Below are positions 1-49,917 of a stretch of DNA of 49,917 bases, one piece after another (position 1 is the first letter of the stretch; each line of letters starts with the position of its first letter). Origin of the DNA: Thermodesulfobacteriota bacterium (GTDB taxonomy: Bacteria; Desulfobacterota; Thermodesulfobacteria; Thermodesulfobacteriales; Thermodesulfobacteriaceae); the NCBI GenBank assembly GCA_030578315.1, contig JAUQQL010000005.1, positions 1 through 49,917 on the forward strand. Direction: 5' to 3'. A program made the translations under genes and the position numbers. Below the pieces are notes generated by a model. The model was given only the letters and a program-made list of their open reading frames with translations, had not been told where the DNA came from and did no database searches.

Positions 1-174
1 TCCGATCTTAACTAAAGTAGTTAAAATTTTTATTGTAGTTGTTTTTCCAGCTCCGTTTGGTCCTATAAGCCCAAAAATTTCTCCCCTTTTTACAGAAAAA
101 GAAATGTTTTCTAAGGCTATTTTTTTTTCATAAACTTTAGTTAATTTTTTAACTTCTATGACAAAATTATTCAT
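1..174 (-). CDS. ABC transporter ATP-binding protein, N-terminal part (runs off left edge)
   Basis: The reverse strand reads from an ATG at 174 into the left edge, giving 58 residues that begin [18 protein letters not shown] and contain the Walker A loop [10 protein letters not shown]. This is the start of an ABC ATPase. The spacing of the opening strands and the [17 protein letters not shown] wording resemble ABC-2 type exporter ATPases (DrrA/CcmA-like), but the rest lies outside the window, so the substrate is unknown. It begins 15 bases after the stop of the iron-uptake ATPase on the same strand and may be the last part of that transcript, or a separate system placed behind it. Confidence 0.85.
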
Positions 175-189
175 TTTTGTTTTCCAATT

Positions 190-966
190 TCACCTTTCTA
201 CTTTTGGAATTACTAAGTTTGCACCATTATACTTCACTATTTCAACTTCAACTTCGTAAACTTTTTTTAAGATTTCCTCCGTAATAACCTCTTCGGGATA
301 CCCGGTGTGTATTACTTGTCCTTTTTTAATTATTATTATTTTATCAGAAAAGAGACTTGCAAGATTAGGGTCATGGAGAGTTAAAACTGCAGTGAGTTTT
401 CTTTTTTTTACAATTTGTTTGATTGTTTTTAAAATTAATAACTGATTTCTAAAATCAAGATGACTTGTAGGTTCATCTAAAATCATAACCGGGGCATCTT
501 GAGTCAAGGCTCTGGCAATAAGAGTGAGTTGTCTTTCACCTCCACTTATTTTAGTATAAGGAATATCTTTTAAGTGAAAAATTTTAACTACTTCCAGAGC
601 TTCTTCAGCTTTTTGGTAATCTTCTTTTTTAGGAGAAGAAAAAAGGCCGACATAACTTGCTCTTCCCATAAGAACTACTTCAAATACAGTGTAAGGAAAA
701 GGAGGTTCGTGTTCTTGAGGCACTACTGAAAAAAATTTAGCTCTTTTTCTAAAAGAAAGTTGGTCTATTTTTTTTCCATTTATTAATATTTCTCCTTCAT
801 AGTTTTTCCAAATTCCGGTTATACATTTAAAAAGAGTACTTTTGCCTGCTCCATTAGGCCCCAGAATAGTAGTAATTTCTCCTGGATTTGCTGTTAAAGA
901 AATTTTTTTTAAAATTTCTTTTTTTTGTGATTTATGTTTAAAACTTAAGTTTTTGACTTCAAGCAA
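190..966 (-). CDS. FecE/BtuD-type ABC transporter ATPase for iron-complex uptake
   Basis: The 258-residue cytoplasmic ATPase would power import of an iron chelate, heme or cobalamin across the inner membrane with the adjacent FecCD permease. Visible motifs in order are Walker A GPNGAGKST (about residues 36-44), signature ISGGERQLTLIARAL, Walker B VMILDEPTSHLD and the switch histidine in LTLHD. Length is normal for the family. The reading frame opens with TTG at 966, preceded by a GGGGAAGG stretch; no upstream ATG is available. It starts just behind the permease stop. The Fur-like site upstream of the operon favours iron over cobalamin. Confidence 0.9.
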   Translation of the reverse strand: MLEVKNLSFKHKSQKKEILKKISLTANPGEITTILGPNGAGKSTLFKCITGIWKNYEGEILINGKKIDQLSFRKRAKFFSVVPQEHEPPFPYTVFEVVLMGRASYVGLFSSPKKEDYQKAEEALEVVKIFHLKDIPYTKISGGERQLTLIARALTQDAPVMILDEPTSHLDFRNQLLILKTIKQIVKKRKLTAVLTLHDPNLASLFSDKIIIIKKGQVIHTGYPEEVITEEILKKVYEVEVEIVKYNGANLVIPKVER

Positions 967-967
967 C

Positions 968-1969
968 TTACCTTCCCCAAACCTCTTTTCCTTCTTTTTT
1001 CATAAGGTAAATAAAAAATGGTGCGCCTGTAAGAGCAGTTATAATTCCAACTGGTATATCAAAAGTTGTTAATGTTCTTGATAAGGTATCTGCAATAATC
1101 ATGAAAGTTCCTCCTCCACAAAGAGTTAAAGGTAAAAAAATTTTATGTTCAGGTCCTATAAGCATTCTTATAAGATGGGGAACCATAAGTCCTACCCATC
1201 CTATGATTCCACAGACGGAAGTTGCAGTTGCTACAGCCAAGGTTGAAAAAATAATAAAAAGTATTCTTTCTCTTTCCACATCTATTCCAAGCATTTTAGC
1301 TTCTTCTTCTCCCATACTAAGCACATTTAGTCTCCAGCGCATAACATACAAAGGTACTAAGCCTAACAAAATTCCAGGTAAAGACCATTTTAAAGTTTGC
1401 CAGTCTGTAAGACTAAAACTTCCCATAAGCCAGTAAATAATACTTTGAAGTTTATGTGGGTCAACTAGAAATTTAATAATAGACACAAGTGCTGTAAAAA
1501 AAGCAGAAACTATAACCCCGGACAGTACTAGAGAAAGTCTATTTACCTCTCCTTGGGCTTTAGCAATAAAACAAGCTAAAAATACAGCTAAAGTAGCAAA
1601 AATAAAAGCCATAACTTGAACAGGTAAAATTTCCAAAAAACCTATAGTTATAGCACAACCAAAAGCAGCTCCTGCTGAAATTCCAAGGATAAAAGGGTCA
1701 ACAAGGGGATTTCTAAAAATAGCCTGAAGAGTTGCTCCAGCTCCTGAAAGAGAAGCCCCCACTAAAAAAGCCATCAATACTCTTGGAAGTCTTATTTCCC
1801 AGACAATGGCTTTTTCTGGAATATCTCCAAGCTCAAAAAGATGTAATGTTTCATTAAGCAAAATTTTTAAAACCAAAAAAGGTTCTATCTTATAAGCTCC
1901 CAGAAAAATAGATATCCAACCCATAAGAACCGGAGAAATTAAAATTATCAAGATTTTAATATTTTTCAT
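968..1969 (-). CDS. FecCD-family permease of iron-complex ABC transporter
   Basis: This 333-residue polytopic protein has about ten hydrophobic segments and the family wording RLPRVLMAFLVGASLSGAG, NPLVDPFILGISAGAAFG and GWVGLMVPHLIRMLIGPEH, the last being the loop that contacts the ATPase. It forms the inner-membrane channel of a BtuC/FecD-like importer, normally as a homodimer. The ATG at 1969 lies inside the end of the binding-protein gene (14-base overlap), which suggests translational coupling. Family assignment is firm; the transported ligand cannot be read from the sequence. Confidence 0.93.
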   Translation of the reverse strand: MKNIKILIILISPVLMGWISIFLGAYKIEPFLVLKILLNETLHLFELGDIPEKAIVWEIRLPRVLMAFLVGASLSGAGATLQAIFRNPLVDPFILGISAGAAFGCAITIGFLEILPVQVMAFIFATLAVFLACFIAKAQGEVNRLSLVLSGVIVSAFFTALVSIIKFLVDPHKLQSIIYWLMGSFSLTDWQTLKWSLPGILLGLVPLYVMRWRLNVLSMGEEEAKMLGIDVERERILFIIFSTLAVATATSVCGIIGWVGLMVPHLIRMLIGPEHKIFLPLTLCGGGTFMIIADTLSRTLTTFDIPVGIITALTGAPFFIYLMKKEGKEVWGR

Positions 1970-2954
1970 ATTTTTTTACTATATAATAAGATATTCCAAA
2001 AATTTTTTTATAAAAATTATTCACCTCTTTTTCAAAATTTATATCCTTAAAGTATTCAGGATAAGCTTTTATTGCCATGTAAAGAGCAATGGAAGCAAGT
2101 CTAGGAGACCAAGTAGACCAGTGGGGAAGTTTATAAACTTGTCTTTCTCTAACAGCTTTTACAAATCTCCATTGTAAGTTATTGTAAAGCCAATTCTCGT
2201 CATACCCTGCAGAACCCCATATAAAAATTATATCTGGATTCCACTTGATAATTTTTTCTATTGAAACTTCTGCATTTCTTGCATTTATCTCTTTAGCAAC
2301 ATTTAACCCTCCTATAAGCTCTATAATATCGTGAATAACTCCAAGTCTTCCTGATACAGTTGTAGGTTTGCCTCCTATATGGAGCACTTTCTTTCTTTTA
2401 TCGTAAGGAATTTTTGAAATTTTAGAGTTTATAAGATTAAACATCCTATTCATTTCTTTAATAACTTCTTCTGCCCGTTTTTCCTTGCCAAAAAGTTTTC
2501 CATGAAGTCTAATCACTTCATAAAGTTCAGGTAAACTTTCAGGCCATATTGCTATAACTTTAATACCTCTTTTCTCAAGAAAATTTATAACCTCTGTGTT
2601 ATAACTCCAAGTTATAACTACATCGGGATTCAGTTTTAAAATTGCTTCTACATTGACATTTATCCCAGTCCCAACTGTAGGTTTTATCTGCTTTAACTTA
2701 CCAAAAACAAAAGCTCTGTAAAGACTACAATTTTTTTCAGCCCAGTCTGAAACCCCTACAACTTGATCCCAAAGGTTAAGAGCAGGAATAAGCTCATAAG
2801 TAATAACCACAATAGCTCTTTTAACAGGTACAGAAACACTTACCTTTCTTCCAAGTTTATCAGTAACTGTAATAACTGAAGTAAAACCATATTTAATTAA
2901 CCCAAATAAAATTGTTAAAATTACTAAAATTTTATAGAAAGTTCTGTAAACCAC
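1956..2954 (-). CDS. Periplasmic binding protein of iron-complex ABC transporter (BtuF/FecB-like)
   Basis: This 332-residue protein has an N-terminal hydrophobic segment (about residues 8-24, ILVILTILFGLIKYGF) acting as a signal peptide or anchor, then the class III substrate-binding fold. Typical wording includes ITVTDKLGRKVSVSVPVKRAIVV at the start of the mature domain, NVNVEAILKLNPDVVI and VSIEKIIKWNPDIIFIW. It would hand a ligand received from the outer-membrane receptor to the FecCD permease. The frame opens with GTG at 2954, inside the receptor gene (31-base overlap), and overlaps the permease by 14 bases, so the genes are likely coupled. No lipobox cysteine is seen near the N-terminus. 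Confidence 0.9.
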   Translation of the reverse strand: MVYRTFYKILVILTILFGLIKYGFTSVITVTDKLGRKVSVSVPVKRAIVVITYELIPALNLWDQVVGVSDWAEKNCSLYRAFVFGKLKQIKPTVGTGINVNVEAILKLNPDVVITWSYNTEVINFLEKRGIKVIAIWPESLPELYEVIRLHGKLFGKEKRAEEVIKEMNRMFNLINSKISKIPYDKRKKVLHIGGKPTTVSGRLGVIHDIIELIGGLNVAKEINARNAEVSIEKIIKWNPDIIFIWGSAGYDENWLYNNLQWRFVKAVRERQVYKLPHWSTWSPRLASIALYMAIKAYPEYFKDINFEKEVNNFYKKIFGISYYIVKKYEKY

Positions 2955-5134
2955 GATGCTCCTGGTGCTTTATAATAATAGTAATAATCTCTATCAAAAA
3001 TATTATCAAGCCATAAAGAAAAAGTGGTAAATTTATTTAATTGATAAGATATCCTTACATCAATCACAAAATATTCATCATAAGAACCGTAAACCTTTGA
3101 TTTTTTATCTTTATTTTCATCATCTGAATACCATTTATCCATATACCTTCCTACTACATAAGCCGAAAATTTCCCTTTTTTTAGTTCTACTCCCGCATTT
3201 CCCATCCAAAGAGGAAGATAAGTAAGCCTTTTCCCGACAGTTGTTGGTTTTGCCTTATTTTCTAAAACCTTAGAATCTGTATAGGTAAGATTAGCAAAAA
3301 ATTTTAAGCCGAAATCAAATTTTTGCTCAAAACCAGCTTCCCAACCTTTACTTTCAGCCTTTCCAACATTTATTAAATCTTGGTAAGTAGCATTCACTGT
3401 TTTTCTATAAATCAAGTTATCCATTTTGTTGTAAAAAATTGCAAAATTTACTTTCGCTCCCTTCCATAAGTCTTGAGTTACTCCTGCTTCGTAAGAGATT
3501 ACTGTTTCTGGTTTTAATTCTGGGTTTCCTGCATAAGTTATACCTCTTGCAGAGGTCCAAGTTCTATATAATTCATAAATAGTAGGAGCTCTAAAAGCTT
3601 TTCCCACAGAACCTCTTACCGCAGTTTTTTCAAAAGGTTTATATACAATAGCAACTTTTGGATTAAAAGAAGATTCTGAATTCGAAGGATACTTTATAGG
3701 ATAACCTTTACTTCCAACTTGGTTTACATACCCATCATAGGTTTTCCAAAAATCTTGTCTTGCTCCGACATAAAGGGTTAGATCAGGTCTTAACAAAATT
3801 TCATCTTGTATATAAAAAGCATAGGTTTGAGCTTTTCCTTTAGACTGATATTTTAAACTGACAGTAGACTCTTCATCTTTCCAGTTAGTTAAGTATTTCT
3901 CTTTAGTATTAGCATAGTCCCATCTATAAAAAGCTCCAAAAGTCAATAATTGATTATTAAAAATTGGAAGAGTAAATTGTAAATCAGCTGTAAAAGCTTT
4001 TTGAGGAGTATTACTTACATATCCACAATCTTCAGGCTTTGTTCCAGGTGCACATCCCCAAATTCTTGCCTTACTTCCTACAGTTACATACCAATCTTTT
4101 GTTGTATCAAAATAAGATACATTTAACTTTGTTTTAAGTTTTTTAAAAAATTCTGTTTCAAAAAAGGTTCCATAGATATTATTAACCCTTCCTCCAGAAC
4201 CTGAAAGGTAAGAAACTTCGGAAGGATAATAAACAGGAAGTCCTGTTGTAGCATTAACTAAATAAGTATGTGGTTTGTCGTAATTATATTCATAACGATT
4301 TCTCATAAAGGTAAACCTGACCTTGGTTTTCTCACTAAAATCATATTGTGCCTTGATAGTTATTCCATCATCCCACCATCTGTTATCTCCCCCATTTCCA
4401 GTTATATAAGTTGGGTTTCCATATCTGTCATAACTTGGTTTTGCTCCTGTTATTCCTGTAGGAACTTTAGAAGAAGTTACAAAATCTGTAGGATAACCAT
4501 TTGTGTCATGCCTTCCATAACTTATAAAAAAACTAAGATTTTTAACCTTATCTCCGTAGCTAAAATAAGCCCTTTTTAAATCATCCATGGCATCTCCTCT
4601 ATCAAAAGAACTTCCATACCCAGTTTTTAAAACTACTTCTCTTTTTTCTGGCATTTTGGTAATAAAATTTACTACCCCTGCCATGGCATATCCACCATAT
4701 AAAGAAGAAAAAGGTCCCTTAACAACTTCTATCTTTTCCAAATCTTCAGGGAAAAAACCTCCTAATTTAATATTTCCTACATAAGGAGTGTTTAAAACCG
4801 TTCCATCCATAAGAATTAAAGTTCTTTTTTGCTCCCCTAAACCTCTCAAAGTAATAAAAGACAGAGTATCCATTAACCCTTTACTTCTTCTTATCATAAC
4901 TCCAGAAACATCGTTTAAAGCCTCATCAATAGTTTTTGGCTTTTTTACTTCTATTTTTTCTTTACTTACTACATTTACACTTGCAGGAGCCATTCTTACT
5001 TCAACTTCAGTTCTCGTTGCTGTAACGACAACTTCAGGAAGTTCTTTAGCCCTTTTAAATTCTTCAGCCTTAAGTAATTGAATAAACGCAAAAATTAATA
5101 TTAATTGTAAAATAATATAACAAAATTTTTTCAT
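2924..5134 (-). CDS. TonB-dependent outer-membrane receptor
   Basis: This 736-residue protein has a signal peptide (about residues 1-23), a TonB-box-like stretch ELPEVVVTATR near residues 31-41, a plug domain (about 45-155) and a 22-strand barrel-type remainder ending in phenylalanine (ELSIKF), as expected for assembly by BamA. It would take up a scarce ligand, most likely an iron chelate, using TonB energy; tonB, exbB and exbD are not in the window. The ATG at 5134 has the Shine-Dalgarno AAAAGGAGG at 5139-5147. It is the first gene of the receptor, binding protein, permease and ATPase transcript. A Fur-box-like site and a good promoter lie just upstream. The exact ligand is unresolved. Confidence 0.94.
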   Translation of the reverse strand: MKKFCYIILQLILIFAFIQLLKAEEFKRAKELPEVVVTATRTEVEVRMAPASVNVVSKEKIEVKKPKTIDEALNDVSGVMIRRSKGLMDTLSFITLRGLGEQKRTLILMDGTVLNTPYVGNIKLGGFFPEDLEKIEVVKGPFSSLYGGYAMAGVVNFITKMPEKREVVLKTGYGSSFDRGDAMDDLKRAYFSYGDKVKNLSFFISYGRHDTNGYPTDFVTSSKVPTGITGAKPSYDRYGNPTYITGNGGDNRWWDDGITIKAQYDFSEKTKVRFTFMRNRYEYNYDKPHTYLVNATTGLPVYYPSEVSYLSGSGGRVNNIYGTFFETEFFKKLKTKLNVSYFDTTKDWYVTVGSKARIWGCAPGTKPEDCGYVSNTPQKAFTADLQFTLPIFNNQLLTFGAFYRWDYANTKEKYLTNWKDEESTVSLKYQSKGKAQTYAFYIQDEILLRPDLTLYVGARQDFWKTYDGYVNQVGSKGYPIKYPSNSESSFNPKVAIVYKPFEKTAVRGSVGKAFRAPTIYELYRTWTSARGITYAGNPELKPETVISYEAGVTQDLWKGAKVNFAIFYNKMDNLIYRKTVNATYQDLINVGKAESKGWEAGFEQKFDFGLKFFANLTYTDSKVLENKAKPTTVGKRLTYLPLWMGNAGVELKKGKFSAYVVGRYMDKWYSDDENKDKKSKVYGSYDEYFVIDVRISYQLNKFTTFSLWLDNIFDRDYYYYYKAPGASWFTELSIKF

Positions 5135-5164
5135 AAAACCTCCTTTTTAAAATTTTTTAAAAAA

Positions 5165-5194
5165 ATTATATAACATCAATTTGAAATTTGTAAA
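5165..5194 (-). promoter_or_regulatory. Promoter of the TonB-receptor operon
   Basis: On the reverse strand, TTTACA (plus 5189-5194) and TATAAT (plus 5165-5170) are separated by 18 bases, a good vegetative sigma match. The expected start of transcription is near 5158, leaving a leader of about 24 bases containing the Shine-Dalgarno sequence. Confidence 0.65.
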
Positions 5195-5213
5195 GATAAT
5201 GTCATTAATTATC
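5195..5213. promoter_or_regulatory. Fur-box-like operator
   Basis: The 19 bases GATAATGTCATTAATTATC match the classical Fur consensus (GATAATGATAATCATTATC) at 15 of 19 positions. They sit in a wider perfect inverted repeat with 10-base arms, TAAAGATAAT at 5191-5200 and ATTATCTTTA at 5208-5217. The site abuts the -35 element of the receptor operon, a position where a bound repressor would block polymerase. Iron-dependent repression is an inference from this match and the gene content. Confidence 0.6.
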
Positions 5214-5620
5214 TTTAAAATTTTTGAATAGGTAAAAATCTTTATAAAATATTTAAAAAAATAAAAAAGATAAATATGTAAGATTAGCAATTGTTTAGGT
5301 TAATTTTTATTTTGCTTTTTTGTAATTTTTTATTTCTCTTTATCTTTTAAAGCTATTTTTTTAAAAAGTTTGAAAAATTTTAAAGTTAAAAGGTTCGAAG
5401 TTGTATTGGAGAAATGTTTTTTCGTTTACTTTGGTGATTATTTTTATGCTTTTTTTATGGTTACAAGCAGTTTAATCAATGCTTAGTCCTTACGATATAG
5501 TGTTCATTTTATGAGTTATTTTATTACGATATAGCCCGAAAAGCCCCCTCAAAGAGCCACAAATATAAAGAATAAGAAAAGTTTTCTAAATTGTGTTTAC
5601 TTTTGCTTCTTAAAAAATTA
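5214..5620. other. Gene-free AT-rich stretch between ylxR and the receptor promoter
   Basis: No open frame with coding character, tRNA or known riboswitch was seen. The B12-box core GCCACTG was looked for in either direction and is absent. The stretch holds runs of A and T, one short direct repeat (5490-5533) and a GC-richer patch at 5534-5560 (cccgaaaagccccctc). This patch lies downstream of ylxR and might help end that transcript, but it does not fold into a clean terminator by eye. Confidence 0.5.
5490..5533. repeat. Two direct copies of TTACGATATAG, 33 bases apart
   Basis: The 11-mer TTACGATATAG occurs at 5490-5500 and 5523-5533. The distance is three helical turns. Nothing else in the window explains it. 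It could be a paired protein site or decayed repeat DNA. Confidence 0.5.
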
Positions 5621-5866
5621 TCAGCAAGTTTGAATTTTTGATTTATCTAATTTTAATGCTCTATAAAGTTTTTTAAAAAATTTAGGTTTATCTATATAAG
5701 AGAGGCAGTTAGAACACAAATAGGCTCCTCTTCCAGGCTCTTTTTGGTTTTCATCTAAAAAGATGCAGGTTCCTTCTTTAAGACAAAAACGAATCAAAGC
5801 CTTTTTAGGAAATTTACTTTTGCAAAACACGCAGGTTCTTTCTGGAGTATGAAATTTTTTAGGCAC
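5621..5866 (-). CDS. ylxR: YlxR-family RNA-binding protein (RnpM-like)
   Basis: This 81-residue basic protein has the YlxR wording TPERTCVFCKSKFPKKALIRF at the N-terminus and GRGAYLCSNCL in the middle, with two CxxC pairs (CVFC, CSNC). YlxR proteins are small RNA-binding regulators, linked in Bacillus to RNase P. The gene follows nusA with an 8-base overlap and opens with GTG at 5866, so it is probably coupled to nusA. In most bacteria infB comes next; here the operon stops and an empty intergenic stretch follows. Confidence 0.88.
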   Translation of the reverse strand: MPKKFHTPERTCVFCKSKFPKKALIRFCLKEGTCIFLDENQKEPGRGAYLCSNCLSYIDKPKFFKKLYRALKLDKSKIQTC

Positions 5867-7091
5867 TTAATTCTTTTTTTGCTTTTTCTAAAATTTTGTT
5901 AACTTCCTCTAACGGAAGTTTGGTAATTTCTGCAATTCTTTCAGATGGTGTTTCTATTAAGGTTTTTAGGTCTTTAATACTAGCTTCGTAGAGATAGCCT
6001 GCTATTTCGTCAGAAAGACCGGTGATTTTTATAAGTTTTAGAAATTCAGGTTCTTGTCTTCTTAAGTATTGAGTTTCGCTCAATATATCAATTTTCCATC
6101 CTACTAATTTAGAAGCCAGTCTTACATTTTCTCCTTTTTTTCCTATAGCTAAAGAGAGTTGATCATCAGGAACTACAACTTCTAAAGTTCTATTAGCTTC
6201 ATCTACAATTACTTTACTGCACTCTGCAGGGGATAAAGCGTTGTATACGAATTTGGCAGGGTCTGGGTCCCAGGGTACTACATCTATTTTTTCGCCTTTT
6301 AATTCTTCTAAAATTATCCTAATTCTTGCTCCCCTTACTCCTACACAAGCTCCTACAGGATCTATGTTGGGATTGGTGGAATGTACTGCTATTTTAGTTC
6401 TTGAACCTGGTTCTCTAGCTATACTTACGATTTTAACCACTCCTTCTTGAATTTCTGGAACTTCTTTTTCCAAAAGTTTTTTAATAAAAGCTGGATGAGA
6501 CCGAGAAACCCAAATTTGAGGTTCTCTTTGCCGATAAACTTCTATAATTAAAGCCTTTATTCTATCTCCTCTTCTGTAAGTTTCATTGGGAATAGTTTCT
6601 TCTTCTGGTAGTAAAGCTTCAGCTTTTCCTAAAGATAAAATAATACCTTTTTTATTAAAACGATGAACATATCCACTTACAATTTCTCCTAACTTATTTT
6701 TAAATTCTTCATAAATAATTTGTTTTTCTGCCAACTGTAATTTTTGAGAAAAAAGTTGTTTCACAATTTGAGCAGCAATTCTTCCTAAGTCAGTTAGCTC
6801 AATTTTTTCACCTATAATATCACCAATTCTTACATCGGGTGCTAATTTTTTAGCTTCCTCCAAAGAAATTTCGCTTTCTTTATACTTTACTTGGTCAACA
6901 ACTTCTCTTAATCGATAAATTTCTATTTCTCCACTTTCTTCGTTATACTTAACTTCTAACTTGGCTTTTGAGCCTAATCTCTTTTTAGCTGCAGTTTTAA
7001 TACCGTCTAAAAGAGCTTCCACTACTATTTCTTTAGAGAGACCTTTTTCTTTACTCAAAGTTTCTACAATTTTTTTTAGTTCTCGTTGCAT
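5859..7091 (-). CDS. nusA: Transcription termination/antitermination factor NusA
   Basis: This protein of 410 residues has the NusA N-terminal domain (MQRELKKIVETLSKEKG), an S1 domain (GEIVSGYVHRFNKKGIILSLG), tandem KH domains (DPVGACVGVRGARIRIIL and LAIGKKGENVRLASKL) and a short helical tail. It binds RNA polymerase and nascent RNA to control pausing and termination. I chose the ATG at 7091 rather than the TTG at 7106: it gives the family-typical N-terminus and has GGAG nine bases upstream. It lies between rimP (19-base gap) and ylxR (overlap), the usual order. Confidence 0.95.
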   Translation of the reverse strand: MQRELKKIVETLSKEKGLSKEIVVEALLDGIKTAAKKRLGSKAKLEVKYNEESGEIEIYRLREVVDQVKYKESEISLEEAKKLAPDVRIGDIIGEKIELTDLGRIAAQIVKQLFSQKLQLAEKQIIYEEFKNKLGEIVSGYVHRFNKKGIILSLGKAEALLPEEETIPNETYRRGDRIKALIIEVYRQREPQIWVSRSHPAFIKKLLEKEVPEIQEGVVKIVSIAREPGSRTKIAVHSTNPNIDPVGACVGVRGARIRIILEELKGEKIDVVPWDPDPAKFVYNALSPAECSKVIVDEANRTLEVVVPDDQLSLAIGKKGENVRLASKLVGWKIDILSETQYLRRQEPEFLKLIKITGLSDEIAGYLYEASIKDLKTLIETPSERIAEITKLPLEEVNKILEKAKKELSA

Positions 7092-7110
7092 TCTTAAGAA
7101 CTCCAAAAAT

Positions 7111-7584
7111 TTATTTAAAACTAATTTCAGGTTTCAAGTGAGCTTTTTTAATATTATCCAGCAAAATTTCTAAGTCCTTTTCTTCTACTCTTATCTTTAC
7201 TAAGTTTTCCTTAACTCCTAAAAGAATCCCCGTAAAACTTTTTCTTCCAGAAATAGGATTTTTAAGGATAATTTTAACTTTTTCTCCTTTAAATCTTTCA
7301 TAGTCTTCTTTTTTTACTAAAGCTCTTTCAATGCCTGGAGAAGAAACTTCTAAATTGTAAGAGTGATGAATTAAATTTTCTTTATCTAAAATTTTTCCTA
7401 CAAGTTCACTTATTTTAGTACAGTCTCCAATAGTAACTCCTCCTGGTTTATCAATAAAAAGTCTAAGAACCCATCCAGTTCTTTCTCTTCTCCACTCCAA
7501 GTCTACCAATTCCATATTTTTTCGAAGGATAACGGGTTCTAAAAGAGTTTTTAATTTTTCTTTAAGGTTAATTTCAGCTGTCAT
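7111..7584 (-). CDS. rimP: Ribosome maturation factor RimP
   Basis: This 157-residue protein assists 30S subunit maturation. Family marks are ELVDLEWRRERTGWVLRLFIDKPGGVTIGDC, followed by VSSPGIERALVKKEDYERFKGEKV, with the SPGIxRxL motif and a C-terminal SH3-like part. Its ATG at 7584 lies only 13 bases after the 3' end of tRNA-Gly and no Shine-Dalgarno sequence precedes it, the gap being a run of T (plus-strand A). After tRNA processing the message would have almost no leader. Order tRNA, rimP, nusA parallels the metY-rimP-nusA operon of enteric bacteria. Confidence 0.93.
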   Translation of the reverse strand: MTAEINLKEKLKTLLEPVILRKNMELVDLEWRRERTGWVLRLFIDKPGGVTIGDCTKISELVGKILDKENLIHHSYNLEVSSPGIERALVKKEDYERFKGEKVKIILKNPISGRKSFTGILLGVKENLVKIRVEEKDLEILLDNIKKAHLKPEISFK

Positions 7585-7597
7585 AAAAAATAAAAAG

Positions 7598-7669
7598 AGC
7601 GGGCAACGGGATTCGAACCCGCGACCCCCAGCTTGGGAAGCTGGTGCTCTACCTCTGAGCTATGCCCGC
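7598..7669 (-). tRNA. tRNA-Gly (anticodon CCC)
   Basis: The reverse strand folds as a 72-base cloverleaf. The acceptor stem is GCGGGCA/TGCCCGC and the D arm is GCTC/GAGC. The anticodon stem is CCAGC/GCTGG with loop TTCCCAA, so the anticodon is CCC. The T arm is GCGGG-TTCGAAT-CCCGT and the discriminator base is T (U73), normal for glycine. CCA is not encoded. It is the first element of the rimP-nusA-ylxR transcript and would decode GGG, a rare codon in this AT-rich genome. Confidence 0.95.
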
Positions 7670-7693
7670 TTTTTATGTTAAATTTTAAATTTA

Positions 7694-7722
7694 AATATAA
7701 CATTATTCTAAAAAAATGACAA
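7694..7722 (-). promoter_or_regulatory. Promoter of tRNA-Gly/rimP/nusA operon
   Basis: Reverse-strand TTGTCA (plus 7717-7722) and TATATT (plus 7694-7699) are separated by 17 bases. Transcription would start near 7687, about 18 bases before the tRNA. Confidence 0.55.
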
Positions 7723-7750
7723 GGGAATTGTATAAGTACAAGATTTTAAT

Positions 7751-7775
7751 TTACTTTTCTTAAAAAGAAAGGTAA
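7751..7775 (-). terminator. Hairpin just downstream of ldcA
   Basis: TTACTTTTCTT (7751-7761) and AAGAAAGGTAA (7765-7775) pair over 11 positions with one mismatch around a 3-base loop, immediately after the ldcA stop. It is AT-rich and lacks a clear U-run, so termination is only possible. Confidence 0.3.
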
Positions 7776-7776
7776 C

Positions 7777-8646
7777 TTAAGTAGGAAAAAAAATCCCCTC
7801 TTGGTAAAGTTCGGCTGAATCATTTTTGACTTTAAAATAAGCCTTTTTACCGATTATCAAAGGATAATTATTTTTTATATGTCCAAAAGGGAAGTCGTAT
7901 CCAATAGGAATATTTTCGGGTAAAAATTCTCTCACACTTTCTAAAAATTCGAGAGGAGAAACCTTACCCAAGGAACCCAAAAAAAGTCCTTTTAAGTTCT
8001 CTTTCTTAATGACCAAAAAAAGCTGTAAAAAAGCCCTTTCTAATCTGTAGAGTTTTTCTTTAGTATCCTCTATAAAAAGAAGAAAAGGTTCTTCTAGATT
8101 AAAATAAGGGGTTCCACAAAGACTTGCTAAAGTAATTAAGTTTCCTCCTAGTAAAATTCCTTCTCCTTCTCCCTCTTGAAAAGCTTTTCCTTGAAGAAAA
8201 TTATCTTTTCCCATAAATACTACCTTTTGAAGTGCATCAAGAGCAGTTTTGTTTAAGGTGGGAAGATTTACTACCATAGGAGCGTGAAATCCTAATTTTT
8301 TGAATTTTTTATAAAAGTAAAGATGTAAAACCGTAACGTCACTGAATCCTATTAAAAGAGGAAAAGGGCTTAGTATTTTAGAAGAAGTGTTGAAAAGTTC
8401 TTCCATATAAGGAATTAATTTAATAGCTCCAAAACCACCTCTAGTTGCCCATATATGTGAGAATTCTTCACTATTTAAAATTTCAAAAAGTAAGAAAGCC
8501 CTAAAAGCTGATGGTTCTGGAGAGAAGTCTACAAAGGACTTATAAGGTAATTTACAAGATCTTAATATTTTTAAAGCCTTTTGAAGAAGGGTAGGGGAAG
8601 GGGGGCTAGAAGGAGAAAAAAGAGCAATTTTTATCTTTTCTTCCAT
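7777..8646 (-). CDS. LD-carboxypeptidase-like S66 family serine peptidase
   Basis: This 289-residue protein matches the LdcA/MccF family, which trims muropeptides or hydrolyses related amide-linked compounds. The catalytic serine is Ser102 in IGFSDVT. A glutamate follows near residue 193 (LFIEDTKE) and the histidine near 256 in DFPFGHIKNNYPLIIG, completing the Ser-Glu-His set. ATRGGFGA at about 67-74 is the conserved N-domain loop. The ATG at 8646 lies 16 bases inside coaX. A cell-wall recycling role is the family default; no neighbouring wall genes support a choice between LdcA and MccF. Confidence 0.87.
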   Translation of the reverse strand: MEEKIKIALFSPSSPPSPTLLQKALKILRSCKLPYKSFVDFSPEPSAFRAFLLFEILNSEEFSHIWATRGGFGAIKLIPYMEELFNTSSKILSPFPLLIGFSDVTVLHLYFYKKFKKLGFHAPMVVNLPTLNKTALDALQKVVFMGKDNFLQGKAFQEGEGEGILLGGNLITLASLCGTPYFNLEEPFLLFIEDTKEKLYRLERAFLQLFLVIKKENLKGLFLGSLGKVSPLEFLESVREFLPENIPIGYDFPFGHIKNNYPLIIGKKAYFKVKNDSAELYQEGIFFPT

Positions 8647-9395
8647 AAAAAATAAAGGCCTTCTAGAATAAGATAAGGTTCAATTTTTTCAATTTTTCTA
8701 GAAAAAGGTGCTATTAAATAAGCCAATCCTCCTGTAGCAATAATTTTTGGACAGGTATTCATTTCTTCTTCAAGCTTTTCAATAAGATAATCAGTAAGTC
8801 CTGTAAACCCAAAAATAAGACCGCTTTTCAAAGCTGAAATCGTATCTCTTCCTATAGCTTTTGAAGGTGGTATAGAGAGGTCTATTTTAGGAAGCTTAGC
8901 TGTTCTCTTAAATAAAGCTTCAGTTGCAATATAAATTCCAGGAGCAATGGCACCTCCTAAGTAAACTCCTTCTTTTGACACACAATCAAAAGTTATTGCA
9001 GTTCCAAAGTCTACTATAATAAGAGAAGTTCTATACTTTTCCCACCCGGCTAGAGCGTTAACCAATCTATCTGCCCCTGCTTCCAAAGGATATAAAAGTT
9101 GGGTAGGAATGTTTACTGTAGTTGCGTCAGCTACTAAAACTTCTTTTTCTAGCCACTTTTTACCTACTTCTTGCCAATATTTTAACAAAGGTGGAACTAC
9201 ACAAGAAATTGCAATACCTTCTAGATCTTTAAGCTTAAGCTCGAAAAGCTCTAAAAAGTTTTTAAGTAAAACTAGAAGTTCTTCAGAAGAGGCAGGAATT
9301 TGAGTTTTAAACCTAAAAAGGGCTCTAAGAAAACCGTTCTTTTCAAAAACTCCACAAACTGTAGAAGTGTTTCCAATATCAACAGTTAGAAGCAT
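8631..9395 (-). CDS. coaX: Type III pantothenate kinase
   Basis: This 254-residue protein phosphorylates pantothenate in the first step of coenzyme A synthesis. It shows the ASKHA phosphate-binding loop VDIGNTST at residues 5-12, the GADRLVNA motif, DFGTAITFD and the glycine-rich GGAIAPG loop, all typical of CoaX rather than CoaA. Length is normal. Its ATG at 9395 overlaps the end of prmA by 17 bases and it overlaps ldcA downstream, so the three genes form one tight transcript. In many bacteria coaX lies beside birA; that partner is not here. Confidence 0.95.
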   Translation of the reverse strand: MLLTVDIGNTSTVCGVFEKNGFLRALFRFKTQIPASSEELLVLLKNFLELFELKLKDLEGIAISCVVPPLLKYWQEVGKKWLEKEVLVADATTVNIPTQLLYPLEAGADRLVNALAGWEKYRTSLIIVDFGTAITFDCVSKEGVYLGGAIAPGIYIATEALFKRTAKLPKIDLSIPPSKAIGRDTISALKSGLIFGFTGLTDYLIEKLEEEMNTCPKIIATGGLAYLIAPFSRKIEKIEPYLILEGLYFLWKKR

Positions 9396-10233
9396 TTTCT
9401 ATAAGCCAGCAAACCCAGCCATCTTTTTCTTTCCTCCAAATAACCTTACACGGGAAAGGAGTTAGAGCTTGTTTAAGTTCTTCTTCCATAGAAACCACAA
9501 AACCTGAAACTAAGTAATACTTAGAAGTCCAAAAAGAAGGAAGCCCAAAAAGGTCTAACAAAAGTCCTTTATAAAGATTCCCCAACACCAGTTCAACTTT
9601 AAAAGGAAGAAGTTTTTTGATATCACTTTCCACAACCTCTGCATGAAGCCTGTTTATGTAAAGATTGTGTTTAGTAACTTTTATACAGAGAGGGTTTATA
9701 TCTACAGCCATAACCTTACTTCCTAGTTTACTCCAGAAAAGAGTTAATATTCCAGAACCACATCCGATATCTAGTACTGTTTGAGGTTGCCCAAAAGATT
9801 TAAAAAATTCCCAACTATTTTCTAACATAAGAGAAGTAGTAGGATGAGTTCCTTCTCCAAATACTACACTAGGATCAAAAACTATATCCCAAGTTCCCTC
9901 ATACCAAAGTGGGGCTATCTTAAAAGGACCTACTTCAAAAGGTTTAGGGATTCTTTTTTCGTTCCATTCAGAATATTTAACTTTTTGTTTAATATCAAGT
10001 TCTAGATTGTAACATTTGATAAGCTCGTTCACTAGGTCATCTTTTTCTTTATGAAAAAACAGAACACCTATTCCATCTTCTTCCCAGTATCCAATTAAAT
10101 CCTCTTCGTCAAATTCTCTTAAAGCAGGATGAGAATTTTTAAATCCATAAATATAAAGGTCTTCGTATTTTTTATAATTGCCCCTAAGCATTTTTAATAT
10201 TTTTAATTTTAGTATTCTTTTAAAAAAACACAA
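9379..10233 (-). CDS. prmA: Ribosomal protein L11 methyltransferase
   Basis: This is a SAM-dependent methyltransferase of up to 284 residues that modifies L11. It has PSVVFGEGTHPTT, the SAM loop VLDIGCGSGILTLFWSKLG and LGNLYKGLLLDL, all PrmA-like. The N-terminal recognition domain is present but diverged. The frame opens with TTG at 10233, which has GAAGG twelve bases upstream. The first ATG is at 10191 (270 residues) without a visible Shine-Dalgarno sequence, so the start is uncertain. It heads the prmA-coaX-ldcA operon and diverges from hinT. Confidence 0.88.
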   Translation of the reverse strand: MCFFKRILKLKILKMLRGNYKKYEDLYIYGFKNSHPALREFDEEDLIGYWEEDGIGVLFFHKEKDDLVNELIKCYNLELDIKQKVKYSEWNEKRIPKPFEVGPFKIAPLWYEGTWDIVFDPSVVFGEGTHPTTSLMLENSWEFFKSFGQPQTVLDIGCGSGILTLFWSKLGSKVMAVDINPLCIKVTKHNLYINRLHAEVVESDIKKLLPFKVELVLGNLYKGLLLDLFGLPSFWTSKYYLVSGFVVSMEEELKQALTPFPCKVIWRKEKDGWVCWLIENASNC

Positions 10234-10274
10234 GTTTTTAAGATACCTTCACTAAAATAAGGCTAAAAAAAGTA

Positions 10275-10302
10275 TTGACACTATTTTTAATAAAGGTATA
10301 AA
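10275..10302 (+). promoter_or_regulatory. Promoter of hinT
   Basis: TTGACA at 10275-10280 and TATAAA at 10297-10302 are separated by 16 bases, giving a leader of about 65 bases before hinT. Confidence 0.6.
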
Positions 10303-10338
10303 ATTAAAAAAATTAGAAATTGTTGAAAAAATTAACTT

Positions 10339-10362
10339 TTGACAGATTTTAAAAATTGTCAA
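10339..10362. promoter_or_regulatory. Imperfect palindrome in the hinT leader
   Basis: TTGACA (10339-10344) and TGTCAA (10357-10362) are inverted copies; 20 of 24 bases of the segment are self-complementary. The right arm abuts the Shine-Dalgarno AAGGAGG (10361-10367). It may be an operator or an RNA hairpin that limits ribosome access. Confidence 0.4.
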
Positions 10363-10373
10363 GGAGGTATTAA

Positions 10374-10715
10374 ATGAGCTGTATTTTTTGTAAAATTATA
10401 AATAAAGAAATTCCTTCTAAAGTTGTTTATGAAGATGAAAAAATTATAGCCTTTGAAGATATTAATCCTCAAGCTCCTTGTCATATTTTGCTAGTGCCTA
10501 AAAACCACATTTCAACTCTTTTAGAGATAAAAGAAACAGATAAAGAACTTATTGGACATCTTTTTTTTGTAGCTAATCAAATTGCAAAAGATAGAGGTAT
10601 TGCTGAAAGAGGTTTTAGAGTTGTCGTAAACTGTAATGAGGAAGGTGGACAAAAAATTTTTCATCTTCATTTTCATCTTTTAGGTGGTAGAAGACTTAGT
10701 GATGCTATGGGATAA
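10374..10715 (+). CDS. HIT-family purine nucleotide hydrolase (HinT-like)
   Basis: This is a 113-residue cytoplasmic protein of the HIT superfamily, which hydrolyses adenosine phosphoramidates. It carries CIFCKIINKEIPSKVVYED at the N-terminus, a usual zinc-type CxxC, and the active-site HLHFHLLGG near the C-terminus. The ATG at 10374 follows AAGGAGG. It is a single-gene unit with its own promoter. The last 36 bases overlap the end of metG on the other strand, and the tail RRLSDAMG differs from the usual GGRxLxWPPG ending. Confidence 0.93.
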   Translation: MSCIFCKIINKEIPSKVVYEDEKIIAFEDINPQAPCHILLVPKNHISTLLEIKETDKELIGHLFFVANQIAKDRGIAERGFRVVVNCNEEGGQKIFHLHFHLLGGRRLSDAMG

Positions 10716-12236
10716 TTTTTCCATTTCTATTCTTGGGAAAAGAGGTTTACCTTTGGAAATAGTTGTTGAAGAAGAAAGAAGAGAAAAATTCCAGACCATA
10801 TCCCAGGTTACGGAGTTTAAATTGATTCCAAGAGTTTTGAGTATAATTTGAGAAGTTTCTGGAGTTACAGGATAAAGAGCAATTGCAAAACTTTTAATTC
10901 CTTCTAAAAGAATTTTTAATACTGTACCTGCTTTTTCTTTAGCTCCTTTTTTAATTAATTCCCAAGGAGCCTTTCTGTCAATGTAAACATTAGCACTTCT
11001 TATAGCTTGCCATAGCCTTTCTAAAGCTCTATGAAATTGAAAATTTAAGAAATACTTTTCATAATCCTTTAAAGCTTTTTTAACGGTTTCAAGAAATTCT
11101 TCGTCTAAAGGACTTAAACTGCTTGCTTCAGGAATAGTTTTAAAATACTTTTCTACCAAGTTAAAACTTCTATAAATTAAATTGCCGTAATCGTTAGCTA
11201 AATCTGCATTTATTCTCTGAACAAAATTAGAAAAATTAAATTCCGCATCGTATCCGAAAGCCATTTCTCTTAAAAGAAAGTATCTTAACTGATCTTTTCC
11301 ATACTTTTCAGAAATTTCTATTGGTTCGACTATGTTTCCTAGGGATTTTGACATTTTAAGTTTATTCACCAACCAATATCCATGAACCAAAAGTTTTTTA
11401 TACATTGGTAATTCCATAGCTTTTAACATTATAGGCCAGTAAACTGCATGTGGTTTAAGTATGTCTTTAGCTATGAAATGATGAGCCTCTATCCACCAAT
11501 CCTTCCACTTTGGGTTCTCTGGATAACCTATTCCTGTTAAATAATTAATTAAAGCGTCAAACCAAACATAAGTAACATAATCTCGATCAAAAGGAAGTTC
11601 AATTCCCCAAGAAAGTCTGCTTTTTGGTCTTGAAATACAAAGTGGAGGTAATTCCTCCTCAAGAAGGTTTAAAACCTCTTCTCTATAAAATTCAGGATAA
11701 ATCACCTCATGGTGCAATAAGTAGTATTTCAACCAATTTCTATATTTTTCCAAATTAAAAAAATAATTTTTTTCCTTTACATAGATAGGAGCTACCTTGT
11801 GGTCTTGACATTGACCTTTTTCATCAAGTTCTTTAGAAGTTAAAAATCTTTCACATCCTATACAGTAGTATCCTTCATACTCATCTAAGTAGAATTCTCC
11901 CTTTTCGTAAAGTTTTTGAAGTAATGTCTGAACAACCTTTTTGTGAGATGAGGAAGTGGTTCTTATAAAATAATTATAAGATATTTTAAAATAATCCCAA
12001 GTTTTTTTAAAAGCTAAACTTATTTCATCTACCAACTCTTCTGGAGTTTTGTTCTTTTCTTTAGCAGTTTTTTGAATTTTATCTCCGTGTTCGTCTGTAC
12101 CAGTTAAAAAAAATACTTGCCAACCCTTGAGTTTAAAAAATCTAGCTAAAACATCTACTACTATTGTTGTATAAGCATGTCCTAGGTGTGGATAAGCATT
12201 TACATAATAAATAGGAGTTGTAAGATAAATTTTCAT
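10680..12236 (-). CDS. metG: Methionyl-tRNA synthetase
   Basis: This 518-residue enzyme charges tRNA-Met. Class I marks are the HIGH-type PHLGHAY near residues 16-22 and KMSKSLGN in the middle. A single zinc knuckle is visible as CIGCERFL followed by GQCQDH. The C-terminal tRNA-binding/dimerization (EMAP-like) domain is absent, as in short bacterial forms; a separate copy may exist elsewhere. The protein extends beyond the usual LFPRIE ending into sequence that overlaps hinT. The ATG at 12236 begins 3 bases after the ricT stop, at the end of a six-gene operon. Confidence 0.96.
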   Translation of the reverse strand: MKIYLTTPIYYVNAYPHLGHAYTTIVVDVLARFFKLKGWQVFFLTGTDEHGDKIQKTAKEKNKTPEELVDEISLAFKKTWDYFKISYNYFIRTTSSSHKKVVQTLLQKLYEKGEFYLDEYEGYYCIGCERFLTSKELDEKGQCQDHKVAPIYVKEKNYFFNLEKYRNWLKYYLLHHEVIYPEFYREEVLNLLEEELPPLCISRPKSRLSWGIELPFDRDYVTYVWFDALINYLTGIGYPENPKWKDWWIEAHHFIAKDILKPHAVYWPIMLKAMELPMYKKLLVHGYWLVNKLKMSKSLGNIVEPIEISEKYGKDQLRYFLLREMAFGYDAEFNFSNFVQRINADLANDYGNLIYRSFNLVEKYFKTIPEASSLSPLDEEFLETVKKALKDYEKYFLNFQFHRALERLWQAIRSANVYIDRKAPWELIKKGAKEKAGTVLKILLEGIKSFAIALYPVTPETSQIILKTLGINLNSVTWDMVWNFSLLSSSTTISKGKPLFPRIEMEKLSHSITKSSTT

Positions 12237-12239
12237 AAT

Positions 12240-13097
12240 CTAATCCTCCTCCAAAACCTTGAAAAACTCTTCTGTTTCTTTTTCAGAAATTAACTCCTCC
12301 TTCAAATGTTTTAACTTTTCCATAGGAAGTAATATAACTTCACCTTCTTTACTTTCTAAATAAACTATCCTTTGAAAAATGTTATATTTAATTAATCTGT
12401 AACTTTTTTCTTCTATTTTAATCTTGGTTCCTACCTTAGGGAAGCCTTCTAGAGCTTCTTTGTATAAGTCCTCTTCATAGGCAATACAGCAAAGTAATCT
12501 TCCACAGGGTCCTGAAATTTTGTTAGGGTCTAAAATAAGGCCCTGTTCTTTTGCCATTTTAATAGAAAGTGGAGCAAACTGGGTTAAAAATTTAGTACAA
12601 CAAAACTCTTTTCCGCAATATCCTATACCTCCTATAAGGGTGGTCTCGTTTCTTACTCCTATCTGTCTCATTTCAATTCTCATTCTCAAAGCACGAGCTA
12701 GTTCCTTAACCAGTTGTCTAAAGTCAATTCTTCCTTCTGCAGTGTAGTAAAATATAATTTTGCTTCTATCAAAAAAGCAATCTACCCTTACTAGATTCAT
12801 CTCCAGACCTAGTTCTTTGGTAAATTGCTTACAAAATTCCCAACCCTTTTCTTCAAGTTCTAGTTTTTTCTCAAATTCCTCTATTTCTTTAGCATTAGCT
12901 TTTCTTAAAACCACAGGTATGCCTTTTATAGATAAAGGCACTTTATAAGAAACTTCAGTTAAAATAAAAACCTCTTTTCTTCCTTCTGGAAGTTCAACTA
13001 ACACATAAGTACCTCTAGGAAAAGGTTTTTTAAGTTTTAAAATCCTATCTGGATAGCCCTTTTTAAGAGTTCCCAGACTAAGCCAAGTTTCCTCCAT
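12240..13097 (-). CDS. PSP1-domain protein, RicT/YaaT-like
   Basis: This 285-residue protein has the PSP1 C-terminal region and two conserved cysteine clusters, GYCGKEFCCTKFL and GPCGRLLCCIAYE. In Bacillus YaaT (RicT) these bind an iron-sulfur cluster and the protein joins a complex that guides RNase Y. In other phyla the role is unproved. It sits 3 bases upstream of metG; yaaT and metS are near each other in Bacillus too. It starts at an ATG at 13097, 12 bases after moaA. Family assignment is firm and function is inferred. Confidence 0.88.
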   Translation of the reverse strand: MEETWLSLGTLKKGYPDRILKLKKPFPRGTYVLVELPEGRKEVFILTEVSYKVPLSIKGIPVVLRKANAKEIEEFEKKLELEEKGWEFCKQFTKELGLEMNLVRVDCFFDRSKIIFYYTAEGRIDFRQLVKELARALRMRIEMRQIGVRNETTLIGGIGYCGKEFCCTKFLTQFAPLSIKMAKEQGLILDPNKISGPCGRLLCCIAYEEDLYKEALEGFPKVGTKIKIEEKSYRLIKYNIFQRIVYLESKEGEVILLPMEKLKHLKEELISEKETEEFFKVLEED

Positions 13098-13109
13098 TTT
13101 TTACCTTCT

Positions 13110-14069
13110 TTATCCTCCAATTGCTCTCATAGGCTTCAAGGTAAAATTTTTAAGTCCTTTTTCGGGCTTCTTTTTTAAAGCTAATTCAAAAATTTTTTTC
13201 AAAGAAGTTTTTCTTTCTCTTAAAGCAGATTTTAAATCTATTTCAAAATCTGAAAAAAGACAAGGTCTTAATCTTCCATCTGCAGTAATTCTCATTCTAT
13301 TACAATTTTTACAAATGTGTTCGCTTAAGGGCGAAATTAGTCCTATTTTTCCTAAAGCTCCTTCCCATCTATAACTTTTAGCTGGACCTCCTCCTACTGA
13401 AATTACTGGTTCTAATTTCTTAAAACTTTCCAAGATTCTTTTTACTTCTGCTATATAAAACACCTTGCTTTCGTTCCATAAAGGATTTTTTCCAATGGGC
13501 ATAAATTCTATAAATCTTACTTCTAAAGGTTTGTCTAGAGAAAGTTTTGCTAAATCAATTATCTCTTCGTCGTTAAAGCCTTTTATTACTACTACATTTA
13601 TTTTTATAGGATTAAAACCTACCTCTAAAGCTTTTTCTATTCCCCTTAAAATTTTGTTCAATTCATCTTTACCTGTAAGTTTTTTAAATTTTTCTCTTTT
13701 TAAAGTATCTAAACTTATGTTAATTCTTTTTAAACCTGCAGCTTTAAGAATCAAAGCTTTTTCTTCTAAAAAATAACCATTAGTTGTTAAACTTAAATCC
13801 TCTATTCCTGCAATTTGTGATAATTTTTTAATAAGAACTTCTACATTTTTTCTTAAAAGTGGTTCTCCTCCAGTTAGTCTAATTCTTTTTACTCCAAGTT
13901 CTGAAGAAACTCTCGCTATTTCTTCAATTTCTTCAAAACTTAGAATCTCTTCTGAAGATAGCCACTTCCAAGGTTTTTTACTCTGACAGTAGATACAGTT
14001 AAAGTTACAACGATCAGTGATAGAAATTCTTAAGTATTCTATCCCTCTTCCGTAAGAGTCAACAAGCAT
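13110..14069 (-). CDS. moaA: GTP 3',8-cyclase MoaA
   Basis: This 319-residue radical-SAM enzyme converts GTP to the cyclic intermediate in the first step of molybdenum cofactor synthesis, with MoaC acting next. The N-terminal cluster motif is CNFNCIYC, followed by RLTGGEPLLR and LTTNGYFL. The C-terminal cluster comprises CKNCNRMR and a third cysteine in RPCLFS. The chain ends in the conserved Gly-Gly (RAIGG) required for activity. Its ATG at 14069 lies 31 bases inside the DUF4416 gene. moaC is about 9 kb away in another operon on the same strand. Confidence 0.96.
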   Translation of the reverse strand: MLVDSYGRGIEYLRISITDRCNFNCIYCQSKKPWKWLSSEEILSFEEIEEIARVSSELGVKRIRLTGGEPLLRKNVEVLIKKLSQIAGIEDLSLTTNGYFLEEKALILKAAGLKRINISLDTLKREKFKKLTGKDELNKILRGIEKALEVGFNPIKINVVVIKGFNDEEIIDLAKLSLDKPLEVRFIEFMPIGKNPLWNESKVFYIAEVKRILESFKKLEPVISVGGGPAKSYRWEGALGKIGLISPLSEHICKNCNRMRITADGRLRPCLFSDFEIDLKSALRERKTSLKKIFELALKKKPEKGLKNFTLKPMRAIGG

Positions 14070-14596
14070 TTAAGTTTCTTCCGATAAATTTCTCGTGCTT
14101 GATTAAAAGCCTCAATTATTTCAGGCTGTTTATAATCCGGATATGTCCACGGAAGTTCATTAAAACTCTTATTTTTGTATATCAAGGTTACTTCTGCAAA
14201 AATACTTTTCCCTAAATAAATTCTATGAGCATAATCCTTAAAAGTTGAAAGAACTACTTTAGCTAAACCTAAATATCCTGGATCTAGATTTACTGTTCTT
14301 GAACCTGAAAAAGGAGAAGCAGTTTTTCTTTCTATTTCATAACATTTGTATTTTAACTCTAAAAGATACTCAGGAGGTTTCAGTTTTTCAAAAAAGAAAA
14401 TAGCCTTTTTTAAAGGTTCCCCCATTTCTTTGGCATAATAAGAAGTAAAAGCTGAAAATTCGTATTCAGGAGATTGATGGCAAATTTTTCCAAGATCATC
14501 TTCTAAAAGGGAAAAAAAAGAAGTAACAATCTTTAAGTCTTTAGCTGTAACAGCTAAAAAATAAAGACATGGAGGAGGAACTTTAGGATGAGCCAT
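14039..14596 (-). CDS. DUF4416 family protein
   Basis: This 185-residue soluble protein is recognised as DUF4416 by the N-terminal PKVPPPCLYF, the central SRTVNLDPGYLGLAKVVLST and the C-terminal FNELPWTYPDYKQPE. The family occurs mainly in anaerobic and sulfate-reducing bacteria, and its function is not known to me. The conserved NLDPGY and PWTYPDY segments would be the place to look for a binding site. It follows the Trm112-like gene by 2 bases and overlaps moaA by 31 bases, but no shared pathway is evident. Confidence 0.8.
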   Translation of the reverse strand: MAHPKVPPPCLYFLAVTAKDLKIVTSFFSLLEDDLGKICHQSPEYEFSAFTSYYAKEMGEPLKKAIFFFEKLKPPEYLLELKYKCYEIERKTASPFSGSRTVNLDPGYLGLAKVVLSTFKDYAHRIYLGKSIFAEVTLIYKNKSFNELPWTYPDYKQPEIIEAFNQAREIYRKKLKCLLTLTEEG

Positions 14597-14598
14597 TT

Positions 14599-14790
14599 TT
14601 AAGCTTCTACTTCTTCCATTTTTATAGCAGAATTTACAAGCATTATAGGAACATCTTCTATAATAGGATAAAGAAGTTTACATTTTTTACAGTAAAATCC
14701 TTCTTTATTTTTTCTAAGATAGATTAAATCTCCCTTACATTTGGGGCAACCTAAGACTTTTAGGTATTCCTTTAATTTATTTTCGTTCAT
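14599..14790 (-). CDS. Trm112-like zinc-ribbon protein
   Basis: This 63-residue protein has two CxxC pairs (CPKC near 15-18, CKKC near 34-37) followed by YPIIEDVPIML, the Trm112/UPF0434 pattern. Eukaryotic and archaeal Trm112 activate methyltransferases; bacterial members are mostly uncharacterised. It lies 8 bases after the galT-like gene and 2 bases before the DUF4416 gene. An activator role is possible but not shown by the sequence. Confidence 0.85.
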   Translation of the reverse strand: MNENKLKEYLKVLGCPKCKGDLIYLRKNKEGFYCKKCKLLYPIIEDVPIMLVNSAIKMEEVEA

Positions 14791-14798
14791 GTGTTTTT

Positions 14799-15833
14799 CT
14801 AGAAGTAAGGTCTTAATTTATTAGCTAATTCTTCGGGATAAACTGCACAAACTGGATCTTTAAGTAAGACCTGTACATAAAAAAAGTCTGTTGGATAATT
14901 AATACTGTTAAGATAGGTTCGGGCAACCATTCTGAAGTGGGCTGAAAAATACTTCTGTCCTTTAGGTCCGAAAAATAGCGAACCGTTAAAACTATACATT
15001 TCGTTGTCTCCGTAAAAAGTTAAAACCTTCTTGATTCCCTTAGTTAAGTCTTCCATGTGCTTCTCAGTAAAATCATCTAAAGTATAAACTTCGGGAAAAA
15101 TACACATTATTTCTCCTAAGGTTCCTGAAGACACGAAAGAACAGATCCAGTGCCCGGAACCTAATTCTGCTATATATCTTTCTCCTAATTTTTTTTCCTC
15201 TTCTATTAAATCCATCCAGAAATTGGACTTATTTTCGTTGTAATAACTTTCAGAAGCTCTTAGTTCATCCATATACTGATTTCCAGGAGTTTTAGAAGCT
15301 AAGTATTGCTGATGGGGATGAACAATACTGCTTCCTGAAGGAGGCATATAGTTCCATCCCATAAGATAATAAGGAATTTCTGGATGTTTTTTTTGAACGA
15401 TTTTTAAAAATTCTATTCCTAAAGAAATAGTATCTAAAATTTGTTTTTCAGTAAATTCGTTGACCTTTACTAAATGTGCATCGGTCATCACTATTACCGA
15501 GCTAAAAAGGTCGTAAGGGTAAAGATTGGAAAAAAGATAAGCCTCCCCTTTAGTCATCCTTCCTTCGGGTAAAATTTCAGGAGGAAACTTAGGAGTAAAC
15601 TTATTTCTAGTTTCGGGACAAAAAGGACAAAAACCCCGAGTTTCAGGATTAATATAAAGGTCAAAATTTAGTTTTTGAGGAGTAATTCCTCCAAAATGAC
15701 ATAATCTACCGGTTCTTTTAGTAAGAGGGTCAATTCTTATTTCTATAGGACAGGCTGTTTTTTCAAAGTTTTTTCTAGGGTCCAAAATATAACTTTCTGC
15801 TTTTTCTTTAATAAATTTAATTTTTTTAGACAT
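14799..15833 (-). CDS. GalT-like HIT-superfamily nucleotidyltransferase
   Basis: This 344-residue protein resembles galactose-1-phosphate uridylyltransferase. A zinc-type CPFC is near residue 69 and the HPHQQ active site is near residues 172-176 (SSIVHPHQQYLAS); the second histidine of this motif is the nucleophile in GalT. No galactose genes are nearby, so the sugar or nucleotide substrate is uncertain. I prefer ATG at 15833, which has GGGGG nine bases upstream, over the TTG at 15848 that opens the frame. It is the first gene of the operon ending in metG. Confidence 0.8.
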   Translation of the reverse strand: MSKKIKFIKEKAESYILDPRKNFEKTACPIEIRIDPLTKRTGRLCHFGGITPQKLNFDLYINPETRGFCPFCPETRNKFTPKFPPEILPEGRMTKGEAYLFSNLYPYDLFSSVIVMTDAHLVKVNEFTEKQILDTISLGIEFLKIVQKKHPEIPYYLMGWNYMPPSGSSIVHPHQQYLASKTPGNQYMDELRASESYYNENKSNFWMDLIEEEKKLGERYIAELGSGHWICSFVSSGTLGEIMCIFPEVYTLDDFTEKHMEDLTKGIKKVLTFYGDNEMYSFNGSLFFGPKGQKYFSAHFRMVARTYLNSINYPTDFFYVQVLLKDPVCAVYPEELANKLRPYF

Positions 15834-15856
15834 CTTAAAAACCCCCAATTTTAAAG

Positions 15857-15902
15857 TTTCTTAATTTTTAAGAAATTTTATACTACTCCCAGACTAAGTC
15901 AA
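15857..15902 (-). promoter_or_regulatory. Promoter and leader hairpin of the galT-like operon
   Basis: Reverse-strand TTGACT (plus 15897-15902) and TAAAAT (plus 15875-15880) lie 16 bases apart. Just downstream, TTTCTTAA (15857-15864) and TTAAGAAA (15868-15875) form a perfect 8-base inverted repeat overlapping the -10 edge, which could be an operator. Confidence 0.5.
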
Positions 15903-15941
15903 TAGAAGAAATTTAGGCTTTCGTTTTTTTCTTCCAAATGT

Positions 15942-15947
15942 TAGAAT
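15942..15947 (+). promoter_or_regulatory. Extended -10 element directly before the YihY gene
   Basis: TGTTAGAAT ends at 15947, seven bases before the ATG at 15955, so the transcript would start at or next to the start codon. The -35 region is weak. No Shine-Dalgarno sequence is present. Confidence 0.4.
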
Positions 15948-15954
15948 ATTCAAT

Positions 15955-17079
15955 ATGAAAAATAGCCTTGTTTGGAGATTTTTATGGGAATTTGTAAAAA
16001 ACTTTCGTAAAGATGAAATTTTACTTCAAGCACAAGGATTAACTTTAAATACTGTTCTCACTTTAATTCCCATCTTAGGTTTGGTGTTGTCCATAAGTAG
16101 TTTATTTATTAAAGAAGACGAATTAATTTATCGTTCCTTCATGTGGTTTGCTAATTATCTTACTCCTGAAGCCACTTCTAAAGCGATAGAAAAAATTTTA
16201 AAACTGGTTGAAAGGTTGCAAGAATTTCCTTTAGGAAAATTTAGTATTTTTGCTTACTTTTTTATGAGCCTAGGACTGTTTTTTCAATTAGAAAATGCTT
16301 TAAATAAAATATTTTTTACTACTAAAAAAAGAACTCTTTTACAGAGAATTGCTTTTTACTGGTTTTGCATAACTGTAACTCCTGTTATATTTTTAACACC
16401 TGTATTTTTATATACCTTTGCTAAAAAGTTCTCTTTACTCTTTTTTTTAATACTTCTTATTTTCTTTTTTTTTCTTATGTATATCTATTTTCCAAGTAGA
16501 AAAATTTCTAAAAAACCTGCTATAATAGGTGCTTCTTTTTCCGGAATTATATGGATACTTTCTTCTTTAGGGTATAACTGGTATGTTAAACATGCAATTT
16601 CTTACTCCAAAATTTATGGGTCACTTTCTGCTATTCCTCTCTTTTTAATTTGGGTTTTTATTAGTTGGTGTATTTTTTTAATTGGAGCAGAAATAAGCTC
16701 TCTTTTGGAGAAAAAAATTTGGAAGTATGTTGACCTTAAGCTACCCTACTCTTGGGCTAAAATTTATACTCTTTATCTTTTAGGAAAAGCCTTTTTTCAG
16801 GAAAAAGCAATAAATTTAGATATTTTAAGCAGTGAACTAAATTTAAATCCTTTAGTTTTAGAAAAATTACTAGAGGAACTTGAGAAGAAAAATTTAGTTT
16901 ATCTTTTAGAAGACAAAATCCTTCTTGCTAAGCCTCCGGAAAAAATATGTCTTCTAGAAGTAATAGAATTGCAAAATCCTTCTGTTTTACCTCCTTGTTA
17001 CGAAGCAGAAGAACTTTCTCAAAAATTAAAAAAACTTACTTTTCCCTTAGCTAAGGTATCGCTAAAAGACTTGTTTTAA
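15955..17079 (+). CDS. YihY/BrkB-family integral membrane protein
   Basis: This 374-residue protein has about six membrane segments in its first 270 residues, for example TVLTLIPILGLVLSIS, IAFYWFCITVTPVIFLT and IPLFLIWVFISWCIFLIGAE. The last is the family hallmark before the cytoplasmic tail. The tail (about 275-374) looks like a winged-helix module. Older databases call the family RNase BN, which is incorrect for E. coli; the true role is unknown. It stands alone between divergent and convergent neighbours and may be translated from a leaderless message. Confidence 0.85.
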   Translation: MKNSLVWRFLWEFVKNFRKDEILLQAQGLTLNTVLTLIPILGLVLSISSLFIKEDELIYRSFMWFANYLTPEATSKAIEKILKLVERLQEFPLGKFSIFAYFFMSLGLFFQLENALNKIFFTTKKRTLLQRIAFYWFCITVTPVIFLTPVFLYTFAKKFSLLFFLILLIFFFFLMYIYFPSRKISKKPAIIGASFSGIIWILSSLGYNWYVKHAISYSKIYGSLSAIPLFLIWVFISWCIFLIGAEISSLLEKKIWKYVDLKLPYSWAKIYTLYLLGKAFFQEKAINLDILSSELNLNPLVLEKLLEELEKKNLVYLLEDKILLAKPPEKICLLEVIELQNPSVLPPCYEAEELSQKLKKLTFPLAKVSLKDLF

Positions 17080-17090
17080 AAAAAACTATT

Positions 17091-17534
17091 TTACATTTTT
17101 TGAGCTTTTCTCCAACCTTCAGCTTTAAGTTTATTTGCTCTGGCTATAGCCCATTCTTTAATAGCTTGAAAATATGCTTTAGGGTCTTCTTCAAGAAGTT
17201 TTATAATTTTAGCCTTTTCTCCCGCAATTTCTTTTAATTCCCCAGGATAAGTTTCTTTCCAAGTAGCGTATCCTTCGTCAAAAATAAATTCAGGAGTTAC
17301 TATGTGAGGAGATATTCCTATCTTACTTGCTAAAAAAAACTTAGCTATTTCTATATCATACTCAATAATCCAGTCTTTGTCACGGATCATAGTTTCACTG
17401 TCAAAGTTCACCTCTTTACTACATTTTGGACAATATACTTTTATTATTACCTCAGGTGTTAAAATTCCGTCTCTTAAGTTCAAAGTTACATCCTCACTCC
17501 CACAAGAACACTTCATATTAATTTCTAAACACAT
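17091..17534 (-). CDS. Hypothetical zinc-ribbon protein
   Basis: This 147-residue protein is of no family I recognise with confidence. It has cysteines at 9 and 11 (CSC) and at 35 and 38 (CPKC), which would form one zinc site. A mostly helical, acidic remainder ends in KAEGWRKAQKM. There are no membrane segments. The start at 17534 is supported by AAGGAGG eight bases upstream. It is a single-gene unit with direct repeats in its leader region. The clear ribosome site and single transcript argue for a real, expressed gene. Confidence 0.75.
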   Translation of the reverse strand: MCLEINMKCSCGSEDVTLNLRDGILTPEVIIKVYCPKCSKEVNFDSETMIRDKDWIIEYDIEIAKFFLASKIGISPHIVTPEFIFDEGYATWKETYPGELKEIAGEKAKIIKLLEEDPKAYFQAIKEWAIARANKLKAEGWRKAQKM

Positions 17535-17581
17535 TTTTAATACCTCCTTTTTTATTTTTTTTATTTAAAAATAATTTTAAC

Positions 17582-17610
17582 TCAATAAAAACAATTGTTC
17601 AATAAAACAA
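17582..17610. repeat. Direct repeat upstream of the zinc-ribbon gene
   Basis: TCAATAAAAACAA (17582-17594) and TCAATAAAACAA (17599-17610) are nearly identical and 17 bases apart, about 48-76 bases upstream of the start codon. They could be a paired regulator site. No regulator can be named. Confidence 0.4.
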
Positions 17611-17760
17611 CTGTCTTTTTACTTAAAGGATTAACCTTATTGATAGTGTCAAGTTTTTAGTTCTCTCACAAAAATCGTTTCTTATATTTTCTTTTCTATT
17701 TATGTACAATTCTGTTATTTAAAAGAACCTGTTTTTTCTGGAAAAATTTGTAAAATATTT

Positions 17761-20700
17761 TTAAGAAGTGAGGTACTTTAAAAGAATTTCAGAAGTAGGT
17801 GTTTGGACCTTTAAAAATTCCTCTATTGGTCCTTGAAAAAGAAGATATCCTCCTTTTTCTCCTCCTTCTGGTCCAAGTTCAATTATCCAATCTGCATGTT
17901 TAATGAGTTCTAAGTTATGCTCAATAACTACTACAGTGTGTCCTTTTTCTATAAGACCTTGTAAGACTTTAACCAATTTTTCTACATCTTTTATGTGAAG
18001 TCCTGTAGTTGGTTCATCTAAAAGAAATAGAGTAGGACTTTGAGAAGTTTTAACAAATTCCTTTGCTAATTTTATTCTTTGAGCTTCTCCTCCAGAAAGT
18101 GTAGGACTTGGTTGACCTAAACTTAAATAATCAAGTCCTATATCACATACTACTTTAAGTTTTTTTTTGATAGAATCATAATTTTCAAAAAATTCCTGAG
18201 CAGATAAAAAGTCCATTTCTAGGATCTCAGCTATATTTTTTCCTTTTAAAGTTACCTCTAAAGTTTCAGGATTATATCTTTTTCCTTGACAGTATTCGCA
18301 AACTTGATAAACTTCTGGTAAAAACTTAATTTCTATCTTTACTGAACCCTGTCCTTTACAATATGAACATTGGCCCTCTGAAGTATTGAAAGAAAATCTA
18401 CTTTCTTTATACCCTCTTTCTTTAGCTAAAAGAGTATTGGTAAAGGCTGACCTTATTTCTGTCCAGACATTTATGTAGGTGGCAGGTGTTGAACGAGGCG
18501 TATTTCCTATAGGGGAATGGTCAACCAAATAAACTCTTTTAATTTTTTCTTTACCTTCTACTTCTTGCCGATCTAAAAAAGAAATCTTGTCTTCTTTTAA
18601 GCTTTTATAGAGTACTTCGCATATTAAAGTAGACTTTCCAGAACCTGAAACTCCTACAACTACTGTCAAAGCTTGAAGAGGAATAGAAACTGTTAAGTTT
18701 TTAAGATTTCTCATCCGAACCTCTTTAAGGGTCAAGAAATTTTTAGGTTTCCTTTTTAAGCTTTCTATTTTTTTTCTCATTGGATTTTTAAGAGCTTTAG
18801 CAGTTTCTGAAGCCTCACACTTAAGAAGCTCTGAAGGAGGGCCTGCAAAGACTACCTTTCCCCCTCTTTTTCCTCCTCCTGGACCTAAGTCCACTACAAA
18901 ATCACTAGCTAAAATAGTGTCTTCATCATGTTCTACTACTACCACGGTATTTCCTTTTTCTTTTAAATTTTTTAAAACCTCTATAAGTCTAGCATTATCT
19001 CTAGGATGGAGTCCAATAGTTGGTTCATCAAGAATGTAGGCTACTCCAGTAAGACTACTTCCAATTTCTGCCGCAATTCTTACTCGTTTAGCTTCCCCTG
19101 CTGAAAGGGTATCTGCAGATCTTGAAAGGGTTAAATAACCTACCCCTAAATTTATTAAACAATTAAGCCGTGAAAGAATTTCTGCGATCAATTCTTCCCC
19201 AAGAAGTTTTTCCTTTCCTTCAAGTTTTAAATTTTCTAGAAACTTTTTAGTTTCTTCTAAACTTAAATTACAAAGTTCTGGAAGAGAAATTCCGTTAATT
19301 TTATAAAAAAAGACCTCCTTTTTGTAACGAGAACCTTTACAGGAAGGACAAACCCTTTCTTCTATTCTTCCTAAACCTTGGCAAGTTGAACAAGCACCAA
19401 TTTTGGAATTAAATGCAAAAAGTAGAGGGTCAGGCTCAGGAAGACTTATACCACATTTTATACAAGCTCTTTTTTGACTAAAAATATAATCTTTTTTTCC
19501 TGTGCAAAGTATCACTTCTCCTTTACCTTCTTTTAAAGCGCTAAAAAAAAGTTCTTCAAAGGTCCTTTTATTAGCTAAAGTACCTTCTCCTATAACAGCT
19601 TCAATTGTATGTTCTTTAAATCGAGAAAGTACTGGGAAAGGTGGTATTTTACAAAAAATTCCGTCAACTCTTATTTTTTTAATACCTTCTCTTAAAAGCC
19701 TTTCAAAAAGATTTTTATAGATGCCCTTACGATGTTTAACCAAGGGAGCTAAAAAAGTTAATAAAGTTTCTGAAGAAACTTCTTCGGATAAGAGTTTTTG
19801 AGCCAAGACTAAAAGCTCATCTTCAGAAGAGGGTCTTAACTCCTCTTCACAAACAGGGCAGAAAGACCTAGCTATTTTAGAATAAAGAAGCCTTAAATAA
19901 GGTAAAATTTCAGTAAGGGTACCAACTGTTGAACGGGGAGATAGTTCTCCAGAACGTTGTTCTAAAGCTACTGTAGGAGGAAGTCCAGAAATTAAATCAT
20001 AGTCAATTTCCTTATAAAGTTTTATAAACTGTCTTAGATAGGTAGGAAGAGTTTCTAAAAATCTTCTTTGTCCTTCAGTAAAAAGTACATCAAAGGCTAA
20101 GGTTGATTTTCCTGAACCAGAAACTCCAGTAATAACTATAAATTTTCCTCTTGGGAGGTCTAAATCTATATTTTTCAAATTGTGCTGTCTTACTCCTCTA
20201 AACTTTATAAATGGTTCTTTATAAGAGTAAGAGGGCTTTTGAACCAGTTCCTTTAAATTTAGTCCTTTTAAGTAAGTTTTCAGGTATTTAGAGGTAAGTG
20301 TAGAAGTTTTGATAAACTCTTCTATTGGTCCTTGAAAAAGAAGATACCCTCCTTTTTCTCCTCCTTCTGGTCCAAGCTCAATTATCCAATCTGAGTAGAG
20401 AATAATTTCAGGATGATGTTCTACTATGACTACAGTGTGTCCATCATCTCTCAAAAACCTAAGAACCTGCAAAAGATTTTGAATATCTTTTAAGTGAAGT
20501 CCTATCGTAGGTTCATCTAAAAGAATTAAAGCCTTTTCAGTTTTTATGGAATTTAAAAATTCAGCTATTTTTAATCTCTGAGCCTCTCCTCCTGAAAGAG
20601 TAGAAAGAGGTTGTCCCAACTTTAAATATCCTAATCCCAGTTGTTTTAAGATACTTAAAGAAATTTTAATTTGGGTATGATTTTTAAAAAACTCATAGGC

Positions 20701-22947
20701 CGAATCTACAGTTAGTTCAAGTATTTCGGCAATGTTTTTATCTTTCCATTTAATTTCTAAAACTTCTTCTTTAAACCGGGTGCCTTTACAAACTTCACAT
20801 GGAAAGACTAAGTCAGAAAGAAACTGCATTTCTACTATTTCAACCCCCAATCCTTTACATTCTGGACACTGAGCTATCTCAGAATTGAAAGAAAAAAAGT
20901 TCTCCGAATATCCATACTTTTTAGCCATATGAGTGCTTGCTAAAAGTTTTTTAATATAAGGATAAATTCCCATATAAGTTGCTACTACGGACCTTGGAGA
21001 GCGTGCTAAGGGTTCTTGGGTGAGAAGTAAAACCTGAGAAACAGTTTCAGACTTAGAGAGCTTTTCAGAAGCATAGCTATAAATTTCTTCTAAAAGAGTT
21101 GACTTTCCTGAACCAGAAACCCCAACTATGCAAGTTATCCGATGAAGAGGAATCTTAACTTCGATATTTTTGAGATTATGTTTTTTTACTTTAGAAAAAG
21201 TTAAAAACGAAACTTCTTTTAAAAAGAAGGTAGTAATTTCTCTTGGAGAAGAGACTTCTTTTAAAGCCTGAGCTGTTGGAGTTTTTAAGTTAAAAATTTC
21301 TCTTGGTGAACCTGCAAAAAGAAGATACCCTCCTTTTTCTCCTCCTTCTGGTCCCAGGTCTATCAGAAAATCTGCTGAAACAATAACTTCAGGGTCATGT
21401 TCTACTACCACAACTGTGTTATTTTGCGAAACAAGTTTTTTCATAAACTTTAAAATCTTTTGCGTATCAGTAGGATGAAGCCCTGCAGTAGGTTCATCAA
21501 TAAGGTAAAGAGTTTCCACTAAGTTAGAAGATAAAGCCCTGGTAAGAAGACATCTACTAGCTTCTCCTCCTGAAAGAGTTTTGGCAGGACGGTTTAAAGT
21601 TAAATAAGAAAGACCTACCTCTTCTAAATAGGAAAGTCTTTTTCTAATTTCTTCAGCTAACCTTAACTCAACTTTAGAGAAATTACTTTTTAAAAACTCT
21701 TCTATCCACTTCTTGGCTGACTTTACCTCTAAAGAATAAAAATCTCCTATATTAATTTCGTTGATGTAAAAAATTAGAGCTTGAGGATTAAATCTAGTTC
21801 CTTTACAAACTGGACACACTTCTTCTCTTCTCAATTTAGAAAGAAGAATTCTAAAATGAGGTTTATATTTGTGAGTCTCAAGCCACTCCACTACTTCTTT
21901 TAATCCATACCATTTTCCCTCTCCATAAAAAATTTTATATTTAATTTCCTCAGGTAAGGTATAAAAGGGGGTTTCAAGGCTTATACTTTTGGTTTTTAAA
22001 AATTCAAAAAGATCCCACTTAACCTCTAACATCATTGGATAATCTAAAATAGGAATAGCTCCATTTTTAATGGATCTTTCTGGAAACTTAACTAGAGAGT
22101 TGAGATCAACTATTAAGAGAGTTCCAAAACCTTTGCACTCTGGACACGCTCCCTGAGAAGTATTAAAGGAAAAAAGATGGGCAGTTTTAGGCGGAACTTT
22201 AAAGCCACACTTAGGACATTCTGATAACTTGGTATACCAAGCTTCTTCTCCATAAAATGTTTTAACTTTTAAATGGGAACCAATTTTAAATGCAAGTTCA
22301 ACACTAGATACAAGATTTAAGAATTCTTCTTCAGTTACTTTTAGTCTATGAAGAAGAAGATCAATTTCTTCAAAATCGAAGTTTTCTAATTCCTCTAGTT
22401 CACAAACTTTTCCATTTATAAAAGCCCTACTAAATCCAGCTGCCAAAAGCCCTTCTTTTAGATACTTGAATTCTTTTTTTACTTTTTGGGGAACAAGAAG
22501 ATAAACCGGAATGTTTTTAAAGTGTGCTAAAATTTCTGTGGCTATGGTGTGTGGGTCTTTAACTTTAATAATTTGCTTACACACAGGACATTTTGGAAGA
22601 CTTTTAAAATAATAAAGCATTTTAGTGAAATGACTGATTTCTGTAAGAGTAGCTACAGTTGAACGGGAGGTTTTTACATAGTTTCCTTGAGGAAAAGCTA
22701 AGGCAGGAGGAACATTAAAGATAGCTAAAGCTTTAGGTTTAGGAAGTCTTTCAAAATACTGTCTTACATAAGAGGAAAAGGTTTCCAAATACCTTCTTTG
22801 TCCTTCAGCATAAAGAGTTTCAAAAACTAAGCTAGACTTGCCTGCTCCAGAAACTCCTGTAACTACAATAAAGTGATAAAAAGGAATCTTAAGGTCAAAA
22901 TTTTTAAGATTATTTTGATGAACTGAGTAAATTTCTAAAAACTTCAC
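17761..22947 (-). CDS. uvrA: Double-length excinuclease UvrA (tandem fusion)
   Basis: The 1728-residue protein is two UvrA units in one chain; normal UvrA has about 940 residues. UvrA recognises DNA damage and loads UvrB. Four Walker A loops lie at about 31, 609, 941 and 1432, and four signatures at 457, 783, 1280 (TLSAGEA) and 1616. Walker B DE pairs lie near 484, 811, 1307 and 1644. Both halves keep a UvrB-binding-type region between zinc cysteines (120-247 and 1030-1165). In half one about 106 residues of insertion domain separate CPEC271 from CPVC378; in half two the same gap (1189-1200) is only ten residues. Half two has the more canonical ATPase motifs. The start is GTG at 22947, 12 bases after moaC-dksA. 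Confidence 0.95.
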   Translation of the reverse strand: MKFLEIYSVHQNNLKNFDLKIPFYHFIVVTGVSGAGKSSLVFETLYAEGQRRYLETFSSYVRQYFERLPKPKALAIFNVPPALAFPQGNYVKTSRSTVATLTEISHFTKMLYYFKSLPKCPVCKQIIKVKDPHTIATEILAHFKNIPVYLLVPQKVKKEFKYLKEGLLAAGFSRAFINGKVCELEELENFDFEEIDLLLHRLKVTEEEFLNLVSSVELAFKIGSHLKVKTFYGEEAWYTKLSECPKCGFKVPPKTAHLFSFNTSQGACPECKGFGTLLIVDLNSLVKFPERSIKNGAIPILDYPMMLEVKWDLFEFLKTKSISLETPFYTLPEEIKYKIFYGEGKWYGLKEVVEWLETHKYKPHFRILLSKLRREEVCPVCKGTRFNPQALIFYINEINIGDFYSLEVKSAKKWIEEFLKSNFSKVELRLAEEIRKRLSYLEEVGLSYLTLNRPAKTLSGGEASRCLLTRALSSNLVETLYLIDEPTAGLHPTDTQKILKFMKKLVSQNNTVVVVEHDPEVIVSADFLIDLGPEGGEKGGYLLFAGSPREIFNLKTPTAQALKEVSSPREITTFFLKEVSFLTFSKVKKHNLKNIEVKIPLHRITCIVGVSGSGKSTLLEEIYSYASEKLSKSETVSQVLLLTQEPLARSPRSVVATYMGIYPYIKKLLASTHMAKKYGYSENFFSFNSEIAQCPECKGLGVEIVEMQFLSDLVFPCEVCKGTRFKEEVLEIKWKDKNIAEILELTVDSAYEFFKNHTQIKISLSILKQLGLGYLKLGQPLSTLSGGEAQRLKIAEFLNSIKTEKALILLDEPTIGLHLKDIQNLLQVLRFLRDDGHTVVIVEHHPEIILYSDWIIELGPEGGEKGGYLLFQGPIEEFIKTSTLTSKYLKTYLKGLNLKELVQKPSYSYKEPFIKFRGVRQHNLKNIDLDLPRGKFIVITGVSGSGKSTLAFDVLFTEGQRRFLETLPTYLRQFIKLYKEIDYDLISGLPPTVALEQRSGELSPRSTVGTLTEILPYLRLLYSKIARSFCPVCEEELRPSSEDELLVLAQKLLSEEVSSETLLTFLAPLVKHRKGIYKNLFERLLREGIKKIRVDGIFCKIPPFPVLSRFKEHTIEAVIGEGTLANKRTFEELFFSALKEGKGEVILCTGKKDYIFSQKRACIKCGISLPEPDPLLFAFNSKIGACSTCQGLGRIEERVCPSCKGSRYKKEVFFYKINGISLPELCNLSLEETKKFLENLKLEGKEKLLGEELIAEILSRLNCLINLGVGYLTLSRSADTLSAGEAKRVRIAAEIGSSLTGVAYILDEPTIGLHPRDNARLIEVLKNLKEKGNTVVVVEHDEDTILASDFVVDLGPGGGKRGGKVVFAGPPSELLKCEASETAKALKNPMRKKIESLKRKPKNFLTLKEVRMRNLKNLTVSIPLQALTVVVGVSGSGKSTLICEVLYKSLKEDKISFLDRQEVEGKEKIKRVYLVDHSPIGNTPRSTPATYINVWTEIRSAFTNTLLAKERGYKESRFSFNTSEGQCSYCKGQGSVKIEIKFLPEVYQVCEYCQGKRYNPETLEVTLKGKNIAEILEMDFLSAQEFFENYDSIKKKLKVVCDIGLDYLSLGQPSPTLSGGEAQRIKLAKEFVKTSQSPTLFLLDEPTTGLHIKDVEKLVKVLQGLIEKGHTVVVIEHNLELIKHADWIIELGPEGGEKGGYLLFQGPIEEFLKVQTPTSEILLKYLTS
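17822..17894. repeat. Internal uvrA repeat, copy A
   Basis: This 73-base segment is identical to 20321-20393 at 71 of 73 positions. It encodes the conserved end of the second ATPase domain of UvrA half two (around residues 1684-1708). Confidence 0.85.
20321..20393. repeat. Internal uvrA repeat, copy B
   Basis: This is the matching 73 bases from the end of UvrA half one (around residues 852-876). A 39-base part is also identical at 21316-21354, in the first ATPase domain. The rest of the two halves is far more diverged. Confidence 0.85.
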
Positions 22948-22959
22948 TTTAAAGAAGTT

Positions 22960-23805
22960 CTATTCACCCCGAATCTTTTCCATTCTTTCTTGAGCTCTTT
23001 TACAATCTATACATAAAGTAGCTTCAGGACGAGCAGTAAGTCTTTTTTCGTCAATTTCAGACCCACAAATTTCACAAATTCCATATGTTCCTTCTTCTAT
23101 TTTTTGCAAAGCTTTTTCTATTTTTCTCAAAAGTTTTCTTTCTCGGTCTCTTAATCTTAATTCAAAAGTAAGGTTGCTTTCGCGAGAAGCTAAGTCTACT
23201 ACATCAGGCATAGGTTCTGTACCTTCAATAAGTTCTTTTTTGGTTTCCAATGCTTCTTTTATTATTTGTTCTCGTCTTTCTAAGAGTAAATTTTTAAAAA
23301 ATTCAAGTTTTTCTTTTTCCATAAAACCTCCTTTTTCTTCAAAATCTCCGCTTTTACCTCCTTTTTTGTAGACTAATCTAATTTTGTCAATCTTGATACC
23401 TTTGTGAAGGGACTTACACATGTCATAAACTGTAAGAGCTGCAATGGATACCGAAGTTAAGGCTTCCATTTCCACACCTGTTTGAGCTACCGCAGTAACT
23501 TCGGAAGTTATTTCAAGACTAAAATTTTCGGGAATGAACCTAAAAGATATGTCTACATGAGAAATAGGCAAAGGATGGCAGAGAGGAATAAGTTCTGAAG
23601 TTTTTTTGGCTGCTAAAATACCAGCTACTTTAGCACAAGCAAGGAAGTCCCCTTTAGGAATATTTTGGGAAAGAATTTGAGGATAAATTTCAGGAGGAAA
23701 AATTACTTCAGCTTTGGCTATAGCTTTTCTTTCAGTAACAGTTTTTGAAGAAACATCAACCATCTGTAAACTGCCGTTTTCTTTTAGATGAGAAAAAGAA
23801 GACAT
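22960..23805 (-). CDS. moaC: MoaC-DksA fusion: cyclic pyranopterin phosphate synthase joined to a DksA/TraR zinc-finger protein
   Basis: This 281-residue frame joins two proteins. Residues 1-155 are a complete MoaC, which makes cyclic pyranopterin monophosphate in molybdenum cofactor synthesis: KKTSELIPLCHPLPIS, TGVEMEALTSVSIAALTVYDMCK and the terminal GGKSGDF are all present. Residues 162-281 are a complete DksA-type protein with a coiled coil, the tip motif DVVDLA (201-206) and zinc cysteines 244, 247, 265 and 268, which would bind the RNA polymerase secondary channel. The linker EEKGGF is encoded by a perfect Shine-Dalgarno sequence before Met162, so DksA may also be made separately. It lies between dnaJ and uvrA. 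No stop or frameshift is seen. Confidence 0.88.
   Translation of the reverse strand: MSSFSHLKENGSLQMVDVSSKTVTERKAIAKAEVIFPPEIYPQILSQNIPKGDFLACAKVAGILAAKKTSELIPLCHPLPISHVDISFRFIPENFSLEITSEVTAVAQTGVEMEALTSVSIAALTVYDMCKSLHKGIKIDKIRLVYKKGGKSGDFEEKGGFMEKEKLEFFKNLLLERREQIIKEALETKKELIEGTEPMPDVVDLASRESNLTFELRLRDRERKLLRKIEKALQKIEEGTYGICEICGSEIDEKRLTARPEATLCIDCKRAQERMEKIRGE
23320..23336 (-). promoter_or_regulatory. Ribosome-binding site and internal start for DksA inside the moaC-dksA frame
   Basis: Reverse-strand AAAAAGGAGG (plus 23327-23336) precedes ATG (plus 23320-23322) by TTTT. The same GGAGG-TTTT-ATG spacing is used by the TonB receptor gene, so it should work as a translation start for a free 120-residue DksA. 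Confidence 0.7.
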
Positions 23806-23814
23806 ATTTACTTG

Positions 23815-24960
23815 TTAGCGAAACAATATTTTTTCCCAGAAACTTTCTTTCTTTTTTTTAGAACTTTTTAAAGAAGAATTTTTTTCTAAAGTTTGGTTAA
23901 AATTTTCTAACCCTTCTACTTGAGCCAGTTTTCTTAAAAGTTCCTCTCCTTCTTTACTTAATTTCTTAGGAAGTTCTACCTGAATTTTAAAAATTAAATC
24001 TCCCTTTTTTTGAGTCTTAGGGTCAAGAAGACCTTCTTCTTTTAAAACAATTTCGTCTCCTGGCTGAGTTCCTGGAGGAATTTTAACTTTTAAAATTTTA
24101 CCAAAGTAGGGAATTTCTATTTCATCTCCTAAAATAGCCGAAATAAAACTAATTTTTAACTGAGCTAACACATGATTTTTTTCTCGATAAAAGTATTTGT
24201 GAGGACGGACTTTAATTCTAATATATAAATCTCCTGGTCTTCCTCCAAAAAGACCACTTTCTCCTTCTCCTTGAATTCTTAATATAGTTCCATCTTCTAC
24301 CCCTGGAGGAATAATGATGTCTAATTCTTTTTTCTTCCAAACTCTTCCTGAACCATTACAATTTTTACACTTTGCTACATAAAGAGTACCTCTTCCTCTA
24401 CAGTCAGGACATGTATAAGTTACTCTAAAAAAACCTTCGGAATAAGAAACTTTTCCTTTACCTCTACAGCTTTCACATAACTTAACTCCCCTTTCAAGAT
24501 CGTATCCCAAACCTGAGCAAAATTCACAAGGTTCGTACTTTTCTATTTCTAGTTTAACTTTTTTCTCCTTAAAAAGATCTTCAAAATCAATTTCTAACTC
24601 ATAAGAAAGGTCTGCTCCTGGCTGAGGCTTTCTTTCTTCTCTTTCTCCAAAAGGAAAGCCAAAAAATTCTTCAAACAGGTCTGAAAAAGTTTTGAAAATG
24701 TCCGTAATATCTTCAAAACCTCGATAACCAGAAGACCTAAGCCCTACATATCCCTGACTGTCATAAATAGCTCTTTTATGGGGGTCAGATAATACCTCAT
24801 AAGCTTCTGAGATTTCTTTAAATTTTTCCTCTGCTTCTTTGTTTCCCTGATTTCGATCTGGATGATACTTAAGAGCTAAGCGTCTATAAGCTCTTTTTAT
24901 TTCTTCTTGAGTAGCGTTTCTTGGAACTCCTAAAATAGCATAATAATCTTTATACTGCAT
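23815..24960 (-). CDS. dnaJ: Chaperone protein DnaJ
   Basis: This 381-residue Hsp40 co-chaperone stimulates DnaK. It has the J domain with YHPDRNQG (HPD at about 33-35), a short glycine/phenylalanine region and four CxxCxGxG zinc repeats ([32 protein letters not shown]). The C-terminal peptide-binding domains follow. This is a full type I DnaJ. dnaK and grpE are not in the window. The ATG at 24960 is 3 bases after the rpoZ stop, and moaC-dksA follows within 10 bases. Confidence 0.96.
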
Positions 24961-24963
24961 AAC

Positions 24964-25227
24964 TTACTTCAAAATTTTTTCTTTAAAAATTTGAGAAATT
25001 TCGTAAGAGGAAGCAGTTTTTTCTTTTTTACCCAGCTCTTTTATGTTCTCAAAAGTAACCAAGCCTGCGGCAATTTCTCTAAGCACAGTTACAATTTCTT
25101 TATTATCACAGGTTAAAAGAGGAGGGCTGCCTTCTCTTAATTGTTTAACTCTTTCTATTGCTAAAGTAATGAGCTTAAATCTACTAGGAATTTTTTTTAA
25201 ACAATCCTCTACAGTAATTCTTGCCAT
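24964..25227 (-). CDS. rpoZ: RNA polymerase omega subunit
   Basis: This 87-residue protein begins MARITVEDC and has RFKLITLAIERVKQL and KEIVTVLREIAAG, the RpoZ pattern. Omega assists assembly of the beta-prime subunit. The N-terminal MAR motif that contributes to ppGpp site 1 in E. coli is present. It lies 28 bases after nfu and 3 bases before dnaJ on the same strand, in a transcript that also carries the DksA domain. Confidence 0.92.
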   Translation of the reverse strand: MARITVEDCLKKIPSRFKLITLAIERVKQLREGSPPLLTCDNKEIVTVLREIAAGLVTFENIKELGKKEKTASSYEISQIFKEKILK

Positions 25228-25255
25228 TGATCTTACACCCCTTCTAAAATAAACT

Positions 25256-25477
25256 TTAAACAGCTATAACTTCCACTATTTCAGGTACTTCTTTTTTTAA
25301 ATACCTTTCAATACCTGCTTTTAAAGTTACCATAGCCATAGGACATCCACCACAAGCACCTTTAAGTCTAACTTTTACCACTCCATCTTCCGTAACCTCA
25401 ACCAGTTCTACATCTCCTCCATCAGCTTGAAGCATAGGTCTTACTTTAGCTAAAGCTTGCTCTACTAATTCTTTCAT
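25256..25477 (-). CDS. NifU C-terminal (Nfu) domain protein
   Basis: This 73-residue iron-sulfur carrier has the Nfu motif [18 protein letters not shown]. The CxxC pair bridges a [4Fe-4S] cluster between two subunits for delivery to target enzymes. [14 protein letters not shown] is the usual N-terminal part. It is a stand-alone Nfu domain, as is common in anaerobes. The ATG at 25477 has AAAGGAGG upstream. It is the first gene of the nfu-rpoZ-dnaJ-moaC/dksA-uvrA run and diverges from ilvD. Moco enzymes and IlvD both use iron-sulfur clusters, so proximity may matter. Confidence 0.92.
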
Positions 25478-25528
25478 GGCAAAAGTCCTCCTTTAAAAGG
25501 ATTTTTTTAAAATTTAATACATTTTTTC

Positions 25529-25557
25529 TTGACAGCAAGTTTTATTTTTATTAGAAT
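25529..25557 (+). promoter_or_regulatory. Promoter of ilvD
   Basis: TTGACA at 25529-25534 and TAGAAT at 25552-25557 are separated by 17 bases, giving a leader of about 50 bases. Confidence 0.6.
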
Positions 25558-25614
25558 AACTTTTTAAGTTTTTTAAAATACAAAATCAAGTAAATTAATA
25601 CCAAGGGTTAAAAA

Positions 25615-27270
25615 ATGAGAAGTGATAGAATAAAAAAGGGATTAGAAAGAGCTCCTCATCGTTCTCTTTTAAAAGCTCTTGGTTTTACAGAAGAAGAACT
25701 GAATCGTCCTCTTATAGGTATTGCTAACTCTTTTAACGAAATTATTCCTGGACATATTCATTTAAGACAGGTTACCGAAGCGGTCAAGGCTGGAGTGAGA
25801 GAAGCTGGAGGGGTTCCTGTGGAGTTTGGAGTTATAGGAATTTGTGATGGAATAGCTATGAATCACGAAGGAATGAAGTATTCACTACCTAGTAGGGAAG
25901 TTATTGCGGATTCTATTGAAATTATGGCCCAAGCATATGCTTTTGATGGTTTGGTTTTAGTAACAAGTTGTGATAAGATAACACCGGGAATGCTTATGGC
26001 TGCTGCTAGGCTTGATATACCTGCCATTTTAATAGCAGGTGGCCCCATGCTTACCGGTTTATATAAAGGTCAGAAAGTTCATCTTATTTCTATTTTTGAA
26101 GCTATAGGTAAAGTTAAAAAAGGCGAGATAAGTGAAGAGGAACTTAAAGAATTAGAAGATTGTGCTTGCCCTACTTGTGGTTCTTGTGCAGGAATGTTTA
26201 CAGCTAATTCCATGAATTGCCTTTCTGAAGCTTTAGGACTTGCTCTTCCGGGAAATGGAACGATTCCTGCGGTATTTTCTGAACGAATTAGACTAGCTAA
26301 AGAAACTGGAAAAAAAATTGTGGAACTTGTAGAAAAAGAATTAACTCCAAGAAAAATTTTAACTTTAAAAGCTTTTGAAAACGCTATAGCGGTGGATATG
26401 GCTTTAGGATGTTCAACTAATACTGTGCTTCATCTTATGGCAATTGCTAAAGAAGCTGAAGTTGAATTGTCTCTTAAAACTTTTGACGAAATTTCTAAAA
26501 AAACTCCAGTTATTGCGAATTTAATTCCTGCTGGTTCTCATAGTGTGGTGGATTTACACTTTGCAGGAGGTATCTCAGCTGTAATGAAAGAGCTTTCTAA
26601 AAAAGGGCTGATTCATCTTGATGCTCTTACAGTTTCAGGAAAAACTACTGGGGAAAATATAAAAAATTGCGAGGTTTTGAATCGTGAAGTTATAAAGTCT
26701 GTAGAAAATCCATACAGAGAAGAAGGAGGAATTGCTATACTTTACGGAAACTTGGCTCCTGAAGGAGCAGTAGTTAAGACAAGTGCTGTAGTTCCCAAAA
26801 TGTTAGTTCACACAGGACCTGCAAGAGTTTTTAATTCTGAAGAAGAAGCTTATCAAGCTATTCTTTCAAAAAAGATAAGACCTGGAGATGTAGTGGTGAT
26901 AAGATACGAAGGTCCTAAAGGTGGGCCTGGGATGAGGGAAATGCTTTCCCCTACCTCAGCTATAGTTGGTATGGGCTTGGGTGATTCAGTAGCCTTAATT
27001 ACGGACGGAAGGTTTAGTGGAGGTACCCAGGGAGCCTGTATAGGTCATGTTTCTCCCGAAGCAGCAGAGGGAGGACCTATTGCCTTGGTAGAAGAAGGAG
27101 ACCTTATTGAAATTAATATTCCTAATAGAAAATTAGAAATTAAAGTCTCAGAAGAGATCCTCCAAAAAAGAAAAGAAAATTGGAAAGTTTGGCAAAAAAA
27201 TTTACAAGGTGTTTTGAAAAAATATTACACTTTGGTAAAATCTGGCGCTAAAGGAGCTATTACAGAATGA
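25615..27270 (+). CDS. ilvD: Dihydroxy-acid dehydratase
   Basis: This 551-residue enzyme removes water from dihydroxy acids in valine, leucine and isoleucine synthesis. It shows SCDKITPGM, the cluster segment [30 protein letters not shown] and [28 protein letters not shown] in shortened form. This is the IlvD/Edd family with an Fe-S cluster, and its closeness to IlvD rather than Edd is clear from [15 protein letters not shown]. Other ilv genes are absent. Its TGA stop overlaps the ATG of mlaE (ATGA), so a lipid-transport gene is coupled to it. Confidence 0.95.
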
Positions 27271-28034
27271 AAATTTTTTCTTTTCTTGGGAGGTTCTTTT
27301 TAAAGTTTATTTATGATTGTGGTGGTATTTTTATTTTTTTTATTAAAACCTTTATTTATACTTTTTCTCCTCCCTATAGAATAAAACTTTTTATTAAACA
27401 AATGGAATTTATAGGAGTTAGGTCTTGGTTGGTGGTGAGTCTTACAGCTTTATTTTCAGGAATGGTTACTGCTTATCAGGTAAATCATGCTTTAGTTAAA
27501 TTTGGAGGACAAAGTGTTTTGGGAGGGGTGGTGGCTTTAACTTTGACTAGAGAACTTGGTCCAGTTTTAACAGCTATAATGGTGGTTGCTCGTGCCGGTT
27601 CTGCTATAACTGCTGAAATTGGAAGCATGAGAATAACTGAACAAATTGATGCCCTTAAAATCATGGCAGTAAATCCTATTCAATATCTTATAGTTCCAAG
27701 ACTGTGGGCTGCAGTGATAGTAGTTCCTCTTCTTACAGGAATGGCTGATTTAATCGGTATCGCTGGTGGTTACGGAGTAGGAGTTTTTCTTCTAAACATA
27801 GACCCTGGTATACTGTTAGCTAGAATGGAAGACATGGTTGAGCTGATAGATATTTTGAGTGGTATTCTGAAATCTATTTTCTTTGGAGCTTTCTTGGTTA
27901 CTGTTTGTGGATACAAAGGATACTACGCTTCTGGAGGAGCCGAAGGAGTAGGAAGAGCTACTACTGAAGCAGTAGTTATTTCTTCAGTAGGTATATTAGT
28001 TTCCGATTACATTTTAACTACTATATTTTTTTAA
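27267..28034 (+). CDS. mlaE: MlaE-family ABC transporter permease
   Basis: This 255-residue inner-membrane protein of the MlaE family moves phospholipid between membranes. Characteristic wording is [49 protein letters not shown] and [20 protein letters not shown]. About five hydrophobic segments are visible. It starts within the ilvD stop and is followed by mlaF after 5 bases. With MlaF and the MCE protein further on it makes an Mla/Ttg2-type system. mlaC and mlaB were not seen here. Confidence 0.94.
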
Positions 28035-28039
28035 AAAAA

Positions 28040-28768
28040 ATGATTGAAATAAAAAATCTTAGAAAAAGTTTTAACGGATTTGAAGTCCTAAAAGGGGTCA
28101 ATCTTACTATCCCTAGCGATAAAATTACCTTCATTATGGGACAAAGTGGAACAGGTAAAAGTGTTCTTTTAAAACACATAGTTGGATTAATAAAACCTGA
28201 CAGTGGGGAAATTTGGTTTGAAGGAAAGGATATAACTAAACTTTCGGAAAAAGAACTGGAAAAGGTCAGAAGAAAAATAGGATTTCTTTTTCAGGAAGGG
28301 GCTCTTTTTGATTCTATGACAGTGGAAGAAAATGTAGCTTTTCCTTTGATAGAACACTTTAAAATGTCTAAAAAAGAAATAGAAGAAAAGGTAAAAGAAC
28401 TTCTATCTGCTGTTGAACTTTTAGAATTTAAAGATAAATATCCTTCCGAACTTTCAGGCGGGATGAAAAAAAGGGCAGCTTTGGCAAGAACTTTAGCTCT
28501 TCAACCTCAGGTAGTTCTTTTTGATGAGCCTACTACAGGTCTTGACCCTATTTTACAGATTACTATCTTAGAGTTAATTAAAAGTCTAAAAGAAAAGTAT
28601 AATCTTACTTGTGTAATTATAAGCCACGATGTGATCTTGGCCTTTAAGTTTGCAGACTATATTGCCTTTTTACATCAAGGAGTTATTTTGAAAGAAGGAA
28701 CACCTGAAGAAATTAAAGAATACCCTGAGCCATTTGTGCAAAAATTTATAAAGAGTGCTTTAATTTAA
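28040..28768 (+). CDS. mlaF: MlaF-family ABC transporter ATPase
   Basis: This 242-residue ATPase has Walker A GQSGTGKS (about residues 34-41), Q-loop FLFQEGALFDSMTVEEN, signature LSGGMKKRAALARTLA, Walker B VVLFDEPTTGLDP and the switch histidine in ISHD. The GALFDSMTV wording is typical of the MlaF/MceG family rather than amino-acid importers. No Shine-Dalgarno sequence is visible before the ATG, only a run of A, so translation probably follows from mlaE. It energises the MlaE permease. Confidence 0.94.
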   Translation: MIEIKNLRKSFNGFEVLKGVNLTIPSDKITFIMGQSGTGKSVLLKHIVGLIKPDSGEIWFEGKDITKLSEKELEKVRRKIGFLFQEGALFDSMTVEENVAFPLIEHFKMSKKEIEEKVKELLSAVELLEFKDKYPSELSGGMKKRAALARTLALQPQVVLFDEPTTGLDPILQITILELIKSLKEKYNLTCVIISHDVILAFKFADYIAFLHQGVILKEGTPEEIKEYPEPFVQKFIKSALI

Positions 28769-28788
28769 AAAGTTGGAGGGTAAGACAA

Positions 28789-29292
28789 ATGAGAGAAATG
28801 ACTAAAGAAAATTTAAAAGCGTCTTTTGCAGGAGAAAGTCAAGCTCATACGAAATATCTAATTTTTGCAGATAAAGCTGAGAAAGAAGGTTATAAAAATA
28901 TAGCAAGACTTTTTAAAGCGGTGGCTTATGCTGAAAGAGTGCATGCAGAAAATCATTTAAAACTTTTTGCTGGTGAAGGAACTACTCTTACTAATCTAGA
29001 CATGGCTATAGAAGGAGAAAATTTTGAAGTAGCAGAAATGTATGAAGCTTACAAATCAGTAGCGGATTTACAAGGAGAAAAAGCAGCTTCACGGTCTTTT
29101 CACTATGCTCTGGAAGCTGAAAAAATTCACTCAGTTCTTTTTAAGCAAGCTCAAGAGCTGGTTAAACTTGGAAAAGACTGGGAATTGGAAAACATTTTCG
29201 TATGTCCAGTTTGTGGCTACACGGTAGTAGATACTATTCCTGAAAAGTGTCCTGTTTGTGGAACTATTGGAGAAAAGTTTAAAAAGTTTTAA
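28789..29292 (+). CDS. Rubrerythrin
   Basis: This 167-residue protein has a four-helix diiron domain with Glu16, the ExxH at 49-52 (AERVH) and a second ExxH at 111-114 (EKIH). A rubredoxin-like domain follows with CPVCG at 139-143 and CPVCG at 154-158. Rubrerythrins reduce hydrogen peroxide in anaerobes. The start has GGAGG upstream. The gene is inserted between mlaF and the MCE-protein gene, a place where a stress enzyme is not expected; gaps of 20 and 39 bases fit co-transcription. Confidence 0.95.
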   Translation: MREMTKENLKASFAGESQAHTKYLIFADKAEKEGYKNIARLFKAVAYAERVHAENHLKLFAGEGTTLTNLDMAIEGENFEVAEMYEAYKSVADLQGEKAASRSFHYALEAEKIHSVLFKQAQELVKLGKDWELENIFVCPVCGYTVVDTIPEKCPVCGTIGEKFKKF

Positions 29293-29331
29293 AGCTTTAA
29301 AACCTTACCAAAAACTTGGAGGTGAACGGAG

Positions 29332-30363
29332 ATGAAAAGTAGTACCGAAATAAAGGTGGGTCTTTTTGTTTTTTTAGGTATTTTAGCTATTTTTTACTTA
29401 ACTATTAGGCTTGCTCAAGAAGCCTTTGCTCCAAAAGACGCTTATAAACTCTATGCTATTTTTGAAAATGTTTCTGGATTAACTAAAGGAGCTAAAGTAG
29501 AAATGGCAGGGGTGCTTATAGGGAAAGTAGGAAACATAGAGTTAACTTCAGAAGGAAGGGCAAAAGTAGAGTTGCTTATTTATAAAAAATACAAAATTCA
29601 AGAAGATGCTAAAGCTGCAATTAGGACTTTTGGAGTTTTAGGAGATAAGTTTGTAGAACTTAAACCTGGAGTTTCTCAAACTTATCTTTCAGAAGGAAGT
29701 ACAATAGCCTACACCGAAAGTACAGTTTCTGTAGACGAAATTTTAGCAAGTTTGGGTCCAACTGTTGAAGGTTTAAAAGAAGTTTTGGGTACAAAAGAAG
29801 GAAAAGAAAATTTAAAGATCTTGGTGGCTAACATTAGAGAAGCTTCGGAAAGCTTTAAAAGCATAGCTCAAAAAATAGAAAAAGGTCAGGGAACTTTAGG
29901 AAAACTTGTTGCTAATGATAAACTTTATCAGGACCTTTCCGAAACTGTTAAAAATCTTAAAATCGTGGCTCAACAGATAGAAAAAGGAGAAGGAACACTT
30001 GGAAAACTAGTGAAAGACGAAGAAATTTATAAAACAATTAAAAAAACTGTTGTTAATTTAGAAAATGTGTCCAAAAAGTTAGAAAAGGGAGAGGGTACTC
30101 TCGGAAAATTAATAAATAGCGACGAAATTTATAAAGATCTAAGGGCGCTTTCTAAAGATCTCAGAAACACTGCAGCTTCTTTAGATAGGTTAGTTAAAAA
30201 AATAGAAAAAGGAGAGGGGACTCTTGGAAAATTACTGAACGACGACTCTCTTTATTCGGAAGTTAAAAAAACTTTAAGAAGTGTAAACAGAGCTGCTCAG
30301 GGGATGGAAGAACAAGTTCCTATAACAATTCTAGGTACAGTTGCAGGGGCTGCTATGAAGTAA
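29332..30363 (+). CDS. MlaD-like MCE-domain lipid-transport protein with C-terminal repeats
   Basis: This 343-residue protein has an N-terminal membrane anchor (about residues 8-26), one MCE domain (about 36-115; YAIFENVSGLTKGAKVEMAG in part) and a helical tail. The tail carries four repeats centred on KGxGTLGKL at about 184, 218, 252 and 293, spaced 34, 34 and 41 residues, each followed by a (D/N)xxxY motif. It would form the periplasmic ring or tube joined to MlaE. Repeats of this kind are common in longer MCE proteins. The start has TTGGAGGTG upstream. Confidence 0.9.
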   Translation: MKSSTEIKVGLFVFLGILAIFYLTIRLAQEAFAPKDAYKLYAIFENVSGLTKGAKVEMAGVLIGKVGNIELTSEGRAKVELLIYKKYKIQEDAKAAIRTFGVLGDKFVELKPGVSQTYLSEGSTIAYTESTVSVDEILASLGPTVEGLKEVLGTKEGKENLKILVANIREASESFKSIAQKIEKGQGTLGKLVANDKLYQDLSETVKNLKIVAQQIEKGEGTLGKLVKDEEIYKTIKKTVVNLENVSKKLEKGEGTLGKLINSDEIYKDLRALSKDLRNTAASLDRLVKKIEKGEGTLGKLLNDDSLYSEVKKTLRSVNRAAQGMEEQVPITILGTVAGAAMK

Positions 30364-30372
30364 AAAAGTCAA

Positions 30373-30396
30373 AAAATTGACATTTTTGTCAATTTT
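30373..30396. promoter_or_regulatory. Perfect inverted repeat before the first sigma-54 activator gene
   Basis: AAAATTGACA (30373-30382) and TGTCAATTTT (30387-30396) are perfect 10-base arms around TTTT. This could terminate the mla transcript or be an operator. It also contains a TTGACA that could serve as a -35 element with GATAAA at 30399-30404 (16-base spacing). Confidence 0.5.
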
Positions 30397-30414
30397 ATGA
30401 TAAATTAATTTTTT

Positions 30415-31416
30415 ATGGAGTATCTTCTTGAGACTTTCAATGTTAAAATGCAAAAAGTTTACGAACTGGCTAAGAAAGTTGCTAAAACTTCAAGCCATGT
30501 TCTTATCCTTGGAGAATCTGGAACTGGAAAAGAAGTTTTAGCAAGATACATTCACTTTTGTAGTGGAAGAAAAGGACCTTTTGTCCCTGTTAACTGTGCT
30601 GCTATACCTGAAGAACTTTTAGAGGCAGAACTTTTCGGTTATGAAAAAGGGGCATTTACAGGAGCAGTTAAAAGTAAACCTGGTAAATTTGAATTAGCTC
30701 ATAAAGGAACTTTATTTTTGGATGAAGTAGGAGAGTTAAGTTTTAAACTTCAAGCTAAATTACTACGAGTTATTCAAGAAAAACAGGTAGAAAGACTGGG
30801 AGGAGAGGTTTCTATAAATGTAGATGTAAGAATTCTTTCAGCTACTAATAAAAATTTAGAAAAAGAGGTAAAAGAAGGAAGATTTAGGGAAGATCTTTAT
30901 TTTAGATTAAATGTTATTCCTATAGAAATTCCTCCTTTAAGAGAAAGAAAAGAAGACCTAAAACTCTTAGCCCAATTTTTTTTAAAAAAAATTTGCGAAA
31001 GAGAAGGTATAGAAGAAAAAAACATCACTGCTGAGGTATGGGAGGTTTTGCAGAATTATCACTGGCCTGGAAATATAAGGGAATTACAAAATTTGATTGA
31101 GAGATTGGTGATTTTGACAGAGGGAAAAGAAATCACCTTGGATGATCTGCCTCCTTTTTTTCTAAAAACAAGCTCTCTAAAATCTGACTTAGAATCTAAA
31201 AGTTTTAAAAACGAAAAGTTTTATTTTTCTAGTTTTCCTTTTAAAGAATTTGATGAAAATGGAGTAGATTTAAATAAAGTTTTAAGAGAAATAGAAATAT
31301 ACTATCTTAAAAAAGCTTTAGAAATTTCTAAAGGAGTTAAAAGTAAAGCAGCTAAGCTTCTCAAATTAAATCGAACTACTTTTATAGAAAAATTAAAAAA
31401 GTATGGATTAGCATAA
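30415..31416 (+). CDS. Sigma-54-dependent transcriptional activator without sensory domain
   Basis: This 333-residue protein consists of an AAA+ domain from the first residues and a Fis-type helix-turn-helix at the end. It has Walker A GESGTGKE (33-40), the sigma-54 contact loop GAFTGA (79-84), Walker [12 protein letters not shown] and the arginine-finger region [22 protein letters not shown]. The DNA-binding end is [17 protein letters not shown]. No receiver, GAF or PAS domain precedes the AAA+ part, as in FlgR-like or PspF-like regulators. Its place upstream of flagellar genes suggests motility control. Confidence 0.92.
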
Positions 31417-31438
31417 TTTTTGAATATCCTGAAAATAG

Positions 31439-33331
31439 ATGATATGTGGGATAAATAAGAAAATAAAAATTAAAAGGATCAGTAAAGGTATATGTTTGTT
31501 TCTAAGTTTTTTATTGATTTCTTGTATTGGAGTTTTTCTGTGTAAAAACTCTTTTCTCTTAGGATTTTCTGCTACTGAGAACCAAACCCAATTAGAGCCA
31601 GAAAGTGTTCAAAAGAAGAACGAGAAAATCGTAGAGGAAATTTTATCTTTTTATCAAAAAGGAGACTATGAGAAAGTGAAAAAATTAAGTGGAAAACTTT
31701 CTCCTTATTTTATTTTAAAACCTGAAGAAAATTTAATATTAGCTGAAAGTTTTTTAAAATCTGGTGATCCAGAAAAAGCTTTGATTTTTGCTAATAAAGT
31801 AAGTACAGTTAAAAGGAGAACTAGGGAAGCTTGTGTAGCAGAGGTTATATCTATCAAAGCTCTGATAGTTCTAGAAAGATTTTTAGAGGCTCAGAATAAA
31901 GTTTTTAAATTTTTAGAATCTTATTGTGAGGAAGATTTAAAGATAGAACTTAAAATGTTTGAAAATTTTTTAAAAAGACGTCCCTTGGAGAATTGGTCTT
32001 CTGAGGAATTGAAGTTTTGGTTAAAATCTGGAGTTGAAATTCATAAACTAAGAGCTCTTTACTTTATTCAGAAAAATCAATTAGAAAAAGCTGAAAGGGA
32101 AATTCTTCACTATTTAAATTTATCAGGAAAATACTTAGAAGGAGAAGATTTATTTTTTAAACTTGCTGAAGCTTATTTTAAAGTTGGGAAAAGAAATGAA
32201 GCTAAAAAATTTTACGAACTTATAATCACTGAATGGGATATGACTAAGTCCGCTCTTTTTTCAAAATTCAGACTTTATCAGATAGCATATGAGAAAGCTC
32301 CAATAAAAAAGCTTCTTCCTTCTCAGACCATAAAAGATTTACTTTTCTATATTTCTCAAATAAAAAATAAATATTCTGAGGAAGGAATAGCTGAAGAGGC
32401 TCACTTTTTAGAAATTAAAGTTTTTAGTGAAGAAAAAGAGTATGAAAAAGCCTATCTTTCAGCTATAGAATTTATAAATAAATATAGTGAAAGCAAATTT
32501 TTGTCGGAGGTTTTGAAAGCTTATTGTAAAAACTTTTCCGAGTTTCTTAACTTAAAAGTAAACAAAGGTGAATTAATAGAGGTTTTTAATTTAGAAAATC
32601 AAAATAAAAGGTATATAGAAGATAGTAAGTGCGGAAATGCTTACTACTATATAGGGAATATTTTTTGGAACTATAAACTACCAATTTTAGCTTCTTATTA
32701 TTATATTAAGGCTTGGGAACGAGAAGTTAATAAAGATATAGAATCGTCTTTAGTTTTTAAACTAGCTTTCTTAGCTAAAGAAACAGGAGAGGAGGAAATT
32801 TTCAGAGAACTTTTTCGTTTAGTAGAAAAGAAATATTTTGCTATTTTTAAAGAAAATCCGGATTATTTTTACTTAAAGTTTTTTTATGAAGTAGATGTCA
32901 ATATTTCTTCTGCAGAAAAGTTTCTTTCTTACTTAATTAACTCTTCTGCAAACCATGAACTTAAAAAAGCAGTTTTGGTAACTTTTTGGAAAAAGTTAGT
33001 TACTTTACGAAATTATGAAAAAGCTTTAGAATACTTACAAAATCCATACTTTCCAGTACAACCTGAAAATTTTATAGTTCTTTTATCAGAAACTTTTGAA
33101 AATAGGCCTAAATTATTTTTAAAGATTTTGGAAACAGCTAAAAAGAGGTATCCTGAACATATTTTCATAAAGTGGATAGAAGCTTATTTTTTGGAAAGAG
33201 AGGGTAATGTGGGTAACGCCTCGGCTATATGGAAAAATTTAGCTGAAACTTCAGGACTTGAAGGTGAGCTAGCTAGAAACTATACTAAATGGCAAGAACT
33301 GGTTGAAAAATCTCGGAAGGTAGTTTTCTAA
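31439..33331 (+). CDS. Large TPR-like exported or membrane-anchored protein of unknown function
   Basis: This 630-residue protein has a basic N-terminus and a hydrophobic segment (about 17-37). The latter contains LLISC with Cys29, a possible lipobox, although the hydrophobic stretch continues past it. The rest is helical with tetratricopeptide-like units such as GDPEKALIFANKV, NQLEKAEREILHYLNLSGKY, FFKLAEAYFKVGKRNEAKKFYEL and NYEKALEYLQN. Most of the chain would be periplasmic. It sits between two sigma-54 activators and upstream of the flagellar genes, so a role in motility or envelope assembly is possible. I do not recognise a named family. Confidence 0.75.
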   Translation: MICGINKKIKIKRISKGICLFLSFLLISCIGVFLCKNSFLLGFSATENQTQLEPESVQKKNEKIVEEILSFYQKGDYEKVKKLSGKLSPYFILKPEENLILAESFLKSGDPEKALIFANKVSTVKRRTREACVAEVISIKALIVLERFLEAQNKVFKFLESYCEEDLKIELKMFENFLKRRPLENWSSEELKFWLKSGVEIHKLRALYFIQKNQLEKAEREILHYLNLSGKYLEGEDLFFKLAEAYFKVGKRNEAKKFYELIITEWDMTKSALFSKFRLYQIAYEKAPIKKLLPSQTIKDLLFYISQIKNKYSEEGIAEEAHFLEIKVFSEEKEYEKAYLSAIEFINKYSESKFLSEVLKAYCKNFSEFLNLKVNKGELIEVFNLENQNKRYIEDSKCGNAYYYIGNIFWNYKLPILASYYYIKAWEREVNKDIESSLVFKLAFLAKETGEEEIFRELFRLVEKKYFAIFKENPDYFYLKFFYEVDVNISSAEKFLSYLINSSANHELKKAVLVTFWKKLVTLRNYEKALEYLQNPYFPVQPENFIVLLSETFENRPKLFLKILETAKKRYPEHIFIKWIEAYFLEREGNVGNASAIWKNLAETSGLEGELARNYTKWQELVEKSRKVVF

Positions 33332-33344
33332 ACAACGATTTAAA

Positions 33345-34700
33345 ATGAGGGGGAAGGTTCTTTTAGTAGGAGATAGTTTAGAAGTAAAACTCTTGAGAGA
33401 TACTCTTAAAGATAGAAAAGTTGAAGTTTTGTGGTTTTCCAAAAAGGAATTTAATAAGGACTTTTTAATTCAAAAGTTGATAGATGTAGTGGTTTTTGAA
33501 TTAAGCTACGAAGAAACTTCTAAACCAGAAATAGTAAATGAGTTTTTAGGGGTAGGGTATTTTTATTTAATTTTTTTAGCAGAAAAAGCTGAATTAGAAA
33601 AGGCTGTAGAATTTATTAAAAGAGGAGCTCACGACTTTAAACTTCTTTCAACTCCTATAGAAATATTAGAAAAAGTTATCCTTTATGGGCTAGAGGAAAG
33701 GAAAGTATTTTGGGAAGAGGAGGTTTTTCTTACCCAGAATCCTAGAATGTTTCAAATTTTGAAAATGTTAGAAGAGGTTGCTCAGAGTAAGGTTCCGGTT
33801 TTATTAGTAGGAGAATCTGGAACAGGAAAAGAGCTTCTTGCAAAGTTTATTCACTTTAAGAGTTCTCGCAGAAAAGGACCTTATATAGCTATAAATTGTG
33901 CAGCTCTTCCAGAAACCTTACTTGAATCTGAACTTTTTGGTTACGAAAAAGGTGCTTTTTCTGGAGCTAATTTTCGGAAAAAAGGAAAAATAGAATTAGC
34001 TGATGGTGGAACTCTACTTCTAGACGAAATCACTGAAATGAATTTTAATCTTCAAAGTAAACTTCTTAGAGTATTACAGGAGGGAGAAGTAGATAAACTC
34101 GGTGGTTACCATCCTGTTAAGGTAGATGTAAGGATTGTTTCTACTACTAATAAAGACATAGAAAAAGAGGTTACCGAAGGTCGTTTTAGAAAAGATCTTT
34201 ACTATCGTATTAATGTAATAACTGTCAAAATTCCGCCACTAAGAGAAAGAAAAGAAGATATAGAATTTCTTTCCAAATATTTTTTGGAAAAGTTTTCCGA
34301 GCTTTACAAAAAAGAAATAGATGACTTTAGTTCCTCGGCTTGGCATTTTTTAAGAACTTACGAATTTCCAGGAAATGTTAGAGAATTAAAAAACATGATA
34401 GAAAGAGCAGTGATAACTACAAAGAGTAGATTTATAGAAGTAGAAAACTTGATAGATCCTTTTTCCTTTGAATCAGCTTCAGGCACAAAAGTTGATAAAA
34501 TAGAGAGTAAAAATGAGAAATTTGAAGAAGAGGAACTTAAAATAAAACCGCTTTTTGAATTGGAAAAAGAGGCTATTTTAAAAGCTTTAAAGCTTTGTCA
34601 AGGAAATAAAAGTAAAGCAGCAGAACTTTTGGGTATTACTGTACGAACCTTAAGAAACAAATTAAAGCTTTATCAAGAGCAAGGAATTTTGAAAATTTAA
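33345..34700 (+). CDS. NtrC/FleQ-like sigma-54 activator with degenerate receiver domain
   Basis: This 451-residue protein has a receiver-like domain (1-115), an AAA+ domain (about 130-370) and a Fis-type helix-turn-helix (GNKSKAAELLGITVRTLRNKL). The receiver has lost its chemistry: the phosphoacceptor position holds Glu52 (VVVFEL) and the conserved lysine is replaced (LLSTP, Thr103). Walker A is GESGTGKE (156-163). The sigma-54 loop reads GAFSGA (203-208) instead of GAFTGA. It ends 19 bases before flgB, so it is probably the flagellar master or class regulator, comparable to FleQ/FlrA. Phosphorylation control is unlikely. Confidence 0.9.
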   Translation: MRGKVLLVGDSLEVKLLRDTLKDRKVEVLWFSKKEFNKDFLIQKLIDVVVFELSYEETSKPEIVNEFLGVGYFYLIFLAEKAELEKAVEFIKRGAHDFKLLSTPIEILEKVILYGLEERKVFWEEEVFLTQNPRMFQILKMLEEVAQSKVPVLLVGESGTGKELLAKFIHFKSSRRKGPYIAINCAALPETLLESELFGYEKGAFSGANFRKKGKIELADGGTLLLDEITEMNFNLQSKLLRVLQEGEVDKLGGYHPVKVDVRIVSTTNKDIEKEVTEGRFRKDLYYRINVITVKIPPLRERKEDIEFLSKYFLEKFSELYKKEIDDFSSSAWHFLRTYEFPGNVRELKNMIERAVITTKSRFIEVENLIDPFSFESASGTKVDKIESKNEKFEEEELKIKPLFELEKEAILKALKLCQGNKSKAAELLGITVRTLRNKLKLYQEQGILKI

Positions 34701-34719
34701 AAAGCGAGGTTTTTAAAGT

Positions 34720-35121
34720 ATGTGGGGTTTGTTGGAAAAAACGATAAATTTAGTTAACACAGCTCTAAAACTTAGGTCTTACAGACATCAGCTATTGTCT
34801 TCTAACATTGCTAATGTAGATACTCCAGGGTACAGAAGAAAAGACATTCTTTTTGAAAAGATTTTTAAAAAATATTTTACTGAACTTAAGACCAAGGTTT
34901 TAAAAACAACCAAAGATAATCACTTTCTTACCAGGCCTATACTTTTAGAAGATTGGAAAAAAGAGATAGAACCTTTTACTTTAGGAACTCCTAACAATGT
35001 TAATTTAGAGGAGGAAATGGTAAGTCTTACTGAAAATCAACTTCTTTACGAAGCAACTCTTCAAGCTTTATCTAAGGAATTGGAGCGTTTAAAAGAAATT
35101 ATTACTGAAGGAGGGAGATAG
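34720..35121 (+). CDS. flgB: Flagellar basal-body rod protein FlgB
   Basis: This 133-residue proximal rod protein has the rod signature LLSSNIANVDTPGYRRKDI near the N-terminus and EEEMVSLTENQLLYEATLQAL at the C-terminus, the paired helices that pack in the rod. Exported by the flagellar type III apparatus without a signal peptide. It starts the flgB-flgC-fliE-fliF-fliG-fliH-fliI-fliJ series, directly behind the regulator gene, with GCGAGG as ribosome site. Confidence 0.95.
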   Translation: MWGLLEKTINLVNTALKLRSYRHQLLSSNIANVDTPGYRRKDILFEKIFKKYFTELKTKVLKTTKDNHFLTRPILLEDWKKEIEPFTLGTPNNVNLEEEMVSLTENQLLYEATLQALSKELERLKEIITEGGR

Positions 35122-35124
35122 TTT

Positions 35125-35538
35125 ATGAATTTACTTAAAATTTCACAGATAGCTGGAAGTGGTCTTTTAGCCCAGAGGATTAGACTTAGCGTTGCTGCAA
35201 CCAATATTGCTAATGCTCAGGTTACGAGAACCTTGGAAGGAGGTCCTTACAAGGCAAAAGATGTAGTTCTGAGAGCTGTACCTTTGTCTAAAGAAAATCC
35301 CGAAATAAAACTTGTGCAAGTTGAAAAAATAGTAGATAGTCCTACACCTTTTAGGGAAGTTTATGACCCTACCCATCCTGATGCTGATGAAAAAGGAATA
35401 GTAAAGTATCCTAATGTAGACCTGATTACAGAGATGGTAGAACTTTTGTCAGCTGAAAGAGCGTATGAAGCTAACTTAAATGTTTTGTCTACTACCAAAA
35501 GTATGGTTTTAAGGACTTTAGATTTATTAAGTAAATAA
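35125..35538 (+). CDS. flgC: Flagellar basal-body rod protein FlgC
   Basis: This 137-residue proximal rod protein has the N-terminal SVAATNIANAQVTRT segment, KYPNVDLITEMVELLSAERAYEANLNVL toward the C-terminus (in shortened form VDLITEMVEL) and the family length. It follows flgB after 3 bases and has GGAGGGAGATAG before its ATG. It builds the rod together with FlgB, FlgF, FlgG and FliE. Confidence 0.95.
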   Translation: MNLLKISQIAGSGLLAQRIRLSVAATNIANAQVTRTLEGGPYKAKDVVLRAVPLSKENPEIKLVQVEKIVDSPTPFREVYDPTHPDADEKGIVKYPNVDLITEMVELLSAERAYEANLNVLSTTKSMVLRTLDLLSK

Positions 35539-35558
35539 AAATTTAGGAGGAATTAGCA

Positions 35559-35849
35559 ATGAAAATAAATCCGTATATAAAAAACTTAAGCGTTTACTCT
35601 AAAAATTTTACTTTTCAAAATAAAGAAACAACTAATTTTAAAAATTTTTTGCTTCAAAAGTTAAAAGAGATAGATGCTAGCGAGAAGGCGGCTCTTCAAG
35701 CTATAGAGAATTTAGCCAAGGGGGAAGATGTAGACCTTTCTGAGGTAGCCTTAAGAATTGCTAAAGCAGATGTTAATTTTAAACTTTTGTTGAGAATTAG
35801 AAATAAACTTTTAGAGGCTTATCAAGAAATTATGAGAATGCAGATCTAA
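35559..35849 (+). CDS. fliE: Flagellar hook-basal body complex protein FliE
   Basis: This 96-residue protein links the MS ring to the rod. The N-terminal half is variable. The C-terminal half is FliE-like: GEDVDLSEVALRIAKADVNFKLLLRIRNKLLEAYQEIMRMQI, seen here as a single amphipathic stretch ending in the usual EIMRMQI. GGAGG precedes the ATG. It stands between flgC and fliF as in many bacteria. Confidence 0.93.
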   Translation: MKINPYIKNLSVYSKNFTFQNKETTNFKNFLLQKLKEIDASEKAALQAIENLAKGEDVDLSEVALRIAKADVNFKLLLRIRNKLLEAYQEIMRMQI

Positions 35850-35864
35850 CTTTTAGGATAAGAA

Positions 35865-37430
35865 ATGAAGCTTTCTGATTTTAGGACGCTTTTTACTCAG
35901 TTTAAAGATTTTTGGAAAAAACTCACTTTAAAACAAAAGTTTTTAATCTTAGGTGGTAGTTTAGGACTTACAGCTTTGTTAATTTTAGGGATTTGGTTTT
36001 TAACTAGACCTGAGTGGGGATTACTTTATAGGGGTTTAGACGAACGTACTACTGGAAATATTGTAGAGTATTTAAAACAGCAGAAAGTCCCTTACAAAGT
36101 TGAACCTGATGGAAGTATATATGTGCTTAAAGAGAGAGTTCCAGAACTTAGAATGGAGATCGCAAGTAAAGGTCTTATAGGTGGGCCAGGTCCTGGATTC
36201 GAACTTTTTGATAAAGAGAAAATAGGAGTAACTGAGTTCCAGGAAAAAGTCACTTATCAGAGGGCTCTTGAAGGGGAACTTGCCCGTACTATTATGGGGA
36301 TAGAAGGAGTTAAATCTGTAAGGGTTCACCTTGCTATGCCTAAAGAAAGTATTTTTATAGAGGAAGAAAAACCTCCTAAGGCTTCAGTTTTAATTGAAAT
36401 GAAACCTGGATACTCTCTTACTACTAATCAGGTAAAAGGAATATTAAATTTAGTAAGTGGAGCGGTTCCTAACTTAAAACCTGAGAATATAAAAATTGTA
36501 GATGCAACAACTGGGAAAAGTTTGGATCTTGCACTAGAAGAAGAGGAAGTCACCAAGATTCAAAAGCAACTGAATTATAAAAAAAGATTGGAGGAGTACT
36601 ATAAAACGAAAATTGAAGAACTTTTGTCTGGAGCTTTGGGACAAGGTAAAGCTGTAGCTCAAGTTTCTATTGAAGTTTCTTTTGACAAAGAAAATATTAC
36701 TGAAGAAAGTTATGACCCAGAAGGTTCTGTTGTAGTATCTGAAGACTTAGAGGAAGAGAAAAAACAGACTACTTTTCCTCAGGAAGGTGGAGTAGCTGGA
36801 GTTAAAGGAGCACTGACTGAAAAATTTGAAGCCACTGCTGCTAATCAAACTCAGGGAGAAATAGTAACTAAAAAAAGAGCTGTTAGGAATTATGAATTAA
36901 GTAAGAAAGTAAGAACTCTTGAAATTTTACCTGGGAGTATTAAAAAAATAAGTGTAGGGGTGGTAGTAGATAAAGATGTGCTTTCTGAAAATGACACGAC
37001 TAAAATTGTATGGATTGAAAATTTAGTTAAAGGAGCTATTGGATATAACCCTGATCGAGGTGATGAGGTAAAAGTAGAAGCTAAAGCTTTTGTAAAACCA
37101 CCGATTAAAAAGCCGGGTATTATGGATTACTTAATACAACTTTATAAACCTATTTTAGCTTTAATAATTATCTTAATGGTTTTTCTTTTTATTATAAGGC
37201 CTTTAATGAAAACTATTTTAGTTAAACCTGTTCCTTTGCCACCTAAAGAGGAACTTCCACCTGAAATTAAACCTGTAGTAGAAGAAAAAGTAGAAAAAGG
37301 TCCTTTGCCTCATGAAGTAGCTTTGGGAATTATTCAGAGTCAACCTGAAAGAGCTGCACTTTTGGTTAAAAAGTGGCTTTTAGAAGAAACTTTGGAGGAG
37401 CGAAAGAGAGCTTTGAGTGAGTCAGGTTAA
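35865..37430 (+). CDS. fliF: Flagellar MS-ring protein FliF
   Basis: This 521-residue inner-membrane ring protein has two membrane segments (about 27-47 and about 430-450, LALIIILMVFLFII) enclosing a periplasmic domain. Marks are PEWGLLYRGLD, ARTIMGIEGVKSVRVHLAMP and the C-terminal FliG-binding tail (ALGIIQSQPERAALLVKKWL). It is the assembly platform for the motor and export gate. FliG follows after 2 bases. Confidence 0.96.
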   Translation: MKLSDFRTLFTQFKDFWKKLTLKQKFLILGGSLGLTALLILGIWFLTRPEWGLLYRGLDERTTGNIVEYLKQQKVPYKVEPDGSIYVLKERVPELRMEIASKGLIGGPGPGFELFDKEKIGVTEFQEKVTYQRALEGELARTIMGIEGVKSVRVHLAMPKESIFIEEEKPPKASVLIEMKPGYSLTTNQVKGILNLVSGAVPNLKPENIKIVDATTGKSLDLALEEEEVTKIQKQLNYKKRLEEYYKTKIEELLSGALGQGKAVAQVSIEVSFDKENITEESYDPEGSVVVSEDLEEEKKQTTFPQEGGVAGVKGALTEKFEATAANQTQGEIVTKKRAVRNYELSKKVRTLEILPGSIKKISVGVVVDKDVLSENDTTKIVWIENLVKGAIGYNPDRGDEVKVEAKAFVKPPIKKPGIMDYLIQLYKPILALIIILMVFLFIIRPLMKTILVKPVPLPPKEELPPEIKPVVEEKVEKGPLPHEVALGIIQSQPERAALLVKKWLLEETLEERKRALSESG

Positions 37431-37432
37431 AA

Positions 37433-38446
37433 ATGGCTTACAAAATTGACCCGAATAAACTTACTGGTCCTCAGAAAGCGGCTATTTTTCTTATTTTAAT
37501 GGGTGAAGAGTTTACTTCTCAAGTTTATAAATATTTAGACGAAGAAGATATAAAAAGAATAGGAATAGAAATGGCTAAAATTGAATACATTCCTGCTGAG
37601 GCAGTAAAAAAGGTTTTAGAGGAAGCTAATATTGAAGCAAAAGACCTTTTGGGAGATTTAACCCTTTCTCCTGACGAATTTTTGAAGAAAAGCTTAATTT
37701 CAGCGTATGGAGAAAAGGGAAAAGAACTCTATGAAGAAATTAAAAAAGAAATAGGTCCAGAAACTTTTAAAAAGCTTAAAAAACTTGACCCTAAAACTAT
37801 TGCCAGTTTATTAGCAAATGAACATCCTCAAACTATTGCCATCATTTTGGTTAACCTAGATTCTGAACTTTCAGGTCAGGTTTTGCAACTTCTTCCTGAA
37901 AAAATAAGAGGAGAAGTACTTTTAAGGATTGCCCTTTTAAGTAAGGTAGACCCAGAAATTGTAAAAGAAATAAGTGATGCTTTAGAAGAAGAACTTAAAA
38001 ACATAGGAGGGGTTTTAGGTAAGAAAATAGGAGGACCAGAAAAAGCAGCTGAAATTTTAGCTCATGCTGGGCGAGAACTGGAAGACGAATTACTTGCCGA
38101 AATAGAGGATGAAAATCCAAACTTAGCAGAAGAAATTAGAAAGTATCTTTTTACTTTTGAAGACTTTCTTAAGGTTGACGATTTTGCTATTCAAACTCTT
38201 CTTAAAGAAATATCCACTGATGACCTTAAGTTAGCCTTAAAGGGTGCTTCTGCAGAAATAAAAGAGAAGTTTTTTAGAAATATGAGTAAGAGGGCCTCGG
38301 AATTGTTGAAGGAAGAGCTTGAAATGATGGGGCCGGTGAGGGTTTCCGAGGTAGAAAAAGCCCAACAAAACATTATCAGGATAGCTAAAAAACTAGAGGC
38401 TGAGGGAAAAATTATTTTGACTAGAGGAGAAGAAGAGTTTGTCTAA
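37433..38446 (+). CDS. fliG: Flagellar motor switch protein FliG
   Basis: This 337-residue cytoplasmic protein binds FliF and forms the rotor face that meets the stator. It has the N-terminal TGPQKAAIFLILMGEE, the EHPQ motif (NEHPQTIAIILVNL), the GGP hinge region (KKIGGPEKAAEIL) and the C-terminal charged helix with RASELLKEELEMMGPVRVSEVE. It overlaps fliH by 8 bases, so translation is coupled. Confidence 0.96.
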   Translation: MAYKIDPNKLTGPQKAAIFLILMGEEFTSQVYKYLDEEDIKRIGIEMAKIEYIPAEAVKKVLEEANIEAKDLLGDLTLSPDEFLKKSLISAYGEKGKELYEEIKKEIGPETFKKLKKLDPKTIASLLANEHPQTIAIILVNLDSELSGQVLQLLPEKIRGEVLLRIALLSKVDPEIVKEISDALEEELKNIGGVLGKKIGGPEKAAEILAHAGRELEDELLAEIEDENPNLAEEIRKYLFTFEDFLKVDDFAIQTLLKEISTDDLKLALKGASAEIKEKFFRNMSKRASELLKEELEMMGPVRVSEVEKAQQNIIRIAKKLEAEGKIILTRGEEEFV

Positions 38447-39209
38447 AATTCTCAAAAATGAAAAACATATTCACATTATAGTTCCTGACTTTTCTCCATT
38501 AGAAGAAGAGGGTTTTAAAGTTGTTTTTTTAAATAAAAATTTTTCTGAAAAAAGTTCAAAGGTTGAAGAAAAAGAAAGTAAAAGAGAAAAAATTGAAAAA
38601 GAGATTTTGGAGAAGGGATATAAGTTAGGTTATAGCAGAGGATACGAAAGGGGAAAAGAAGAAGGATTTAAAGAAGGCTATGAAGAAGGTTATGAAGAAG
38701 GTCTCAAGAGGGGTTATGAAGAAGGTTTCTTAAAAGGAGAAAAAGAAGCTAAAGAAAGATATTTCTTACTTGAAAAAGAACTTCAAACGAAATACGAAAG
38801 TAAAATTAGAGGTGTAGAAACCTTTTTAAAAAATCTAGAAAAAGAAGTCAAAGAACTTGTTATTAATTTAGATAGAGAAGTTTTAAATTTAGCTTTAAAA
38901 GTGGCTCAGAAAATAATATTTAGAGAAATTTCTCATAATCCAGAAATAACTTTTAAAGTTATAAAAGAAGCCTTAACTTATTTAGCAGAAGGTATTGAAG
39001 TTACGGTTAAAGTTAATCCAGAAGAGTGGAACTTTTTAAAGGAAAATTTATTGCCAATTTTTTCACCCTCACAAAAAATTAACCTTGTACCTAGCGAGAG
39101 CATCTCTAAAGGAGGAGTTTTTATAGAAACTTCAGTAGGAATAATTGATGCTACATTGGAAAAGAGATGGGAAAGAATTTTAGAAACTTTGGAAAAAGAT
39201 GAAGATTAA
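38439..39209 (+). CDS. fliH: Flagellar assembly protein FliH
   Basis: This 256-residue regulator of the export ATPase FliI has an N-terminal acidic part. Next is a run of glycines at every fourth residue from 60 to 100 (eleven in perfect register, mostly GYEE or GFKE units), then a coiled coil and the conserved C-terminal FliI-binding domain (NLDREVLNLALKVAQKII). GxxxG runs are known in FliH, but this one is long and unbroken. It overlaps fliG and fliI. Confidence 0.9.
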   Translation: MSKILKNEKHIHIIVPDFSPLEEEGFKVVFLNKNFSEKSSKVEEKESKREKIEKEILEKGYKLGYSRGYERGKEEGFKEGYEEGYEEGLKRGYEEGFLKGEKEAKERYFLLEKELQTKYESKIRGVETFLKNLEKEVKELVINLDREVLNLALKVAQKIIFREISHNPEITFKVIKEALTYLAEGIEVTVKVNPEEWNFLKENLLPIFSPSQKINLVPSESISKGGVFIETSVGIIDATLEKRWERILETLEKDED

Positions 39210-40512
39210 TTCTTTAGAGAAATACTATAAAAAGTTAGATCTATTAATTCCCTTTGAAATTTATGGATATGTGGTTAAAGTTTTAGGCCTTACTATTGAG
39301 AGCACGGGTCCTCTTCTTAAGATTGGGGATTTATGTAAAATAAAAAGTGAAGAACGAGAAGTTTTAGCTGAAGTAGTTGGGTTTAGAGAAACTACTCTTA
39401 TTTTAACCACTCTTTCTGATATTCGTGGTTTAGAAATAGGATGTAAGGTTTATCCACTTGGGCCTTCATATGCTCCAGTAGGAGAAGATTTTTTAGGAAG
39501 AATAGTTGATGCTTTAGGAGAACCACTAGACCAAAAAAGTAAACCAAAACCTAAAGACTTTTATCCTACTTATGGAGAACCTTTAAAACCTTTAGAAAGA
39601 GATAGAATAAGAGAAATTTTAGATGTAGGAATAAAAGCTATTAATGCTTTGCTTACTATAGGAAGAGGGCAAAGAGTAGCTATAATGTCTGGTTCGGGAG
39701 TTGGCAAAAGTACTCTCCTAGGAATGATTGCTAGGTATACTTCTGCGGATGTAAACATTATTGCTCTAATAGGAGAAAGAGGAAGAGAAGTGAGGGAGTT
39801 TATTGAAAGGGACCTTCAGGAAGAAGGTTTAAAAAAATCTGTGGTAGTAGTAGCAACTTCTGATAATGCTCCTTCTTTAAGAGTAAGGGCAGCTTATTAT
39901 GCTACTTCTTTGGCGGAATATTTTAGAGACCAAGGCTTTAGGGTTCTTTTACTTATGGACTCTCTTACTCGTTTTTGTATGGCTGGGAGAGAAATAGGAC
40001 TTGCTTGTGGAGAACCTCCTACAGCAAGAGGTTATACTCCGTCTGTGTTTGCTATGTTACCTCGGCTTTTAGAAAGAGTGGGTCCTAAATTAAATGGTGG
40101 AGACATTACGGGGATATACACAGTTCTAGTGGAAGGAGACGATTTTAACGAACCTATTGCTGATTCAGTCAGAAGTATAGTAGACGGTCATATAGTTCTT
40201 TCCCGTGACTTAGCTCACGAAGGTCATTATCCAGCCATAGATGTTCTTGCAAGTGTAAGCAGAGTTATGAAAGATATAGCAAATGAAGAACACCTTTGTT
40301 TAGCTTCAGAGGTAATTCAAGTGCTTGCTACCTATAAAAAAGCTGAGGACTTGATAAACATAGGAGCTTATGTAAAAGGCTCTAATCCAGAAATTGATAG
40401 AGCTTTAGAGTTAATAGGAGCTATTAAAACTTTTTTGAGACAAAAAGTTGAGGAAAAATATACTTTAGAAGAGTCTTTAAGCCTTCTTAAAAAGATACTG
40501 AAAAAGTCTTAA
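39199..40512 (+). CDS. fliI: Flagellum-specific ATPase FliI
   Basis: This 437-residue type III export ATPase is related to the F1 beta subunit. Walker A is GSGVGKST (165-172), followed by IALIGERGREVREFIE and Walker B VLLLMDSLTRF. AMAGREIGLACGEPPTARGYTPSVF is the family hallmark in shortened form (GEPPTARGY). It energises export of rod, hook and filament subunits with FliH and FliJ. It starts 11 bases inside fliH. Confidence 0.96.
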   Translation: MKINSLEKYYKKLDLLIPFEIYGYVVKVLGLTIESTGPLLKIGDLCKIKSEEREVLAEVVGFRETTLILTTLSDIRGLEIGCKVYPLGPSYAPVGEDFLGRIVDALGEPLDQKSKPKPKDFYPTYGEPLKPLERDRIREILDVGIKAINALLTIGRGQRVAIMSGSGVGKSTLLGMIARYTSADVNIIALIGERGREVREFIERDLQEEGLKKSVVVVATSDNAPSLRVRAAYYATSLAEYFRDQGFRVLLLMDSLTRFCMAGREIGLACGEPPTARGYTPSVFAMLPRLLERVGPKLNGGDITGIYTVLVEGDDFNEPIADSVRSIVDGHIVLSRDLAHEGHYPAIDVLASVSRVMKDIANEEHLCLASEVIQVLATYKKAEDLINIGAYVKGSNPEIDRALELIGAIKTFLRQKVEEKYTLEESLSLLKKILKKS

Positions 40513-40531
40513 AAAGGTTTCTAAAAACAAG

Positions 40532-40981
40532 ATGAAAAAAAAATTGAAGTTGTTAAATTTTTTATTTTGGTATAAAAACTTAAAAGAAAATATAGCTAAA
40601 CAAGAACTTTTTCTTTGTCAACAAGTTTTAAAAGAACTTCATAAAAAAAAAGAGGAATTAAAAAAAGAAATTGCAGAGAGTTATCAGAAGATAGAAAAAA
40701 ACAACATTTTAAAAGGAGAAGAGGTAAGGAATTTCTTTTTAGAACTTCAGAATTTGTTAGAAATGAGAAATAAAATAGAAATAGAAATATATAGTAAAAA
40801 AAAGGAGAGAGAACGCTTACTTGAAATTTTAAAGGAAAAGTATAAAGAAAAAAAAGTAGCAGAAATTTTAAAAGACAAAGTAGAAAGTCTTTGGATAAGG
40901 GAAGAGGAAAGAAGATTTATTAACGAAATGAATGAACTAGTGCTTCTTATCAGAGCCAGTCGTGAAAAAGAAAATACCTAA
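40532..40981 (+). CDS. fliJ: Flagellar export protein FliJ
   Basis: This 149-residue protein is highly charged and almost entirely coiled coil, as FliJ is. FliJ sits in the central hole of the FliI hexamer and couples it to the export gate. Sequence conservation is low, so the name rests on size, coiled-coil composition and position directly after fliI. Its last 20 bases overlap the MotE-like gene. Confidence 0.8.
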   Translation: MKKKLKLLNFLFWYKNLKENIAKQELFLCQQVLKELHKKKEELKKEIAESYQKIEKNNILKGEEVRNFFLELQNLLEMRNKIEIEIYSKKKERERLLEILKEKYKEKKVAEILKDKVESLWIREEERRFINEMNELVLLIRASREKENT

Positions 40982-41528
40982 TAAAGTATTAAAAATTTTT
41001 CGTTTAAAAAGTTTATTTTTTATTTTATTTATTTTATTTGTAATTAAACTAGTTTTTATTTTAGGATGGCTTTTTTCTAAAGATAGTATAAAAGCTCAAG
41101 AAAGACAGAATGTTTTAAAAGTTTGTCCTCCTGAAATTACTCAAGGATTGGCTTTGGAAAAAGAGAGATGGGCTCAAAAATTACTTGAGTTAGAAAGCAA
41201 GGAGAGAAGTTTAAAAATTTTAGAATCTCGTATTCAAGAGCAGTTGACAGTTTTAAAGGAACTAGAAGTAAGTATAGACGAAAAATTAAAAAAAATTGAA
41301 GCTATTCAAGACGAGAGGATGAAGCTTTTAGTTAAAGCTTATTCAGAGATGAAACCTTCTAAAGCAGCTCAGTCTTTAATAAGCATGGATAGGGATATGG
41401 CAGTTAAAATTTTAAGTCAGTTGAAAAGTGAACAGGTAGCAAGTATTTTAAGTTCTATGCCTCCTGAAAAGGCAGCTGAGCTATCTCAAGCTTTATCAGG
41501 CTTGCCGCATAAAGAAATAAAAGATTAG
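40962..41528 (+). CDS. MotE-like protein with MgtE-N domain
   Basis: This 188-residue protein opens with GTG at 40962. It has a membrane segment at about 18-38, a long coiled coil (about 60-125) and a C-terminal MgtE-N type helical domain (MKPSKAAQSLISMD, KSEQVASILSSMPPEKAAELSQALS). This layout matches the MotE chaperone family found after fliJ in several phyla, which helps the stator protein MotC/MotB. Stator genes are not in the window. Confidence 0.8.
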   Translation: MKKKIPNKVLKIFRLKSLFFILFILFVIKLVFILGWLFSKDSIKAQERQNVLKVCPPEITQGLALEKERWAQKLLELESKERSLKILESRIQEQLTVLKELEVSIDEKLKKIEAIQDERMKLLVKAYSEMKPSKAAQSLISMDRDMAVKILSQLKSEQVASILSSMPPEKAAELSQALSGLPHKEIKD

Positions 41529-41531
41529 CTT

Positions 41532-41924
41532 ATGAAGGAAATTGTCTTGAAACCTATAGGATATGTAAGAACTAAAGAAAATGAGATTCCAAGACAGTGG
41601 ACGGTTTCTGAAGTAGAAGGAGAATTGGTAATAAATCCTGAATATCAAGAAGGACTAAAAGACATAAAACCTGGAGAGGAAATTGTAGTAATTTTTTATT
41701 TTCATCAAGCTCCTGCTTTTACTTCAAAATATTTAATTCAAAAACCTCCTCATTTAAATGAAGAAAAAGGAGTTTTTAGTACTTGTTCTCCTATAAGACC
41801 TAATCCTATAGGTTTGTCAGTTCTTAAAGTTCTTGAAGTAAAAGAAAATGTAATCAAGGTTAAAAGGCTTGATATGTTTAACGGAACTCCTATTTTAGAC
41901 CTTAAACCTTATGTCAAAGAATAA
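41532..41924 (+). CDS. TrmO-like tRNA (N6-threonylcarbamoyladenosine-37-N6)-methyltransferase
   Basis: This 130-residue protein has the TrmO/TsaA fold: LKPIGYVRT at the start, FYFHQAPAF and the signature GVFSTCSPIRPNPIGLSV. The arginine usual in GVFATRSP is a cysteine here. The E. coli enzyme methylates t6A37 of tRNA-Thr with SAM. It follows the MotE-like gene after 3 bases and overlaps the MFS gene by 14, so it may ride on the flagellar transcript. Confidence 0.85.
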   Translation: MKEIVLKPIGYVRTKENEIPRQWTVSEVEGELVINPEYQEGLKDIKPGEEIVVIFYFHQAPAFTSKYLIQKPPHLNEEKGVFSTCSPIRPNPIGLSVLKVLEVKENVIKVKRLDMFNGTPILDLKPYVKE

Positions 41925-43206
41925 AGTTCTTTTTTTTACAGGATTTGTGGGTAATGTTCTTGAGTGGTATGATTTTGTTATTTATGGCTACTTTGCTAAT
42001 ATTTTTGCAGAGTTATTTTTTCCTAAAGGGAATCCTACAGTTTCTTTAATATTAAGTTTTTCTGCATTTGCTGTAGGTTTTTTTGCTAGACCTTTTGGGT
42101 CTTTAATCTTAGGATACATAGGTGATAGAAAAGGAAGGAAGCCTGCTCTTCTTTTTTCTATAATTCTTATGGCAGTACCTTCTGTTTTAATTATGCTTCT
42201 TCCCGGTTACGAGATCCTTGGAATAATATCTCCTCTTTTATTGAGTATATTTAGAATTTTTCAAGGAATTTCTGCAGGAGGAGAATATACCACTTCTGTT
42301 ACCTTTCTTATGGAACACAGTCCCCCTGAAAAAAGAGCGTTTTGGACATGCATTAATCTTTTTGGAGCCATTTTTGGTATTATGTTAGGCTCTCTTTCGG
42401 CAACTTTTCTTTATTCTGTCTTAAGCCCTTCAAGTCTTAAAGCTTATGGATGGAGATTAGCCTACCTACCTACCCTCTTTTTAGCTTGGGTAGGTTATTA
42501 CATAAGAAAGCATACTTACGAAAGTCCAGCTTTTGTAAAGGAAACCCTGTCATACAAAAAGGGATTTCCTCTTTTAATAGCTTTAAAGGAATATCCTAGA
42601 TGTGTGATAGTAGCTCTTGTTCTTTCCATGATTCAGGGAATAGCTTTTTTTACCCTTTTTGTTTATCTTCCAACTTATTTTTCTAGATACTTAAACGTGG
42701 TTTCAAGTTTAGCTCTACTTTCTAATACTTTAGCTATGCTAATTTTAAACATAACTATTTTATTAGTTGCTCTTCTTTCTGATAAGTATGGTAGAAGGCC
42801 TTTTTTTCTTATATCCCTCCTTACGTATGCTCTTTTTTCTTTTCCTTTAAATTACTTGATGGTGAATACTAATTTTTGGGGAGTTTTATTAGTTCATTTA
42901 TTTTTTGGAGCTATATCAGCTTTTTTTATGAGTATTCTTCCAGTTACCTTAGCTGAACTTTTTCCAGTTAAAATTAGAGCTACTTCTCTTTCAGTGCTTT
43001 ATAATCTTTCATTAGCTCTTTTTGGAGGGACAGCTCCGATGGTAGCTACTTACTTTGTAGAAAAAAAAGGTTTATTAATTTTTCCCGGAATTTATTTAAC
43101 TTTGGCCTCTGCTATAGCTTTTCTGATAGTTCTTTTTTTACTTCCTGAAACTCATCCCTTGAAATCTCAAAAACTATGTGCAAAATATAAAAATTTAAAA
43201 AACTAA
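41911..43206 (+). CDS. MFS transporter, metabolite:proton symporter (ProP-like) family
   Basis: This 431-residue membrane protein has about twelve hydrophobic segments and the family loops GNVLEWYDFVIYGY near the N-terminus, GYIGDRKGRKPAL between segments two and three, GISAGGEYTTSVTFLMEHSPPEKR, and DKYGRRP in the second half. Members carry organic acids, proline or betaine with protons. The substrate here cannot be told. Its start lies in the end of trmO. Confidence 0.9.
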   Translation: MSKNKVLFFTGFVGNVLEWYDFVIYGYFANIFAELFFPKGNPTVSLILSFSAFAVGFFARPFGSLILGYIGDRKGRKPALLFSIILMAVPSVLIMLLPGYEILGIISPLLLSIFRIFQGISAGGEYTTSVTFLMEHSPPEKRAFWTCINLFGAIFGIMLGSLSATFLYSVLSPSSLKAYGWRLAYLPTLFLAWVGYYIRKHTYESPAFVKETLSYKKGFPLLIALKEYPRCVIVALVLSMIQGIAFFTLFVYLPTYFSRYLNVVSSLALLSNTLAMLILNITILLVALLSDKYGRRPFFLISLLTYALFSFPLNYLMVNTNFWGVLLVHLFFGAISAFFMSILPVTLAELFPVKIRATSLSVLYNLSLALFGGTAPMVATYFVEKKGLLIFPGIYLTLASAIAFLIVLFLLPETHPLKSQKLCAKYKNLKN

Positions 43207-43207
43207 G

Positions 43208-43235
43208 TTGTTTTTTACGGAAGATACATTATATT
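43208..43235 (+). promoter_or_regulatory. Promoter of rpsO
   Basis: TTGTTT (43208-43213) and TATATT (43230-43235) are 16 bases apart. The leader of about 50 bases contains GGAAA-AA-TTTCC, a small inverted repeat, and a GGAGG ribosome site. Confidence 0.45.
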
Positions 43236-43292
43236 TTAGGAAAAATTTCCTTCTTAGGTTTTTAAAATAAAAAGAGGGAGGAGTATTAAAAT

Positions 43293-43562
43293 ATGGCTTT
43301 AGATCCGGAAATAAAACAAAAGATTATTGAAAAGTTTAGAAGACATCCTAATGATACAGGTTCTTCTGAAGTTCAGATTGCGTTATTGAGTGCAAGGATT
43401 AAAATTTTGGAAGAGCATTTAAAAATTCACAAAAAGGACTACCATTCTCGAAGAGGATTGATGAAACTTATAGGGCAAAGAAGGGCGCTTTTAAATTATC
43501 TTAAAAAAAAAGATTTTACAAGGTATCAAAATCTTATCAAAGAATTGGGTCTTAAAAAGTAA
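43293..43562 (+). CDS. rpsO: Ribosomal protein S15
   Basis: This 89-residue 30S protein binds 16S rRNA helices early in assembly. It has [42 protein letters not shown] (shown in part) and [13 protein letters not shown], the family pattern at family length. AGGGAGGAG precedes the ATG. pnp often follows rpsO, but HU follows here with its own promoter. Confidence 0.97.
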
Positions 43563-43602
43563 AAAATTGAGTTAAAAAGCTTAAGTCCTTTAAAGTTTAC
43601 TC

Positions 43603-43630
43603 TTGACAATTTTAAGAAAGCTTTTATAAA
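43603..43630 (+). promoter_or_regulatory. Promoter of the HU gene
   Basis: TTGACA (43603-43608) and TATAAA (43625-43630) are separated by 16 bases. The leader of about 29 bases contains AAGGAGG at 43654-43660. Confidence 0.65.
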
Positions 43631-43665
43631 AAATTTAGAGAAATTAGTTGTTTAAGGAGGTGAAT

Positions 43666-43944
43666 ATGAATAAGGCAGAATTGGTAAAAAGAATGGCTGA
43701 AATCGCAGAAGTTTCTAAAGGAACAGCAGAAAAGTTATTAGATTCTTTTATGCAAGCAGTAGAGGAAGCTATTTCCAAGGGTGACAAAGTAGTATTGGTA
43801 GGTTTTGGAACTTTTCAAGTAGTAACTAGAGCCTCCAGAGAAGGAAGAAATCCTAGGACAGGTGAACCTTTGAAGATTCCTTCTAAGAAAATAGTTAAGT
43901 TTAAACCTGGTAAAAAATTGGAGGAAGCTGCTGAAAAAGCTTAA
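43666..43944 (+). CDS. HU-family DNA-binding protein
   Basis: This 92-residue histone-like protein bends and compacts DNA. It has MNKAELVKRMAE, VGFGTFQVVTRASREGRNPRTGEPL and KKIVKFKPGKKL, with the arm region RNPRTGEP intact. I chose the ATG at 43666, five bases after AAGGAGG, over an in-frame TTG at 43648. A strong hairpin follows the stop. Confidence 0.96.
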   Translation: MNKAELVKRMAEIAEVSKGTAEKLLDSFMQAVEEAISKGDKVVLVGFGTFQVVTRASREGRNPRTGEPLKIPSKKIVKFKPGKKLEEAAEKA

Positions 43945-43953
43945 ATTTTTATT

Positions 43954-43973
43954 AGTGGGGGGCTTCCCCCGCT
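43954..43973. terminator. Hairpin between HU and the convergent gene
   Basis: AGTGGGGG (43954-43961) pairs with CCCCCGCT (43966-43973) around GCTT, giving an 8-base GC-rich stem, rare in this genome. It lies between convergent stops and includes the last bases of the minus-strand gene. It probably ends the HU transcript and perhaps both. Confidence 0.65.
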
Positions 43974-46506
43974 ATTCTATTTTAATCCAGAAGTCTCCTA
44001 CATTAGGATTATCAAAAATGTTTTTGTCTAAAATAAGAATTTTAAAATTATCTATTTCTCTTTTTTGTAGATTTTTGGGAATTCCCCATCCGTAAATTAT
44101 TCTGTGTTTTTCTGAAAAGAAAACTATTTTATAATTAGAATGTTTTTTTAAAGAACTAATAAGATATTCTGCAAGATGTTCATTTTTTAACACTTCAGCT
44201 TGATAAAAGTTTTCAAACTGGGTACCTTTTAAAGATTGCCAAAGTGAAGATTCTAAATAAATTTTATAAGGAGGATTAAATAAGTCTATTTCTGGTAATT
44301 TTAATTTTTCTTCAAGAGATAGTTCTTTAAGTCCTTTTGCCCAAACTTTTTTAAATAAATCTTCTTCCACATCCATAGCTAAGACTTTAACATTGTTATC
44401 TTTAGCCCATAAAAGTATTTTTTCATGAAACTTCTTGTAAGGAAATTCAGATAGCATGTCTTTTAACTCTTTAGTGCTTAAACGATTGTTCATAAATTCG
44501 TCTAGATTTTTTTGAAAAGACTTAGGTAACTCACCTAGTCCTATAATTAGAGGTATACGAGATTTAGATAAAGTTTTTAAAAATTCATCTAAAAAGTTAT
44601 AGTCTGAAAATTCAGAAAAATTTAGTCCTACTAAAATAATTTGAGTGTCTAACAATTTTTTAACTAACTCTTCTAATGATAACACGGAATTTAATTCTAC
44701 AGCCCAGTAGTTTTTTTGAATGGGTATTTTAATTCCTCTTGAAGAAGGGTATTTATTAGAAAGTAAAATTTTTCCTTTTTTTATAAAAATTTCGCTAAAA
44801 GAATCAAGGGAAAAAAGTTGGTTCAGAGCTAATTCTATTTCTTTACTTGATGAAGCCCAGATAAAACCTATTAGATGTTGAGAAGTATAGGGATGAGGAA
44901 AAATTTTTAGATAAAAACCCTCTTTAAAAGGTAAATTTTTAAGTTCAGGAAAAGGAGGTTCTTGAAGGTACAAAATGTTTTCTTTTAAAGACTGAGGAAG
45001 AATTGGATTTTCAAGTATAAGTTTGTATCCCTTTTCGCGAAAAAGATTAATAATTTTTTGATAAAAGGCAAAGTCTTTTTCAGAGCATACTATAGTTCCT
45101 GCAGAAGAAAATAAAGTACTTAAGACAGGTTCTATTTCTTCACTACTCAAATTTCTCCAAAGTTTGTACTCCGGATCAAGATAAATAGCTATAGGTTTAC
45201 TTTTTAATTTTACTTCCACTTTCTCTTTCAACTTATTCAATTTTACCTGAAAAGTTTCCCAGCCAGTTTCAGTTTCTACTCCGATAGTTAACACTTCATT
45301 TCTTAAAGGTAAGGTCTGAAAAAGTAAGAGTTCCAGTATGTAGCCATCTTTATTCTCAATTAAAAAATTAATTTTTCCACTTAAGTTAATTTTGTGAAAA
45401 AGATTGAGAGGGTAGGAAGAAAAAAAGTTTTGAAAATCTTCTAAAGAAACTTTGCTATAAAGGTAAGTGTTTAAAAATTTTTTAAGTAGAAAAAAGAAAT
45501 TTTTTTCTCCTAAACTTTCAGCTAAGTTAAAAATATAAAAAAATCCTATTCCTTCTGTTTCAGGTAAAGACAAGTAGTTTTTTCTAAAAAGTTCCTTAGA
45601 AGGAGAAAACTGATAATCTACTAAATACTCAGTTAAACCCTTAATAAGGATTTTTTCGGTTAACCTTATTCCAAAAGAAAGAAGGTTAGTTATAAATTTT
45701 TTTATTACTAATTGTTCCCAGTTACTTTTCTTTATTTCGTTTTCTTCTAAAACAAGCAAGTTGGGAAGTTCTTTTGGAGACTTGAGAGGGTTTTCCAAAA
45801 TGAAAATATTTTTATAAGGAAAAGGTCCTACAATTTCTTCGTAGTAAGAAAAAAGCTTTTTTAAAGAAGCACTTTTAGTTTCAAAATTTTTTATAAAGTT
45901 TGGAGAAAAATAAAAAACTTGCAAGGCATATTTTTCAAATTTTAGAGTTGATTTTTTGAATTTCCCCAACACAAGATATGGAGCACTTATCGGAGAGTTT
46001 ATTGAAAAAGTATATAAAGTAGAAACATTTTCTATGTATTTTTTTTCTATCTGGTCATAAGGAATTAAAATATCCCACTCTTCTGAAGAAGCTTCTAACT
46101 TAATGGAAAGAGTATAAGACGAAGGTACATTAGGGAAAGGTAAAAAATTTTCTATTAAAATTAAGGGGGAAGACCAGACCTTAATGTGGGTTTCAAATTC
46201 TAAATACAAAATTTGTGGCTTTTCTTTAGTTATTATTCCTAAAGTTTCTTCCTCTATTAAAGGAGAAAATGAAAGATTGTCTAATAAGATTTTTTTTAAG
46301 ACAAGATTTTTGATATTTATTTTATAATATTTTTTAGAAGGAAGTTCTATTAAAGCATTGCCTTTTAAAATACCTTGAGAGAGGTTAAGAATTAGTTCAG
46401 CTTTTATGTGAGGATAAGATTTTAGATTTGAGCCATAAAGAGTTTTGTTGGTTAACAATGAAAAAATAATAATTATAAAAAAACTGAGTAAAAAAAACTT
46501 TTTCAT
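43972..46506 (-). CDS. Exported M1-peptidase-like/ChaN-like protein, apparently without catalytic residues
   Basis: This 844-residue protein has a signal peptide (about 1-25). Residues about 35-440 resemble the M1 aminopeptidase scaffold (N-terminal beta domain, then SYYEEIVGPFPYKNIFILENP). Where HExxH should be the chain reads VIKKFITNLL (267-276), and where WLNEGxAEY is expected it reads ILIKGLTEYL (286-295). Residues about 605-840 match the ChaN/DUF399 heme-binding fold (FPYKKFHEKILLWAKDNNVKVLAMDV in part; EKHRIIYGWGIPKNL), but the GExH metal/heme motif is replaced by VGLNFSEF. It is a single-gene unit. Both halves look like pseudoenzyme domains, so a binding or scaffold role is likelier. 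Confidence 0.65.
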   Translation of the reverse strand: MKKFFLLSFFIIIIFSLLTNKTLYGSNLKSYPHIKAELILNLSQGILKGNALIELPSKKYYKINIKNLVLKKILLDNLSFSPLIEEETLGIITKEKPQILYLEFETHIKVWSSPLILIENFLPFPNVPSSYTLSIKLEASSEEWDILIPYDQIEKKYIENVSTLYTFSINSPISAPYLVLGKFKKSTLKFEKYALQVFYFSPNFIKNFETKSASLKKLFSYYEEIVGPFPYKNIFILENPLKSPKELPNLLVLEENEIKKSNWEQLVIKKFITNLLSFGIRLTEKILIKGLTEYLVDYQFSPSKELFRKNYLSLPETEGIGFFYIFNLAESLGEKNFFFLLKKFLNTYLYSKVSLEDFQNFFSSYPLNLFHKINLSGKINFLIENKDGYILELLLFQTLPLRNEVLTIGVETETGWETFQVKLNKLKEKVEVKLKSKPIAIYLDPEYKLWRNLSSEEIEPVLSTLFSSAGTIVCSEKDFAFYQKIINLFREKGYKLILENPILPQSLKENILYLQEPPFPELKNLPFKEGFYLKIFPHPYTSQHLIGFIWASSSKEIELALNQLFSLDSFSEIFIKKGKILLSNKYPSSRGIKIPIQKNYWAVELNSVLSLEELVKKLLDTQIILVGLNFSEFSDYNFLDEFLKTLSKSRIPLIIGLGELPKSFQKNLDEFMNNRLSTKELKDMLSEFPYKKFHEKILLWAKDNNVKVLAMDVEEDLFKKVWAKGLKELSLEEKLKLPEIDLFNPPYKIYLESSLWQSLKGTQFENFYQAEVLKNEHLAEYLISSLKKHSNYKIVFFSEKHRIIYGWGIPKNLQKREIDNFKILILDKNIFDNPNVGDFWIKIE

Positions 46507-46537
46507 AGGAAATTTTAGTAAAAGAATTTATTAAAGA

Positions 46538-46543
46538 AGTATA
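46538..46543 (-). promoter_or_regulatory. Extended -10 element of the M1/ChaN-like gene
   Basis: Reverse-strand TGTTATACT carries TATACT (plus 46538-46543) with the TG extension. The -35 region is weak. The leader would be about 25 bases, and no clear Shine-Dalgarno sequence is visible. Confidence 0.4.
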
Positions 46544-46687
46544 ACATACTTTGGAAAATTTTTCTATTGAAAAAAGGATTCTTTTTTTAGGTTTTTGAGA
46601 AACCTTAACTTTTTTAAAATAAGTGGTATATTTAATATTGTCGAATTTAAAAAGGGTTTTAAATATAAAAGAAAATTTGAAATCCTC

Positions 46688-46716
46688 TTGACAGAAATTT
46701 AAAAAAGTTGTATATA
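46688..46716 (+). promoter_or_regulatory. Promoter of the str operon
   Basis: TTGACA (46688-46693) and TATATA (46711-46716) are 17 bases apart, followed by a leader of about 35 bases to rpsL. Confidence 0.65.
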
Positions 46717-46758
46717 AAAGGCTTGTTAAATTTTTAATTGAATTAATTGAGGGAGATT

Positions 46759-47133
46759 ATGCCAACAATTAATCAATTGGTAAGATTGGGAAGAAAGAAA
46801 AAAGAGAGAAAATCTAAAGCACCTGCGTTGCAGGGATGTCCTCAAAAAAGAGGGGTTTGTGTGAGGGTTTATACTGTAACTCCTAAAAAACCTAATTCTG
46901 CATTGAGAAAAGTAGCAAGAGTAAGATTGACCAATGGGATAGAAATTACTGCTTATATTCCTGGAATAGGACACAACCTACAGGAACATTCTGTAGTTTT
47001 GGTAAGAGGAGGTCGTGTAAGAGACCTACCTGGGGTAAGATATAAGATAATTAGGGGAGCACTTGATGCTGCAGGAGTTCAAAACAGAAGAAAGTCTCGT
47101 TCTAAATATGGTGCTCCCAAGCCTAAATCTTAA
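46759..47133 (+). CDS. rpsL: Ribosomal protein S12
   Basis: This 124-residue decoding-centre protein starts [15 protein letters not shown]. The ATG at 46759 is chosen over an in-frame TTG at 46747, with GAGGGAG as ribosome site. The [11 protein letters not shown] loop has Lys43 as usual. The second loop reads [11 protein letters not shown], so residue 88 is arginine (codon 47020-47022), where most bacteria have lysine; K88R (K87R in E. coli count) is a classical streptomycin-resistance change. First gene of the str operon. Confidence 0.97.
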
Positions 47134-47147
47134 TTGGTAGGAGATGA

Positions 47148-47624
<477 letters not shown>

Positions 47625-47717
47625 GTTAACTTCTCTTTAATTTGGTACTTTAAAAATTATTATGGATAAAATTTTATAGGTTTAAAAATTTGTTTTCTTT
47701 AAAAGTAGGTGTTTTTT

Positions 47718-49802
47718 ATGAATCTGGAAGCTTTAAAAATTTTACAGACAACTAGAAATATCGGATTTGTAGCCCATATTGATGCTGGAAAAACAACCAC
47801 TACTGAGAGGGTTTTATATTATACAGGTAAAACCTATAAAATTGGAGAAGTGCATGAGGGTACTGCAGTAATGGACTTTTTACCTCAAGAGCAAGAAAGG
47901 GGTATAACTATTACTTCTGCTTGTACTACTACTTTTTGGAGAGGTTATAGAATAAATATTATTGATACTCCTGGACATGTAGATTTTACTATTGAAGTAG
48001 AAAGAAGTCTTAGGGTGCTTGATGGAGCTGTGGTTATCTTTTGTGCTGTAGGGGGGGTTGAGCCTCAATCTGAGACAGTTTGGAGACAGGCTAATAAGTA
48101 TAAAGTTCCAAGATTAGCTTTTATAAATAAAATGGATAGAATAGGAGCCAATTTTGAGAGGGTGGTAGAAGAAATTAGACAAAGATTAGGAGCTAATCCT
48201 TTAGTAGTACAACTTCCTTTAGGTGTGGAGGAAAATTTTATAGGTGTCATAGACTTAATTGAAATGAAAGCCATAGTTTGGGATGAGGATATCTTAGGAG
48301 CTAAATATAGATATACTGATATTCCTGTAGACTTAAAAGATAAAGCAGAAGAGTATAAACTTCAAATGCTTGAAAAGCTAGCAGATATTAATGATGTAAT
48401 TATGGAAAAGTACTTAGAAGGTAAAGACTTGTCTTCTGAAGAAATAAAAAAAGCCATAAGAGAAGCTACAATTTCTTTTAAAGTGGTACCTGTTTTGTGT
48501 GGTTCGGCTTTTAAAAATAAAGGAATTCAACCTTTACTTGATGCTATAGTAGATTATTTACCTTCTCCCTTAGATATACCTCCGATTAAAGGAATTAATC
48601 CTGAAACAGGAGAAGTGGAAGAAAGACTTACTGATCCAGATGCACCCTTGTCAGCTTTAGCTTTTAAAATAATGACTGACCCTTATGTTGGAACCCTTAC
48701 CTTTCTTAGAATATATTCTGGATACTTAGAAAGCGGTATGAGTGTTTATAATTCTACTAAAAGAAAAAAAGAAAGAATCGGGCGTCTGGTAAGAATGCAT
48801 GCTAATCACAGAGAGGAAATATCTTATGCTGGAGCAGGTGATATTGTGGCAGCTCTTGGTTTAAGAGTTACTACTACTGGAGATACTCTTTGTGATGAAA
48901 CTCATCCTATTGAACTTGAAAAACTGGAAATTCCTGAGCCTGTTATTTCTGTGGCTGTTGAACCTAAGACCAAAGCAGACCAAGAAAAACTTGGTATAGC
49001 TTTACAAAAAATAGCCTTAGAGGACCCTTCTTTTAGGGTATCTGTAGACCAAGAGACAGGACAAACACTTATTTGGGGAATGGGTGAGCTACATTTGGAA
49101 ATTATTGTAGATAGACTGTTAAGGGAATTTAAGGTAGGGGTAAATGTAGGAAAACCAGAAGTAGCTTATAAAGAAACAATCACTACTAAAGCTGAAGCAG
49201 AAGGAAAATACATAAAACAAACAGGTGGAAGAGGACAATACGGACATGTTAAACTTGTTGTAGAACCTAATCCAGGGAAAGGTTTTGAATTTGTTTCTGA
49301 AATAGTGGGTGGAGTGATTCCTAAAGAATTTATTCCTGCTATTGAAAAGGGTGTTCGAGAAGCTACTCAAGAGGGTATTATTGCTGGTTATCCTGTTTTG
49401 GATGTAAAGGTAAGATTGGTAGACGGAAGTTATCACGAGGTAGATTCAAGCGATTTAGCTTTTGCTATAGCAGGTTCTTTAGCTTTTAAATCTGCATGTC
49501 AGAAAGCTAATCCAGTACTTCTTGAGCCTATTATGAAACTTGAAGTGATAGTTCCTGAAGAGTATTTAGGAGAAGTTTTAGGAGATATCTCTTCAAGGAG
49601 AGGTAAGATTGAAGGTATGGAAATTAGAGGTAATGTGAGAGTAATTAAAGCTTTTGTTCCTCTTTCTGAGATGTTTGGTTACGCTACAGTTTTGAGGTCT
49701 TTAACTCAGGGACGAGGAAATTTTACTATGCAGTTTGACCGATACGAGAAGGTACCAACTCACTTAGCTGAAGAAATTGTCAAGAAGGCTAAGGGTTTTT
49801 AA
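47718..49802 (+). CDS. fusA: Elongation factor G
   Basis: This 694-residue translocation GTPase has the P loop [13 protein letters not shown], the switch region [32 protein letters not shown] in part and NKMDR. Domains II to V follow in normal order ([46 protein letters not shown] in part). ATG at 47718 is preferred over GTG at 47709 because AGGTG lies suitably upstream. Third gene of the str operon. Confidence 0.97.
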
Positions 49803-49825
49803 ATTTTTAAGGGAGGAAAGGTGAG

Positions 49826-49917
49826 ATGGCGAAGCAGAAGTTTGAGAGGAAGAAGCCTCATTTGAATGTAGGGACGATAGGGCATATAGACCATGGTAAG
49901 ACTACACTAACGAGTGC
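49826..49917 (+). CDS. tuf: Elongation factor Tu, N-terminal part (runs off right edge)
   Basis: From the ATG at 49826 the frame reads [20 protein letters not shown] and then [11 protein letters not shown], the EF-Tu start and P loop. GGGAGG lies upstream. It is the fourth str-operon gene. All five lysine codons are AAG, and glutamate, glutamine and the one arginine codon end in G. This contrasts with fusA and the other genes here, where AAA and GAA dominate. Confidence 0.95.

Follow-up and report, generated by a model that had tools for sequence, protein, structure and literature searches.

A moaC-dksA fused reading frame that keeps a dksA ribosome site in its linker, found in two sister species of Thermodesulfobacteriaceae

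What does it mean for a bacterium when the gene of a cofactor-synthesis enzyme, moaC, runs without a stop codon into the gene of an RNA polymerase regulator, dksA? The question is posed by a stretch of 49,917 nucleotides from a Thermodesulfobacteriota bacterium (contig JAUQQL010000005.1), which as a whole we call the window, and whose host appears from sequence comparison to belong to the same genus as Thermodesulfobacterium hydrogeniphilum (DSM 14290, our G002). The answer depends on whether the frame is truly open, how the junction came about, and whether one protein or two are made from it.

The fused frame and its two halves

The frame opens with ATG and continues for 281 codons without a stop (Table 1). 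An earlier note on this DNA had claimed a complete MoaC joined in frame to a complete DksA, and the family models bear this out: within the one open frame, both domains exceed curated NCBIfam cut-offs, TIGR00581 (moaC) with 190.7 bits against 141.5 over positions 1-148 of a 148-position profile, and TIGR02420 (dksA) with 126.8 bits against 115.5 over positions 1-109 of 110. Pfam places MoaC at residues 15-150 (E 1.9e-53), DksA_N at 166-236 (E 5.1e-22) and zf-dskA_traR at 239-274 (E 5.5e-12), each over its cut-off. The coordinates that the note had assigned to the linker, the Shine-Dalgarno sequence and Met162 are right as given, and lack only the strand, which is minus.

Table 1. Coordinates of the fused frame, its parts and the neighbouring genes within the window
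Feature	Position	Strand	Basis
moaC-dksA fused reading frame, 281 aa	22960..23805	-	ORF reading, Pfam, NCBIfam
MoaC part, residues 1-150	23356..23805	-	Pfam, NCBIfam, ungapped alignment to 1ekr/4pyd
Linker, residues 151-161 (KSGDFEEKGGF)	23323..23355	-	sequence; pLDDT <50 at 153-159
AAAAAGGAGGTTTT with Shine-Dalgarno core GGAGG at 23331-23327	23323..23336	-	four bases ahead of Met162
Internal ATG (Met162), putative start of a free 120-aa DksA	23320..23322	-	separate dksA genes of relatives start there
DksA part, residues 162-281 plus stop	22960..23322	-	Pfam, NCBIfam, kept key residues
dnaJ, upstream of moaC	23815..24960	-	surroundings comparison
rpoZ (RNA polymerase omega / Rpb6 family)	24964..25227	-	surroundings comparison
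NifU-domain protein, first gene of the run	25256..25477	-	surroundings comparison
Double-length uvrA, downstream of the fusion	17761..22947	-	Pfam, NCBIfam, surroundings comparison

Residue by residue, both halves look functional. MoaC is a hexamer, and the MoaC half aligns without gaps to the Escherichia coli protein (1ekr, 4pyd) over residues 1-157, keeping R26, K51, H77, E112, E114, D128 and K131 at the E. coli positions, which we take to be those of the active site; titles of PDB entries include the MoaC variants K51A and Asp128Ala. The DksA half aligns, again ungapped, to residues 34-147 of E. coli DksA and retains the four zinc cysteines together with D71, D74 and A76 of the DxxDxA motif, presumably the tip of the coiled coil. 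Also kept are R91, L95, K98, R129 and K139, named as ppGpp site 2 residues in PMC7676912. An AlphaFold model of the 281-residue monomer consists of two confident domains (mean pLDDT 88.5, pTM 0.59), of which Foldseek matches the first to 4pyd and the second to 4ijj, 7khi and 1tjl, while pLDDT falls below 50 at linker residues 153-159; the linker is thus predicted to be flexible, with no fixed arrangement of the domains.

Neither half turned up a second time in the genome, which has one match to the whole query and one DksA-type zinc finger, so that the fused copy is the only dksA detected. There is likewise one RelA/SpoT match, and one MoaA match over the cut-off (13116-14066 of the window) beside eight weaker matches to the MoaA model below it. 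A PSP1-domain gene and a DUF4416 gene flank the moaA frame itself (13110-14069, minus strand), at a distance of about 9 kb from the fusion. Elsewhere in the genome, a molybdopterin oxidoreductase frame of 1012 aa (G000:C38:2503-4155, minus strand), which appears as two match rows in one frame, contains one in-frame TGA and is possibly a selenocysteine formate dehydrogenase.

Distribution and origin of the fusion

The same open fusion occurs over the full query in a sister species (G003; the metagenome-assembled genome SKYB108, Thermodesulfobacteriaceae), on a contig of its own (JANXAD010000023.1) and with 92% protein identity. The two frames differ with an NG86 dN of 0.038 and a dS of 0.96, and dN/dS is low in both halves; the linkers read KSGDFEEKGGF in the window and KSGEKGGF in the sister species, the latter being 9 nt shorter and in frame. 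A real stop codon erased by an assembly or sequencing error could also account for such a frame, and the window does sit in an assembly of 71 contigs with an estimated contamination of 5.17%. However, because a second species, on its own contig and with a linker of different length, has the same open fusion, error is very unlikely as the cause, and we give it next to no probability; the register is unbroken as well, and dN/dS stays low on either side of the junction. Since the two species form one clade, with support of 100/100 in a DnaJ tree and 100/99 in a MoaC tree (25 rows each), a single origin of the fusion is the simplest reading.

Beyond this pair, the two genes are as a rule separate neighbours in the close relatives compared. 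Among 60 relatives, the window's own genome included, 57 match the query and only the two fused genomes are open over its full length. The 40 other genomes of the order among these (G001-G040) hold both genes together in 37 cases, with no match in G009, G029 and G040; one of these 37 pairs is fused (G003), 11 are in frame with one stop between (G002, G005, G014, G018, G021, G025, G028, G031, G033, G036, G037), and 25 are in different frames, one of which (G010) has an insertion of 1463 nt. More distantly, moaC and dksA are adjacent in 6 of 19 genomes of the phylum (G042, G046, G049, G055, G056 and G059 among G041-G059), and in the other 13 they lie apart or only one was matched. Two of the six, G055 and G059, had looked like further fusions by an identical open-frame length for their MoaC and DksA matches (315 and 319 aa); their DNA has intergenic stops. 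As side observations, G009 is a same-genus genome, 92% complete, that matches neither half of the query and may lack both genes; the dksA of G006 (L104) ends early at a TAA and so lacks the final 10 residues found in G001 and G013; and two MoaC frames, of 292 aa (L064, G048) and 306 aa (L063, G043), carry C-terminal extensions other than DksA.

Wider searches gave the same result. Of 30 genomes of the family, 28 match and the same two are open over the full query. A phylum-wide draw of 395 genomes at E<=1e-52 yielded 30 matches, the window's own genome being the only one with a full-length match free of stops (G003 is absent from the listed matches and hence outside that draw); 14 more distant genomes have both genes in one whole-query match, all with stops. 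At E<=1e-60, the order of G338 (46 genomes) gave 13 full-length matches and that of G308 (29 genomes) gave 6, again all with stops, and of 74 matching plasmid records none covers 80% of the query. In total at most 461 distinct genomes were covered, many only under strict cut-offs that would miss a distant fusion scoring lower or split over two rows; among the genomes searched, the fusion was found only in the clade of two species.

The genes on either side form a tightly packed run in the order nifU-rpoZ-dnaJ-moaC-dksA-uvrA. In a sample of 37 other genomes, all picked for a nearby moaC-dksA pair and hence non-random, a same-strand DnaJ match lies 5′ of moaC in 36 and a same-strand RpoZ match in 32, and a double-length UvrA lies 3′ of dksA, likewise on the same strand, in 17. 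The rpoZ-dnaJ-moaC-dksA run (22960-25477 of the window, minus strand) is found in the host's own order and in some more distant members of the phylum. Each of the two ppGpp sites of RNA polymerase has a small partner, omega in one case and DksA in the other, and the run brings both into one cluster. The UvrA of the window, 1728 aa long, comprises two tandem UvrA copies, with TIGR00630 matching in three stretches; it scores 1257 bits against the 3054 required by the long UvrA model NF001885.

How such neighbours come to be joined can be seen in part from the 36 unfused junctions that we read, where the genes are spaced by 0-87 nt, or by 1463 nt in G010, or overlap. The gap in G010 (L090:6946-8358), between an intact moaC and an intact dksA, holds a 399-aa ORF on the opposite strand that resembles, by eye, what we take to be an IS110-type transposase. 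In seven of the 36 (G001, G006, G013, G016, G017, G338, G260) the dksA Shine-Dalgarno core begins within moaC: the genes overlap by 1 nt in G001, G006 and G013, while in G016 and G017 moaC runs 20 nt past the dksA start in a different frame. No such core was seen ahead of dksA in four (G046, G059, G229, G308). It seems, then, that the moaC tail has come to cover the dksA ribosome site repeatedly, and that the two frames agree by chance in the fused pair. The earlier note had derived the fusion from the loss of one stop codon between neighbours, a proposal that finds a fitting counterpart in the family members G021 and G025, unfused and in the same register as the fusion (GGKSG-EVILE-stop-GGS-Met); given this layout, stop loss would suffice. 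A small in-frame deletion could also have removed the stop, since both fused moaC tails are shorter than those of relatives, by differing amounts. In either case, since the dksA ribosome site already lies within moaC in those seven unfused genomes, the fusion looks like what the loss of a stop gives when closely packed genes share a frame.

The internal ribosome site and its products

The joined frame has a ribosome site and a start codon inside it. Directly 5′ of Met162 stands AAAAAGGAGG-TTTT, with the GGAGG core four bases from the ATG, and Met162 aligns with the start codon of the separate dksA genes of relatives; the dksA ribosome site is therefore kept in the linker, in line with what the earlier note had proposed. 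Such a site is unusual for the interior of a coding sequence. Over 43 ORFs of the window, namely rpoZ, nifU and 41 ORFs that reach 120 aa or more, and with starts chosen mechanically, GGAGG stands 4-9 nt upstream of 2 of 188 internal in-frame ATGs, Met162 included, and of 6 of 43 gene starts; widening the core set to GGAGG, AGGAG or AAGGA makes the counts 4 of 188 and 9 of 43. The start of moaC has no Shine-Dalgarno core even by the wider set, and the gene at 2924-5134 begins with the identical AAAAAGGAGGTTTT-ATG.

Two products, a MoaC with a DksA tail and a free DksA, would most likely be made from this frame. As we see it, the moaC stop codon was probably lost within the packed run, giving a lineage-specific fusion; ribosomes initiating at moaC would then make MoaC with a flexibly tethered C-terminal DksA, and those initiating at Met162 an ordinary free DksA, which would take on the ppGpp and RNA polymerase functions. 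Rather than serving a new circuit, the tail is probably one that MoaC can tolerate. With no further dksA found in this genome, the internal start would be the simplest reason why the fusion does no harm. We consider this explanation, taken whole, to be probably correct, with three points against it. An open frame kept across a dS of about 1, with an in-frame 9-nt indel, could reflect selection on the joined frame; the fused form might suffice, in which case the start at Met162 could go unused; and Met162 is no more accessible in the RNA than the other internal ATGs of the run (0.41, where these have a mean of 0.50 and an sd of 0.10 for n=13). The structure around Met162 has z values of 0.26 in the window and -0.90 in the sister species, these figures and the accessibilities being calculated with 37 C parameters for a host presumed to be a thermophile, and so uninformative.

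In a rather different reading, only or mainly the 281-residue protein is used, and MoaC assemblies bearing DksA coiled coils couple cofactor synthesis to the control of RNA polymerase. Its attraction is that the frame is open in two species across a dS of about 0.96 despite the indel, that the genome has no other moaC or dksA that we could find, and that key residues are kept in both halves. However, a simulated neutral frame stays open in both species with P of 0.42 or 0.64, which a factor of 1/3 for an in-frame indel brings to 0.14-0.21, so that the persistence of an open linker is consistent with neutrality and the open joined frame is not evidence for selection. The same reading is further weakened by the low-confidence linker and the pTM of 0.59, with no fixed domain arrangement predicted, by the retained internal ribosome site, and by the searches of other genomes, which at their cut-offs gave no further full-length match that is open; we regard it as improbable. 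An even less probable variant would have the 281-residue protein act as a bifunctional regulator, with MoaC assemblies carrying flexibly tethered DksA arms, while the DksA made on its own from Met162 would be the uncoupled form. If true, it would physically couple the synthesis of the molybdopterin precursor to RNA polymerase and ppGpp control. The link between cofactor synthesis and stringent-type control that the earlier note had suggested has, in our view, no support other than the fusion: the two genes are neighbours in most of the genomes of the order compared and in some distant ones, mostly behind rpoZ and dnaJ where we looked, the fusion was found only in one clade of two species, moaC extends over the dksA ribosome site in frames that yield no fusion as well, and there is no sign of selection for the joined protein.

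Alternatively, both products may be made, with the tail inert and the passage of MoaC-translating ribosomes across the dksA site tuning initiation at Met162, so that the arrangement acts on dosage. Such coupling would fit the observation that moaC covers the dksA Shine-Dalgarno core in several lineages and in different frames (the fused pair, G001/G006/G013, G016/G017, G338 and G260). Yet several other adjacent ORFs of the window overlap too, as judged with mechanically chosen starts, so overlap need not be special, and in G010 the transposase-like ORF separates the intact genes. We hold a dosage device to be unlikely, if less so than a functional fusion, and retain the stop-loss fusion with a tolerated tail as the preferred explanation. 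Even so read, the locus shows cleanly how two neighbours have become one gene in nature, the unfused, the overlapping and the fused state all occurring within one order. The one copy detected of an RNA polymerase regulator here forms the tail of a metabolic enzyme. The locus also lends itself to a simple test, namely whether, once a stop is lost, the downstream protein is rescued by an internal ribosome site.

Comparison with known systems

The NCBIfam models matched by the window protein include none for a MoaC-DksA fusion. Nor was this fusion found in the open-access literature, among the matches listed in a search of titles and the starts of abstracts, a scope that leaves out most subscription papers and all bioRxiv preprints, and open-access full texts yielded nothing pairing Thermodesulfobacteria with DksA; MoaC and DksA occur together in two of the papers listed, with DksA mentioned once in each. 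Three known MoaC fusions likewise join MoaC and a second domain in one chain: MoaC/MoaB (NF002947), MoaC/MOSC (NF011069) and MoaC/MobA (NF011070). The window protein stays below their cut-offs, with 183.6 of 285, 189.3 of 457 and 137.7 of 606 bits, respectively, and its second domain is DksA, not MoaB, MOSC or MobA; whereas their partners are cofactor-related domains, the partner here, a transcription factor, has a ribosome site of its own. Separately, the 306-aa MoaC frame of G043 resembles MoaC-MOSC, as judged by eye.

Compared with free DksA (TIGR02420; E. coli 1tjl and 7khi), the 120-residue DksA of the window shares the DxxDxA tip, the Cys4 zinc finger and the ppGpp site 2 residues but differs in being encoded at the C-terminal end of a MoaC chain as well. 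A DksA/TraR zinc finger has been linked to TYPP-domain proteins (PMC4275035), where, as here, a finger of this type is part of a multidomain protein; the partner there is different and the source speaks of a C4 zinc finger, whereas the DksA of the window is complete. Isoforms from internal starts are already known, and in this light MoaC-DksA is a new fusion architecture of ordinary origin. CCNA_02448 of Caulobacter has an internal in-frame start that gives two isoforms (PMC4117421), and for that gene the source reports two proteins from one frame with two in-frame starts, whereas for the window the two proteins are proposed; the short form in the window differs in corresponding to a whole gene that stands, in relatives, as a separate neighbour.
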